From an archaeon (GTDB taxonomy: Archaea; Thermoproteota; Nitrososphaeria; Nitrososphaerales; JACAEJ01): a stretch of 46,942 nt of DNA. The stretch lies in assembly GCA_024256285.1 (NCBI GenBank), contig JACGUG010000005.1:1-46942 (forward strand), read 5' to 3'. The notes beneath the pieces were generated by a model. It was not told the DNA's origin and did not search any database. It worked only from the letters and a program-made list of their open reading frames with translations. Shown one piece after another: positions 1 through 46,942 of the stretch (position 1 is the stretch's first letter; the number at the start of each line of letters is the position of its first letter). The position numbers were made by a program, and so were the translations under genes.

Positions 1-124
1 CCATCGCAACGATACTTTAAATTTTTGGACTAAAAAAACTTTGGATTTGTAAAGGTCTCGACTTCATCCATTATAGTTAAGTAGGTGCCATAATGTAATG
101 TAATGATGTCTTGGTGGTCGTTCT

Positions 125-1234
125 TTGATCCCTATCAATGAACCCTTGATAAGTGAAGAGGAGAGAGTAGAAGTGATGAGGGTCCTGGATAGTGGCAGGC
201 TTACAGATTCCAGTTTGGAGGGGGGCTTTATGGTAAAAGAGTTCGAGAAGATTTTTGCCAACTTCGTTGGCGTTAAGTATGCAGTGGCTGTAAATTCTGG
301 TACCTCGGCATTACTCGCCTCTCTCTTATCACTGGATGTTGGTTATGGCGATGAGGTTCTCATGCCCTCCTTCACCTTCGTTGCTACAGCCAATGCGGTT
401 CTTGTTGCAGGTGCAAGACCAGTCTTTGTAGACATCGATCTAAATGACTACACCATTGATATAAGCGACCTTGAAAGAAAGATCAACAAAAGATGTAAAG
501 CGGTAATCCCTGTACATCTCTATGGCCATCCTGCCAATATGGACCCCATAATCGAATTGGCCAGAGAGCATGATCTATTCGTAATAGAGGATGCCGCCCA
601 GTCCCTTGGCGCTTCATATAAAGGGAGGCAGACTGGTGCGATTGGGGATCTAGGTTGCTTCAGCTTCTATCCTACCAAAGTTATAACATGTGGCGAGGGT
701 GGTGCTATAACGACTGACGATGAAGATCTGTATATTAAGTTGAAGATGGTTAGAAACCATGGGATAGTAAATGATTACAATTCAGAGGTATTGGGTCTTA
801 ATTTGAGGATGCCTGAAATTGGGGCTGCTTTGATCAAGGCACAGATGAAGAGGATCAACTCATTTTTAGAGGTGAGAAGAAAGAATGCAGAAAGGCTCTC
901 AGAATCCCTTGATGGTTTGGAAGGGATGAAGTTGCCGAGAGAGAAAGAGGGCTGTGTCCATAATTGGTATCTCTATACGATCTTTGTAGAGAAGAACCGA
1001 GATGAGGTATTGGAGAGCCTCAATAAAAGGGGAGTCGGAGCCACTGCTTACTATAGAACACCGGTGCATAAAACCGATCTTTACACCAGACTTGGTTATG
1101 GTAATATATCTCTCCCCAACACCATCTTGGCATCTGAGCATGTCGCATCTCTACCAGTTCACCCGGGGCTTGCAGATAGCGATCTTTCTGTTATAACCTC
1201 TTCGATCAGAGAAGCTATTAAAACCAACTTTTGA
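125..1234 (+). CDS. DegT/DnrJ/EryC1/StrS-family PLP aminotransferase
   Basis: A 369-residue fold-type I aminotransferase of the family that makes amino-sugar nucleotides. The family signature is clear: NSGTSA near residue 57, EDAAQS with the cofactor-ring Asp near 156, and SFYPTK with the probable Schiff-base Lys at 185. The length is normal for the family. The start is a TTG, supported by a GGTGG Shine-Dalgarno-like element at about 114-118. The next gene, a DPM1-like glycosyltransferase, begins 20 nt downstream, so the two probably form one transcript serving surface-glycan or lipid-linked sugar synthesis. The sugar substrate cannot be told from sequence. Confidence 0.9.
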   Translation: MIPINEPLISEEERVEVMRVLDSGRLTDSSLEGGFMVKEFEKIFANFVGVKYAVAVNSGTSALLASLLSLDVGYGDEVLMPSFTFVATANAVLVAGARPVFVDIDLNDYTIDISDLERKINKRCKAVIPVHLYGHPANMDPIIELAREHDLFVIEDAAQSLGASYKGRQTGAIGDLGCFSFYPTKVITCGEGGAITTDDEDLYIKLKMVRNHGIVNDYNSEVLGLNLRMPEIGAALIKAQMKRINSFLEVRRKNAERLSESLDGLEGMKLPREKEGCVHNWYLYTIFVEKNRDEVLESLNKRGVGATAYYRTPVHKTDLYTRLGYGNISLPNTILASEHVASLPVHPGLADSDLSVITSSIREAIKTNF

Positions 1235-1254
1235 GATTCGATAGAGTGAGGTAA

Positions 1255-2034
1255 ATGGCACGAATCGCTGTATTGATCCCAACCTACAATGAACGTGATA
1301 ACATCTCTCTGCTTATAGATAAAGTCTTTAACAACTTCTCTGATGGAACCCACGATGTGCACATAGTAGTCATAGATGACAATAGCTCGGATGGGACGGG
1401 GTACATAGTGGCGAAGATTGCTGAGGTCAACGATCACGTCCACCTTTTATCTAGACCTGGCAAGTATGGATTGGGCTCAGCCTACATGGATGGCTTGAGA
1501 TGGTCTGATTCAAACCTTTCCCCAGATGTCTTTGTACAGATGGATGCTGATCTATCACACCCTCCTCACTACTTGCCAACTCTTGTAAAAGAGGCTCTTG
1601 AGGGACATGATGTAACAATAGGGTCGAGATACGTCGAAGGCGGCGGGTCTGTATCATGGTCATGGTATCGCAGAGTAATAAGTAGAGGTGCGAACTCGAT
1701 AGCACGTTTGATGCTCAGAATAAGGGAGAAAGATGCCACGAGTGGATTCAGGACCTTGAGCAGAAGGGCTGTTCACGCTCTACTTGACTTTGATTTAAGT
1801 AGCAAGGGCTACGCTTACCAGATCGAGAGTCTTTTCTTATACTCCACACTGGGATTGTCTATCAAGGAAGTTCCTATCTTATTTTTTGAGAGAAGAAAGG
1901 GAGAGACGAAACTCTCAATTTTGGAGATCTTGAACTTTGTCTATCTGCTTATGTTTATGAGCCTAACAAGATTCAAGGCATTAAAGCAGTTTAAGAACAT
2001 ATCGAGACATAGTAAGGGAAACTTCAAATATTAG
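1255..2034 (+). CDS. Dolichyl-phosphate mannosyltransferase-like GT2 glycosyltransferase
   Basis: A 259-residue GT-A glycosyltransferase resembling DPM1. It would transfer a sugar, probably mannose, from a nucleotide sugar to a polyprenyl phosphate at the inner membrane face. Visible motifs are LIPTYNE near residue 8, VIDDNSSDGT near 39-48, and MDADLSHPP at 96-104, which contains the metal-binding DxD. I see no C-terminal multi-membrane GtrA-like extension, only a hydrophobic patch (FVYLLMFM) near residue 235. It starts at ATG 20 nt after the DegT gene with GAGGT just upstream. The lipid acceptor and sugar are inferred from the family. Confidence 0.88.
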   Translation: MARIAVLIPTYNERDNISLLIDKVFNNFSDGTHDVHIVVIDDNSSDGTGYIVAKIAEVNDHVHLLSRPGKYGLGSAYMDGLRWSDSNLSPDVFVQMDADLSHPPHYLPTLVKEALEGHDVTIGSRYVEGGGSVSWSWYRRVISRGANSIARLMLRIREKDATSGFRTLSRRAVHALLDFDLSSKGYAYQIESLFLYSTLGLSIKEVPILFFERRKGETKLSILEILNFVYLLMFMSLTRFKALKQFKNISRHSKGNFKY

Positions 2035-2054
2035 TACTATATAAAGAAAGTACC

Positions 2055-2267
2055 TTGAGCAACTCTGAGATCGAGAAAGTCTTTGGAGGGGTTGTATACG
2101 AGTGTGTCCGATGTGGCACAAGGGTTACGGCTGAGGAGCTGGCTCAACTGCCAGAGATCAAGTGCATCTGTGGGTACAGAGTACTTAAGAAGGTCAGACC
2201 GCCTATAGTCAAGCAGGTAAAAGCAGTCTGATCAACGAATATCGTCCTCCCAATTCTATTGTATGAT
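2055..2267 (+). CDS. rpoP: DNA-directed RNA polymerase subunit P (Rpo12)
   Basis: A small zinc-ribbon subunit of archaeal RNA polymerase. The reading frame from TTG at 2055 gives YECVRCGTRV (CxxC), then IKCICGYRVLKK and RPPIVKQVK, a classic RpoP core. As read, the protein runs on to 70 residues with the tail SSLINEYRPPNSIV before TGA at 2265. RpoP normally ends within a few residues of VKQVK. Removing one A from the five-A run at 2219-2223 gives the usual ending KAV followed by TGA at 2230-2232. An indel, real or from sequencing, is therefore likely. A TATA-like ACTATATAAAG lies at about 2036-2046, overlapping the end of the gene before. The N-terminal start is uncertain. Confidence 0.85.
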
Positions 2268-2359
2268 GAGTCTATATGTAAAGCTTCGACTAATGTCGAT
2301 CAATCAATGATATAGGGAGATGATTAATTTACTTGCAACGTAGTGATCAGGCGATAAAT

Positions 2360-2467
2360 TTGAAGAGTTCTGAAGAAATAGGCATATCAGGCTATGGGGC
2401 ATACATCCCCATATACAGACTTCCTACAACCGAAGTGGCTAGAATTTGGCGAGGGGGAACCCTATAG
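2360..2467 (+). pseudogene. HMG-CoA synthase N-terminal remnant
   Basis: From TTG at 2360 the frame reads [15 protein letters not shown] and then TTEVARIW, which is the N-terminus of archaeal hydroxymethylglutaryl-CoA synthase (usually about 350 residues). After roughly 30 residues the match stops abruptly at RGG and the frame ends at TAG 2465. Immediately downstream, in another frame, lies the C-terminus of a thiolase. The simplest reading is a deletion of about 2 kb that joined the start of HMG-CoA synthase to the end of the adjacent thiolase gene. The catalytic Cys region is gone, so this copy cannot make HMG-CoA. Confidence 0.8.
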
Positions 2468-2622
2468 GCGCTACAGGTGTTTACCAGATAGCAGAAGCCC
2501 ATCTACAACTGACAGATCGAGCTGGGCAGAATCAGGTAGAAGGTGCGGAATTTGGGATGAGCCAGAATGTAGGCGGGATAGACACTACATCTATAATCCA
2601 TGTATTAAGGAGGGTTGCATGA
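2449..2622 (+). pseudogene. Thiolase (acetyl-CoA C-acetyltransferase) C-terminal remnant
   Basis: This frame reads [10 protein letters not shown], then VYQIAEAHLQLTDRAG, QNQVEGAEFGMSQNVGG and IDTTSIIHVLRRVA before TGA at 2620. It is the C-terminal part of the archaeal thiolase that works with HMG-CoA synthase, including the active-site G(H/N)PIGATG loop. About 57 of roughly 390 residues remain and there is no start codon. The fragment begins within the last codons of the HMG-CoA synthase remnant and ends in an ATGATGA overlap with the DUF35 gene, the normal operon spacing. It is clearly non-functional. Confidence 0.82.
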
Positions 2623-3013
2623 TGAGTATATCTTACTGGAGGATGAAAGATAGGTACTATAGACTCATGGGGTCCCTATGCAAAGCATGTGGGTCAGAGT
2701 TCTTCCCTTCTGTCTACAGGTGCAGAAAGTGTGGCTCCGAGGATTTGGTTGATAAAGAGATGCCAAAGACTGGGAAGGTCTTGACTTATACTGTCCTCCA
2801 CCAAGTTATGGATGGCTTTGAAGATGAAGAGCCTCTTCTTTTGGCGATAATAAGCCTCGATAACGGGGTCAAAGTTTTAGGGCAGATAGTAGATACACAG
2901 CCGGACCGGATTCAGACAGGTGACCTGTCAAGGCAGTCTTCAGAAGGGTAAGGGTTGATAAGAGAACAGGGCGGATAATGTATGGTTACAAATTCACTAA
3001 AATCGAAAATTGA
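2619..3013 (+). pseudogene. DUF35 acyl-CoA-binding zinc ribbon/OB-fold protein, frameshifted
   Basis: DUF35 proteins bridge thiolase and HMG-CoA synthase in archaea and channel acetoacetyl-CoA. The N-terminal frame from ATG 2619 has the rubredoxin-like zinc ribbon CKACGSEFFP and CRKCGSED, followed by an OB-fold region ending IVDTQPDRIQTGD. That frame then stops at 2951. The rest of the domain (PVKAVFRRVRVDK, TGRIMYGYKFTKIEN, TGA at 3011) is in another frame. Adding one C to CC at 2924-2925 restores GDPVKAVFRR and an intact protein of about 130 residues. The gene is either broken or carries a sequencing indel. Its two partner genes next door are deleted. Confidence 0.8.
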
Positions 3014-3098
3014 AAAAAGGTTTTGAAGATGGATATGAAAGAATTAATTTTATGATATCAGTCATATATCTTCTTTTTGATGTCACTTAAGTCATGTT

Positions 3099-3827
3099 GT
3101 GATAAGAATGGATCTTCCCCCAATCCTATTAGGTTGTAGCCCTTTCATCGGCGCAGGACAGTTCGGAGCGAAAGCATATTACTACTATCAGAAGTTTTAC
3201 CTTCAACCAAAGAATATGGTCAAGCTCTTTAAAAAGAGCTTCGATCTTGGTGTGAAATCGATTCAGCTCTTGTCCGATAGACCTGTTGACGCCCTTATCG
3301 AAGCATCCCGTACAGCAGGGGTGAATCCCTTTGTGATCTACTCAACAGACCTATCTGGAGTAGGGTTAAGGAGGACCTTAGAGAGGCTCAGGTCTTTAGA
3401 GCCCGAGGTCATCGCTGTACACGCAGGGATCGCAGATAGCTTCGATGTGAATGAGATTATGAAACGTATCGATATAGTAAGAGAATACGGTTCGATTGCT
3501 GGCATTGCTACTCACAGACCTGGCACAACTCTCCCATGGATAAAGGAGAAGAGAATACCAGTAGAGGTAATACTTGCACCTCTAAATCCGATAGGATACT
3601 GCATGGAGCCTGATTTTGAGACCAGTATGAAGGCGATAAGAGAGTGCTCACATAAGATTGTAGCTATAAAGCCACTAGCTGCTGGCAGATTGGCACCAAG
3701 AGAAGCCCTTAACTTCGTCTATAGTTATGTGGATAACGTTGCCGTTGGTATTGCATCTGGGGAAGAGATGAAGGAAACTTATGATGCTGCAGATATAGCC
3801 TTTAAAGAGAGAAAGGTTAGAGAGTAA
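3099..3827 (+). CDS. Conserved TIM-barrel-like protein of unknown function
   Basis: A 242-residue soluble protein beginning with the striking motif LLGCSPFIGAGQFGAKA. It has alternating beta/alpha segments (VKSIQLLSDRP, VIAVHAGIADSF, VAIKPLAAGRL, VAVGIASGEEM) that resemble an aldo/keto-reductase or related TIM barrel. IKPLAAGRL and the final VGIASGEEM resemble the phosphate-binding end of aldo/keto reductases. I do not see the complete Asp-Tyr-Lys-His tetrad, so no reaction is assigned. The start is GTG 3099 or ATG 3108. A TATA-like CATATATC at 3063-3070 would put transcription start near these codons, suggesting a leaderless mRNA. The gene is intact, unlike its upstream neighbours. Confidence 0.6.
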   Translation: MIRMDLPPILLGCSPFIGAGQFGAKAYYYYQKFYLQPKNMVKLFKKSFDLGVKSIQLLSDRPVDALIEASRTAGVNPFVIYSTDLSGVGLRRTLERLRSLEPEVIAVHAGIADSFDVNEIMKRIDIVREYGSIAGIATHRPGTTLPWIKEKRIPVEVILAPLNPIGYCMEPDFETSMKAIRECSHKIVAIKPLAAGRLAPREALNFVYSYVDNVAVGIASGEEMKETYDAADIAFKERKVRE

Positions 3828-4137
3828 AGTAATATTATATAAAAAATCTAAAGACCGACCTTTATCGATAAACCATTATCATATTCTAATTCTTTTGATC
3901 GAATGGGCTGAAGGGTTTAAGGCTAAGCCAAGCCTATTTGGTGAGACATCAACTAGACTCAAAAATGACATAGGAGTGTGGTTCATATGATCACCGAACC
4001 GAATCAATTGTGAGAATGCCACAAGTACCTGATCAAGATCCAAAGAAACCAGAAGCAGACTTATCATCGCAATATACGTATTCTTATATATGATAAGTGA
4101 TAAAAAATCCAACTTTAGAAAATAGGAGAAGAACACC
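3828..4137. other. Intergenic stretch with promoter of the downstream MDR gene
   Basis: This 310-base stretch holds no convincing gene on either strand. It is AT-rich. A TATA-like TATATAT at 4085-4091 and an AGGAG ribosome-binding site at 4124-4128 precede the ATG at 4138. No tRNA or box C/D structure was recognised. Confidence 0.5.
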
Positions 4138-5100
4138 ATGAAGGCAGTTGTATATGAAAAATACGGTTCACCTGAAGTTCTTGAATTTAGAGAAATAGAA
4201 AAACCCACGGTCATGGAAGATGATGTACTCGTAAAAATTCATGCCGCATCCATGAATCCAATGGACGTGCATTTTCGAAGTGGCACTCCATTTATGGCCC
4301 GATTAATGACAGGTCTCCTAAAACCAAAGAGTAAGATATTGGGATTTGATTTTGCTGGGAAGATTGAGTCGGTGGGAGAAAACGTAGAGCAGTTTAAAAA
4401 AGACGATGATGTTTTTGGTTTGGTACCACCTGAGCGTGTTGATGGTGGTGCTAATGCAGAGTACGTATGTGTTTCTGAAAAAGATATAGCGTTAAAACCT
4501 GTTAATATGACCTATGAGCAAGCTGCGGCAGTTCCTGTTGCTGCTCCTATGGCACTACAAGGTCTTCGAGATAAGGGGAATATCAAACCTGGACAGAGAG
4601 TTCTTATCAATGGAGCATCTGGAGGCATTGGGACTTTCGCTGTTCAAATAGCTAAATCCTTCGGGGTAGAAGTCACTGGAGTATGTAGTACAAGGAATTT
4701 AGAGCTTGTAAAATCCATTGGAGCAGACGAGGTTATTGATTATACAAAGGAAGATTTCACAAAAAAGGATCAGAGTTATAATCTTATTTTCGATGTAGTA
4801 GCTAAAAACTCGTTTTCAAAATGTAAGAACGCCTTAACCCCCGAAGGAATATATGTTACAACTGCTTACGGGCCTAAGCTGCTTCTTCAAAAGTACTGGA
4901 CTTCAATGACCAGTAGTAAAAAAATGATTCCAATGTGGGGGAAACGCAGCAAGGAAGATCTAATTTTCCTCAGGGATCTTATTGAGGCCGGAAAAATAAC
5001 ATCTGTAATAGATAGGGTTTATCCGCTGAATGAAATTGCTGAAGCTCATCGGTATGTCGGAAAAGGACACGCAAGAGGAAAAGTAATCATAACTTTATAA
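4138..5100 (+). CDS. NAD(P)-dependent MDR oxidoreductase, quinone-reductase-like
   Basis: A 320-residue medium-chain dehydrogenase/reductase of the zinc-free quinone oxidoreductase type. It has the N-terminal GroES-like part (MKAVVYEKYGSPEVL, DFAGKIESVG) and a Rossmann part with INGASGGIGTFAVQIAK, which contains the nucleotide-binding GxxGxxG-like loop near residues 158-165. The structural zinc Cys cluster and the catalytic CxGxD/GHE zinc ligands are absent. A clear AGGAG ribosome-binding site lies 9 nt before the ATG. Codon use is more AT-rich than in the genes on either side, and it sits beside a small gene of similar composition, so transfer is possible. The natural substrate is unknown. 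Confidence 0.85.
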   Translation: MKAVVYEKYGSPEVLEFREIEKPTVMEDDVLVKIHAASMNPMDVHFRSGTPFMARLMTGLLKPKSKILGFDFAGKIESVGENVEQFKKDDDVFGLVPPERVDGGANAEYVCVSEKDIALKPVNMTYEQAAAVPVAAPMALQGLRDKGNIKPGQRVLINGASGGIGTFAVQIAKSFGVEVTGVCSTRNLELVKSIGADEVIDYTKEDFTKKDQSYNLIFDVVAKNSFSKCKNALTPEGIYVTTAYGPKLLLQKYWTSMTSSKKMIPMWGKRSKEDLIFLRDLIEAGKITSVIDRVYPLNEIAEAHRYVGKGHARGKVIITL

Positions 5101-5284
5101 CATAACCCCAAACCCAACATCAGGCTGTGTCGATCTAGATGGGTGTTTCGGGTGACGCAATAACAACCTTTTTTATTTTTTTATGGTAAGACAGTCTTAA
5201 TGGTAGGTAAACTAGGGTAAGCTAAGGTATAGTTGTTCATTTAATATATTATTGAAAAGTAGGTTTAATATGTAATGGAGTAGA

Positions 5285-5802
5285 ATGTCAAAAACCAATC
5301 CTCTAGACGAACTCGAAAAATTACTTGAAGAAAGGTCTAAAGAGCGAGCGTCTCTTTTCAAGGCTTTTACTGCAGCCATTCCATCAATACGTCAGAGTAC
5401 TATAGGATGGTTTAAATTTGAAGTAGATGTCCTTTGGAAGGAAATGAATTTGCTTGAAGGAGTAATGCCTGAAGAAGTTTTGAATGGAAAATAAGACTGT
5501 CAGAGATACAAGATAAATTTGATAAATCTATCGGAACCATGGATAACATAGTCAAAGATGTAGAGGAAGGTAAAATAACCACTTTAGGGGAGATATACAA
5601 AGGTAAAAAATCAAAACCTTCATTTCCTACACTTCCGACCGAAGAAGAGAAAGCTGAAGACTTTGCTGCAAATTTATTAGAGATTTTCGATTCCGCATGG
5701 GATTTGGAAAAGCTAATTGACGAAGTTGAATCCGAAGCTAGGAGAACTTTGTTGTTAAGACGATTAGTCAAGATTGAGTTAGAAAGTAAGTACAAAGGTT
5801 AG
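5285..5802 (+). pseudogene. Hypothetical charged helical protein, probably one gene split by a frameshift
   Basis: I do not recognise the family. A first frame runs from ATG 5285 to TAA 5494 (69 residues: MSKTNPLDELEKLLEE, ends EEVLNGK). A second frame continues to TAG 5802 (87 residues from its first ATG at 5539). The second frame stays open upstream through KIRLSEIQDKFDKSIGT right up to the end of the first. Adding one A to the four-A run at 5488-5491 joins them into one protein of about 172 residues. It is rich in Glu, Lys and Leu, probably mostly helical or coiled-coil, and has no signal peptide or membrane segment. Two separate small proteins remain possible. Confidence 0.5.
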
Positions 5803-5934
5803 ACTAAACTGATATAACTTCCAAAAATAAGGTGTTAGGGGCTATCAACCCGCCCCAATAAGTTGGGAGACGTTTATTAAAGCACCATTTTGGGGGCTTA
5901 ATTTATATTAGAGGGAATCTCGCCAAGAAATCTG

Positions 5935-7683
5935 TTGAACTTGACAAAAGAAAGTAAAGCTGAAAAGTTGACAGAATTGGCAAGAAGGCGAGGATTCTTC
6001 TGGCCAGCTCTAGAGCTCTATGGCGGCGTAAGCGGATTCTTATCCTTTGGAGAACTTGGCGTGAAGCTCAAGGAGAAGATCATCAGATTGTGGAGGGATT
6101 ATTTCGTTTACAGGCATGACTTTACCGAGGTCGATACACCTTTGATATCCCCCTACACGGTCTTCGAAGTATCAGGCCATGTAGAGAGCTTCAAAGACCC
6201 CATGGCAGAGTGCTCCAAATGTCATAGGAAGTTCAGAGCAGACCATCTTTTGATGGAATTCGGTCGCCATGTCCCAGAAAGGATGAGTATCGAGGATATG
6301 AAGAAAGAGTTGAACAAAGGAGATGTTAAGTGCAAAGAATGTGGTAACACGAAATGGGATGTAGGGCATTTCCTAACTATGTTCAGAACGACTATAGGAC
6401 CCTACAGCGAGAATGAAGGGTTCATGCGCCCTGAGACAGCTCAAGGTATGTTCACAGAGTTCAAGCGCCTTTATGAAGTATCGAGAGGTAAGATGCCTCT
6501 TGGTGTAGCGCAGATAGGGAAAGCCTTTAGGAATGAAATTTCGCCAAGGCAGGGCGTGATAAGGCTCAGAGAGTTCTCTATGATGGAAGTGGAGTTCTTC
6601 TTCGATCCATCAGACCCTGCTTGTCATCTTTTAGACCAAGTAGAAGATGAAGAGCTGAGGATACTGCCAGAGGAGACAGTCGCAAAGGGTATAGAAGAGC
6701 CCCTTGTTATGACTGTCAAAGAAGCTCTGAACAAAGGAGTGATAAAACAGGAGTGGCTTGCATACTTTATGGTACTGTCAAAGAAATTCTTAAGAAAACT
6801 CGGTATACCCGAGGATCAACAGAGGTTTTATGCAAAACTTCCTGGAGAGAGAGCCCATTATTCTGCCCAGACTTACGATCATGAAGTTCTCCTCGATAAG
6901 TTCGGGTGGGTCGAAGTGGCTGGGCATGCCTACAGAACGGATTATGACCTCAGCTCTCATATGAAGAAGAGCTCTGTCGACCTCTCTATTTCTGTGCAAC
7001 TAAAAGAGCCAATCAAAGTTAAGCGTCTGAAGATGAACATCGATGCAAAGAAGATCTGGAAGGCCTTCCCAGATAAGGTCAGTGGCATACTGAAAGGGTT
7101 ACATGGGATGAACCCAGAGGATGTGAAAAAGGAGATCGAAGATCTTGGAGCGGTAGTGGTCGAGGGGTGTAGATTGCCTATGGATGCAGTTGAATTTGTT
7201 GAGGTGGAAGAAGAGACGAAGGTCAGGCGTTTTATCCCTCACGTTGTAGAGCCAAGTTTTGGGATAGAGAGACTGATTTATGCTACACTCGAATATGCGT
7301 ACTGGGAGAAAGAAGAGCGAAGGGTCGTACTGAGAATTCTTCCATGCCTTGCCCCTATTCAAGCAGCAGTATTCCCATTGGTATCAAAGAAAAGATTGCA
7401 GAAAAAATCTCTGGCAGTACTAGAAGATTTGAGGAGGAGAGGGATCGATGTGATATACGACGATTCTGGCTCCATAGGTCGGAGGTATGCAAGGGCTGAT
7501 GAAATAGGTGTACCATTTTCCATAACGACAGACTATCAGACCTTAGATGATGATACTGTAACTGTGAGAGATAGAGATACATGGAAGCAGAAGAGGATTT
7601 CTGTTAAAGACCTCTCTGAATACCTCTTAGAGCTTTTACATTATAATTGTTCATTAGATGAGAGTAAAGAGAGTTATAGATGA
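5935..7683 (+). CDS. glyS: Glycyl-tRNA synthetase, archaeal/eukaryotic dimeric type
   Basis: A 582-residue class II synthetase that charges tRNA-Gly. The N-terminus has RRGFFWPALELYGG, followed by an insertion with a zinc-binding pattern (CSKCHRKF and CKECGNTKW). Motif 2 surrounds FRNEISPRQGVIRLREF and motif 3 is PSFGIERLIYATLEYAY. The C-terminal anticodon-binding domain starts around LPCLAPIQAAVFPL. The length matches the archaeal family. The start is TTG 5935; another TTG lies two codons later. The 3' end overlaps the convergent DUF92 gene by 30 nt. A short GC hairpin (GGGGC at 5838-5842, GCCCC at 5852-5856) lies upstream and its role is unknown. Confidence 0.95.
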   Translation: MNLTKESKAEKLTELARRRGFFWPALELYGGVSGFLSFGELGVKLKEKIIRLWRDYFVYRHDFTEVDTPLISPYTVFEVSGHVESFKDPMAECSKCHRKFRADHLLMEFGRHVPERMSIEDMKKELNKGDVKCKECGNTKWDVGHFLTMFRTTIGPYSENEGFMRPETAQGMFTEFKRLYEVSRGKMPLGVAQIGKAFRNEISPRQGVIRLREFSMMEVEFFFDPSDPACHLLDQVEDEELRILPEETVAKGIEEPLVMTVKEALNKGVIKQEWLAYFMVLSKKFLRKLGIPEDQQRFYAKLPGERAHYSAQTYDHEVLLDKFGWVEVAGHAYRTDYDLSSHMKKSSVDLSISVQLKEPIKVKRLKMNIDAKKIWKAFPDKVSGILKGLHGMNPEDVKKEIEDLGAVVVEGCRLPMDAVEFVEVEEETKVRRFIPHVVEPSFGIERLIYATLEYAYWEKEERRVVLRILPCLAPIQAAVFPLVSKKRLQKKSLAVLEDLRRRGIDVIYDDSGSIGRRYARADEIGVPFSITTDYQTLDDDTVTVRDRDTWKQKRISVKDLSEYLLELLHYNCSLDESKESYR

Positions 7684-8514
7684 GATAGCACCGCTAAGGG
7701 TAGAGAGGAAGTTCACTACATTATTGTCCACGAGATTGAAACCTCTTAGTCTCTCTGTGGGCTTACCACAATGTCTTAAGTTCTCGGTAGTCTTCCCACA
7801 GACCTTACATAAACCGATCCTTTGAATCATAGCACCAAGGATGCTGTCTACGATACACCCTATAATGCCTCCTGCAGTTACTATAGTCAAGACCTTGATG
7901 GGTGAAGCCTCAACCATCCCAAGGAGTGTTGCCACTGCTCCGATGAAAAATGATGCAAAAAAGGCAGATATAGTCCCTATCGGAGTAACGCCACCCGATG
8001 TACCGATCGGAACCCTCTTCCTTAAGTTAGTTATAAGTTTGGGCTCTTGTTTGCTCAATAAACCTATCTCAGTAGCTAGGGTATCTGCCGTGGCTGAAGC
8101 CATCGCACCAAGAAAAGCCACCCCATAAATTCCTCCACCAAATAAGAATTCCGTGACTGCGAAGATGGCTGCAACTCCACCATTTGCCAAGGCATTGGGC
8201 CAACTCCTTACCCCTCCCTTTTCTTGAGCAAAGCCAAGTTTCTCCTTGTAGTTATATCTCAATCTTGTGAACTGGATGGAGACTACAAAGAAGATGATCA
8301 TTATTATGAACCAATACCAACCCCCGCCGATCAGGATCAGAGAACCTATCAAGATGCAAGCTATGGCGCCTCCAAAATCTACAGCTTTAGCTTTTAGAGC
8401 TATCAGTCCGATAGAAAATACAACTAGAAGATAGGTCATCACTTCTAGAGCTAAGGGCAACATCACTTGCCAATTCTTTACAGTTGAGTAGTCCCTCAAA
8501 TACTTTTTTATCAA
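7654..8514 (-). CDS. DUF92 family integral membrane protein
   Basis: A 286-residue polytopic membrane protein of the DUF92 family. Hydrophobic segments lie near residues 20-40, 48-80 (LIGGGWYWFIIMIIFFVV), 115-145 and 180-235. The conserved family stretch KGGVRSWPNALANGGVAA and the loop GTSGGVTPIGT are present. The hydrophilic segment CKVCGKTTENLRHCGKPT near the C-terminus looks like a small metal-binding loop. The function is unknown, although family members in some bacteria are discussed as phytyl-lipid enzymes. Its ATG directly follows the TAA of the upstream HTH regulator gene, so they are probably cotranscribed. Confidence 0.85.
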   Translation of the reverse strand: MIKKYLRDYSTVKNWQVMLPLALEVMTYLLVVFSIGLIALKAKAVDFGGAIACILIGSLILIGGGWYWFIIMIIFFVVSIQFTRLRYNYKEKLGFAQEKGGVRSWPNALANGGVAAIFAVTEFLFGGGIYGVAFLGAMASATADTLATEIGLLSKQEPKLITNLRKRVPIGTSGGVTPIGTISAFFASFFIGAVATLLGMVEASPIKVLTIVTAGGIIGCIVDSILGAMIQRIGLCKVCGKTTENLRHCGKPTERLRGFNLVDNNVVNFLSTLSGAISSITLFTLI

Positions 8515-9206
8515 TTATAATTTACCTAAAATATCCAAGAACGACTTTTCACTAGGCAAAGATGATAGAACCAAGATCATCCTTTCCTTTTCTGCAAGGT
8601 CTATTGCCAAGGGATCGACTACCTTTGGGCCGTGAAGAACAACCATTTTAGGCTTTAATTGTGAAACTCTGATCGCGACGAGGGGGGACCTACCTAGACC
8701 TACCTTTGTGAAGACCAGAACCCTCTCTGTAGTAGCACCGAAGATTCTATAAAACTCAAAGCCCGAAAGAGTGTATATCGCTTTTATGCTATCTAGGATG
8801 GTGTAACCGTAGATCTCTGAGTTGAGATACGCTTCACCCTCAAGAACTTGCCTTTTATCATCTCGGCTATCAAACTTGCACGAACAGGCCTCTTAAATTC
8901 CCCTATGGCTATTATTGTAGACTTATCTTTAGGCACCAAATTCCTCTCAAGAATCCGCTCATGTGTCTTGTCCAGCTTTATGAGTGCCTTCACATACTTC
9001 TTCACAAAGCCGACACCGGGTGAAGATCGCCTTCCACTTTCATAATCGCTCAGGACAGAGGGGGAGACCCCCATCTCTTTAGCAAGTTGAATCTGTTTGA
9101 TGTTGAGCCTCTTCCTCCAGACTTTTAAAGCGGTGCAGGGGTTTGGGCTTGCTACAACATTTCCAGCTATCCTTGCAAGAATTTCATCGTTATCAGAATC
9201 CATCAA
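8515..9206 (-). pseudogene. HTH transcriptional regulator with C-terminal sensor-like domain, frameshifted
   Basis: The N-terminal frame (9206 to about 8866) has a Cro/C1-type helix-turn-helix: KIKQ-like NIKQIQLAKEMGVSPSVLSDYESGRRSSPG. This frame stops early at 8793. The remaining domain continues in another frame: GEAYLNSEIYGYTILDSIKAI, EFYRIFGATTERVLVFTKVG, PKMVVLHGPKVVDPLAI, ending at TAA 8515-8517. Adding one A to the coding-strand four-A run (TTTT at 8863-8866) restores a single protein of about 230 residues, as expected for this archaeal regulator family (COG1709-like, from memory). A TATA-like element (about 9240-9248) suggests its own promoter after herA. Either the indel is a sequencing error or the regulator has lost its sensor half. 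Confidence 0.72.
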
Positions 9207-9255
9207 GTCTAGATTTATGGCTATGAATAATTAAATTTTGTCGAAATATATTACG

Positions 9256-10740
9256 TTAGTCAAGCAACTTTATCCTTGGACTATCTTTAACATAGTCTTT
9301 GAAGAAGAGATTCGTCTCTCCCAATGTGAGCATGTCTGTCGGTTTTACTTCTACGATTACTGGTAACTCATTGACAGCCTTTCCCAATACCATACAGGTC
9401 CTTGGAGGTAACGTCTTTACAATGGATTTTACCGTATCCGAATCTGCCGTAGAGACACGAGAGATCGCCTCAAGATCGATATCATTTGTGAAGTTGAATA
9501 TGAAAAGATTATCAGCTTGTCTATAGATGCAGTCCTTTATTACATCTGGCTGGTTGGTTATGAATGTAGTGAATATGCCAAAATGTCTCATCCTCGTGAC
9601 GATATCATCCCAGTACGTCTCCCTAAGATAGAGGTGCGCTTCTTCTGCAAATAAAAAGATAGGTGGGATTTTGCCCCTCCCAAGGAGGTTGACCATCTTA
9701 CCCAATATGAGTTCCACAGCCATCTTCCTCACTTGAGGTTGGAGACGGCTAAGAGATACTATGAAAACCCCTCCTTTCTTAAGTCTGGAAAACAGGCCCT
9801 CAAATCTTATCGAATTTTCTCCCTCATCTGAAAACAAATTGGAAGATAGCATTGTGTGATACCTTGAGAATAAAGCATCCCTGACAAACTCGTTGCACCT
9901 CCACTTCTGAATCGCGTTGATAAGAGAAGCCATAGTCACTGAGCCCTGAGCCTTCAGAAATTCCCAAATCCTTCCGAACTCACGTAATGAAGCTCCAGGG
10001 ATATCTAGTGTATGTTGAAGCATACTCGCAATCCCTGACAAGCCGATGTATTCTAAAGTGAAGCGCAAAGACTCCCCTGGCACAAGGTTTACTACTTTAT
10101 CGGCTATGGAATTCGGCTTCCCATCCCTATTCCATCCTATGCCTTTGTATTCATCATTAAGATCAAAGACGATCACATACGCCCCATACTCTGCTAGCTT
10201 GCTGACGATCAGCTTGGCCAAATGGGATTTTCCAGTCCCCTTCTTACCAGTAATTATGTTAAGCCTACCATCGAGGGCCTCAGCATGAATATGAAATCCC
10301 TCGCCACTGTTTGTGCTACCTATATGTACTATTCTATAGCCCTCTCTTTTTGCCAGAGAAAAAAGCTCAGCTATCGATAACTTCTTAACCTTCGATGTTA
10401 CTCTTGATGGAAGCCAAGAAACGTTTGGGGTTAACTTATCACCCTCTACAACCCCCCTGATCTTACATCTTAGCAACTTCATATCTCTGATCAGGTAGGA
10501 AATAGTCTTGATCTCTAAAGGGTCTCGCTCGATTCTTTTAGCGGATGTATTCAGAATTTCCTCCCTAACCAGATCGTTCACAAGTTCTGACCAGTCTAGA
10601 TAAGATTCGTCATAAACCTGAACCACCATCCATCTCTCTTGAGCCTCATCTTCGATAAGAATGTACTCGCCACGTGATACTCCCTCACTTGGTAGTGCCA
10701 AAAGAAGAATCTCATTCCCAGATTTCTCAAGGATCTTCAT
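9256..10740 (-). CDS. HerA-like DNA translocase ATPase
   Basis: A 494-residue P-loop ATPase of the HerA/FtsK superfamily. HerA is a hexameric DNA pump that works with the NurA nuclease in double-strand-break end resection. The N-terminal part (to about residue 110) looks like the beta-barrel HAS domain. Walker A is GKKGTGKS at 165-172 and the Walker B strand is IFLFAEEAH at about 361-369, with Glu in place of the usual Asp-Glu pair. A late FTTFITNQPD segment is typical of the family. The start ATGA overlaps the stop of the upstream nurA gene by 4 nt, so translation is coupled. Because mre11 and rad50 are not here, this may be a second herA-nurA pair. Confidence 0.85.
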   Translation of the reverse strand: MKILEKSGNEILLLALPSEGVSRGEYILIEDEAQERWMVVQVYDESYLDWSELVNDLVREEILNTSAKRIERDPLEIKTISYLIRDMKLLRCKIRGVVEGDKLTPNVSWLPSRVTSKVKKLSIAELFSLAKREGYRIVHIGSTNSGEGFHIHAEALDGRLNIITGKKGTGKSHLAKLIVSKLAEYGAYVIVFDLNDEYKGIGWNRDGKPNSIADKVVNLVPGESLRFTLEYIGLSGIASMLQHTLDIPGASLREFGRIWEFLKAQGSVTMASLINAIQKWRCNEFVRDALFSRYHTMLSSNLFSDEGENSIRFEGLFSRLKKGGVFIVSLSRLQPQVRKMAVELILGKMVNLLGRGKIPPIFLFAEEAHLYLRETYWDDIVTRMRHFGIFTTFITNQPDVIKDCIYRQADNLFIFNFTNDIDLEAISRVSTADSDTVKSIVKTLPPRTCMVLGKAVNELPVIVEVKPTDMLTLGETNLFFKDYVKDSPRIKLLD

Positions 10741-11807
10741 CTGAATGCACCTTTTCTCAACGAGCCTATCTTCAGGCTACCTAGTGCTATTTTACGCGGG
10801 TCTTCTGCTGGAAGCTCTACTATGTCAACTTTTTTGGAGAGGTAACTTTTGATAGACGTATCTTCTGAACGAGTGAATATAGAGAGATGGTGAGCAAGCC
10901 TTAAAGACTCTGGATATCCTCCAAAAAAGCAGTCGTTGTACCTTACCCCTGAGAGCGTATCCTTGAAAGTGTCAGGGTCAAAGTTGCCTATATCTACCCT
11001 AAAGACCAAGCCGTCATCAGTGAACTTGACAAGTAGGATTCTACCTTTAACCCCTCTGAATATGGGGCTTATCGATCGGTGAATATCTGAGTAGATTGGG
11101 CTTTTACCACATGAATAGAGCTCTCCTGAAAGTCTGTTCAGGATTCTGTGTCTTGAAGATTTTGAAATGCCGATGACTTTATTGCCGTTCCTTTTAGCTA
11201 AATCTAAAATATCTAAGAGATTGGAACCCTCTATATCGAAGATGGAATTCCTGAGCGAACCATCGATCATTATGATCCCTTCTGATAAGCTACGGGCCAA
11301 CTCCATCACAAAACTCCTCTCAAGCCTCACCCTGATCATCGCCTGGGCCATAGAGTCCTCCAATAGAACGAGCCTCGAGAACCGATCGTCTTCGTAACCC
11401 TCTCCTATTAAATCACCAACATTCTGCTCGTTCAAGTAGAAGATGATTGGCCCTATCCTCACATGGTTCTGAGGCTTGCGGTCGTAAAAAAAGATAGCCG
11501 CAACACGTGCTGCATAGATTACCCCGTCTTCGACATCGGCGATATGGATGCAAGATGAATCAAAGGCTGACAATACTGTCGGCTGAGAAGTTGCTGGGAA
11601 CTCTCTTACTTCTACGACTTCGTTTGAAGGCCATCCTCCAACAGGCCTCATGTTGAAATTGTCGGCGTTAAAGATTATCCTCTTTCCTGTGAGCTTTAAG
11701 ACGCATGATTTGACGTTTGAGAACAATTTATCCGTGATAGCTTCGGCTATTGACGATGTATCTGGTAAAACTTTATCAGTAAGCGGAAGATTTAATTGCT
11801 TGCCCAT
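10737..11807 (-). CDS. NurA-domain 5'-3' nuclease
   Basis: Partner of the adjacent HerA-like ATPase. NurA nucleases degrade DNA ends with Mn-dependent RNase H-like catalysis. The core strands AFDSS and IIMIDGSL carry the first two metal-binding acidic residues, and a later VFRVDIGN region supplies the C-terminal acid. The open frame extends back to 11879, but the residues before MGKQLNLPL do not look family-like. ATG 11807 also leaves room for a divergent promoter, so I prefer that start (356 residues). Together nurA and herA form a 4-nt overlapping pair transcribed leftward from the inverted repeat at 11846-11870. Confidence 0.8.
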   Translation of the reverse strand: MGKQLNLPLTDKVLPDTSSIAEAITDKLFSNVKSCVLKLTGKRIIFNADNFNMRPVGGWPSNEVVEVREFPATSQPTVLSAFDSSCIHIADVEDGVIYAARVAAIFFYDRKPQNHVRIGPIIFYLNEQNVGDLIGEGYEDDRFSRLVLLEDSMAQAMIRVRLERSFVMELARSLSEGIIMIDGSLRNSIFDIEGSNLLDILDLAKRNGNKVIGISKSSRHRILNRLSGELYSCGKSPIYSDIHRSISPIFRGVKGRILLVKFTDDGLVFRVDIGNFDPDTFKDTLSGVRYNDCFFGGYPESLRLAHHLSIFTRSEDTSIKSYLSKKVDIVELPAEDPRKIALGSLKIGSLRKGAFR

Positions 11808-11845
11808 GTTGTTCAACAATATAGAGCAAGATGGGGTTAATAAAT

Positions 11846-11870
11846 GTTGTGCAATTACAAATTGTACAAC
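11846..11870. promoter_or_regulatory. Inverted repeat in the nurA/wHTH divergent promoter
   Basis: GTTGTGCAAT (11846-11855), a 5-nt spacer, then ATTGTACAAC (11861-11870) form a 10-nt inverted repeat with one mismatch. It lies between nurA (leftward) and the wHTH-like gene (rightward), close to AT-rich elements that could be the TATA boxes of both. A dimeric regulator could bind here, perhaps the divergent wHTH protein itself. Confidence 0.5.
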
Positions 11871-11884
11871 AATAAACAATATGG

Positions 11885-12292
11885 TTGAGGGCCTTGTCAG
11901 ACAGACCCAGCATAGTGAGGATAAGATTGAAGAAAGGGAGCTGGGAAGTAGAGATAGAATGTGAAGAGACGAAGATCAAGGAAACCATCGAGAGCGTGCT
12001 TTCAGGCCTTAGCACTGTACCTGAAATCAAATCTGAAGTACCAAAAAAGTCTAAAGGTGCACTAACCTGTAGAGGGTTGATCGAAGACCTATGGGCTGAG
12101 GGCTGGTTCTCCACGCCTAAGAGATTGAGTGATGTGCACGATGAATTGGCAAGGCGAGGGTACCATTATAACAGGACTTCGGTATCCCACTCACTAGCAG
12201 AATTGGTGAGAGAGAACTTGCTCACACGGTTGGGGACTCAAAGAAGTTATAGATATGTGCAGAAGAAACCGCCACTAGCTCCTTCAGATTAA
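11885..12292 (+). CDS. Conserved archaeal protein with winged-helix-like C-terminus
   Basis: A protein of up to 135 residues. The N-terminal part (VRIRLKKGSWEVEIECEE, then KIKETIESVLSGL) is a short alpha/beta unit. The C-terminal part (LIEDLWAEGWFSTPKRLSDV, RRGYHYNRTSVSHSLAELV, REENLL-like RENLLTRLGTQRSYRYV) reads as a winged helix with a recognition helix and a wing. The frame opens at TTG 11885, but GTG 11915 gives a more natural N-terminus. It diverges from nurA-herA across an inverted repeat and ends 8 nt from the convergent membrane-protein gene. A regulatory or DNA-repair accessory role is an inference from position and fold only. Confidence 0.65.
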   Translation: MRALSDRPSIVRIRLKKGSWEVEIECEETKIKETIESVLSGLSTVPEIKSEVPKKSKGALTCRGLIEDLWAEGWFSTPKRLSDVHDELARRGYHYNRTSVSHSLAELVRENLLTRLGTQRSYRYVQKKPPLAPSD

Positions 12293-12299
12293 CTTACAT

Positions 12300-13058
12300 C
12301 TAATGCCGACATCTACTGAATTCACACCGGATTCTACAGGCATGACAGATTCTCTTATGATTCCATTGAGAGAGGGATATACGCGTGAAAAGCCAAAAGA
12401 CACTTAATGAAATCAAAAACAAATCTATGAATAAACTTTGACCAAGCGTGTCGGCCCCTATTAAGATAGAGAACATTCCAAAGATGAAGAAGGCGTTTAG
12501 AGAAAGGCGGAGGATCGTTCGTCGGACATTGAACAAGGGAGTGAGTAAGCCAAAGACAACTCCCATAATCCCGATACCTATGAAGAAAAGACTTTCTTGT
12601 TCAATTTGCCAATTGTTAGAAAAATACATGATGGTTCCGAAGAGATCTATCAGCCCTCCTAAGAGCAATCCTGCGCATCCGGTACAAAAGGTCTTATCCC
12701 CTATCTGAAATTCGTGAGCAGAAAAGTTTTCACAGTTAGGATGGTGTCCATGTACGATCTTAAGACCGAAAATAGAGGAAGTATTGTTAAACGCAACTAT
12801 GCCTTCTTTAGAACTGTGTCTACTCGAACCCTCTTCCTTCTCACAATAAAATATCTGAGAACACTTTCTTGGGGAAAAAACAGCCATTATCCCTAAGATG
12901 CAGATCAGTCCAAAAATTGAGCCGATTACTGGTTTCCGAAACGGAAGATCCTGAGTTGCTGGTGGGGAGATTGCAAGAATCCCTGTAAGAAAAAGTCCAA
13001 AAAATGACACACTTATTAGTAACAAAAGATCAGGGTAGTGGTAAATTTTCATGGACAT
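12300..13058 (-). CDS. Uncharacterised membrane protein with HHPxC and CTGC motifs
   Basis: A 252-residue protein with two N-terminal membrane segments (LLLLISVSFFGLFLTG; VIGSIFGLICILGIM), a cytoplasmic or external loop, and about four further segments. The loop holds VHGHHPNCENFSAHEF and GDKTFCTGCAGLLLGG, so His and Cys residues are arranged as a plausible metal site. The C-terminal tail CHACRIRCEFSRC is Cys-rich as well. I recall similar proteins only as uncharacterised archaeal membrane proteins. The gene is convergent with the wHTH-like gene and 10 nt downstream of the radical SAM gene, so it is probably in that operon. Confidence 0.6.
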   Translation of the reverse strand: MSMKIYHYPDLLLLISVSFFGLFLTGILAISPPATQDLPFRKPVIGSIFGLICILGIMAVFSPRKCSQIFYCEKEEGSSRHSSKEGIVAFNNTSSIFGLKIVHGHHPNCENFSAHEFQIGDKTFCTGCAGLLLGGLIDLFGTIMYFSNNWQIEQESLFFIGIGIMGVVFGLLTPLFNVRRTILRLSLNAFFIFGMFSILIGADTLGQSLFIDLFLISLSVFWLFTRISLSQWNHKRICHACRIRCEFSRCRH

Positions 13059-13068
13059 GGAAATCTCT

Positions 13069-14493
13069 TTAAAACAGACTTCTTAACTGTCCCATGAGAC
13101 CTTGACTTGCCAAGTATCTATAAGTCCTTCTTTTGAGCTTATTCGTAGAGAAGATGCCTTTTAACCTCCTCTTCATAGACCCGTAAAAAGCCCTGTAGCA
13201 CTCATAAAGTTCTTCTTGCACCTCTTCCCTCGATAAGTTCTCTGTGGGCATTATGGCGTGAACCATGTCGTAGTTCGCCCAATTGTAATCCTCGATCCAT
13301 CCCTTCAGTTCAGCCTCTTCATACAACTCTGTCCCTGGAAAAGGTGTAAGTATCATGAAGATGGCCAGATCAGGGTCTAAATCGTTCACGAACTCTCTTA
13401 AACCCGCTATTGATTCAGCAGAATCTTTTCTTTCTCCGATTATAAGAGTTGCTTGGGCAAATATGTCGCTCTTTTTCAGCAATTTTATGGCTCTTTCAGA
13501 TTCTTCAGGATCGATCTTTTTGTTAAATGCCTCAAGAGTCGATCTGCTTTGGCTTTCTACCCCTAAAAGGGCCCACATGTTTCCTGCTTTTCTCATCTTG
13601 GGTAGAAGTTCTTGATTTCTCACAACATCGTCACATCTGGCTTGGAAAAACCACATTATGTCGTCTGATAACCCCCTCTGAATTATCTCATTACATAAAT
13701 CCTCCATATGTTTGCTAATGCCGAAATTGTCATCCGTTAACCAAAGAAACCTGATCCCGTAGTTCCTATAACAGAACTCCATTTCATCTGCGATTCGCTT
13801 TGGGGATTTAACCCTCCACAAACCGTTCCAGTGCCTCCACTGTGTGCAAAAGGTACAACGATGTGGGCATCCCCTCGATCCTTCAATCAAAGCATACCCT
13901 GTCTTTGAACCAGCCATCATGGTGAAGTGGTATTTATGAATGAAATCTTCAACGAAGTGATAGCCAGGAAAAGGTAAGTCGTCTAAGTTCTTGATCAAAG
14001 GTCTTTGAGGGGTGTGTAGAATCCTACCATCATGCCTAAACGAGATGCCATTTATCTGTGATAAAGGTGCTTTTTCGGTCAAAGTGTGAATCAGGTCTAC
14101 AAGTGTCTGCTCTCCTTCCCCACGAACGATCACATCTATCTCAGGGTACTTTTCTAGACTTTCTTGAGCCAAAAAAGTGAAATGCTGGCCTCCGACTATG
14201 GTTAAAATGTCCGGTTTTACTTTCTTAGCAGTGCCACAAGTTCGAAGAATAGCGTAAGTGTTACAAGTTGCAAGCCCGCTGGAAGCCGATACGTCAGGAT
14301 CGAAAGATTCTATGCGCTTTTCCAACCCCTTCCAATCCAATCCCTCAGCTTGGCAGTCGAGTACCCCTATCTCCACGTCTTTGTTTTTGCTTTCAAGGAA
14401 TGCTGCGAGTTGGAGGATTCCATAGGGAGGTGGGAGGTACTCTCCCATGACGAACCAAAAATCTTTAGGCGGTTCTACGAAGAGAATCCTCAT
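13069..14493 (-). CDS. B12-binding-domain radical SAM protein
   Basis: A 474-residue protein of the cobalamin-dependent radical SAM class. The N-terminal Rossmann-like domain (residues 1-130: LFVEPPK, YGILQLAAFLES, TIVGGQH) corresponds to the B12-binding domain. It is followed by a TIM barrel with the iron-sulfur motif GCPHRCTFC (Cys 209, 213 and 216). The cobalamin-ligating DxHxxG signature is not evident, so B12 may not be bound in the usual way. Such enzymes catalyse methylations or ring contractions; the substrate is unknown. The small membrane protein gene follows closely downstream. Confidence 0.85.
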   Translation of the reverse strand: MRILFVEPPKDFWFVMGEYLPPPYGILQLAAFLESKNKDVEIGVLDCQAEGLDWKGLEKRIESFDPDVSASSGLATCNTYAILRTCGTAKKVKPDILTIVGGQHFTFLAQESLEKYPEIDVIVRGEGEQTLVDLIHTLTEKAPLSQINGISFRHDGRILHTPQRPLIKNLDDLPFPGYHFVEDFIHKYHFTMMAGSKTGYALIEGSRGCPHRCTFCTQWRHWNGLWRVKSPKRIADEMEFCYRNYGIRFLWLTDDNFGISKHMEDLCNEIIQRGLSDDIMWFFQARCDDVVRNQELLPKMRKAGNMWALLGVESQSRSTLEAFNKKIDPEESERAIKLLKKSDIFAQATLIIGERKDSAESIAGLREFVNDLDPDLAIFMILTPFPGTELYEEAELKGWIEDYNWANYDMVHAIMPTENLSREEVQEELYECYRAFYGSMKRRLKGIFSTNKLKRRTYRYLASQGLMGQLRSLF

Positions 14494-14537
14494 GGTTGAT
14501 CAGATGATCGACCTTTTTAGAATCCTACTTTTCTGCT

Positions 14538-14849
14538 CTACTTCGGTGAAGCAGAGCGTCTCACCCTTCGTCCTCCACGTATATAGGGGAGAATCCCACC
14601 TATGATGATCATTACCCCTATCAAGAAGAGGATTCCAGGCCACCACAAGTCTAGGTACCATAGTATCCCGAGGCCTATTAAGAAAACTCCGATCGCTATA
14701 ATCCCCCATACCTCCCCACCACGCTCCCAGCCGAAGCATTCAGGTCCCTTCCGCTCTTCTCTTTTGTATCCAGCTACAGGCGTACCACACTTAGAGCAGA
14801 ACTTCGAATCCTCCTCTATCTCAGCCCCACACTTTTCACAGTATAGCAT
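14538..14849 (-). CDS. Zinc-ribbon membrane protein
   Basis: A 103-residue protein with an N-terminal double-Cys zinc ribbon (YCEKCGAEI and FCSKCGTPV, residues 3-24), a charged linker (YKREERKGPECFGWERG), then two membrane segments (IIAIGVFLIGLGILWYL and WPGILFLIGVMIIIGGIL). It ends in a basic tail. The next gene upstream codes for a longer paralogue with the same ribbon and linker, so this is a local duplication. The function is unknown. Confidence 0.7.
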   Translation of the reverse strand: MLYCEKCGAEIEEDSKFCSKCGTPVAGYKREERKGPECFGWERGGEVWGIIAIGVFLIGLGILWYLDLWWPGILFLIGVMIIIGGILPYIRGGRRVRRSASPK

Positions 14850-14963
14850 ATTTTACCATCCTTCTCGAATACGTTGACATAGTGAGGCATATAAGCTCTT
14901 CTGCTATCTATTCGACCTGATTCCAAGCATCCTTTTCTGGTACGATTTATCGCTCATAATTCT

Positions 14964-15512
14964 TTACCTTCTCTTGATGTAAGATACGATGACACCATAT
15001 ACGATTACTAGTACACCGATGACTACGATCCCCAGTACCAGAGCGACTTGCCATGTCAGAAGGTCCTGACCGTAGAGGTTGACAAAATAGGCGAATAACA
15101 ATAAGCCAACCCCTGTAAGAGTACCACTTAGAGGCCTTCTCCAGGGCTGTCTTAGGGCAACCCTTATGCCAGCTATAATGAAGTTGGATACGCCTATCAA
15201 AGCGAGGAAGAGGGCGAAGACGTTTATCAGCCCAATGGATGGTTTGAAGACTCCTTTCCCCAGATTCTCAATCCAAATGAAGAAATCTGATGGGATCCAT
15301 GGGTTTGTGAAGAAGATGTATCCCACTATCAAGAGGAAGATGCCAAAGGAGACCAGTCCTAAATAGTCTCTTTTGCCCCTTCTCTCACCAAAACACTCAT
15401 CCCTGGGTCCTTTCCACTCCTCTCGTTCATATCCAGCTACAGGAGCACCGCACTTAGGACAAAATCTTGCTCCCTCACTATACTCCGCTCCACAATTTTT
15501 ACAGTAGGGCAT
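14964..15512 (-). CDS. Zinc-ribbon membrane protein, longer paralogue
   Basis: Starting at ATG 15512, this 182-residue protein begins YCKNCGAEYSEGARFCPKCG, a zinc ribbon, followed by AGYEREEWKGP, nearly the same linker as in the neighbouring 103-residue protein. About five membrane segments follow (LVSFGIFLLIVGYIFF, LINVFALFLALIGVSNFII, TGVGLLLFAYFVNLY, VALVLGIVVIGVLVIVYGV). The open frame extends upstream to 15593, but those residues are unlike the family, and the Cys motif at the N-terminus fixes the start. The role is unknown; a membrane sensor or chaperone has been suggested for such ribbons, but nothing here shows it. Confidence 0.7.
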   Translation of the reverse strand: MPYCKNCGAEYSEGARFCPKCGAPVAGYEREEWKGPRDECFGERRGKRDYLGLVSFGIFLLIVGYIFFTNPWIPSDFFIWIENLGKGVFKPSIGLINVFALFLALIGVSNFIIAGIRVALRQPWRRPLSGTLTGVGLLLFAYFVNLYGQDLLTWQVALVLGIVVIGVLVIVYGVIVSYIKRR

Positions 15513-15845
15513 GTTATCTTCTGGACAGTCGTCTAAATTACATATAAACTTTCTAACGCTTATGACTAAGGAAAAATTCAAGCCCAAATTCATTATTTTC
15601 TCCAGTTGCTATCGCTTAAATGCCTGCAGAGAAACTTCCATGAAAAGGAGTCAACTGTATGTTTACGGATTTTACGCTCAATTTTGAGACTTCGAAATCT
15701 TAAAGGAATCTTCGTTCAATCCTTTTAGGTACGTTACTCGCTACTTCATAAATCCAAGGGAGTTGTAACCTTTCTTCTCTCCAATATAAAAATATGTCTT
15801 GAACATGAGCAAGATTTTTTAATCTTTGGATGAGTTTAATAATTT

Positions 15846-15946
15846 GGGCTCGTGGCGCAGCACGGATATGAGGACTGGAAAGCGCGGCAGACTTTTGGCC
15901 GAACCTCCTAAGCTGTAGGTCCGGGGTTCGAATCCCCGCGAGCCCG
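15846..15946 (+). tRNA. tRNA-Arg (CCT) with two apparent 13-nt introns
   Basis: The ends fold as a standard tRNA: acceptor GGGCTCG/CGAGCCC with discriminator G, and T arm CGGGG-TTCGAAT-CCCCG preceded by the variable loop AGGTC. The 101-nt gene is 26 nt too long. Removing 15869-15881 restores a D arm GCGC-AGCACGGATA-GCGC. Removing 15891-15903 restores an anticodon arm GCAGC-CTCCTAA-GCTGT with anticodon CCT at 15907-15909, giving a 75-nt mature tRNA. The insertions fall at about positions 21/22 and 30/31, not the usual 37/38. The first could equally be placed at about 16/17 (15862-15874). I could not draw convincing bulge-helix-bulge motifs by eye. The CCA end is not encoded. Confidence 0.75.
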
Positions 15947-16017
15947 CCTACTAACCAAAGGATGCACCATATCTCAACTTTTATAATATTTTTAAACTAT
16001 GCTACCTTTCATTCCCA

Positions 16018-16767
16018 GTGACCATGAAGGTAGTCTACCACGAGCGCTACTGTGATGTTTACACCCACGACCCTGCAGCTGAGGCAGGCAGGATCGAGAG
16101 CATCCGAGACGCCTTAAAGGGCCGGTTCGATGTCGTTGAACCAAGACCAGCATCTGAAGACGACGTAAGCTTGATACATACGTCCAACCATATAAGGTTC
16201 GTGAGGAGTAACAAGGCTATCTACGAAGTTGCCTTACTAGCGGTCGGAGGCGCCATAAAGGCTGCTGAGCTGGCTGTAGGCGGGGAGCCTGCCTTCGGGC
16301 TGATACGGCCGCCCGGGCATCATGCAAGCAGAGATTCGAGCTGGGGGTTCTGCTACTTCAACAACATAGCTATATCCGTGCAGAGATTACTACAGCATGG
16401 GAGCATAAAGAACGTAATCATCGTCGACTTCGACCTCCACTTTGGAGACGGAACGGACAACATATTTCGAGGAGTACCTGCAGTGTCCTATCTCCATCTG
16501 CCCCTAAGCAACAGCCTAGAAGCGTTGGACGAGTATCTCCGATCCCAGAAGGACTACGACATAATATCGGTCTCAGCAGGGTTCGATAGGCATCAAGACG
16601 ATTGGGGAGGCATGCTCAGCACCCAGGACTACAAGATGATGGGTGAGATTCTAAAGGAACATGCAGAGAAAAAATGCGGAGGACGGGTGTTTGCTGTCCT
16701 TGAGGGAGGGTACAACCATAGAGTCCTCGGTAAAAATGTCAGGGCATTCTTAGAAGGCATGGAGTAG
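16018..16767 (+). CDS. Histone-deacetylase-fold amidohydrolase (acetoin-utilisation/HDAC family)
   Basis: A 249-residue zinc amidohydrolase of the HDAC superfamily, which removes acyl groups from lysines or polyamines. Catalytic signatures are RPPGHHA (His 101-102), DFDLHFGDGT (zinc ligands Asp139 and His141), SAGFD (Asp190) and the late GGYN containing the catalytic Tyr. It is shorter than typical members (300-370 residues). Either GTG 16018 or ATG 16024 can start it. The gene is visibly richer in GC than its neighbours, which hints at a different origin. Natural targets could be an acetylated chromatin protein such as Alba, or acetylpolyamines; this is inference. Confidence 0.9.
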   Translation: MTMKVVYHERYCDVYTHDPAAEAGRIESIRDALKGRFDVVEPRPASEDDVSLIHTSNHIRFVRSNKAIYEVALLAVGGAIKAAELAVGGEPAFGLIRPPGHHASRDSSWGFCYFNNIAISVQRLLQHGSIKNVIIVDFDLHFGDGTDNIFRGVPAVSYLHLPLSNSLEALDEYLRSQKDYDIISVSAGFDRHQDDWGGMLSTQDYKMMGEILKEHAEKKCGGRVFAVLEGGYNHRVLGKNVRAFLEGME

Positions 16768-17057
16768 ACATGTCGATAAAAGCCATCCTCTACAGACAAC
16801 CAAGCACTAGAGCGCTAAACGTATAGGATTGAAGACAAAACTAGTTTCATTATCTTTTAGGAATCAATAGATTTATAGCCCTATTTAATAAGTTCACGGG
16901 GTCATATTCATCTTCCACCTTTAAACACGCCCTATAACTCAAGACACTTCTAAAAGCTATTTCAAAAGATAAAAGGATTTTTTGCTATTGTCGTATTCAT
17001 AATAATTTTATAAACTACTTTAATTTAATTAACCGAGTAATTTTGGAGGAGGAAAAT

Positions 17058-17246
17058 TTGGAAGAAAAGGAGCAGATGGTACTTGAAGCTATGGAAAAAG
17101 CGGGAAAACCCATGAGACCTGGAGATGTTGCAAAGATTACTGGTCTCGCCCAAGACGAAGTCTCCAAGATCATAAGAAGTCTGAAAAAGAAGGGGAAGGT
17201 TACTTCGCCCAAAAGGTGCTTTTATGCTCCAGCCATTCGTGAATGA
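17058..17246 (+). CDS. Small winged-helix protein
   Basis: A 62-residue protein, MEEKEQMVLEAMEKAGKPM followed by RPGDVAKITGLAQDEVSKII and RSLKKKGKVTSPKR, which is a textbook winged helix (three helices, then a wing ending RCFYAPAI). The frame is open to TTG 17043, but a strong GGAGGAGG ribosome-binding site at 17045-17052 points to the TTG at 17058. It stands alone between AT-rich intergenic regions. DNA binding is likely; the target is unknown. Confidence 0.72.
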   Translation: MEEKEQMVLEAMEKAGKPMRPGDVAKITGLAQDEVSKIIRSLKKKGKVTSPKRCFYAPAIRE

Positions 17247-17370
17247 ATCTCCCAAGTTTCGTTGATGTTTCGGTCATAATATGACGGCGTTAAATCTGAA
17301 ATCTTAATCGATGTGAGGGTTCTGTTAATTCTTTAACTCTTCACGAATTTTAAGGCTCATCGCAAGGTTG

Positions 17371-18351
17371 CTATATCTTCAAGATTTCTTCTTTTATTGC
17401 CCTATGGGTTTCGATGACTGGCAACTTGGCGTTTAAAAGGTAGACTTCAAGGCGGTCGAAGAACTCTTTGAAAAATCGTCTTCGAAGATTGTTTTTCCGC
17501 TCGTCTTTCACTAGCAAGTGAGGATTACTAAAATCTACGGCTTCCATATATTTAGTGGCTTCATCGGGCGTTAATTTTTTAACGATCGTATCGTCTTCTG
17601 GGTCTCGCTTTAGTAGAATGGCTGTCCTTAATGTGGTCATGGGCAGTATCTTCCCCTTTCCAACGATCCACCTAATGTTGACGACCGCCCTACCTTTAGC
17701 ATCAAATTCTGCTTTATCGACGAGCTTTTTGTATTCTCTCCAAGTTTCCGCTATGTCTGCTTGGATGTAAAAATTTTTCTCAGAGCCGAAAGCAACGTTT
17801 TCCTCAGCTAAGAAACGAACAAAGAACCAATCGTCAGATATGGCACGGACGCCCTTCAACCTAAGAAGCCCATAGGTGTGCGTCGTTTTACCAGTACCCG
17901 GAGGTGCGATCAGACATATGCCTCGACCTTCGATGTCTACACATGCGCCGTGAACAGAATTGATTCCATGTTCATCTTCCAGTATGTCGCTAGCGACGCT
18001 CAGTGCGATGGATTTTATCCAGCCATAGTAGTCAACGTTTATTAAAAATGCCGTTCTTGATAGTTGATCGTAAACAACCTTCAGCTCTTCACCCTCTTCT
18101 TCAGTGACGATGAGCCTTCCGTGAGAACGAACGTGAGCAGACATGGGGTAAAAGTTTTCCTCCCAACGTTCCTTCACATATTTGATATCAGTCAAGAGCT
18201 TGATGCAACATCCATATATGTCGGCCCTCTCCTCGTAAAGGAAACGATCACTATATTTCTCCATCAACTTGTCCCTATCTTCTATGGAGATAAGCTCGAC
18301 TTCATACTTAGACGTCGCTTTATTACCTCGGGTAGATCGTTTGATACTCAT
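17371..18351 (-). CDS. HPr-kinase/PEPCK-like P-loop protein
   Basis: A 326-residue protein with a central kinase-like core resembling HPr kinase and PEP carboxykinase. VHGACVDIEGRGICLIAP is followed by the P-loop PPGTGKTTHTYGLL near residues 149-162 and the acidic motif AISDDWFFV near 173. The DD may hold magnesium. No HPr or PTS genes are visible, as usual for archaea, so the substrate is probably a small molecule or another protein. The N-terminal 130 residues form an unrecognised domain. It is monocistronic, with about 110 nt separating it from geranylgeranyl reductase. Confidence 0.65.
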   Translation of the reverse strand: MSIKRSTRGNKATSKYEVELISIEDRDKLMEKYSDRFLYEERADIYGCCIKLLTDIKYVKERWEENFYPMSAHVRSHGRLIVTEEEGEELKVVYDQLSRTAFLINVDYYGWIKSIALSVASDILEDEHGINSVHGACVDIEGRGICLIAPPGTGKTTHTYGLLRLKGVRAISDDWFFVRFLAEENVAFGSEKNFYIQADIAETWREYKKLVDKAEFDAKGRAVVNIRWIVGKGKILPMTTLRTAILLKRDPEDDTIVKKLTPDEATKYMEAVDFSNPHLLVKDERKNNLRRRFFKEFFDRLEVYLLNAKLPVIETHRAIKEEILKI

Positions 18352-18460
18352 GCCTATGCCACCCTCATAGATCTTTCGAATTCACATAGTTCAACCCTTA
18401 TCAAAAAGGTTTTCATTCATATAGCCAATAGATCGCATGTCTTGAGCTCCATATCCTAAT

Positions 18461-19666
18461 TTATGATGGAGCCTTTAAGGAGCGGCTGAGCCTCTCAACC
18501 GTCTTATATGCGACACTCAAAGGTACGGGTAGGCGACCGTAAAGAGCAGATTCTATGATTCTACCACCAAAAATCCTACAAACCTCTTCAGTAATTCTAT
18601 CGCTTTGCATGGCTATGTCCATGATCTTCCTTATTCTAAGACCTCTATCGAGCTCTTTGCCTACCTCTTTTCTCCATACTTCCTCATAAAGAACTAAACT
18701 ACTCTTCCCTTTTAATTTGCTGACGATCACCTCTCCACCTATGTCCCCACATATGACTGCTGTAGGAATTCCACCGCCATTCGTTGGCATGACTTGACCA
18801 GCAGCATCTCCAACAACTATCACATTATCGCTGTAAGTCTTTGGAAGAGGGCCTCCAAGTGGAACTAAACCACCCATCGTAGATAGAATCGCCCCTTTTC
18901 TTAACTTCTTCGAGGCGATAGGATGTTTATCGATGAACCTATTCAGATATCCTTTTACAGATACCCCTTTCTCAGAAAAGGAGGTTCTAATACCAAGTCC
19001 AACGTTTGCCATACCTTCTCCCTTGGGGATTATCCATGCATAGCCTCCTGGTGCATACTCGTTACTGAAGTAGACCTCGACTACATCAGGATCGACTTCA
19101 ACTCCCCCCATCAAACATTCTATCGTTACCCCTAAGTTGCGTGGGTCGTTTGAACCTAGCCCAACATCCCTTGTCATCTTTGAGGATGGACCGTCTGCTG
19201 CAACCAAAACATCTGTCTCAAGTCTAAGGGTCTTGGCTCCTTTCTTCACCAAAACTTCTTTGCCACCATTTCGTGCACCAATCACATTACAGAAAGTCCA
19301 TAGTTCTGCCCCGGCTTTTGTAGCGTTCATCACAAGCCATTTATCAAATCTACTTCTATCTATGATGTTCGAATTGAACTTAAACTCATAAATTTTCTTT
19401 GATGGACTGAGAACCGCTCCCCTTGAGCAGTTATTGGATATGACCCATTGGGGCAAGTTAAAGAGCCTTTTGGCCCTCTCTGCTTTCGGGAGAATCTTTG
19501 AGAACTCTTCTATTGCTGGAACAAGCTCACCGCACTGTATCGGATGGCCTATCTCCCTCTTCCTATCTATGATGAGTACATCAAAGCCTGATTCAGCAAC
19601 CCTCCTTGCAACCGAAGCGCCAGCAGGCCCTGCACCAACGACTATAACATCATGCTTTCCCTTCAT
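18461..19666 (-). CDS. Geranylgeranyl reductase (digeranylgeranylglycerophospholipid reductase family)
   Basis: A 401-residue FAD enzyme that saturates the geranylgeranyl chains of archaeal lipids. It has the dinucleotide fold VIVVGAGPAGASVARR at the N-terminus, the family signature IGHPIQCGELVP near residue 42, the second FAD motif VIVVGDAAGQVMPTNGGG in the C-terminal half, and PGGYAWIIPKGEGMANVGLG between them. It lies about 110 nt downstream of the I subunit of the complex I-like operon and on the same strand, so it may share that transcript. Ferredoxin or quinone-linked electron supply is plausible, but this is an inference. Confidence 0.92.
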   Translation of the reverse strand: MKGKHDVIVVGAGPAGASVARRVAESGFDVLIIDRKREIGHPIQCGELVPAIEEFSKILPKAERAKRLFNLPQWVISNNCSRGAVLSPSKKIYEFKFNSNIIDRSRFDKWLVMNATKAGAELWTFCNVIGARNGGKEVLVKKGAKTLRLETDVLVAADGPSSKMTRDVGLGSNDPRNLGVTIECLMGGVEVDPDVVEVYFSNEYAPGGYAWIIPKGEGMANVGLGIRTSFSEKGVSVKGYLNRFIDKHPIASKKLRKGAILSTMGGLVPLGGPLPKTYSDNVIVVGDAAGQVMPTNGGGIPTAVICGDIGGEVIVSKLKGKSSLVLYEEVWRKEVGKELDRGLRIRKIMDIAMQSDRITEEVCRIFGGRIIESALYGRLPVPLSVAYKTVERLSRSLKAPS

Positions 19667-19779
19667 TTGTCTGACACCTTACTATGGAACTATAAAAAAA
19701 CCATTGCAGGTGAGCGAGTATTAGGATTTCACCTGTAGTAAATTGCACATAACGATTTCAGCTTAAAGACACAACATGG

Positions 19780-20214
19780 TTACCCATGCTTAACGCCGAA
19801 CTTTTTATCCAAAGTTTTCACTGTCACTATCTTTCCCTTTATAGGCTCAGGGGGTTGGCTAAACCTATCTGGGGGGTATATATGGTCCTCCTTTTTGTAT
19901 ACACTGTATTCAACCTCATGAGTCATTGAGAGAGCCAATACTGGACATATATCGACACATAATACGCAGAAGCAGCAACGCCCAGCATTATATTGTGGAA
20001 GTTTTCGCCCATTGAATTCAACGAGGGTTAAAGCCTTATTTGGACAGATATTGACGCATGAATTACAACCGATGCATCTATCCATATTCAGCATTACTCG
20101 CCCTCTATGCCTCTCAGGTGGCTTTAGCGTCTCATATGGATGTTTAACGGTGAAAGTTCTCTTGAAGACATGATACAAGCCTAGGAAGAAGGGCCTCAAG
20201 ATAGATAGGACCAA
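19780..20214 (-). CDS. Complex I-like subunit I (NuoI/FpoI), 2x[4Fe-4S] ferredoxin
   Basis: A 144-residue membrane-attached electron-transfer subunit. Two tetracysteine clusters are visible: CIGCNSCVNICP and CCFCVLCVDICP, each followed by a distal Pro, which bind the two [4Fe-4S] clusters leading to the B subunit. The N-terminal amphipathic stretch (LRPFFLGLYHVFKRTFTV) matches the membrane-facing helix of NuoI. It is the last gene of the leftward A-B-C-D-H-I set, 4 nt after H. With no E, F or G subunits in the window, it may be the entry point for electrons from ferredoxin. Confidence 0.92.
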   Translation of the reverse strand: MVLSILRPFFLGLYHVFKRTFTVKHPYETLKPPERHRGRVMLNMDRCIGCNSCVNICPNKALTLVEFNGRKLPQYNAGRCCFCVLCVDICPVLALSMTHEVEYSVYKKEDHIYPPDRFSQPPEPIKGKIVTVKTLDKKFGVKHG

Positions 20215-20218
20215 ATCA

Positions 20219-21262
20219 TCACACCCCTATAAGTGGTAGCCACCATTGAGCTGTAGCAAGGGTTATGAGTATCTGAATGATAGCAAGAGGTATCAATACA
20301 GTCCAACCAGACTCGAGCAACTGATCTATCCTTAAACGTGGGAAAACGCCCCTTCCCATTATTACGATCACCGTTATTACTGCCATCTTGAGGAGGAACC
20401 AGAATATCCCTGATAGCATTGGAGATATGTCATGTAAAAGCGGTATTGCAGGCCCACTCCAACCACCTAGGAAAAGTATAGTGATAAGGGATGCGGTTAC
20501 ACATAAGTCGAAGTACTCCGCCACCATCACAAGTGCAAATTGGACGCCGGTATACTCTGTGGGCCACCCAAAAACGACTTCCTGCTCCGCCAAAGGTATG
20601 TCAAAAGGTCTCCTTAAGAGTTCAGCCATCATCGCTATGAGGATCACTATGAAACCTATGGGTTGGAGGATTATGAACCATACAGATGATTGAGCTTCAA
20701 CGATTCTAGCCAAGTCAAAAGACCTAGTCGCTATCACTATGCCGGCTAACGATAGGACTATCGGGATTTCATAGGCTAACAGTTGAAAGGCTGCTCTTAA
20801 GGCTCCAATTGTGCAGTATTTGTTATTGGCCGCCCAGCCTGCCCCTACCATTATGAATGGTTTAGCCGTTAATATCACTAAAATCACCAACAAGCTCAGT
20901 GGCGTGTAGAATATGACCCAATAACCACCACTCGGATCGAGAGCGTAAGGTATGAAGGCTATGCTAAGGGCAGAGAGGAAGGCGGCTAGCATAGGCATGA
21001 GGTCGTAGAGGAATTTATTGGCTCTACTCGGAGTTATTATCTCTTTCTGAACTAGTTTAAGGAAGTCGGCAATAGGTTGAAAGAGCCCCAATCGGTTGAA
21101 AGGCCCTACATGAAGTGGTCCTATTCTGAGGTGCATTCTTGCTAGGAATTTACGTTCAAACCAGATCACGATTATAGAGAACAGCAACGAGAATAATGTC
21201 CCAGGGAAGATCAAAACCTTTATGAAAAGTTCGATGAGCTCAACAAAACTTAACCCTAGCAT
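20219..21262 (-). CDS. Complex I-like subunit H (NuoH/FpoH)
   Basis: The membrane subunit that forms the quinone or phenazine channel with D and B. About eight transmembrane segments are visible, with the conserved RMHLRIGPLHVGPFNRLGLFQP loop near the N-terminus and AELLRRPFDIPLAEQEVVFGWPTEYTG, the characteristic acidic quinone-site loop. The open frame begins at 21298, inside nuoD, but the ATG at 21262 (MLGLSFVELIEL) starts 4 nt after the nuoD stop and fits the family. This gives 347 residues. Confidence 0.93.
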   Translation of the reverse strand: MLGLSFVELIELFIKVLIFPGTLFSLLFSIIVIWFERKFLARMHLRIGPLHVGPFNRLGLFQPIADFLKLVQKEIITPSRANKFLYDLMPMLAAFLSALSIAFIPYALDPSGGYWVIFYTPLSLLVILVILTAKPFIMVGAGWAANNKYCTIGALRAAFQLLAYEIPIVLSLAGIVIATRSFDLARIVEAQSSVWFIILQPIGFIVILIAMMAELLRRPFDIPLAEQEVVFGWPTEYTGVQFALVMVAEYFDLCVTASLITILFLGGWSGPAIPLLHDISPMLSGIFWFLLKMAVITVIVIMGRGVFPRLRIDQLLESGWTVLIPLAIIQILITLATAQWWLPLIGV

Positions 21263-21266
21263 CTTA

Positions 21267-22364
21267 TCACCTATCCACATCCAGAGGTATATAGTCAAAA
21301 GTTATGAATATTACAGGTATATCTCCAAGGGGTACATTCCTGCATAGATGTGGTAGTGCTGGAAGGTTTCTGAAAGATGGTGTGCTTATCTTTAATCTAT
21401 ACGGCTTGCTCTTCCCATCACTTACAAGGTAGTAACCGAACTCCCCCCTAGCCGACTCGACCCTACTGTAAGCCTCACCTCGAGGTGCGGTTGGCGGAAT
21501 CTTAGAACCCTTAGGGGAACCCTTTATAGGCCCCTTTGGTATATCCTTTAACGCCTGCCTCAATATGACTATGCTCTGTTCGATCTCTTTTAACCTCATC
21601 GATGCTCTATCAAAGGAATCCCCATTCTTCCCTGTGGGGACTTCAAAGTCGAACCTGTCATATACTTCATACGGCTCATCCTTTCTGACATCGGCCTTCA
21701 CCCCAGAAGCTCTGAGGTTAGGCCCGACTATCCCCAGCTTTACAGCATCTGACGGTTTTAAGATACCGACATTTTTAAAACGCATCTGAAACGTACGATT
21801 CCAAGCCATCATCTTATAATAATCCTCGAGCCTCTTCTCAAGGTAGTCGAGCCTCTTTAAAGCATCCTCCTTAAACCCGTCCGGCATATCCCAGCGCACA
21901 CCGCCTATCGTTGGATATGTATAGGTTATCCTTTGGCCAGACAGCTTTACAAGTAGGTCCAATATCAACTCTCTATCATTGATGGTCCACATCAACATCG
22001 TCTCAAAGCCGGCAGAGATGCCAACTAGGCTTACAGCATATAGGTGACTTGCAATCCTATTCAGCTCCGCCGCAATAACTCTTAGATACTTTGCCCTCTC
22101 AGGTATCTCTATACCCGTGAGCTCTTCAACGACTTCGACATATCCAAGAGTCGTGCCTATGGCGTCACAGTAGCTGTTGATCCTCTCGACAACTGGTATG
22201 TTTTGGATATATATCCTATTCTCCGCCATCTTCTCTATTCCTCTATGAGTATACCCTACATCCCATTCAAAATTTAAGACGGCGTCGCCATCAACATCCA
22301 ATATAAACCTGAAGTGGCTCGTTACTGGATGTTGTGGTCCCATACTCAACTTCATAACAGACAT
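21267..22364 (-). CDS. Complex I-like subunit D (NuoD/FpoD, 49-kDa type)
   Basis: A 365-residue peripheral-arm subunit related to [NiFe]-hydrogenase large subunits. MGPQHPVTSHFRFILD opens the quinone-pocket beta-hairpin loop. GYTHRGIEKMAENR, VERINSYCDAIGTTLGYVEVVE and TYPTIGGVRWDMPDG are conserved family blocks. The hydrogenase Cys pairs that would bind NiFe are not present, so it is a respiratory subunit and not a hydrogenase. It is encoded separately from C, unlike the CD fusion of some bacteria. Confidence 0.94.
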   Translation of the reverse strand: MSVMKLSMGPQHPVTSHFRFILDVDGDAVLNFEWDVGYTHRGIEKMAENRIYIQNIPVVERINSYCDAIGTTLGYVEVVEELTGIEIPERAKYLRVIAAELNRIASHLYAVSLVGISAGFETMLMWTINDRELILDLLVKLSGQRITYTYPTIGGVRWDMPDGFKEDALKRLDYLEKRLEDYYKMMAWNRTFQMRFKNVGILKPSDAVKLGIVGPNLRASGVKADVRKDEPYEVYDRFDFEVPTGKNGDSFDRASMRLKEIEQSIVILRQALKDIPKGPIKGSPKGSKIPPTAPRGEAYSRVESARGEFGYYLVSDGKSKPYRLKISTPSFRNLPALPHLCRNVPLGDIPVIFITFDYIPLDVDR

Positions 22365-22380
22365 GATCCTTGACGCCCCT

Positions 22381-22857
22381 CTACTCTTGAGGTCTTTTAG
22401 GAAGGATGAAATCCTTTCTAAGTGGTGGTATCCCTTCCCAGTCTTCAGGAAGGAGGAGTAGAGATAGGTTTGGATGCCCTTCGAACTTTATCCCAAACAT
22501 CTCCCAAGTCTCCCTTTCGTGATAAAGCGCCCCTTCCCACACATCAACGAGGGACTTGAGAACTGGGTTATCCCTTGGAATCCTTGTCCTTAAAGCAGCT
22601 AAAATCTTCTTATCTATCGACCAGGCATGATAAACTACTTCAAACTCTTTCTTATCGATGTAATCCACGCCTGAAACTGAGGCTATATGGTCGAATCCAA
22701 GCTTATCTCTTAGGAATAAGCCTACGTCATAGATTCTATCCCTCTTGACAGATATCGATACTCTTCCCCTTCTCTGAACATCGATCTCCAATACATCATC
22801 AGGGAAGCTGGCTTTTACGTCCTCAACAACTCGATCTTCCATGCTCTTCTCACTCAT
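22381..22857 (-). CDS. Complex I-like subunit C (NuoC/FpoC)
   Basis: A 158-residue structural subunit of the peripheral arm (30-kDa type). The family core ALYHERETWEMFGIKFEGHPNL, then LLLPEDWEGIPPLRKDF, is well conserved. Its ATGA start overlaps the nuoB stop by 4 nt, and nuoD follows after 16 nt, as usual in the operon. No cofactor is expected. Confidence 0.93.
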   Translation of the reverse strand: MSEKSMEDRVVEDVKASFPDDVLEIDVQRRGRVSISVKRDRIYDVGLFLRDKLGFDHIASVSGVDYIDKKEFEVVYHAWSIDKKILAALRTRIPRDNPVLKSLVDVWEGALYHERETWEMFGIKFEGHPNLSLLLLPEDWEGIPPLRKDFILPKRPQE

Positions 22858-23327
22858 TTTTCATCGATCCCCTCTTTCTTGATCTTTTCTTGTAGCATCT
22901 TTATCCCTTGGATCCATGCCTCGGGTCTAGGAGGGCACCCTGGCACATATACATCGACAGGTATCACCCTGTCGACACCCTGAACAACGCTGTAAGAGTC
23001 CCAGTAGAATCCTCCTGTAGCCGCACATTCTCCTATAGCTATCACATACTTTGGGTCTGGCATCTGATCGTAAATCATCCTGACCCTTTTCGCCATCTTC
23101 TTGGTAACCAAACCTGTGATAAATAGCAGATCACACTCTCTTAGGGTTGGGAAGGGAAGAGTGCCGAAACGCTCTGTGTCGAACCTCGCGCATGCCCTCC
23201 CCATATCCTCTGGACCACAGCATCCAGTCTCTAAGTGTACAGACCAGAGTGACCATGCCCTCCCCCAATTCAGAATCCTTCGAAGAAATTTTATGTTCAT
23301 AAGCCTCTCTCTGACTTTTGAGAGCAT
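22854..23327 (-). CDS. Complex I-like subunit B (NuoB/FpoB), N2 cluster
   Basis: A 157-residue subunit that binds the terminal [4Fe-4S] cluster N2, the direct electron donor to the quinone-like acceptor. The unusual adjacent Cys pair is present in ETGCCGPEDMGRACARFDTERFG (written in parts: ETGCCGPE and DTERFG). The two further ligands are in IGECAATGG and VPGCPPRPE. It starts 1 nt after the nuoA stop region. The length is typical. Confidence 0.94.
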   Translation of the reverse strand: MLSKVRERLMNIKFLRRILNWGRAWSLWSVHLETGCCGPEDMGRACARFDTERFGTLPFPTLRECDLLFITGLVTKKMAKRVRMIYDQMPDPKYVIAIGECAATGGFYWDSYSVVQGVDRVIPVDVYVPGCPPRPEAWIQGIKMLQEKIKKEGIDEK

Positions 23328-23328
23328 C

Positions 23329-23718
23329 TTAACTCCTCCATAACTTGAGATGCCTTAATGCATAAGACGCGACTATCGCCACCACGGTCAATACGCTTAT
23401 CGCTATGAATGGGAGTCCCAACGGGCCGGACAGCTTTGTCTTCAATTCTAGGTCAGCCAATCCAGGTGCAGAGATCAGCATAAGGATCGCGAAAGCCGTG
23501 AATACACCGTATATGAGGGCATAAGGGTAGTATTGTACTGTAACCCTCATATGTGCCCTTCCGACCGGAACCTGTCCACACTCAAATGACATATTCTTCT
23601 CTGCGCTCGGCTTCTTTTCACCTAAGAGTAAACCCGCACTGTAAAGACCTATAGGGGTTAAAGCTGAGAGAATAAAGTATATCGCCAAGGCCAATAAGTC
23701 AAAGTAACTTGCACTCAT
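23329..23718 (-). CDS. Complex I-like subunit A (NuoA/FpoA)
   Basis: A 129-residue membrane subunit with three hydrophobic segments and the conserved loop KNMSFECGQVPVGRAHMRV after the first helix, containing the family Glu-Cys pair. It is the first gene of the leftward A-B-C-D-H-I operon. The ATG at 23716-23718 is preceded by a GGGGGATCA ribosome-binding-like stretch. Promoter elements lie in the 125-nt gap to the divergent nuoJ. Confidence 0.92.
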   Translation of the reverse strand: MSASYFDLLALAIYFILSALTPIGLYSAGLLLGEKKPSAEKNMSFECGQVPVGRAHMRVTVQYYPYALIYGVFTAFAILMLISAPGLADLELKTKLSGPLGLPFIAISVLTVVAIVASYALRHLKLWRS

Positions 23719-23756
23719 AGCTGATCCCCCTCAGCTCCATACAACGTTTTAAGGCT

Positions 23757-23813
23757 TTTTTATTAAACTTTTTGATTTCCTTTCGATAAAAATCAAAAAC
23801 AAAGAATTTAAAT
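23757..23813. promoter_or_regulatory. Back-to-back complex I promoters flanking an inverted repeat
   Basis: A perfect 10-nt inverted repeat, TTTTTGATTT (23769-23778) and AAATCAAAAA (23790-23799), has an 11-nt spacer. A TATA-like TTTAATAAAA (read leftward, 23757-23766) serves nuoA on one side, and ATTTAAAT (23806-23813) serves nuoJ on the other. The repeat sits exactly between the two candidate TATA boxes, so one dimeric regulator could control both halves of the complex. AT-richness makes chance repeats more likely. Confidence 0.5.
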
Positions 23814-23851
23814 TCATAGAATTTTTCATCTAGGAGTGGACGGTGGGTTCT

Positions 23852-24088
23852 ATGGCTGAAATCTATGAATTTATCTTTATCGGGTTGATGCTATTTACAG
23901 CCTTCCTTTCCATAAAACTTAAGAGAACTATTCATGCTGTCGTCTCCTTTCTCTTTATGAGCGTCTTTGTGGCTCTTCTCTTCGTCATGCTCAACGCCCC
24001 TTATGCTGCTGTCTTTCAGATTCTCATATACGCAGGGGTAATCGTGATTCTGATCTTGGTGACTCTACATACGATTAAAAAGTGGTGA
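23852..24088 (+). CDS. Complex I-like subunit J, N-terminal half
   Basis: A 78-residue membrane protein (MAEIYEFIFIGLMLFTAF; AVFQILIYAGVIVILILV). It matches the first three helices of NuoJ, including the conserved YAGVIVILI stretch that forms the pi-bulge helix of the E-channel. In archaeal Fpo-type complexes NuoJ is commonly split in two, and the second half follows 4 nt later. The frame opens at GTG 23843, but the ATG at 23852 is preceded by GGTG, a better ribosome-binding site. Confidence 0.85.
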   Translation: MAEIYEFIFIGLMLFTAFLSIKLKRTIHAVVSFLFMSVFVALLFVMLNAPYAAVFQILIYAGVIVILILVTLHTIKKW

Positions 24089-24092
24089 GGAC

Positions 24093-24395
24093 ATGTCCCA
24101 GATTGGAAGGTTTGTTGGTGCAATCGCTGTTATCTTCTTTATCGTATTTCTTATGCCTTTGATCCTCCCGATAGCGTTTTTTGTATCTGCTCCTGCCCCA
24201 CCGCCTCCATTTACAGACAGCTTATTTGCGCTCTTTTGGGGGTATAGATTTTATGACACGATCTTCCTTGCCTTTGCCATCTTCGCCTCGATCGTAGGCC
24301 TCTCTTCCCTATTTCGAGCCGAAAGCCCCAAAGTTCATGTTGAGGAATCTGTCACTGAAGGATACGTAGAGGAGGTATTTGAGGAGGAGGAATGA
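24093..24395 (+). CDS. Complex I-like subunit J, C-terminal half
   Basis: A 100-residue membrane protein with two helices (FVGAIAVIFFIVFLMPLILPIAFFV; FYDTIFLAFAIFASIVGLSSLF) and an acidic tail (EGYVEEVFEEEE). Its position between the J N-terminal half and K, together with its hydrophobic profile, identifies it as the C-terminal half of NuoJ. Sequence alone would be weak evidence. The spacing of 4 nt on each side indicates translational coupling. Confidence 0.72.
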   Translation: MSQIGRFVGAIAVIFFIVFLMPLILPIAFFVSAPAPPPPFTDSLFALFWGYRFYDTIFLAFAIFASIVGLSSLFRAESPKVHVEESVTEGYVEEVFEEEE

Positions 24396-24398
24396 GCT

Positions 24399-24713
24399 GT
24401 GAGCAATCCCGATTTTACCTTATACGTCGTAACTGCAATTCTTCTGTACATCGTAGGGCTCTACGGCATCGCTATAAGGAGGAACATGGTAAGAACGGTT
24501 ATAGGTCTTGAAATTATCACAGCAAGCGTAAATCTGAACTTTTTAGCCTTCACATTGCTGGATCCTAAGTTATTACCTCTCGCCCAGTATTTCGTTGTAG
24601 TCTCGATAGTTCTCGGAGCTGCTGTTGCCAGCCTAGCCTTGATGCTAGTGATTCAAGCATACAGGCTCTACGGCTCTACAGACCTTAGAAAGCTCAACAA
24701 GTTGAAGTGGTGA
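24399..24713 (+). CDS. Complex I-like subunit K (NuoK/MrpC-like)
   Basis: A 104-residue three-helix subunit. The conserved GLYGIAIRRNMVRTVIGLEI and ITASVNLNFLAFTLL carry the two membrane glutamates or their neighbours (Glu in GLEI). PLAQYFVVVSIVLGAAVASLAL matches the third helix of NuoK. The start is GTG, overlapping the ribosome-binding region GAGGAGGAATGAGC of the preceding gene end. Confidence 0.9.
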   Translation: MSNPDFTLYVVTAILLYIVGLYGIAIRRNMVRTVIGLEIITASVNLNFLAFTLLDPKLLPLAQYFVVVSIVLGAAVASLALMLVIQAYRLYGSTDLRKLNKLKW

Positions 24714-24716
24714 ATC

Positions 24717-26264
24717 ATGCCTCAGTCTTGGATAGTTTTACAACCCATCATTATCCTCTTCGCAGGCGCTCTCATACTGCCAACAATAGAATTCTTGGGT
24801 AAGGCTGTAAAACTCGAAAAGTTAAGAGGGACGGTTGCCGTCATAATTTTCGGCTTATCGCTGTATAGTGCATTAGGCGTTTATGGAGAGGTTCAGAGGC
24901 AAGGACCACTGACCTACTTCTTGAGCCCCTATGAGCCTCCAATCGGTGTAGACTTTTTCGTAGATCAGTTCAGCATCTTTATGGCATTAATATTCTGCCT
25001 TCTGGGCCTCTTGATCTCGATATACTCGATTAAATACATGGAGGATGACACGGGTCTCGATAAGTACTACTCCTTGCTCATGACTCTTGTTGCGGGTCTA
25101 GTTGGGATTTCATTCGCAGGAGATCTCTTTAATCTATTCATTTTTTGGGAAGTTATGAGCCTATCTTCCTATGCCTTAGTCGCATTTAAGAAGTACCGCT
25201 GGGAAGCGATAGAGGCGAGCTTTAAGTACCTAATCATGAGTACCATCGGCTCTCTGACCGCCCTTTACGCTATATCGGTCCTTTATGGTTTGGCTGGAAC
25301 TTTGAACATCTCCCAACTTGCGTCTATCATCCCAACATTAGAGACTTACCCGCCTCAACTGCCATACTTCATCATCGCCACAATAATTGTGGGTTTCGGT
25401 GTAACTGCCTCTATAGTACCCTTCCACTTCTGGCTTCCTGATGCTCACCCAGCAGCCCCGAGCGGGATAAGCGCCATGTTATCAGGGGTTGTTATCAAAG
25501 CCGGAGTTTACGCCATAGCAAGAGTCCTATTCTCCATATTCATCCCGACTGCTTTTAACTTCGGGACTACCTTGATACTGTTTGGCATTATAACGATCAC
25601 TGTGGCCAACTTTATGGCCCTTCTTCAAAGAGATATCAAGCGCCTTCTCGCCTACTCCAGTATAGTCAACATAGGCTACATAATCTTCGGCTTCGGCGTA
25701 GGTGCATACGCTTTAAATTTCTATGGAGTTGGTGGGTACAGCATAGCTGCTCTGGCCATCATGGGTGCCATCTTTCATGTCTTTAACCATGCTGTAGGCA
25801 AAGGTCTCTTATTCCTTGGTGCTGGTTCCTTCATACATGAAGTTGGGACTAGAGACCTGATGGAGTTGGAAGGTGTTGGGAAGAAGATGCCTTGGACAGG
25901 AGTATCTTTCTCAATAGGACTCTTGACGCTAGCCGGTGTTCCACCCTTGAGCGGATTCTGGAGTAAGCTATTCATAATACTTGCAGGCTACGCAGTGCTG
26001 GGCAACTCTTTTATGATCATCACCACAAGCATCGTTGTCCTCAATAGTATCTTCGCTGCAGCATATTACTTGTGGCTGATGCAACGCGTAATGCTCAGAG
26101 ACCCAAAGCCAAAGGCTAAAGGAGTTCATGAAGTACCGATCCTGATGGTTATACCTATAGTCATATTGGGCTTGATAACCGTTATAGTCGGATGCTGGCC
26201 ATTCGAGATCATCAATTTTGCGGATGTGGCTGCAAGATCGCTATTAGGATTATTGATGGGTTGA
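24717..26264 (+). CDS. Complex I-like antiporter subunit, NuoN/MrpD-like
   Basis: A 515-residue polytopic protein with about 14 helices, one of three proton-pumping antiporter-like subunits here. DLFNLFIFWEVMSLSSYALVAF carries the key TM5 Glu, and PFHFWLPDAHPAAPSGISAMLSGVVIKAGVYAI covers TM7-8 with the Lys. The latter stretch is closer to MrpD/HyfF proteins than to bacterial NuoN. Its place before L and M instead of after them is also unusual. I call it the N-position subunit because L and M are clearly present. The start is ATG, 4 nt after nuoK. Confidence 0.82.
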   Translation: MPQSWIVLQPIIILFAGALILPTIEFLGKAVKLEKLRGTVAVIIFGLSLYSALGVYGEVQRQGPLTYFLSPYEPPIGVDFFVDQFSIFMALIFCLLGLLISIYSIKYMEDDTGLDKYYSLLMTLVAGLVGISFAGDLFNLFIFWEVMSLSSYALVAFKKYRWEAIEASFKYLIMSTIGSLTALYAISVLYGLAGTLNISQLASIIPTLETYPPQLPYFIIATIIVGFGVTASIVPFHFWLPDAHPAAPSGISAMLSGVVIKAGVYAIARVLFSIFIPTAFNFGTTLILFGIITITVANFMALLQRDIKRLLAYSSIVNIGYIIFGFGVGAYALNFYGVGGYSIAALAIMGAIFHVFNHAVGKGLLFLGAGSFIHEVGTRDLMELEGVGKKMPWTGVSFSIGLLTLAGVPPLSGFWSKLFIILAGYAVLGNSFMIITTSIVVLNSIFAAAYYLWLMQRVMLRDPKPKAKGVHEVPILMVIPIVILGLITVIVGCWPFEIINFADVAARSLLGLLMG

Positions 26265-26270
26265 TGAAAG

Positions 26271-28373
26271 ATGGAGGCAATAACACCTACAATAGGAATA
26301 GAAACACTCCCAGCTTGGTTGTGCTGGCTCTTCCCCCTAGTTGGCGCCCTCTTAACCCCCATATTGGCAAAGATCCATCCTAAGGTGAGGGACTATGGCG
26401 CTGTCTTCTTCTCCTTTCTCTCTTTCCTTATGGCTGCTATGCTCATCCCGCTCCTCTTTAATATTGAGGCGCTGCCTAAGTGGGAGGTCCTACCTTGGAT
26501 AGATTTGGAAGGCCTTCCAGTACTGTCGAAGATCGAGATGGGCGTTCTTATCGACCCTCTCAGTATAATTATGGCCAATGTCATCGCATCTATAAGCCTC
26601 CTGATAATGATCTACTCATTAGGTTACATGAAGGGAGACCCAAGCCTGACTCGGTACTGGTTCTTCATGAACTTCTTCATAGGGAGCATGGTCCTCCTCG
26701 TCATGTCAGAAAATCTGATTTTAACCCTCTTTGGATGGGAAGGGGTAGGCCTCTGTAGCTATGCTTTGATAGGCTTTTGGTACAGGGACTCTAAGGAAGA
26801 CTACATCGAGCGCTGGGTTGGAGAGCCACCAGAAGCATATCCCCCTTCACACTGTGGGATGAAGGCTTTTATAGCAACGAGAATTGGAGACCTAAGCCTC
26901 CTGTTGGGCGCCCTGATGATAGTCGCCTTCACTGGAACCTTGAGCTATATCGGGCTACTTGAAGAGGTTCAGCACTTGCCCCATGAATTCATGTGGGTCT
27001 TGGTCCCAGCAGCGATCTTCTTTTTCGGTGGCCCTATAGGCAAGTCCGCTCAACTTCCATTGATGGAGTGGCTCCCAGATGCCATGTCGGGCCCGACTAC
27101 TGTCAGTGCACTTATACATGCCGCAACGATGGTCAATGCTGGAGTTTACCTTGTCGGTAGAATTTTCCCAATAATGTATGTGGCTTCAACGGTATACCCT
27201 GAGATGATCTCCTTCTTCTATGTAATTGCCTGGATAGGCGTCTTAACAGCCTTTGTTGCCGGAACACAAGCTATGGCCTCGAATGAGATAAAAAAGGTCC
27301 TCGCCTACTCTACCGTCAGCCAGCTTGGCTACATGATGCTCGCACTTGGAGTTGCTGGCACAACTCTCGAATTCGCCGTAGGCTATACGGCTGGCGTCTT
27401 TCATCTTATGAGCCATGCTGTATTCAAGGCAGCCTTATTCCTCACGGCGGGTGCAGTCATCCATGCTGTTGAGTCAAGGTTCCTACATCATATGGGTGGG
27501 ATAAGGAAGGAGATGCCGATAACATTTTGGTGCATGTCCTTGACAGCCTTCTCGTTGATGGGCGTCCCTATACTGTTTAGCGGATTTTGGAGCAAAGACA
27601 TGATCTTAGAGTCTACTCTGTTGGCTGGTCAACCACTCATATTCATATTGGCAGCCATAACTGTTGCTATAACATGCTTTTACAGCGTTAGAATGATCGC
27701 TTTGACCTTCTTAGGTAAAAAGAGTGAGCGCATTCATGAGATGGAAGATGAAGGTCACCATGTTCATGAGGCTCCAAAGGTCATGTGGGTTCCCTACGCT
27801 ATCCTAGCCGCTGTAACACTGGCTTTCGGTATAGGCAGTATCTTCCCGTACAATGGTATCGGTATCTGGCTGGAGCACACATTTGAGGGCTATCTGAGCA
27901 AGTTTATAGAAATAGAACACCACCTCTCCCCCGTATCCCTATCAGCTGCTGAGGGAGCATTGCCACAAGAGTTGGCAGTCTTGATGACGATAGTAGCATC
28001 TCTGACGATGCTTGCTATAGGTACATGGATAGCTTATAGGTTATACGTCAAGCGTACTGTAGACCCTGTAAAGCTGGTCGGTAGTAGATCAGTGCTAAAA
28101 TCACTGTGGACTTTCCTGTTTAGGAGATGGTACATAAACGCCTTCTACTACAAGGTCTTTATCTACCCAACTATTTCCATCAGTAGATGGGCTTTGAAGC
28201 ATATAGAGGAAAGTGGGATAGATAAGTTCAACTATGTGGTGGCAGATGCTGCTAAAGGCTTCTGTAGCCGCTTCAGAAGGACCCACACTGGAGTCCTGAA
28301 CTATAACATCATCGGCATGATCCTTGGCTTTATCCTCATCATTATACTGATGTTTGTAGCTCTGGTGTGGTGA
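26271..28373 (+). CDS. Complex I-like subunit L (NuoL/FpoL)
   Basis: A 700-residue distal antiporter-like subunit. Conserved blocks are NLILTLFGWEGVGLCSYALIGFW (TM5 Glu), LPLMEWLPDAMSGPTTVSALIHAATMVNAGVYLVGR (TM7-8 Lys region), and KKVLAYSTVSQLGYMMLALG. A His-rich loop (EDEGHHVHEAPK) precedes the C-terminal part, which should contain the long lateral helix clamping the N, M and L subunits. The length exceeds the common 600-650 residues. It is followed by nuoM with a short overlap. Confidence 0.92.
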   Translation: MEAITPTIGIETLPAWLCWLFPLVGALLTPILAKIHPKVRDYGAVFFSFLSFLMAAMLIPLLFNIEALPKWEVLPWIDLEGLPVLSKIEMGVLIDPLSIIMANVIASISLLIMIYSLGYMKGDPSLTRYWFFMNFFIGSMVLLVMSENLILTLFGWEGVGLCSYALIGFWYRDSKEDYIERWVGEPPEAYPPSHCGMKAFIATRIGDLSLLLGALMIVAFTGTLSYIGLLEEVQHLPHEFMWVLVPAAIFFFGGPIGKSAQLPLMEWLPDAMSGPTTVSALIHAATMVNAGVYLVGRIFPIMYVASTVYPEMISFFYVIAWIGVLTAFVAGTQAMASNEIKKVLAYSTVSQLGYMMLALGVAGTTLEFAVGYTAGVFHLMSHAVFKAALFLTAGAVIHAVESRFLHHMGGIRKEMPITFWCMSLTAFSLMGVPILFSGFWSKDMILESTLLAGQPLIFILAAITVAITCFYSVRMIALTFLGKKSERIHEMEDEGHHVHEAPKVMWVPYAILAAVTLAFGIGSIFPYNGIGIWLEHTFEGYLSKFIEIEHHLSPVSLSAAEGALPQELAVLMTIVASLTMLAIGTWIAYRLYVKRTVDPVKLVGSRSVLKSLWTFLFRRWYINAFYYKVFIYPTISISRWALKHIEESGIDKFNYVVADAAKGFCSRFRRTHTGVLNYNIIGMILGFILIIILMFVALVW

Positions 28374-29932
28374 AGATGATCTTAGAAGATAACTCCTTCA
28401 TATTGCTGCAGTCGATACTCATACCAGCTGCCTTCTCTGTTGTTGCTTTGGTTGCTGGTAAGCGCCTTAAAGAGAAGACTGGCTGGATATCCTTCATAGT
28501 CTTGCTTTACTCCTCTATTCTGTTGGGCTATGTCCAATTGAAGTTATTCCTAGACCCTGCATTTGAAGCCCTTGAGGCATCTTATACATGGCTTCCTGAT
28601 ATAGGAACCTTTAGCCTTGGTAACTTCACTTTAAGGGCAGACGGTCTCAGTACACCCGTCGCTTTGATTATAACGATACTTTGTACAGTCATCTCCATAT
28701 ACTCCATCAAGTATATGGAGCATGAGCATGCCCTAGACAGATACTTTGCTCTTTACCTTCTCTACGCAGCAGGCATGATAGGGACAGTACTTGTGACGAA
28801 CCTAGCCGCCTTCTTCCTGTTCTTTGAGCTCATGCTGATACCGTCTTGGGCCTTGATAGGCGTGTGGGGTACTGGACTAAAGGAGAGGGTAGCCTTCAAG
28901 TACTTCATGTTCACAGAGGCTGGTGCTCTCTCACTACTCGCTGGTATAGTAGCCACAGGCTTCATAGCCAACACATTCAACATATTTGAAATATCTCAAG
29001 GCATGGAGGGTATCGCTCTAGGTACTCAACTTGCCATTGTTATAGCGATTTTATTGGGCTTATTCGTCAAGATGGCGATCTTCCCACTTCATACATGGCT
29101 TCCAGATGCTCACGCTGAAGCCCCGACGCCCATAAGTGCACTTCTTTCCCCAGCTATGATAGGGATAGGCGGATATGCAGTGATAAGGATCGTCTACACA
29201 GGCTTTCCAGCAGTCATTACTGCACAGACACCACAATTCATGCTCATACTATCCTTTCTGGCTTTGATAACTATGGTGTATGGAGGTTACATGGCTCTTG
29301 CACAAGACGATATCAAGAGACTCCTCGCATACTCAAGCATAAGCCAGATGGGCTACATGCTGTTCGGCATAGCATCGGTCTCAACTATAGGTGTCCTTGG
29401 TGCAGTCCTACTCTACGTGAGCCATGGTTTAGCTAAAGCTGTGCTCTTCATGGTTTCGGGGGTTTTAATACATGAGTTTAAGACGAGAAGCATAAAAGAG
29501 CTTGGTGGTCTTGGTCCAAAGATGCCCTATACAGCAGTTGCCACGCTTATGGGTTTCCTTGGATTGATGGGCTTTCCATTCATCATAGGCTTCTGGGCGG
29601 AGTTATACATATTCACAGGCTCCATGTATACCGCTCTTCAAGGTTTTAGCTACCTTATCGGGCCGAATACAATTCGCATCCTTATAACATCTTTAGCAAT
29701 AATGGGCTCTATACTAACCGCCGGCTATGGCTTATGGACTGTGAGGCGAGTCTTTTATGGTCAACCTACTGAAAAAACGATGGATGCAAAGGAAGGATCG
29801 GTAATTATGCTTGCCCCGATAATGATCCTCGCTATTCTTGCTCTAATTCTCGGCATATACCCTGGGCTAGTCGCTACAGGTGCATCAAGGTACATCTCAG
29901 AACTTCTAAGTAGCTTAATTCCAATATTATAG
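28367..29932 (+). CDS. Complex I-like subunit M (NuoM/FpoM)
   Basis: A 521-residue antiporter-like subunit. LAAFFLFFELMLIPSWALIGVWG is the TM5 region with the essential Glu. MAIFPLHTWLPDAHAEAPTPISALLSPAMIGIGGYAVIR covers TM7-8. AQDDIKRLLAYSSISQMGYMLFG is the conserved TM9-10 region. The frame opens at GTG 28367 inside nuoL; ATG 28376 is an alternative start. It is the last gene of the rightward half. No further subunit (O or F) follows; a prenyl synthase converges from the other side. Confidence 0.92.
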   Translation: MVKMILEDNSFILLQSILIPAAFSVVALVAGKRLKEKTGWISFIVLLYSSILLGYVQLKLFLDPAFEALEASYTWLPDIGTFSLGNFTLRADGLSTPVALIITILCTVISIYSIKYMEHEHALDRYFALYLLYAAGMIGTVLVTNLAAFFLFFELMLIPSWALIGVWGTGLKERVAFKYFMFTEAGALSLLAGIVATGFIANTFNIFEISQGMEGIALGTQLAIVIAILLGLFVKMAIFPLHTWLPDAHAEAPTPISALLSPAMIGIGGYAVIRIVYTGFPAVITAQTPQFMLILSFLALITMVYGGYMALAQDDIKRLLAYSSISQMGYMLFGIASVSTIGVLGAVLLYVSHGLAKAVLFMVSGVLIHEFKTRSIKELGGLGPKMPYTAVATLMGFLGLMGFPFIIGFWAELYIFTGSMYTALQGFSYLIGPNTIRILITSLAIMGSILTAGYGLWTVRRVFYGQPTEKTMDAKEGSVIMLAPIMILAILALILGIYPGLVATGASRYISELLSSLIPIL

Positions 29933-29945
29933 TAGTTCATATGAT

Positions 29946-30803
29946 CTAAAATTGGTATGAAATCATAAGATCAGCAAGATCGAGTAAGTGCTTCTTTGCC
30001 TTCGTATCACTCAACAGATTTAACTTCTGCTTCGCTTTCATTGCATAAAGCTCAGCCATCTTTTTTAGGTAAGATAGTTTGTCCTGACCTTTCTGCTCTA
30101 TCTCCAAGGCACTTGATACCTTATCTTCCTTGTCCCAATCGAGGGCATCGTCTTGTATCTGGTAAGCTATACCCAATAAATAACCGTAGCTGGAAAGAGC
30201 CTCTATCTCATCCTCTGTCCCTCCACCTATAATCCCGCCTATCTTTGCCGATGCCTCAAAAAGTGAAGCAGTCTTTTGGGAGATCAAGTTTATGTATTCG
30301 TCCCAACCCAAGCGATAGATTTTAGGGTCGATCTTCAATTCGCCGAATTCACCATCACACATACGGAGAGCTACCGATGACAGTTCTTTTCCAACCCTCT
30401 TATCCTTGTACCTCAGAGCTATATCAAGTATTATCCCAAAGACGAAGTCAGCAGTCAAAATGGATGCACCTAAACCGTATCTAATATGGAAGGCGGGTCT
30501 TTCACGTCTTAAAAACTCTTGATCTAAGATGTCATCATGAATTAGAGACTCTGTTTGCAAGAGCTCTATAGCAATCGCTACCGATAAAGGCTCAACATCA
30601 CTTCTGCCTATGCTCTCCGCTGAAAGTAGGAGGATGATGGGTCTTATCCTTTTGCCTCCCTCTAAAGCGTATCGTAAAGGTTTATAGAAATGAGATCCCT
30701 TATAACGCTCTAACTCTAATTTTATCGCCTTCTCTATCTGAGAGCGATAATCCTTCATCTTCTCCATAAGAGTACTAAATGTTAACGAACTTTCATCTTT
30801 CAC
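29946..30803 (-). CDS. Trans-polyprenyl diphosphate synthase, second paralogue
   Basis: A 285-residue class I prenyl synthase that extends allylic diphosphates with IPP. The first Asp-rich motif is LIHDDILDQE (Asp90, 91 and 94) and the second is QIQDDALDWDKED. GGKRIRP for IPP binding is at about residues 49-55. The residue five places before the first motif is Glu85, not the aromatic typical of archaeal GGPP synthases, so longer products such as a quinone side chain are possible. It lies tail-to-tail with the end of the complex I-like locus, which would fit a respiratory lipid. Chain length remains an inference. Confidence 0.85.
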   Translation of the reverse strand: MKDESSLTFSTLMEKMKDYRSQIEKAIKLELERYKGSHFYKPLRYALEGGKRIRPIILLLSAESIGRSDVEPLSVAIAIELLQTESLIHDDILDQEFLRRERPAFHIRYGLGASILTADFVFGIILDIALRYKDKRVGKELSSVALRMCDGEFGELKIDPKIYRLGWDEYINLISQKTASLFEASAKIGGIIGGGTEDEIEALSSYGYLLGIAYQIQDDALDWDKEDKVSSALEIEQKGQDKLSYLKKMAELYAMKAKQKLNLLSDTKAKKHLLDLADLMISYQF

Positions 30804-30898
30804 AGAAAGGCAACCCCATGGTGCGTAGGTTTAAGATTGTAGTATATTTACATTTTTGTAATCTGAATGTAGTCCAAGATTCACGTGATCTTCAAAGA

Positions 30899-32395
30899 TC
30901 ACTCTATTTGAGCTACTACCATCATAAAGACAGGGCCTCTCAAGTCTATTCTTTTGTTCTTGCTTGTGATAAATCTCAACACATCTTCTCTCACTCTGAT
31001 GTTGAGCTCCCCAGCAGTGCTCGTCATCGCCCTTTTCATAACAAATCCTTTCTTACCCGACTTTACGGCTTCCTCTATATCAGTAGCCGCGACTGCAGCT
31101 AAAGAATCGATATACCTTATTCCAGTCTGTACCCCCCTCTCTCTCGCTGCCTTTATCAACTCTCTCTTTGAGAGGGTTTCATCTTTTCTAGGGATCCCAA
31201 GAATATTGCCATCATAGGCCAAGACTTCGTTAAAGGCTGCCCTCCCTAAGAGTCTCTTTCCTTTCTCATTCTGGACTAGCTTTACTGTTACCTTCTTCCC
31301 AAGCATCTTTCCATCGTATACAGTATACTCACAAGGGCTGGGCATATCCCCATATCTTTCACAGCCTTCTATTATCGCACGTTGCATCCTCTTCCCCTCT
31401 TCTGTTCGAGGGACTTTATCTATAGTTACTGAAGAGGCGATCTCTCGATCAGAAAGTTCTAACTGAACGTAGAACTGAGGATAGACCAATTTACGCACAT
31501 CTGAAAAGCCGTAGATGACCATAGCCAACCTCTCGGCTCCCAGACCTAAGTTCAAGACTGGGTACATCACCCTATACCTTTTAAGGACCTTATTACTATA
31601 CATTCCAAAGTCTGCAACTTCGACCCAGTCTTTTCGATCCTTCACCCTCACAAAGACTTCAGTTTCGCTATTCTTCTCATAATAGCTGGCGCTCCTCCTC
31701 TTCTTCACATACTTTACCTCCTCTATTCCAAAAGGCTTAAACAGTCCTTTAATGACCTGCTCCACATACTCTATATCTACTTGTCTATCCATAACGACGC
31801 TTGAAGCTGAATGGTAGCACCTAAGATGAGTTGCATCTAAAGCTTGCTCCCTTCGGAAGCAGAGGTCCACAGAAAAGAGCTTGATTGGGAGAGGCTCTTT
31901 ATCCTGAAACTCTTTTAAAGTTAAAAACCATCCCGATGTCATATGACTCCTAAGGGTCAGATTTGTAGCAATAGGTCCCTTATGCTTTAACTCGGGGAAG
32001 GTGCTCAAAACCATCAAGGCTTTATCTTCATTTATCGAGAGAGTCTCGGCGAGTTTGGTGATCAACTCATCACTATCGAATAGGCCTTTTTTGTAATTGT
32101 GAAAGACTTTTTGTAATACGGTCTTCTTCTTTGGTTCGAGGGCAACCCCCATCTTTTTGAGAAGGTCTAGCTTGTCTTGGTCGATTCCTACGTCGGGTCT
32201 AGGCAGCGTTGCGAGGTAAAAACATCTATCTAGTATAGTTGGAGCTTCCCTACCCCATTGCTTATAGATATCCCCCTCTTCGATGAAAATAGGATTGTAG
32301 ACCTCTCTGAAGCCTAGATCGATGTAAGCATGCCTAAGCTTCTCAATAACGTCTGAAAGTAGATGTTTTCTAACTCCTTTCGATTCTATAGGCAA
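30899..32395 (-). CDS. sepS: O-phosphoseryl-tRNA(Cys) synthetase (SepRS)
   Basis: A class II synthetase that charges tRNA-Cys with O-phosphoserine, the first step of tRNA-dependent cysteine synthesis; SepCysS then makes Cys-tRNA. Diagnostic blocks are CFYLATLPRPDVG near residue 58, TLRSHMTSGWFLTL at 147-160 (phosphoserine pocket), CFRREQALDATHL, YPVLNLGLGAERLAM (motif 3), and the C-terminal IDLRGPVFMMVVAQIE. At 498 residues it lacks the N-terminal extension of about 40 residues in the Methanocaldococcus enzyme. A TAG lies in frame just upstream of the TTG start, which has a GGGAG ribosome-binding site. The divergent tRNA-Cys gene is 180 nt away. Confidence 0.93.
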   Translation of the reverse strand: MPIESKGVRKHLLSDVIEKLRHAYIDLGFREVYNPIFIEEGDIYKQWGREAPTILDRCFYLATLPRPDVGIDQDKLDLLKKMGVALEPKKKTVLQKVFHNYKKGLFDSDELITKLAETLSINEDKALMVLSTFPELKHKGPIATNLTLRSHMTSGWFLTLKEFQDKEPLPIKLFSVDLCFRREQALDATHLRCYHSASSVVMDRQVDIEYVEQVIKGLFKPFGIEEVKYVKKRRSASYYEKNSETEVFVRVKDRKDWVEVADFGMYSNKVLKRYRVMYPVLNLGLGAERLAMVIYGFSDVRKLVYPQFYVQLELSDREIASSVTIDKVPRTEEGKRMQRAIIEGCERYGDMPSPCEYTVYDGKMLGKKVTVKLVQNEKGKRLLGRAAFNEVLAYDGNILGIPRKDETLSKRELIKAARERGVQTGIRYIDSLAAVAATDIEEAVKSGKKGFVMKRAMTSTAGELNIRVREDVLRFITSKNKRIDLRGPVFMMVVAQIE

Positions 32396-32574
32396 TACTC
32401 TCCCTTCCTAAATGGTCGACTTAACTTATCCATCTTTCAGGGTAATAAAGTTAAAGAAGATGGGAAAGGATGGATTTGTGATCATCTCCATTTAATTGCA
32501 TAGGTATTGTGCCACATAAAGTTTATAGCGCTGTTGTCTCACGTCGAAATCTGCTAAGTAAAATTTTAATGAAA

Positions 32575-32664
32575 GCCGGGGTGGCCGAGCGGTTAGGCGG
32601 CAGGCTGCAGACGGTTCTATGTGTAGAGACCTGCTCTACGCAGGTTCGAATCCTGCCCCCGGCT
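32575..32664 (+). tRNA. tRNA-Cys (GCA) with an 18-nt intron
   Basis: Acceptor GCCGGGG/CCCCGGC with discriminator T (U73, the cysteine identity base), D arm GCC-GAGCGGTTA-GGC, T arm GCAGG-TTCGAAT-CCTGC. The anticodon stem GCAGG/CCTGC closes after an 18-nt insertion. The loop is CTGCAG, intron 32611-32628, then A, giving anticodon GCA with the intron at the canonical 37/38 site. The intron folds as a small hairpin (GGTTCTA against TAGAG-A-CC). CCA is not encoded. The neighbouring divergent gene codes for SepRS, which charges this tRNA. Confidence 0.92.
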
Positions 32665-32694
32665 CACAAAAATTGATTAAGTCTAATTTTCGAT

Positions 32695-34254
32695 TCATTT
32701 AGCGATGACTTCTTGCTTTCTCTTGATGTAAAAGTCGTCCTTGATCTTCCTTCCAGTTCTCTTCTCCCATTCCTCGATAGGAACTCCAAACTCTCTCTGG
32801 ATTTTATCTCTATACCATTCAGGAATGACGTTGAAAGCACAGAATGGGATTATCCTACCGTCGGGGACTAGATAATGTATACCACACCTCATCACTCTCT
32901 CGATATCGTAGTTGTACTTGTCCTGAAAATGCATCATGCCTATGAAAAGTGCTTCATGGTGAAAATTGCCCAACTCTTTGTAATTATGCTTCAAAAGAGC
33001 ATTGAATATTATCTTTGAAAGGTTCAGTCCTTTGGGTTGCTTCTCCTTATCCACGAACTTCCTGAGCTTGGATAGCACCTTGATAGCTACCCAGTATCTA
33101 TTCTTACCCTTCTTTATCTCTTCTGATTTTTCTGTCAAATATTCAAAAAGTCCATCTATATCGACGAATCTGGTTATGGGGATCAACTTATCATCTTCTC
33201 TGAAGACATAAGTGGCTGCTCCACACGTAAAGTGAACAGAAAGCTCGTAGTGCACCCTCCCTGTCAGGGCCTCCACAAATTCGCTTACAGGACCTGTGCA
33301 GGGTACTGGGTAAAAGTCATCCTTTGCTATCTCTCCATCGGTCTGCTCCTCTATCCTCTTTATCACATCCGGGATAGTTATCCTATATTTATCCCGCTCA
33401 GCCCTAGTGAGTCTGCCAGTGAGAGATACGGGCTGAAAGTTTACTCCCCGAACTACGTCTATATTCTCTGCTGCAAACTTGACTATCCCCCCAACTTCAT
33501 GGTCGTTCACACCTTTGATAACGGTTGGTACGAAGACTATCCCAACCCCTGCACTTCTGCAGTTTTCTAAACTTCTGCAGTTTTCTAATATAGCGGGTAT
33601 CTCCCAGTGGTTCTTAGGGTTGGTCTCTGGAGTTAAACCGTCGAAGCTAAGGTAGATCGTGTTTGTACCTGCCTCCCTGACCCTTCTGGCCAATGTAGGA
33701 TTGGTTGCAAGCCTTATCCCATCCGTATTGAGTTGAACATGATCTATGCCCTCCCCCTTTACGATCTTTATGATCTCTATGATATCGTCCCTAAGACATG
33801 GTTCGCCTCCTGTCAATTGCACAGCATTGCCAGGGACTGGCTTCTGATTCCTTAGATTTCTTGCCATCTCTCTGATCTGATCTAAACTAGGTTCATAGAT
33901 GTAGCCCGCTCTTTTTGCATAGAAAAAGCAGTACCAGCAGGCCAGATCACACCTATTCGTAACAACGATATTTGCTAAAGTCGTGTGGGTTAAATGATCT
34001 TTGCATAAGCCACAATCAGAAGGACAATTTACAACTTCTTTTTGAATGTTGGGATTGTCGATCCCCCTCCCCTTCATACTATGTCCGCTAGCCCTTTGAT
34101 ACATTTCGTAAGATCCCCAGTACAACTCCTCTACTTTACCATGATCTGGACAGCTCTTTTCTATCCAAACCTTGCCGTCTCTCTCAAATACTGTGGCTGG
34201 GAGAACCTTGTTGCACTCGGGGCAGATGCTTTTGGTCTCTCTTATGATGTTCAT
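32695..34254 (-). CDS. tes: Tetraether lipid synthase-like radical SAM protein (MJ0619 family)
   Basis: A 519-residue radical SAM protein resembling the archaeal tetraether synthase Tes, which couples biphytanyl chains to make macrocyclic or GDGT lipids. The SAM-cluster motif RCDLACWYC (Cys 102, 106 and 109) is preceded by an N-terminal Cys-rich part (CPEC near 11, CPDHG near 35, CPSDCGLC at 77-84). Further Cys blocks follow in the C-terminal half (CGAATYVF, RCGIHYLVPDGRIIPFC), fitting several auxiliary clusters. The length is close to the roughly 506 residues I recall for MJ0619. Residues 223-234 are a perfect 6-residue tandem duplication. The neighbourhood is rich in isoprenoid-lipid genes. 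Confidence 0.88.
   Translation of the reverse strand: MNIIRETKSICPECNKVLPATVFERDGKVWIEKSCPDHGKVEELYWGSYEMYQRASGHSMKGRGIDNPNIQKEVVNCPSDCGLCKDHLTHTTLANIVVTNRCDLACWYCFFYAKRAGYIYEPSLDQIREMARNLRNQKPVPGNAVQLTGGEPCLRDDIIEIIKIVKGEGIDHVQLNTDGIRLATNPTLARRVREAGTNTIYLSFDGLTPETNPKNHWEIPAILENCRSLENCRSAGVGIVFVPTVIKGVNDHEVGGIVKFAAENIDVVRGVNFQPVSLTGRLTRAERDKYRITIPDVIKRIEEQTDGEIAKDDFYPVPCTGPVSEFVEALTGRVHYELSVHFTCGAATYVFREDDKLIPITRFVDIDGLFEYLTEKSEEIKKGKNRYWVAIKVLSKLRKFVDKEKQPKGLNLSKIIFNALLKHNYKELGNFHHEALFIGMMHFQDKYNYDIERVMRCGIHYLVPDGRIIPFCAFNVIPEWYRDKIQREFGVPIEEWEKRTGRKIKDDFYIKRKQEVIAK
33553..33588 (+). repeat. In-frame 18-bp tandem duplication within tes
   Basis: ACTTCTGCAGTTTTCTAA occurs twice head-to-tail with no mismatch. 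On the coding strand it gives LENCRS twice (residues 223-234 of the protein), in frame, inside the radical SAM barrel. Confidence 0.95.
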
Positions 34255-34349
34255 GTTCTCATCTCTTAAGAATGTCGGATGTAAATAGGGTCTTCCAGCC
34301 CTTTTAAATGATTTGCTGAAAATTCGAACGTCTATGAGATAAAATTATA

Positions 34350-34760
34350 TCAATCTTGGCTGCCGAAGATGACCTCATATTCCTTCAAGAAGCTATCATG
34401 AGAGTCCGAAGCATGAATAGCGTTCTCTGTTATGCTTGTACCAAAGTCGCCACGAATCGTACCTGGCGGGGCATACTTTGGGTTCGTAGGACCTATTATC
34501 TTTCTTGTCACTACACGTACATCTTCACCTTCGATTACCGCTGCGACTACTGGACCAGATGCAATAAACGGAACCAGATTCTTGAAGAAAGGCTTGTTCA
34601 TATGCACAGAATAGAAATTCTTTGCATCTTCTTCAGACAATCTCACCATCTTTAACTTAACGATCTTGAATCCCACATTCTCAAATCTCGATAAAATGAC
34701 TCCTATCAAACCCTTTCTGATAGCATCGGGCTTGATAAGAATTAAAGTTCGATCCTTCAT
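34350..34760 (-). CDS. ndk: Nucleoside diphosphate kinase
   Basis: A 136-residue kinase that equalises NTP pools through a phosphohistidine. LILIKPDAIRKGLIG opens the protein, and NAIHASDSHDSFLKEYEVIFG holds the active-site His in the conserved NxxHxSD motif. The length is typical. Its ATG shares a base with the TAA of rpl24e (TAATG), so the two are translationally coupled, the usual archaeal L24e-Ndk arrangement. Confidence 0.95.
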   Translation of the reverse strand: MKDRTLILIKPDAIRKGLIGVILSRFENVGFKIVKLKMVRLSEEDAKNFYSVHMNKPFFKNLVPFIASGPVVAAVIEGEDVRVVTRKIIGPTNPKYAPPGTIRGDFGTSITENAIHASDSHDSFLKEYEVIFGSQD

Positions 34761-34948
34761 TACTCCTTTCCTTTCTTATAATGTGCAGTCCACTTTAACT
34801 TACGTGGATCTCGCTTTAGCCTTATTGCATTCTTTCTGCATTTTGATGAGCAGTACCAATGTATCGCCCCATCCTTCTTCACCAACATCGTACCCCTCCC
34901 TAGCGGTACGTCCCTACCACAGAAGTTGCACTTTTTCGAAGTGAGCAT
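34760..34948 (-). CDS. rpl24e: 50S ribosomal protein L24e
   Basis: A 62-residue zinc-binding ribosomal protein. It has two Cys pairs, CNFCGRDVPLGRG and WYCSSKCRKNAI, and the conserved LKRDPRKLKWTAHY. It follows rps28e by 10 nt and overlaps ndk. The full set is S28e-L24e-Ndk; L7Ae, normally just upstream, is 4.6 kb away. Confidence 0.96.
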   Translation of the reverse strand: MLTSKKCNFCGRDVPLGRGTMLVKKDGAIHWYCSSKCRKNAIRLKRDPRKLKWTAHYKKGKE

Positions 34949-34958
34949 TCGTCGACAC

Positions 34959-35177
34959 CTATTTTATCTTTCGAGCTTCCCTTTCAGTTTCTCGAAGCAT
35001 CAGTATATCCCCCAACCTTATAGGGCCCTTTACATTTCTAGTTAATATCCTCCCCTTGTCTCTCCCTTCCATCACCCTTACTCTGACTTGTGTGATCTCG
35101 CCCGCCACACCTGTCCTCCCTACTATCTGCAAAACTTCTGCCGGGGTAAGCTGTTCTTCAGACCCTGGTTGACTCAT
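34959..35177 (-). CDS. rps28e: 30S ribosomal protein S28e
   Basis: A 72-residue OB-fold ribosomal protein. The conserved core is [19 protein letters not shown] followed by [18 protein letters not shown] and RETEREAR. The frame opens at GTG 35186, but that codon lies in a GAGGTG ribosome-binding site 6 nt before the ATG at 35177, which is therefore the probable start. It is the first gene of a short ribosomal operon. Confidence 0.95.
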
Positions 35178-35510
35178 AGAACGCACCTCTATAACTCGTG
35201 CAAGGGAATCATGTAGATATAAGCTTTCACATAAAAAATTGAATCGATCGGCTTTTCAATCATCCATCAAGGTAGTTTTAAGGTCTTATAAGATGCAGAA
35301 AAGTGAAGAGGCAGAAGTGGGGAATTCAAAGTTCCAAGTCGAGAGTCATGGCGTTACTGCTTTGATTAATTTCGATCGCCCTTTTGTTTAAAGGGTAATG
35401 GGAGGACACACTATTCTTGAGGAGAAGAAGACACAGGTATTTGAACATTCACTCAACTTTTTTAAGAAAAAGTATATATATGTATATCATTTATCTCCTG
35501 GCGTGGAAAT
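35178..35510. promoter_or_regulatory. Gene-free region with the glnA promoter
   Basis: About 330 bases between divergent rps28e and glnA. A strong TATA-like GTATATATATGTATA at 35472-35486 lies about 25-35 nt before the glnA start, so the mRNA has a very short leader. A GGAA-N7-TTCC dyad is at 35321-35335. A short open frame of 32 codons (35294-35392) has no family resemblance and is probably chance. Confidence 0.55.
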
Positions 35511-36833
35511 TTGGACAGAGAAAATATGCTTTCTGATATAAAGAAAAAAAATGTGAAATTTGTAGATCTACAGTTCTTAGACATAATGGGGCAACTCAAG
35601 ACGTGTGCGATAACTGCGGAAAGGCTCCCTAAAGTATTAGAGGACGGGTTATGGTTCGACGGCTCTTCTATAGAGGGTTTTGTAAGGATCTTCGAGAGCG
35701 ATATGTTCTTAATGCCGGATATAGAAACTTATGCGATACTCCCATGGACGGATGGGAAGATTGCAAGAATTATGTGTGATGTCTACCTTAGTGAAGGTAA
35801 GCCATTTGAGGGAGACCCAAGATTCATTCTCAAAAAGATGCTTAGAAAGGCTTCAGAGATGGGTTTCAAGTATAAGGTAGGACCAGAACTTGAGTTCTTC
35901 ATATTCAAAAATAACAATGGAAACCAAAAGCCTGAGCCTCACGATATAGCGGGCTACTTCGACTTCTCCACCAGAGACCTTGCTGCAGACCTTAGGCGTG
36001 AAGTCGTCTCCGACCTAGAAGCCATGGGAATAAAGATTGAAATGAGCCATCATGAGGTTGCACCAGGACAGCATGAGATAGATTTTGAATACGATGAGGC
36101 ATTGACTGTAGCAGATCGGGTTATGACTTACAAAGCGGCCGTAAAAACAGTAGCCATGAAGTACAGTCTGTATGCGAGTTTTATGCCTAAACCAGTTTTC
36201 GGGATAAACGGCTCTGGCATGCACGTACATCAAAGCCTTTGGAAAGACGATAAGAACGAATTTTACGACCCCAAAGGAATAGGAAATTTATCTGAAATCG
36301 CAAAGCAATTCGTTGCGGGGCAACTGGCACATGTAAGAGGTATGTCGGCAGTACTCGCACCAACCGTAAACTCATACAAAAGGCTTGTGCCAGGCTATGA
36401 AGCACCCGTCTACATCTGTTGGGGCAGAATTAATCGGTCGGCCCTCATCAGAGTCCCAAATACACGGGAAGGAAAAGAAGCATCGACAAGGGTCGAACTA
36501 AGGTGCCCTGATCCTTCATGTAACCCTTACCTAGCCTTTTCAGTCATGCTCGCAAGCGGCCTTGATGGTATAAAGAATAAAATGATACCTCCTGAACCTG
36601 TCGAAGAAGATGTATACCATTTTGATGACAAAAGGCTTGCGGAGTTATACATAGAGACCATGCCAGGATCACTTGAGGAAGCTTCATCTGAAATGGCAAA
36701 AGACAAGATAGTACAAGAAGTCCTTGGCAAGCATGTCTACGAAAAGCTTGTTGAAGCGCAAAAAAGACAGTGGGATGAATATAGAATACAAGTGACTGAA
36801 TGGGAACTAAAAAAATACTTCAGCATCCTCTAA
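35511..36833 (+). CDS. glnA: Glutamine synthetase, type I
   Basis: A 440-residue ammonia-assimilating enzyme (glutamate plus NH3 plus ATP to glutamine). The beta-grasp N-terminal domain has FVDLQFLDIMGQLK and WFDGSSIEGF. The catalytic domain has GPELEFF, PGQHEIDF, NGSGMHVHQSLWKD and EARSP-equivalent IRVPNTREGKEASTRVELRCPDPSCNPYLAF. The adenylylation-site segment of proteobacterial enzymes is not evident. The length fits GSI-alpha. The start is TTG 35511, preceded by a strong TATA box. It sits where L7Ae and S28e are normally adjacent. Confidence 0.95.
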   Translation: MDRENMLSDIKKKNVKFVDLQFLDIMGQLKTCAITAERLPKVLEDGLWFDGSSIEGFVRIFESDMFLMPDIETYAILPWTDGKIARIMCDVYLSEGKPFEGDPRFILKKMLRKASEMGFKYKVGPELEFFIFKNNNGNQKPEPHDIAGYFDFSTRDLAADLRREVVSDLEAMGIKIEMSHHEVAPGQHEIDFEYDEALTVADRVMTYKAAVKTVAMKYSLYASFMPKPVFGINGSGMHVHQSLWKDDKNEFYDPKGIGNLSEIAKQFVAGQLAHVRGMSAVLAPTVNSYKRLVPGYEAPVYICWGRINRSALIRVPNTREGKEASTRVELRCPDPSCNPYLAFSVMLASGLDGIKNKMIPPEPVEEDVYHFDDKRLAELYIETMPGSLEEASSEMAKDKIVQEVLGKHVYEKLVEAQKRQWDEYRIQVTEWELKKYFSIL

Positions 36834-37124
36834 TAGCTTCGATTTTATTTTATATTTAAGCTGGTCAAAAGTAGACGTAAAAAACGGAATATTAGAAGCA
36901 GCCCTCTTGGAGGAGAGTATGTGAAGCAACCTTGAAGTATAAAGATTTATGTCGAACCAGAGCAAACAGATTCACCTACAGTCATGATCAAAACATTAAA
37001 GCGAGCATCAAAAATTTTTTATATCAACCACACGAATTTTTCAAGATTTTTTCACCTACTCGATGCGTGGTGATCAAAATATTCTATTCTAAACTAAACT
37101 AAACTAAGATTCCAAAACTAAGGG
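36834..37124. other. Gene-free AT-rich intergenic region with a CTAAA tandem repeat
   Basis: Some 290 bases between the convergent glnA and MDR genes. No gene or RNA is recognised. CTAAA is repeated three and a half times at 37089-37107. T-rich runs after glnA (about 36840-36856) could end transcription. Confidence 0.45.
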
Positions 37125-38150
37125 TCATCTCTGAGGCTCGATGATGACCTTTAGGGATTCTCCAGCCTCTGCAACCAGCTTAAAGCCTAGGCCAATTTCC
37201 CCCAAGCCCAACCTATGGGTGATCGTATCATGGACGTCCACATGGCGCTCTCTGATCAGCTTTTCAGATTCCTCAAGGTCCTTAGGCGCTGCGCCGTATG
37301 AAGTTGTTATCGTTATTTCGTTACGCCAGAAATCTGTAACAGGGATTGGAACGTGAAAACTGGGATCTGGCACTGCAAAGAACAGGATGGTGCCTCCTCT
37401 ATCCACACACTGAAGAGCCTGCTTGCTCGCAGATATAGCCCCAGTGCAGACTACTACTCTATCCACAAGCCTACCTTCATTTAATTGGCGCAACCTTTTA
37501 GGCAGGTCTTCCTCAGCATGTAACACAGCGTCTGCCCCAAATTTTTTCGCAGCCTTCAAGCGGTATTCGTTTATATCTGTCGCGATTATCCGTTCCGCCC
37601 CAAGGAAGCGAGCAAGTTGGATGTGAAGTAGTCCAGAAACACCGCTCCCAAGGATGAGCACGCTTTCCCCTTTTTGTACTCGCGCCAACCTTTGACCTCG
37701 CACCACGCATCCTAACGGCTCGATAAAGGTGCCATCTTCAAAAGGCAGATCATCAGGCAAAAGGTAGACTCCATGTTCTACGTTTATTCTTGGCACGCGA
37801 ATGTACTCCGCAAAACCACCTGGATCATAGTTAGTTTTGTGCAAAGTCTCACAGGCTGTATGGTGGCCATTTAAGCAGTAACGGCATTTATTACAGGGGA
37901 CGTGATGAGAAACAAAGACTCTGTCACCAACTTTATACCGTCTAAACTCATCCTTGACTTCGACGATCTCGCCGGTGGCCTCGTGACCAAGCACCCGGGG
38001 AGCTTTTGGGATGCGATACCATTCGAGTACATCACTGCCACATATCCCGCTTGCCATCACCTTTACCAACAACTCGCCAGGACCGATCTTTGGTCGAGGC
38101 ATCTCTTCTAGGCGCACATCGTTATTGTTGTAATACACTGCTACACGCAT
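37125..38150 (-). CDS. Zinc-dependent MDR alcohol/polyol dehydrogenase
   Basis: A 341-residue medium-chain dehydrogenase of the sorbitol or threonine dehydrogenase type. The catalytic zinc site is GICGSD near residue 36 with GHEATGE near 56. The structural zinc loop is CNKCRYCLNGHHTAC near 90-104. The Rossmann motif VLILGSGVSGLLHIQLAR follows near residue 165, and FIEPLGC is present before it. It lies 10 nt downstream of the LsrF-like aldolase gene, so the two probably act in one sugar- or polyol-degrading pathway. The substrate is unknown. Confidence 0.9.
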   Translation of the reverse strand: MRVAVYYNNNDVRLEEMPRPKIGPGELLVKVMASGICGSDVLEWYRIPKAPRVLGHEATGEIVEVKDEFRRYKVGDRVFVSHHVPCNKCRYCLNGHHTACETLHKTNYDPGGFAEYIRVPRINVEHGVYLLPDDLPFEDGTFIEPLGCVVRGQRLARVQKGESVLILGSGVSGLLHIQLARFLGAERIIATDINEYRLKAAKKFGADAVLHAEEDLPKRLRQLNEGRLVDRVVVCTGAISASKQALQCVDRGGTILFFAVPDPSFHVPIPVTDFWRNEITITTSYGAAPKDLEESEKLIRERHVDVHDTITHRLGLGEIGLGFKLVAEAGESLKVIIEPQR

Positions 38151-38160
38151 TTATTCTACA

Positions 38161-38973
38161 TCATCTTTGATAGCTAATATCTTTTGCCACTTTAACCTCG
38201 TCGAATATCTTCTGGGCTTCTTTTGGGGTAGCGTTTTCATGGATAATTGCGCGCAGAGCTTTGATCATAGCTACTGGATAATCATGTTGCCATGTATTCC
38301 TTCCCAGATTTACTCCTATGGCGCCCTTTTGAATTCCATCGTAAACGAACTCGAAGACCTCAATCTCAGAATCTACTTTTGGACCACCAGCTATGACCAC
38401 AGGCACGGGACAACCCCTTACAACCTTTTCAAAACCTTCCTTACAATAGTAGGTTTTCACTACCCTTGCGCCTAGCTCTGCAGCGATTCTGCAGCACAAG
38501 GCAAGGTACCGTGCCTCACGCTTCTCCAACTCTCTCCCTACAGCCGTAACTGCCATGACTGGAATCCCGTACTCCTCGCACTGATTCACAAGCTTAGCTA
38601 GATTCATCAAGGTTTCTTGTTCGTACTTGCTACCAATGAAGATGGAGGTCGATACTGCACTGGCATTTAGGCGGATGGCTTCGTTGACAGAGGTCGTGAT
38701 ACCTTCATGAGACAAGTCTTCTCCAACCACGCTCGTCCCGCCAGAAACCCTGAGAATAATGGGTTTTGTGTTAGTGGGGTCTATGCATGACCGTAGAACT
38801 CCCCTTGTGAGCATGATCGCATCAGCGTAAGGGAGAAGAGGCTCAACAGTTTTTCCTGGCTCTTCTAATCTATGGGTTGGTCCTTGAAAGTATCCATGAT
38901 CTATAGGCAAAAAGAGGGCCCTACCATCGCGCTGAATCAGTTGTGAGAGCCTGTTTTTCATTCCCCAATCCAT
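38161..38973 (-). CDS. Class I (DhnA-type) aldolase, LsrF-like
   Basis: A 270-residue TIM-barrel Schiff-base aldolase. The start MDWGMKNRLSQL, then FLPIDHGYFQGPTHRLE, MLTRGVLRSC, ARVVKTYYCKEGFEKVV (probable Schiff-base Lys in KTYY) and GCPVPVVIAGG, closely match bacterial LsrF, the thiolase acting on phosphorylated autoinducer-2 products. Archaeal relatives also include ADH synthase and fructose-bisphosphate aldolase. No lsrK, lsrG or transporter is visible, so the AI-2 role is not assigned. A strong GGAGGTG ribosome-binding site lies 8 nt before the ATG. It is the first gene of a two-gene operon with the zinc MDR enzyme. Confidence 0.85.
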   Translation of the reverse strand: MDWGMKNRLSQLIQRDGRALFLPIDHGYFQGPTHRLEEPGKTVEPLLPYADAIMLTRGVLRSCIDPTNTKPIILRVSGGTSVVGEDLSHEGITTSVNEAIRLNASAVSTSIFIGSKYEQETLMNLAKLVNQCEEYGIPVMAVTAVGRELEKREARYLALCCRIAAELGARVVKTYYCKEGFEKVVRGCPVPVVIAGGPKVDSEIEVFEFVYDGIQKGAIGVNLGRNTWQHDYPVAMIKALRAIIHENATPKEAQKIFDEVKVAKDISYQR

Positions 38974-39095
38974 AACAACAACACCTCCCTTTGAGTTTAT
39001 TTGTCAGGCCTTAAATATCCTTTCTTTCTAGCCTTACATCTGGTTTTTCTTAGTTAAGATGATGTTCTACTATCCAAAACTTCAAGAATATTTCA

Positions 39096-39109
39096 CCCAA
39101 ATATTTGGG
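39096..39109. promoter_or_regulatory. Perfect 14-bp palindrome upstream of the flavin reductase gene
   Basis: CCCAAATATTTGGG is its own reverse complement. It lies between the divergent LsrF-like gene and the flavin reductase gene, about 65 nt before the latter's TATA-like element. It is a plausible operator; nothing identifies the regulator. Confidence 0.4.
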
Positions 39110-39172
39110 CTTTAGTCCCATCCCGGTGCTACTGGAAACACTTCCTTCTCAAGGCTTCAGACATAGAAAAGG

Positions 39173-39180
39173 TATTATAA
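39173..39180 (+). promoter_or_regulatory. TATA box of the flavin reductase gene
   Basis: TATTATAA centred about 27 nt before ATG 39204 would place transcription start at the start codon, indicating a leaderless mRNA and supporting that start. Confidence 0.5.
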
Positions 39181-39203
39181 GCTCTTGCAAAATTGATATA
39201 ACT

Positions 39204-39752
39204 ATGAGCCAAATCTCTGAAAAAGTTGATGTTGAATTAGATGTAGCCACCAGGTTGATGTACCCAAGACCTGTAGTGCTGATCACTTGCATCGATAGCT
39301 CAGGCAAGCCGAACATAATCCCAGTAGCGTGGACGATGCCAACATCCTTCGATCCTCCTCTTGTAGCCATAAGTATAGCATTGAAAAGATACTCTCATAA
39401 GCTCATAACTGAAACTCGTGAGTTCGTAATTAACATACCGACAAAAGAACTTGTAAAGAAGATCGACTACTTAGGAAGTGTGTCTGGGATGGATGTAGAA
39501 AAATTTGATAAATCTGGTCTGACCGCTCTGCCAGCTAAGAGAGTCAAGCCACCTTTGATAGGTGAGTGCATAGCACATATAGAGTGTGAGTTGGTTTCAA
39601 AGCTTGAGACGGGAGATCATACGATATTTGTTGGAAAGGTCGTTGCCGCTCAGTCAGATAAAAATATCTTCGCAACAGATTATAATCTAAATAAAGTGCG
39701 GCTCATCCTAAGGCATAAGAAAAGGTACTTGACTTTGGGCGAGTATATCTGA
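39204..39752 (+). CDS. Flavin-reductase-like FMN-binding split-barrel protein
   Basis: A 182-residue FMN-binding split-barrel protein of the flavin reductase-like family. Visible blocks are RLMYPRPVVLITCIDSSGKPN, NIIPVAWTMPTSFDPPLVAISI, RYSHKLITETREFVINIP and GDHTIFVGKVVAA. These bind FMN and reduce flavin or another acceptor. The frame is open to 39105, but ATG 39204 sits about 27 nt from a TATA-like element and begins the family-like sequence. The electron partner is unknown. It ends 8 nt from the convergent rpl7ae. Confidence 0.85.
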   Translation: MSQISEKVDVELDVATRLMYPRPVVLITCIDSSGKPNIIPVAWTMPTSFDPPLVAISIALKRYSHKLITETREFVINIPTKELVKKIDYLGSVSGMDVEKFDKSGLTALPAKRVKPPLIGECIAHIECELVSKLETGDHTIFVGKVVAAQSDKNIFATDYNLNKVRLILRHKKRYLTLGEYI

Positions 39753-39759
39753 TTTTATG

Positions 39760-40164
39760 TTAGCTCTTCTTGAGCTTAGAAACAGCATCGATGATCTGGT
39801 CCAAGATGCCTGCTGCCTCCCCAGACTCTACTACACATGCTGATGCAGCAGGTACATCTATCCCAAGAGCCGAACCGATCTGGACTTTGCTTGGTGCGAA
39901 GATATATGTCACCTTTCTCTCTTCACAGAGTATGGGCAGATGAGCAACCACCTCAGGAGGTTCGACATCCTCTGCAACCACTACAAGTTTGGCTATACCT
40001 CTCTCGATGGCTTTAGTAACCTCGTTCGTTCCCTTCCTTACTTTTCCTGTCTGCCTCGCTTGGCGTAACACTTCATAGGTTGCATCGACCAGTTCTTTAG
40101 GGGTCTCGAACTTCACGAAGTAGGGCTTTGGGTTACTATCTTGATTCTGTCTTTCCGCATCCAT
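39760..40164 (-). CDS. rpl7ae: Ribosomal protein L7Ae
   Basis: A 134-residue K-turn-binding protein of the large ribosomal subunit, also part of box C/D and H/ACA sRNPs and archaeal RNase P. The RNA-binding core is GTNEVTKAIERGIAKLVVVAEDVEPPEVVAHLP, ending with PAASACVVESGEA. There is an N-terminal extension rich in Asn, Gln and Pro (DAERQNQDSNPKPYF). It is leftward and isolated; in many archaea it heads the L7Ae-S28e-L24e-Ndk operon. Confidence 0.95.
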   Translation of the reverse strand: MDAERQNQDSNPKPYFVKFETPKELVDATYEVLRQARQTGKVRKGTNEVTKAIERGIAKLVVVAEDVEPPEVVAHLPILCEERKVTYIFAPSKVQIGSALGIDVPAASACVVESGEAAGILDQIIDAVSKLKKS

Positions 40165-40288
40165 TTCTTATCATCTGCGGTTTGCGCACGATTATCTTTT
40201 AGATACTTACTTATAAGGTAAACGCTAAAAATTTTTAAGTTTAATCTGGATACTTTCATAAAGTTTTAATCAATTTTCCTTTAACATA

Positions 40289-41551
40289 TTAGGGTTTTAA
40301 CTTTTTGCAGATAAAAGGTACAAGCATCTCATCTTCAGACAACCCACCATGAGAACCCTTCATGAACCCTTTTCCAGACCCCCTTGCGTAATAAGAAAAG
40401 GAGTAGTTTGCATATGGGACCATTATCAGGTCGCCTACTCTATCATGTATTCTTTCCTTACATGACATCGATACAGTACCGAAGAGTCCCTCTTCGATTG
40501 CTTTGCTAGAGTCCAATAAGAGTAATTTATCTTTAAGCTTGCTATCGATATACTCCTTGGCTTTATCGATCTCCTCAGGTTCGACGTAAAGGAATATCGC
40601 CCTTGAGTCGCCAGTCGGCGGAATCCAGAGCTTATTCATAAGTTCAGGGTGATCTGAAGCGAAGATGGTGGTCTCCTCAAAGACTTCTGATTGACCATGG
40701 TCAGCCGTGATCATCAACAGAGTCTCCTTTGCTATATCTGGTTTCAACTTGTCTAAGAATTCGGTCTTGTAAGAGTAAAGAAAACTTCCAAGTTCCGCTA
40801 AAGCCTCTTCAGAACGAGGACCGTATATGTGGCACATGGTATCTACTAAGCCCCAATACACGTAAGTATAGGTCTCTGTACCGATTTCGCTTTCTAATAG
40901 CTTTCTGAGGGTTACAAATAGGTCTGAAGAGTTCATGTAATTAGAAACTGTAGCACCAGTGTGATGCATTCTAGATAGTCCTGTGTCTGCATACCTATTG
41001 ATCACATAGGACTTGATCCCTTTCTCATTGAGTATATCATGAATGTTTTTGATTCCAAGAAATTCCCTTGGGTCGAACCCCTTCAATAATGTCTCCCATC
41101 TGTAATCGTAGGTAGGAGTAAAGCTGACCATGTTGGCGACCAGTCCATACTCTTTTACGTACATGGTGTAACCTATTATGCCATGCTCTTGGGGCGTTGC
41201 ACCAGTGTTGAGTGTAGTTAGAGCAGTGGTCGATGTAGATGGGAAAGTCGAAGTTAGGGGGATCATGCTACCATCCATCAAAATTTTGGAGATAGGCTCG
41301 TTGGAATGGCTAAAAAATTGTTTGTAACCCATCGAATCGACTACTAGTAGCACGACTTTACGTATGCCATCCAGATGCTCCTTGATGATACGCTTAGGTA
41401 TACTCTTACATCCTTGTAAATTTGCTTTGAAGATCGATAGGATTGTTGGAGGTATATTTGCTATAGAGTATCCTTCATAACATGGTGTAACGAAATTCTC
41501 TAGTTTGCTCTTACTTTTTATCTCTCTTTCGACTTCCTCTGCTAAAGACAA
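40289..41551 (-). CDS. Alkaline-phosphatase-superfamily phosphodiesterase/pyrophosphatase
   Basis: A 420-residue metal-dependent hydrolase resembling nucleotide pyrophosphatase/phosphodiesterases. LLVVDSMGYKQF supplies the first metal Asp. TFPSTSTTALTTLNTG holds the nucleophilic Thr or Ser. MITADHGQSEVF supplies Asp and His ligands, and GSHGGLSEDEMLVPF another His. There is no signal peptide, so it is probably cytoplasmic. It is about 60 nt downstream of gltX and on the same strand, perhaps in that operon. The substrate is unknown. Confidence 0.82.
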   Translation of the reverse strand: MSLAEEVEREIKSKSKLENFVTPCYEGYSIANIPPTILSIFKANLQGCKSIPKRIIKEHLDGIRKVVLLVVDSMGYKQFFSHSNEPISKILMDGSMIPLTSTFPSTSTTALTTLNTGATPQEHGIIGYTMYVKEYGLVANMVSFTPTYDYRWETLLKGFDPREFLGIKNIHDILNEKGIKSYVINRYADTGLSRMHHTGATVSNYMNSSDLFVTLRKLLESEIGTETYTYVYWGLVDTMCHIYGPRSEEALAELGSFLYSYKTEFLDKLKPDIAKETLLMITADHGQSEVFEETTIFASDHPELMNKLWIPPTGDSRAIFLYVEPEEIDKAKEYIDSKLKDKLLLLDSSKAIEEGLFGTVSMSCKERIHDRVGDLIMVPYANYSFSYYARGSGKGFMKGSHGGLSEDEMLVPFICKKLKP

Positions 41552-41614
41552 GTCTATTCCACTGATATCTTTGAAGTTTTATTACTTACTTCTTTAACTT
41601 TGTTGCTATCCTCC

Positions 41615-43378
41615 TTATCTTGATGTGAAGTAGATGACTACCCCACCATCAATCTTTGCGTCTATGCGCCCAAAGCCTGCCCTCTCCAATTGCACCAAGG
41701 AATCAACAGGCTCTTCTACAAGGTTTTTTTCTGCCAACCCTTCGACCTTTTCTCCTGTAGGCATGATTAGGGTCGTCTCGATCAGACCTTCTGTAGGAAG
41801 CCAATGAATTATAGGTGCTTCATTTAATTTTGCCTTTCTAACAGACAGTCCCTTAAACTCCGCCTTAAGATGGCTACCCTCAAACTTTACACTACCGATA
41901 TTCATGAGCCCCATCAACCTAACTGTTGGTCTCGACAATAGCTGCTCAACATCTGATCTTGACACGTAGACTACTGCGACCCCCTTCTTCTGTGAAACTC
42001 TGAGTTCTCTATACCCTCTCGATCTATCGTCAGGATGCTTCAGTAAGCTTGCTTTCATGTCCTCTTTAACCCCATGAATATGAAGCTCGATCTTGTCAAA
42101 GATGGCGAAGTACCTAGATGCAATCTTATCTATGATCTGCTTGTTATGAGCGTAGAGATTCGACCAACTTATCGTCACATCTACTGGCTTGATCCCAACA
42201 TCGTATATCAGCTTACGAATAGCATCTGGTTGGATGCCTCTACGCTTAAGAGCCAAGAAAGTTGCCAGTCTAGGATCGTCAAAACCTTTATACAACCCAT
42301 CCTCTACCCCTCGAATTATCTTAGACTTGCTCAAAACAGCCCCCTCTATCTTCAGCCTTCCATAATGGATCGCTATTGGGTACTCCCAATTTAAGTACTC
42401 ATACATATACTTCTGCCTGACCGTGTTGGTAAGATGCTCCTTTCCCCGAATGATGTGAGTGATGCCCATGAGGTGATCATCGATACCGGTTGAGAAGTTG
42501 TATAGTGGCCACACATGGTACTTTGATCCAACTCTTGGGTGAGGGTACTTTGATGTATCGATAATTCGTAAAGCGGGCCAGTCTCTCACAGCAGGGTTTG
42601 GGTGGCTAAGGTCGGTCTTAACTCTGACTATGGCTTGCCCCTCTTTATACTCTCCATCCAGCATCTTCTTCCATCTAACCATCTGCTCCTCTATGGCTAA
42701 ATCTCTACATGGGCAGGCTCTACCCGAAGTTATGTAGCCATGAAATGCAGGCGGGTCACAAGTGCAGACGTAAGCCCCATTAACTCGGATTAAATTCTCT
42801 GCAATCTCATAATATATATGGAGTCTATCACTCTGAATGAACTCCTCGTCCCATTCACATCCTAACCATTTTAGGTCTTCCCTTATCAAGTTGTAAAATA
42901 CCAAGGATGCCTTCTTTAGCCTTGGGTCCGTATCCTCGAACCTGAGGATGAACTTCCCCCCATATTCTCTAGCGTAATCGTGGGAGAGGATCATTGCACG
43001 GGCTGAGCCCAAGTGAAGCACACAGTCTGGGTTCGGTGAAAATCTGGTAACTATCTTGGAGTACTTTTCAGCCCTTGGGAGGGGAGGTAGTTTTTTCTCT
43101 TCAACTTTAACTTTAGGAACTTCGATGATAGCATCGGGAAAATTCGATTTAAGCATGGAGAGTTGCTCATCTTGACTGAGTCGGTTGACTTCATCTGCTA
43201 CACCTTTCACAACAGAGTATAGATCCTTTACAAGATCCTTTAGATCTGGCCTTTCACCTATCACCTTCCCTAAGACTGCACCTACTTGGCACCTTCCATC
43301 ATGCTTGTAGGCATTCAGAAGGGCGTGTTTGAAGATCGTACGACGGACATCGGACTGAATCTCTACCAAATATACCAA
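41615..43378 (-). CDS. gltX: Glutamyl-tRNA synthetase, archaeal type
   Basis: A 587-residue class I synthetase. An N-terminal helical domain (about residues 1-105) is followed by FSPNPDCVLHLGSARA (HIGH-type motif), FRFEDTDPR-like LRFEDTDPRLKK, and GAVLSKSKI (KMSKS-type motif). The insertion YVCTCDPPAFHGY with CPC resembles a zinc-binding Cys cluster. The C-terminal beta-barrel domains indicate the archaeal/eukaryotic GlnRS-like form, normally non-discriminating when Gln-tRNA is made by GatDE. It lies about 50 nt downstream of idsA and is probably the tail of the mevalonate operon. Confidence 0.95.
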   Translation of the reverse strand: MVYLVEIQSDVRRTIFKHALLNAYKHDGRCQVGAVLGKVIGERPDLKDLVKDLYSVVKGVADEVNRLSQDEQLSMLKSNFPDAIIEVPKVKVEEKKLPPLPRAEKYSKIVTRFSPNPDCVLHLGSARAMILSHDYAREYGGKFILRFEDTDPRLKKASLVFYNLIREDLKWLGCEWDEEFIQSDRLHIYYEIAENLIRVNGAYVCTCDPPAFHGYITSGRACPCRDLAIEEQMVRWKKMLDGEYKEGQAIVRVKTDLSHPNPAVRDWPALRIIDTSKYPHPRVGSKYHVWPLYNFSTGIDDHLMGITHIIRGKEHLTNTVRQKYMYEYLNWEYPIAIHYGRLKIEGAVLSKSKIIRGVEDGLYKGFDDPRLATFLALKRRGIQPDAIRKLIYDVGIKPVDVTISWSNLYAHNKQIIDKIASRYFAIFDKIELHIHGVKEDMKASLLKHPDDRSRGYRELRVSQKKGVAVVYVSRSDVEQLLSRPTVRLMGLMNIGSVKFEGSHLKAEFKGLSVRKAKLNEAPIIHWLPTEGLIETTLIMPTGEKVEGLAEKNLVEEPVDSLVQLERAGFGRIDAKIDGGVVIYFTSR

Positions 43379-43425
43379 CTTTAATTCAAGAATTTATGTT
43401 AAATATTTTAATCTCGATCTTACGA

Positions 43426-44430
43426 TCACAGGTTTCGAGTTACTATAAAGTGAGTTAGTTCTGACAATGCCTTCTTTGAAGGTGAATCAGGGTATCTTTT
43501 AAGAATCGATAGCGCCCTATCGGCATAAAATTGGGCTTCACTCCTTACCTTGCCGACTGCCCCAGTCTTGGATATTATGGTCAATGCCTCATCCATCTCC
43601 TCTTGTTTAACTTCTCTCTTTCCAAAGACTTTTTGAATCCCGAGCTTATCGTCATCAGTTGCAAGTCTGATGGCTAAAGATATGACATAAGTCTTCTTCC
43701 CCTCTCTAAGATCGCTCCCTACAGGTTTACCAGTCACCTTAGGGTCTCCCACAACGCCCAAGGCATCGTCTATCAACTGAAAGGCTATGCCAATACACCT
43801 TCCAAAGTTGGCCATCGCTCTCTCATCATCTTTTCTCGCACCTCCAACTATACTACCGACTCTACAAGCAGTCTCAAAGAGGGACGCAGTCTTCTCTCGG
43901 ATCATATCGAAGTAAGTTCTTACAGAGTAGAAGCGTTGTTCTGAAGACATCTTTAGGTCCCTGACCTGCCCCTCACAGACTTTGATGGACGATCTGATCA
44001 TCAACTCCAATACCCTGATAATGGTGCTCTCTTTCATATTCATTTCTTGCATCCCCGATACTATAGACTCGAAGACTTTAGCGAATAAGAGATCGCCGGC
44101 AACTATGGCAAGAGGTACACCATATTTGGCATGTACTGTAGGAGCACCATGGCGTATTAAATCACGGTCCATTATGTCATCATGTACCAAAGTGAAGTTA
44201 TGGAGGAGTTCGAGAGCAGCAGCAGCTGGCATAGCCTTCTTTACATCACTGTCAAAGATTTCACAAGACTTTATGACGAGAAAAGGTCTTAACCTCTTTC
44301 CTCCCGTCCTTATCAAGTGTGATGAGGCCTCGTATAAAAACCTTGGCTTGCCCTTCAATAATGAGAGAACGTATCTGTCGACTTCTGATGCTGTTGCTTC
44401 TAATTGTTCCATTAAGCTCATACAATTCAC
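43426..44430 (-). CDS. idsA: Geranylgeranyl diphosphate synthase
   Basis: A 334-residue prenyl synthase making the C20 precursor of archaeal lipids. GGKRLRPF binds IPP, and the first Asp-rich motif LVHDDIMDRD spans Asp84-88, preceded by Phe79 five places earlier, the aromatic size gate of archaeal GGPP synthases. The second motif is QLIDDALGVVGD, the usual archaeal DDxxG form, followed by GKPVGSDLREGKKT. The start is GTG 44430, overlapping the idi2 stop by 4 nt (GTGA). It ends the core mevalonate operon. Confidence 0.94.
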   Translation of the reverse strand: MNCMSLMEQLEATASEVDRYVLSLLKGKPRFLYEASSHLIRTGGKRLRPFLVIKSCEIFDSDVKKAMPAAAALELLHNFTLVHDDIMDRDLIRHGAPTVHAKYGVPLAIVAGDLLFAKVFESIVSGMQEMNMKESTIIRVLELMIRSSIKVCEGQVRDLKMSSEQRFYSVRTYFDMIREKTASLFETACRVGSIVGGARKDDERAMANFGRCIGIAFQLIDDALGVVGDPKVTGKPVGSDLREGKKTYVISLAIRLATDDDKLGIQKVFGKREVKQEEMDEALTIISKTGAVGKVRSEAQFYADRALSILKRYPDSPSKKALSELTHFIVTRNL

Positions 44431-45491
44431 TCAACTATCTTCCATTCAGCCAACTTTCCTGTAATCACGTATCTTTCCCGCTTCATGGCTTGTACGTTGC
44501 TACAACCGACTGCGAACATGGCTGTCTTCAACTCGTAGATGACTTTTTTCAGGAAAGAAACTATCGCGTCTTTAGAGACAGTTGCAGGCTTTAACAAAGG
44601 TAGAGCCATGCCTGCCAGACTTGCTCCCAGAACCAAGCTCTTGGCTATATCCAGTCCTGTTCTTATCCCGCCAGATGCGATTATAGGTATCTTGACAGAC
44701 TTCTTCGTCTCTATTAGGCTTACAGCCGTTGGTATGCCCCAATCCCAGAAGAGTTGCCCAAGCTCAGACCTTTTTTTATCCCCTAAAGCCAAGGCTCTAT
44801 AGTGCTCCACAGCAGACCAGCTCGTCCCTCCAGCTCCTGAGATATTTATCGCTGAAACTCCGGCCATCTCCAACTTGATAGCTACCTCTTTAGAGATCCC
44901 AAATCCTACCTCCTTGACTATCACAGGTATATCCAATTGAGTTGTCAGTTCGTGAATCTTGTTGATGACACCTTCGTACTGTGGCTCTCCTCCAACCTGC
45001 ACAACTTCTTGCAAGGGGTTTAAGTGAATCACAAATGCATTCGCTCCTATCATATCGATACACTTCTTTGCCTCTTCTTTGCTGAACCCTTTTACAAGTT
45101 GAGAAGCGCCTATATTCGAAGCCAAGAATATGTCTGGAGCCCTCTTTCTGACTATGGAGTAGGTCTCGGCCAAGGATGGAGAGGAGAGGCCTGCCCTTTG
45201 ACTACCAACGACCATGCCTATCTTAAGCTCTTCAGCGGCTAAAGCCAGATTCTCGTTTATCTTTAATGATGTTGGAGACCCACCGATCATGGCATCTATC
45301 AATATCGGTGCTGAAAATTTATGGTTGAGAAATACTGTCGATGTGTCTATAGAATCAAAATTCAGATCAGGGAGAGCGTTATGAATCAAATGGACACATT
45401 CGAAGAGGGTAGTGGATGTCTTTGCCTCTACCTCTTTCCCCAGACAGATGTCTACATGATCGGCTTTTCTCTTGATCAATTCTTCATCCAA
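44427..45491 (-). CDS. fni: Isopentenyl-diphosphate delta-isomerase, type II (FMN)
   Basis: A 354-residue FMN enzyme interconverting IPP and DMAPP. Family blocks are RKADHVDIC at the N-terminus, ILIDAMIGGSP, VVGSQRAGL, NIGASQLV, HLNPLQEVVQ (catalytic Gln), VIVKEVGFGISK, INISGAGGTSW, and IIASGGIRTGLDIAKSLVLGA for FMN phosphate binding. The length is typical. It overlaps ipk by 8 nt upstream and idsA by 4 nt downstream. Confidence 0.95.
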   Translation of the reverse strand: MDEELIKRKADHVDICLGKEVEAKTSTTLFECVHLIHNALPDLNFDSIDTSTVFLNHKFSAPILIDAMIGGSPTSLKINENLALAAEELKIGMVVGSQRAGLSSPSLAETYSIVRKRAPDIFLASNIGASQLVKGFSKEEAKKCIDMIGANAFVIHLNPLQEVVQVGGEPQYEGVINKIHELTTQLDIPVIVKEVGFGISKEVAIKLEMAGVSAINISGAGGTSWSAVEHYRALALGDKKRSELGQLFWDWGIPTAVSLIETKKSVKIPIIASGGIRTGLDIAKSLVLGASLAGMALPLLKPATVSKDAIVSFLKKVIYELKTAMFAVGCSNVQAMKRERYVITGKLAEWKIVE

Positions 45492-46236
45492 TTCGATCCC
45501 CCCTTACCAAAGTGCCCTTTGTCTGCTCACCCTTCAACGCTCTGACGATCCTTTCTGAATCTCTACCGCTTACGAAGATGACATCTACCCCGCTCTCTGC
45601 TATCTTCATGGCTTCTTTTATCTTGAGCTTCATTCCTCCAGTTACATCCATGTCTGTACTCTTGAGCTTGATCTTTGTTAAATCTTCTGGCTTCAGCTCT
45701 TCTATGAGCGATTCTGGCTGATTCAGATCTTCAAATATTCCATCTACATTTAAAAGGAAGACCGCCCTTGTAGGCCTTAGAGTTTCTGAGAGCATCCTTG
45801 TGATCTCATCTCCTGATAGCACATAAAAACCTCCTCTTTTTGGAAGGACATCACCATAAGTTATAGGCGTTAAGCCGTAATCGATTAAGGAGAAGAAGAC
45901 CCTTCTCTGTGATTCGACTGAGTATCCTACAAAGTTGGATGGTGGTAAAGGATAGGGATTCATCCCGTGCCTGTCTAAACTGTTCAAGATCTTAAGGTCG
46001 AGCTTCAGCATGGCCAATCTGGTCTTGGCTACCCCTTCAGCTGACACCCTTGATGGTTTGAGCTTTAAGCCGTACTTCTCAGCAAAATAGTGCCCAAAAG
46101 ACCCCCCGCCATGAACCAAGACGAGAGGCAGATCTGATTTTGAAAGGGCGTTGCTTACTATATCTAATGCCTCTAAATTTATTGAGAGAGGTTTATCTTT
46201 GTGGGTGATCAGAGACCCCCCCAGTTTCACTATCAC
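45484..46236 (-). CDS. ipk: Isopentenyl phosphate kinase
   Basis: An amino-acid-kinase-fold enzyme phosphorylating isopentenyl phosphate to IPP, the hallmark of the modified archaeal mevalonate pathway. VKLGGSLITHKDKP binds ATP, and LVLVHGGGSFGHYFAEKYG carries the catalytic His (position 49 from the chosen start). GDVLPKR, VLSGDEITRML and DVTGGMKLKIKEA follow. The frame opens at ATG 46272, but GTG 46236 overlaps the mvk stop as GTGA, the usual coupling, and starts directly at the first beta strand. This gives 250 residues. Confidence 0.92.
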   Translation of the reverse strand: MIVKLGGSLITHKDKPLSINLEALDIVSNALSKSDLPLVLVHGGGSFGHYFAEKYGLKLKPSRVSAEGVAKTRLAMLKLDLKILNSLDRHGMNPYPLPPSNFVGYSVESQRRVFFSLIDYGLTPITYGDVLPKRGGFYVLSGDEITRMLSETLRPTRAVFLLNVDGIFEDLNQPESLIEELKPEDLTKIKLKSTDMDVTGGMKLKIKEAMKIAESGVDVIFVSGRDSERIVRALKGEQTKGTLVRGDRIG

Positions 46237-46942
46237 CAGCTCTCTTCCTTCCAAACTTCGACACCCTTGCAAGGTATTTTGACGATGGATGTATTCACAT
46301 CCTTCTTTTTTAGGTGCTCGGCTGCAATTCTAGCCTCGCCAGATTTAGGTAAAGCTATGATGCATCCACCCCCACCAGCCCCAGTGAGCTTCGCTCCAAT
46401 ACAACCTGCTTCGAGGGCCTTCTCAACCATATAGTCCAACTCTTCTATCGATGCTCCCATCTGGTTTAAAACTACATGAAAAAAGTTCATTATAGAGCCC
46501 AGAGTGGTAAGATCGTTCTTAGCCAAAGCATCTGTTGCTGTCTCTGTAAGGCAACTGGAGGACGAGACCAAAGAGGCGAAGATGTTGGGGTACAACTGCT
46601 TCATCTCGGAGAATTTGGCAACCATCTTAGATGTCTGGCGCTCGATCCCACTGTATCCTACAAGAAATTCTACATCTTTGTCCAGTTCTATTAGCTTGAC
46701 TCTCTCTCCTATCTTAAATAAGATGACTCCGCCATAAACTGCGACATTTACATCTATACCCGATGGCTTGCCATGAGTAATCCTTTCCGATACAGTAGCC
46801 AAATTTACTATCTCCTCTGGAGACAGATCATGACCAAGGGCTGAGGATGTAGCAGCAACTGTTGCTACAGCTACTGCGCTAGATGAACCAAGACCTGAAG
46901 AGACGGGTATATCCGAATTTATTTCTACCTTGACCCCTCTTT
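46233..46942 (-). CDS. mvk: Mevalonate kinase, partial at the window edge
   Basis: The C-terminal 235 or so codons of a GHMP kinase that phosphorylates mevalonate. The frame runs unbroken to the end of the window. It includes VEINSDIPVSSGLGSSSAVAVA (ATP loop), ERITHGKPSGIDVNVAVYGG with the catalytic Asp, and KLTGAGGGGCIIAL near the C-terminus. The 5' end lies beyond 46942. It heads the visible mvk-ipk-idi2-idsA operon; in related archaea rps2, eno and rpoK or rpoN often lie just upstream, a prediction for the adjacent sequence. Confidence 0.93.
   Translation of the reverse strand, partial: RGVKVEINSDIPVSSGLGSSSAVAVATVAATSSALGHDLSPEEIVNLATVSERITHGKPSGIDVNVAVYGGVILFKIGERVKLIELDKDVEFLVGYSGIERQTSKMVAKFSEMKQLYPNIFASLVSSSSCLTETATDALAKNDLTTLGSIMNFFHVVLNQMGASIEELDYMVEKALEAGCIGAKLTGAGGGGCIIALPKSGEARIAAEHLKKKDVNTSIVKIPCKGVEVWKEESW

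Follow-up and report, generated by a model that had tools for sequence, protein, structure and literature searches.

A tRNA-Arg(CCT) gene with two short introns at non-canonical sites in an archaeal genome

The tRNA-Arg(CCT) gene at positions 15846-15946 of the window, the stretch of 46,942 nucleotides of archaeal DNA analysed here, is very probably this genome's gene for the tRNA, interrupted by two short introns of the BHB type, one at 20a/21 and the other at 30/31, which the splicing endonuclease would excise. All parts of this gene given below lie on the forward (+) strand. The gene, its two insertions with their motifs and conservation, and the genes for the endonuclease were all established from sequence.

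The coordinates and sequence of the gene, with its two 13-nt insertions, were confirmed. The unspliced gene gave no call with ARAGORN, nor with Rfam RF00005 at the gathering score. When both 13-mers (15868-15880 and 15891-15903) were deleted, ARAGORN reported a tRNA-Arg(cct) of 75 nt in which all four stems (acceptor, D, anticodon and T) are fully paired, with a single G-T pair at 27-43, and which has T33 and the standard bases in its D- and T-loops, as a previous reading of the sequence without database searches (the sequence-only reading) had foreseen. Exon 1 (15846-15867) contains the acceptor 5' strand, the D-stem 5' strand and the D-loop to 20a, exon 2 (15881-15890) contains A21, the D-stem 3' strand, G26 and positions 27-30, and exon 3 (15904-15946) runs from position 31 through the anticodon loop CTCCTAA, with the anticodon CCT at 15907-15909, to the T arm, the acceptor 3' strand and the discriminator G; CCA is not encoded. 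This is the arrangement of archaeal BHB introns, in which a tRNA gene is interrupted and removal of the insertion gives a normal tRNA. An exhaustive search removed every possible single BHB-compatible intron, or pair of them, and scored the product as a cloverleaf. Removal of two introns scored 63 and the best single intron 47, and single-intron parses were rejected on this basis; the better single-intron fold that might have overturned the sequence-only reading was not found. Shuffling the internal region gave a best score of 59, and none of 400 shuffles reached 63.

Intron 2 (ACTTTTGGCCGAA, 13 nt, 15891-15903) interrupts the 5' side of the anticodon stem at site 30/31, and its junction is unambiguous. 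In the archaeal BHB geometry, a run of four exon bases pairs with a run of four intron bases; the exon run stops 2 nt short of the 5' cut and the intron run 2 nt short of the 3' cut. The exonic strand CGGC (positions 25-28, 15885-15888) and the intronic strand GCCG (15898-15901) make a strict BHB of this kind, with a 4-bp central helix between 3-nt bulges. Pairing at the BHB offset is kept across relatives: for introns at 30/31 from several families of the order, spanning 11 to 20 nt, four pairs were present in 16 of 16 distinct sequences, and at other offsets none of the 16 kept four pairs. The intronic partner was GCCG, GTCG, GCTG or GTTG (exon CGGC with GYYG). Shuffled introns gave a chance product of ∼7e-31 for this pairing, a value that takes the relatives as independent and is indicative only. 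The suggestion that 13 nt is close to the shortest length for such introns did not survive, as known archaeal tRNA introns are 11-129 nt with a median of 15 (PMC3218864), a range which includes both introns here (13 and 13 nt), and a relative has an 11-nt intron at the same site.

Considered from its own sequence alone, the junction of intron 1 (ATGAGGACTGGAA, 13 nt, D-loop) slides across several positions. Relatives without the second GG (CTAGAAA in G002 and CCAAAAA in G005), together with intronless relatives whose D-loop is AGCATGGATA, leave two places for it, directly 3' of T20a or directly 3' of A21, and the two cuts give an identical mature RNA. Given that the BHB favours 20a/21, the intron was set at 15868-15880. 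Placement at 15/16, where D-loop introns of the order most often lie, was rejected as it would deprive G002 and G005 of G18 and G19. The exonic strand CGG (17a, 18 and 19; 15863-15865) pairs with the intronic strand CTG (15875-15877), and nine sequences, six from the family plus those of G012, G026 and G008, were compared for this helix. The pair at 17a was T-A in six sequences, C-G in two and T-G in one, that at 18 was G-C or G-T in all nine, and the fourth pair was a mismatch, A.G or A.A, in seven; in G012 and G026 the fourth pair forms and the mismatch shifts to the inner end (G.A). Intron 1 thus lacks the 4-bp central helix, which is required of the strict subclass only, with three of four pairs formed in each of the nine. 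It belongs with the relaxed BHB-like forms, its 3-bp helix persisting in 9/9 through a C-G to T-A change. Covariation was weak, with double changes at one pair and 43 of 500 shuffles scoring as high. Modelling of BHB motifs at both sites, as the sequence-only reading had proposed, yielded two non-canonical introns, one with a strict motif at 30/31 and one with a relaxed motif at 20a/21.

Since the motif is strict at insertion 2 and relaxed at insertion 1, insertion 2 could be the only intron, with insertion 1 retained to give an unusually long D-loop of 23 nt. This is very unlikely. The 10-nt D-loop of intronless tRNA-Arg(CCT) orthologues in the order, for example in G007, G020 and G019, equals the spliced form, other D-loop introns of tRNA-Arg(CCT), at 15/16 in other families, show the same three-of-four helix, and insertion 1 drifts in sequence and in length (12-16 nt) while its flanking exons stay fixed. 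Removal of both insertions remains the preferred reading.

The mismatch in the D-loop introns is recurrent, and is a modest new detail. It was A17.G or A17.A in 7/9 of the 20a/21 introns, and among 18 tabulated introns at 15/16 the pair next to the 3' bulge was G10.A in eight and paired in the other ten. Some endonucleases accept relaxed BHB and bulge-helix-loop substrates (PMC12397907). Intron 1 resembles these in its short, imperfect, loop-closed central helix without an inner helix, and differs in that a purine mismatch recurs at the imperfect pair, beside the 3' bulge. It is conceivable, though doubtful, that the endonucleases of this order accept, and that D-loop introns may favour, a BHB with such a mismatch as a distinct class of relaxed substrate and not as a product of decay.

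The doubly interrupted gene was present in all seven family genomes (G000-G006) searched with the 101-nt query. The sequences from G000 and G001 are identical, leaving six distinct family sequences for comparison. Differences per site among these were 0-0.05 in the exons, 0.33 in intron 1 and 0.17 in intron 2; the varying columns were 2/22 in exon 1, none in exon 2, 2/43 in exon 3 and 8/13 in intron 1. Judged by this comparison, near-invariant exons with freer introns are what a functional tRNA with spliced, weakly constrained introns would show and a pseudogene would not. That the gene is a dead copy which had gathered two insertions, with AGG decoded by another tRNA, is highly improbable. 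Standard finders do miss the gene, and a tRNA-Arg(TCT) is present (L018) which could read AGG by wobble, but the family, pattern and DNA searches through which the genome's tRNA genes were gathered found no second tRNA-Arg(CCT), the sign of a pseudogene named in the sequence-only reading. The gene is moreover kept in seven genomes with its BHB partners maintained, and this conservation largely refutes the explanation. Given BHB or BHB-like motifs at both sites, no better single-intron parse and no second copy found, the refutations set out beforehand failed. An assembly or sequencing artefact, for which the draft state of the genome (118 contigs) might speak, is already refuted by identical architecture with diverged introns in seven separate genomes.

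The genome contains two separate splicing endonuclease genes. The alpha gene product (L107) matches the catalytic subunits of the Aeropyrum and Sulfolobus enzymes (3p1z, 2cv8), keeps GPGIDHAPYLV and RK (the H and K motifs) and has K-P-K where Aeropyrum has K44-P45-R46. The K-P-K/R loop has been tied to a broad substrate range (PMC12397907). The beta gene product (L108) resembles the same endonuclease family and lacks the catalytic histidine at the aligned place, as would be expected of a structural subunit. Both subunits of an alpha2beta2 endonuclease of the broad-specificity type are thus encoded, and would assemble into the tetramer. According to reviews, Thaumarchaeota have alpha2beta2 enzymes, and lineages with them are rich in unusual introns (PMC4090602).

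The GCCG of intron 2 would pair with exonic CGGC to give a 4-bp helix between two bulges, and the CTG of intron 1 with exonic CGG (17a-19) to give the relaxed 3-bp helix, in which the would-be fourth pair is an A.G mismatch. The heterotetrameric enzyme would then cut each bulge and a tRNA ligase would join the exons into a 75-nt tRNA reading AGG. Cleavage and ligation probably proceed in this way, and the introns are probably removed one after the other, since the D-stem under intron 1 and the central helix of intron 2 both require C25. Folded without constraints, the precursor has a minimum-energy structure (-40.5 kcal/mol) other than the cloverleaf. When the acceptor, T and D stems were imposed, the lowest-energy fold (-37.7) contained the helices of both introns, the 3-bp helix of intron 1 forming unforced. 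A distant interaction between GAGG in the first insertion and CCTC of the anticodon loop had also been put forward; it is found only in G000 and G001 and is not conserved, the segment being CGAGA in G002, TGATAA in G003, TAATA in G004, TGAAGA in G005 and TGATA in G006, and was rejected as chance complementarity.

The double intron is typical of this genome, in which at least 27 of the 38 parsed tRNA genes look interrupted, 27 having scored best with at least one intron removed; the parser is unreliable where a gene has three or more introns or a long variable arm (L024, L030, L031 and L033). Several other tRNA genes were noticed. At window positions 32575-32664 (+), a 'tRNA-Ser(aga)' called by ARAGORN is a misreading, the gene being parsed as tRNA-Cys(GCA) with an intron of 18 nt (ACGGTTCTATGTGTAGAG) at the canonical 37/38 site; a near-identical copy is present at G000:C109:40048-40137 (L022). 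A second, quite different intronless tRNA with a GCA anticodon (L005:1501-1573, D-arm GACGGAATCTGGTTACGT) may be a divergent tRNA-Cys or stem from contamination. The tRNA-Val genes L036 (TAC), L037 (CAC) and L039 (GAC) have long insertions of ∼32-39 nt where the D-loop begins, and those of L036 and L037 share sequence, ending TTCGTTCGGGA, which suggests intron copying between isodecoders. The tRNA-Trp(CCA) gene (L038) has two introns, the second of ∼54 nt with GATGATG and CTGA motifs and resembling the box C/D guide RNA known from tRNA-Trp introns of archaea. Relatives of the neighbouring deacetylase-like gene are scattered over many phyla, which makes that gene uninformative about lineage.

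In a survey of 300 genomes of the order, 88 matched the tRNA-Arg(CCT) pattern, including one match (G069) that is evidently not a tRNA. Many members carry an intron at 15/16, and the 3' part of this intron, GCG(A/C/T), pairs with GCGC of the D-stem. Several (G017, G067, G041, G048, G055, G045 and G123) combine introns at 15/16 and 30/31. An extra insertion in the variable arm was seen in L094 and L095 (G026 and G012), L065 (G024), L080, L082 and L083, and the tRNA-Arg(CCT) genes of G012, G026, G024 and G123 each appear to contain three introns, one of them in the variable arm. Archaeal amoA was found in some families of the order, which is accordingly taken to be a Thaumarchaeota order, and the guess at this lineage from sequence alone was borne out. 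A search for amoA in this genome and its family found none, placing the genome outside the ammonia oxidisers in the sample.

The doubly interrupted gene is a well-preserved case of a phenomenon that archaea were already known to show. tRNAscan-SE 2.0 has a separate BHB model for the non-canonical introns of Thaumarchaeota, and up to three introns per tRNA gene are known (PMC8450103). The present introns agree with the Thaumarchaeota ones in kind of insertion, broad lineage, shortness and location outside 37/38; nothing essential differs, this genome being one without amoA. The multi-intron tRNAs of Thermoproteales are alike in having several introns per gene, non-canonical sites and removal by alpha2beta2 enzymes. 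They belong to another lineage and differ in the pair of sites, here 20a/21 with 30/31; tRNA-Pro(UGG) of Pyrobaculum islandicum, for instance, has introns at 25/26, 37/38 and 56/57 (PMC4090602). Listed non-canonical sites include 30/31, and 20/21 in the D-loop (PMC4090602). A site named 20a/21 was not found in the literature, where numbering of D-loop insertions varies between papers.

The gene is a clean case, supported by comparison with relatives, of a doubly interrupted tRNA gene overlooked by ordinary finders. Across one archaeal order this one tRNA, Arg(CCT), holds introns at five sites, namely 15/16, 20a/21, 30/31, 37/38 and the variable arm, a spread that can help in the study of intron gain and of the splicing enzyme's looseness in substrate recognition.
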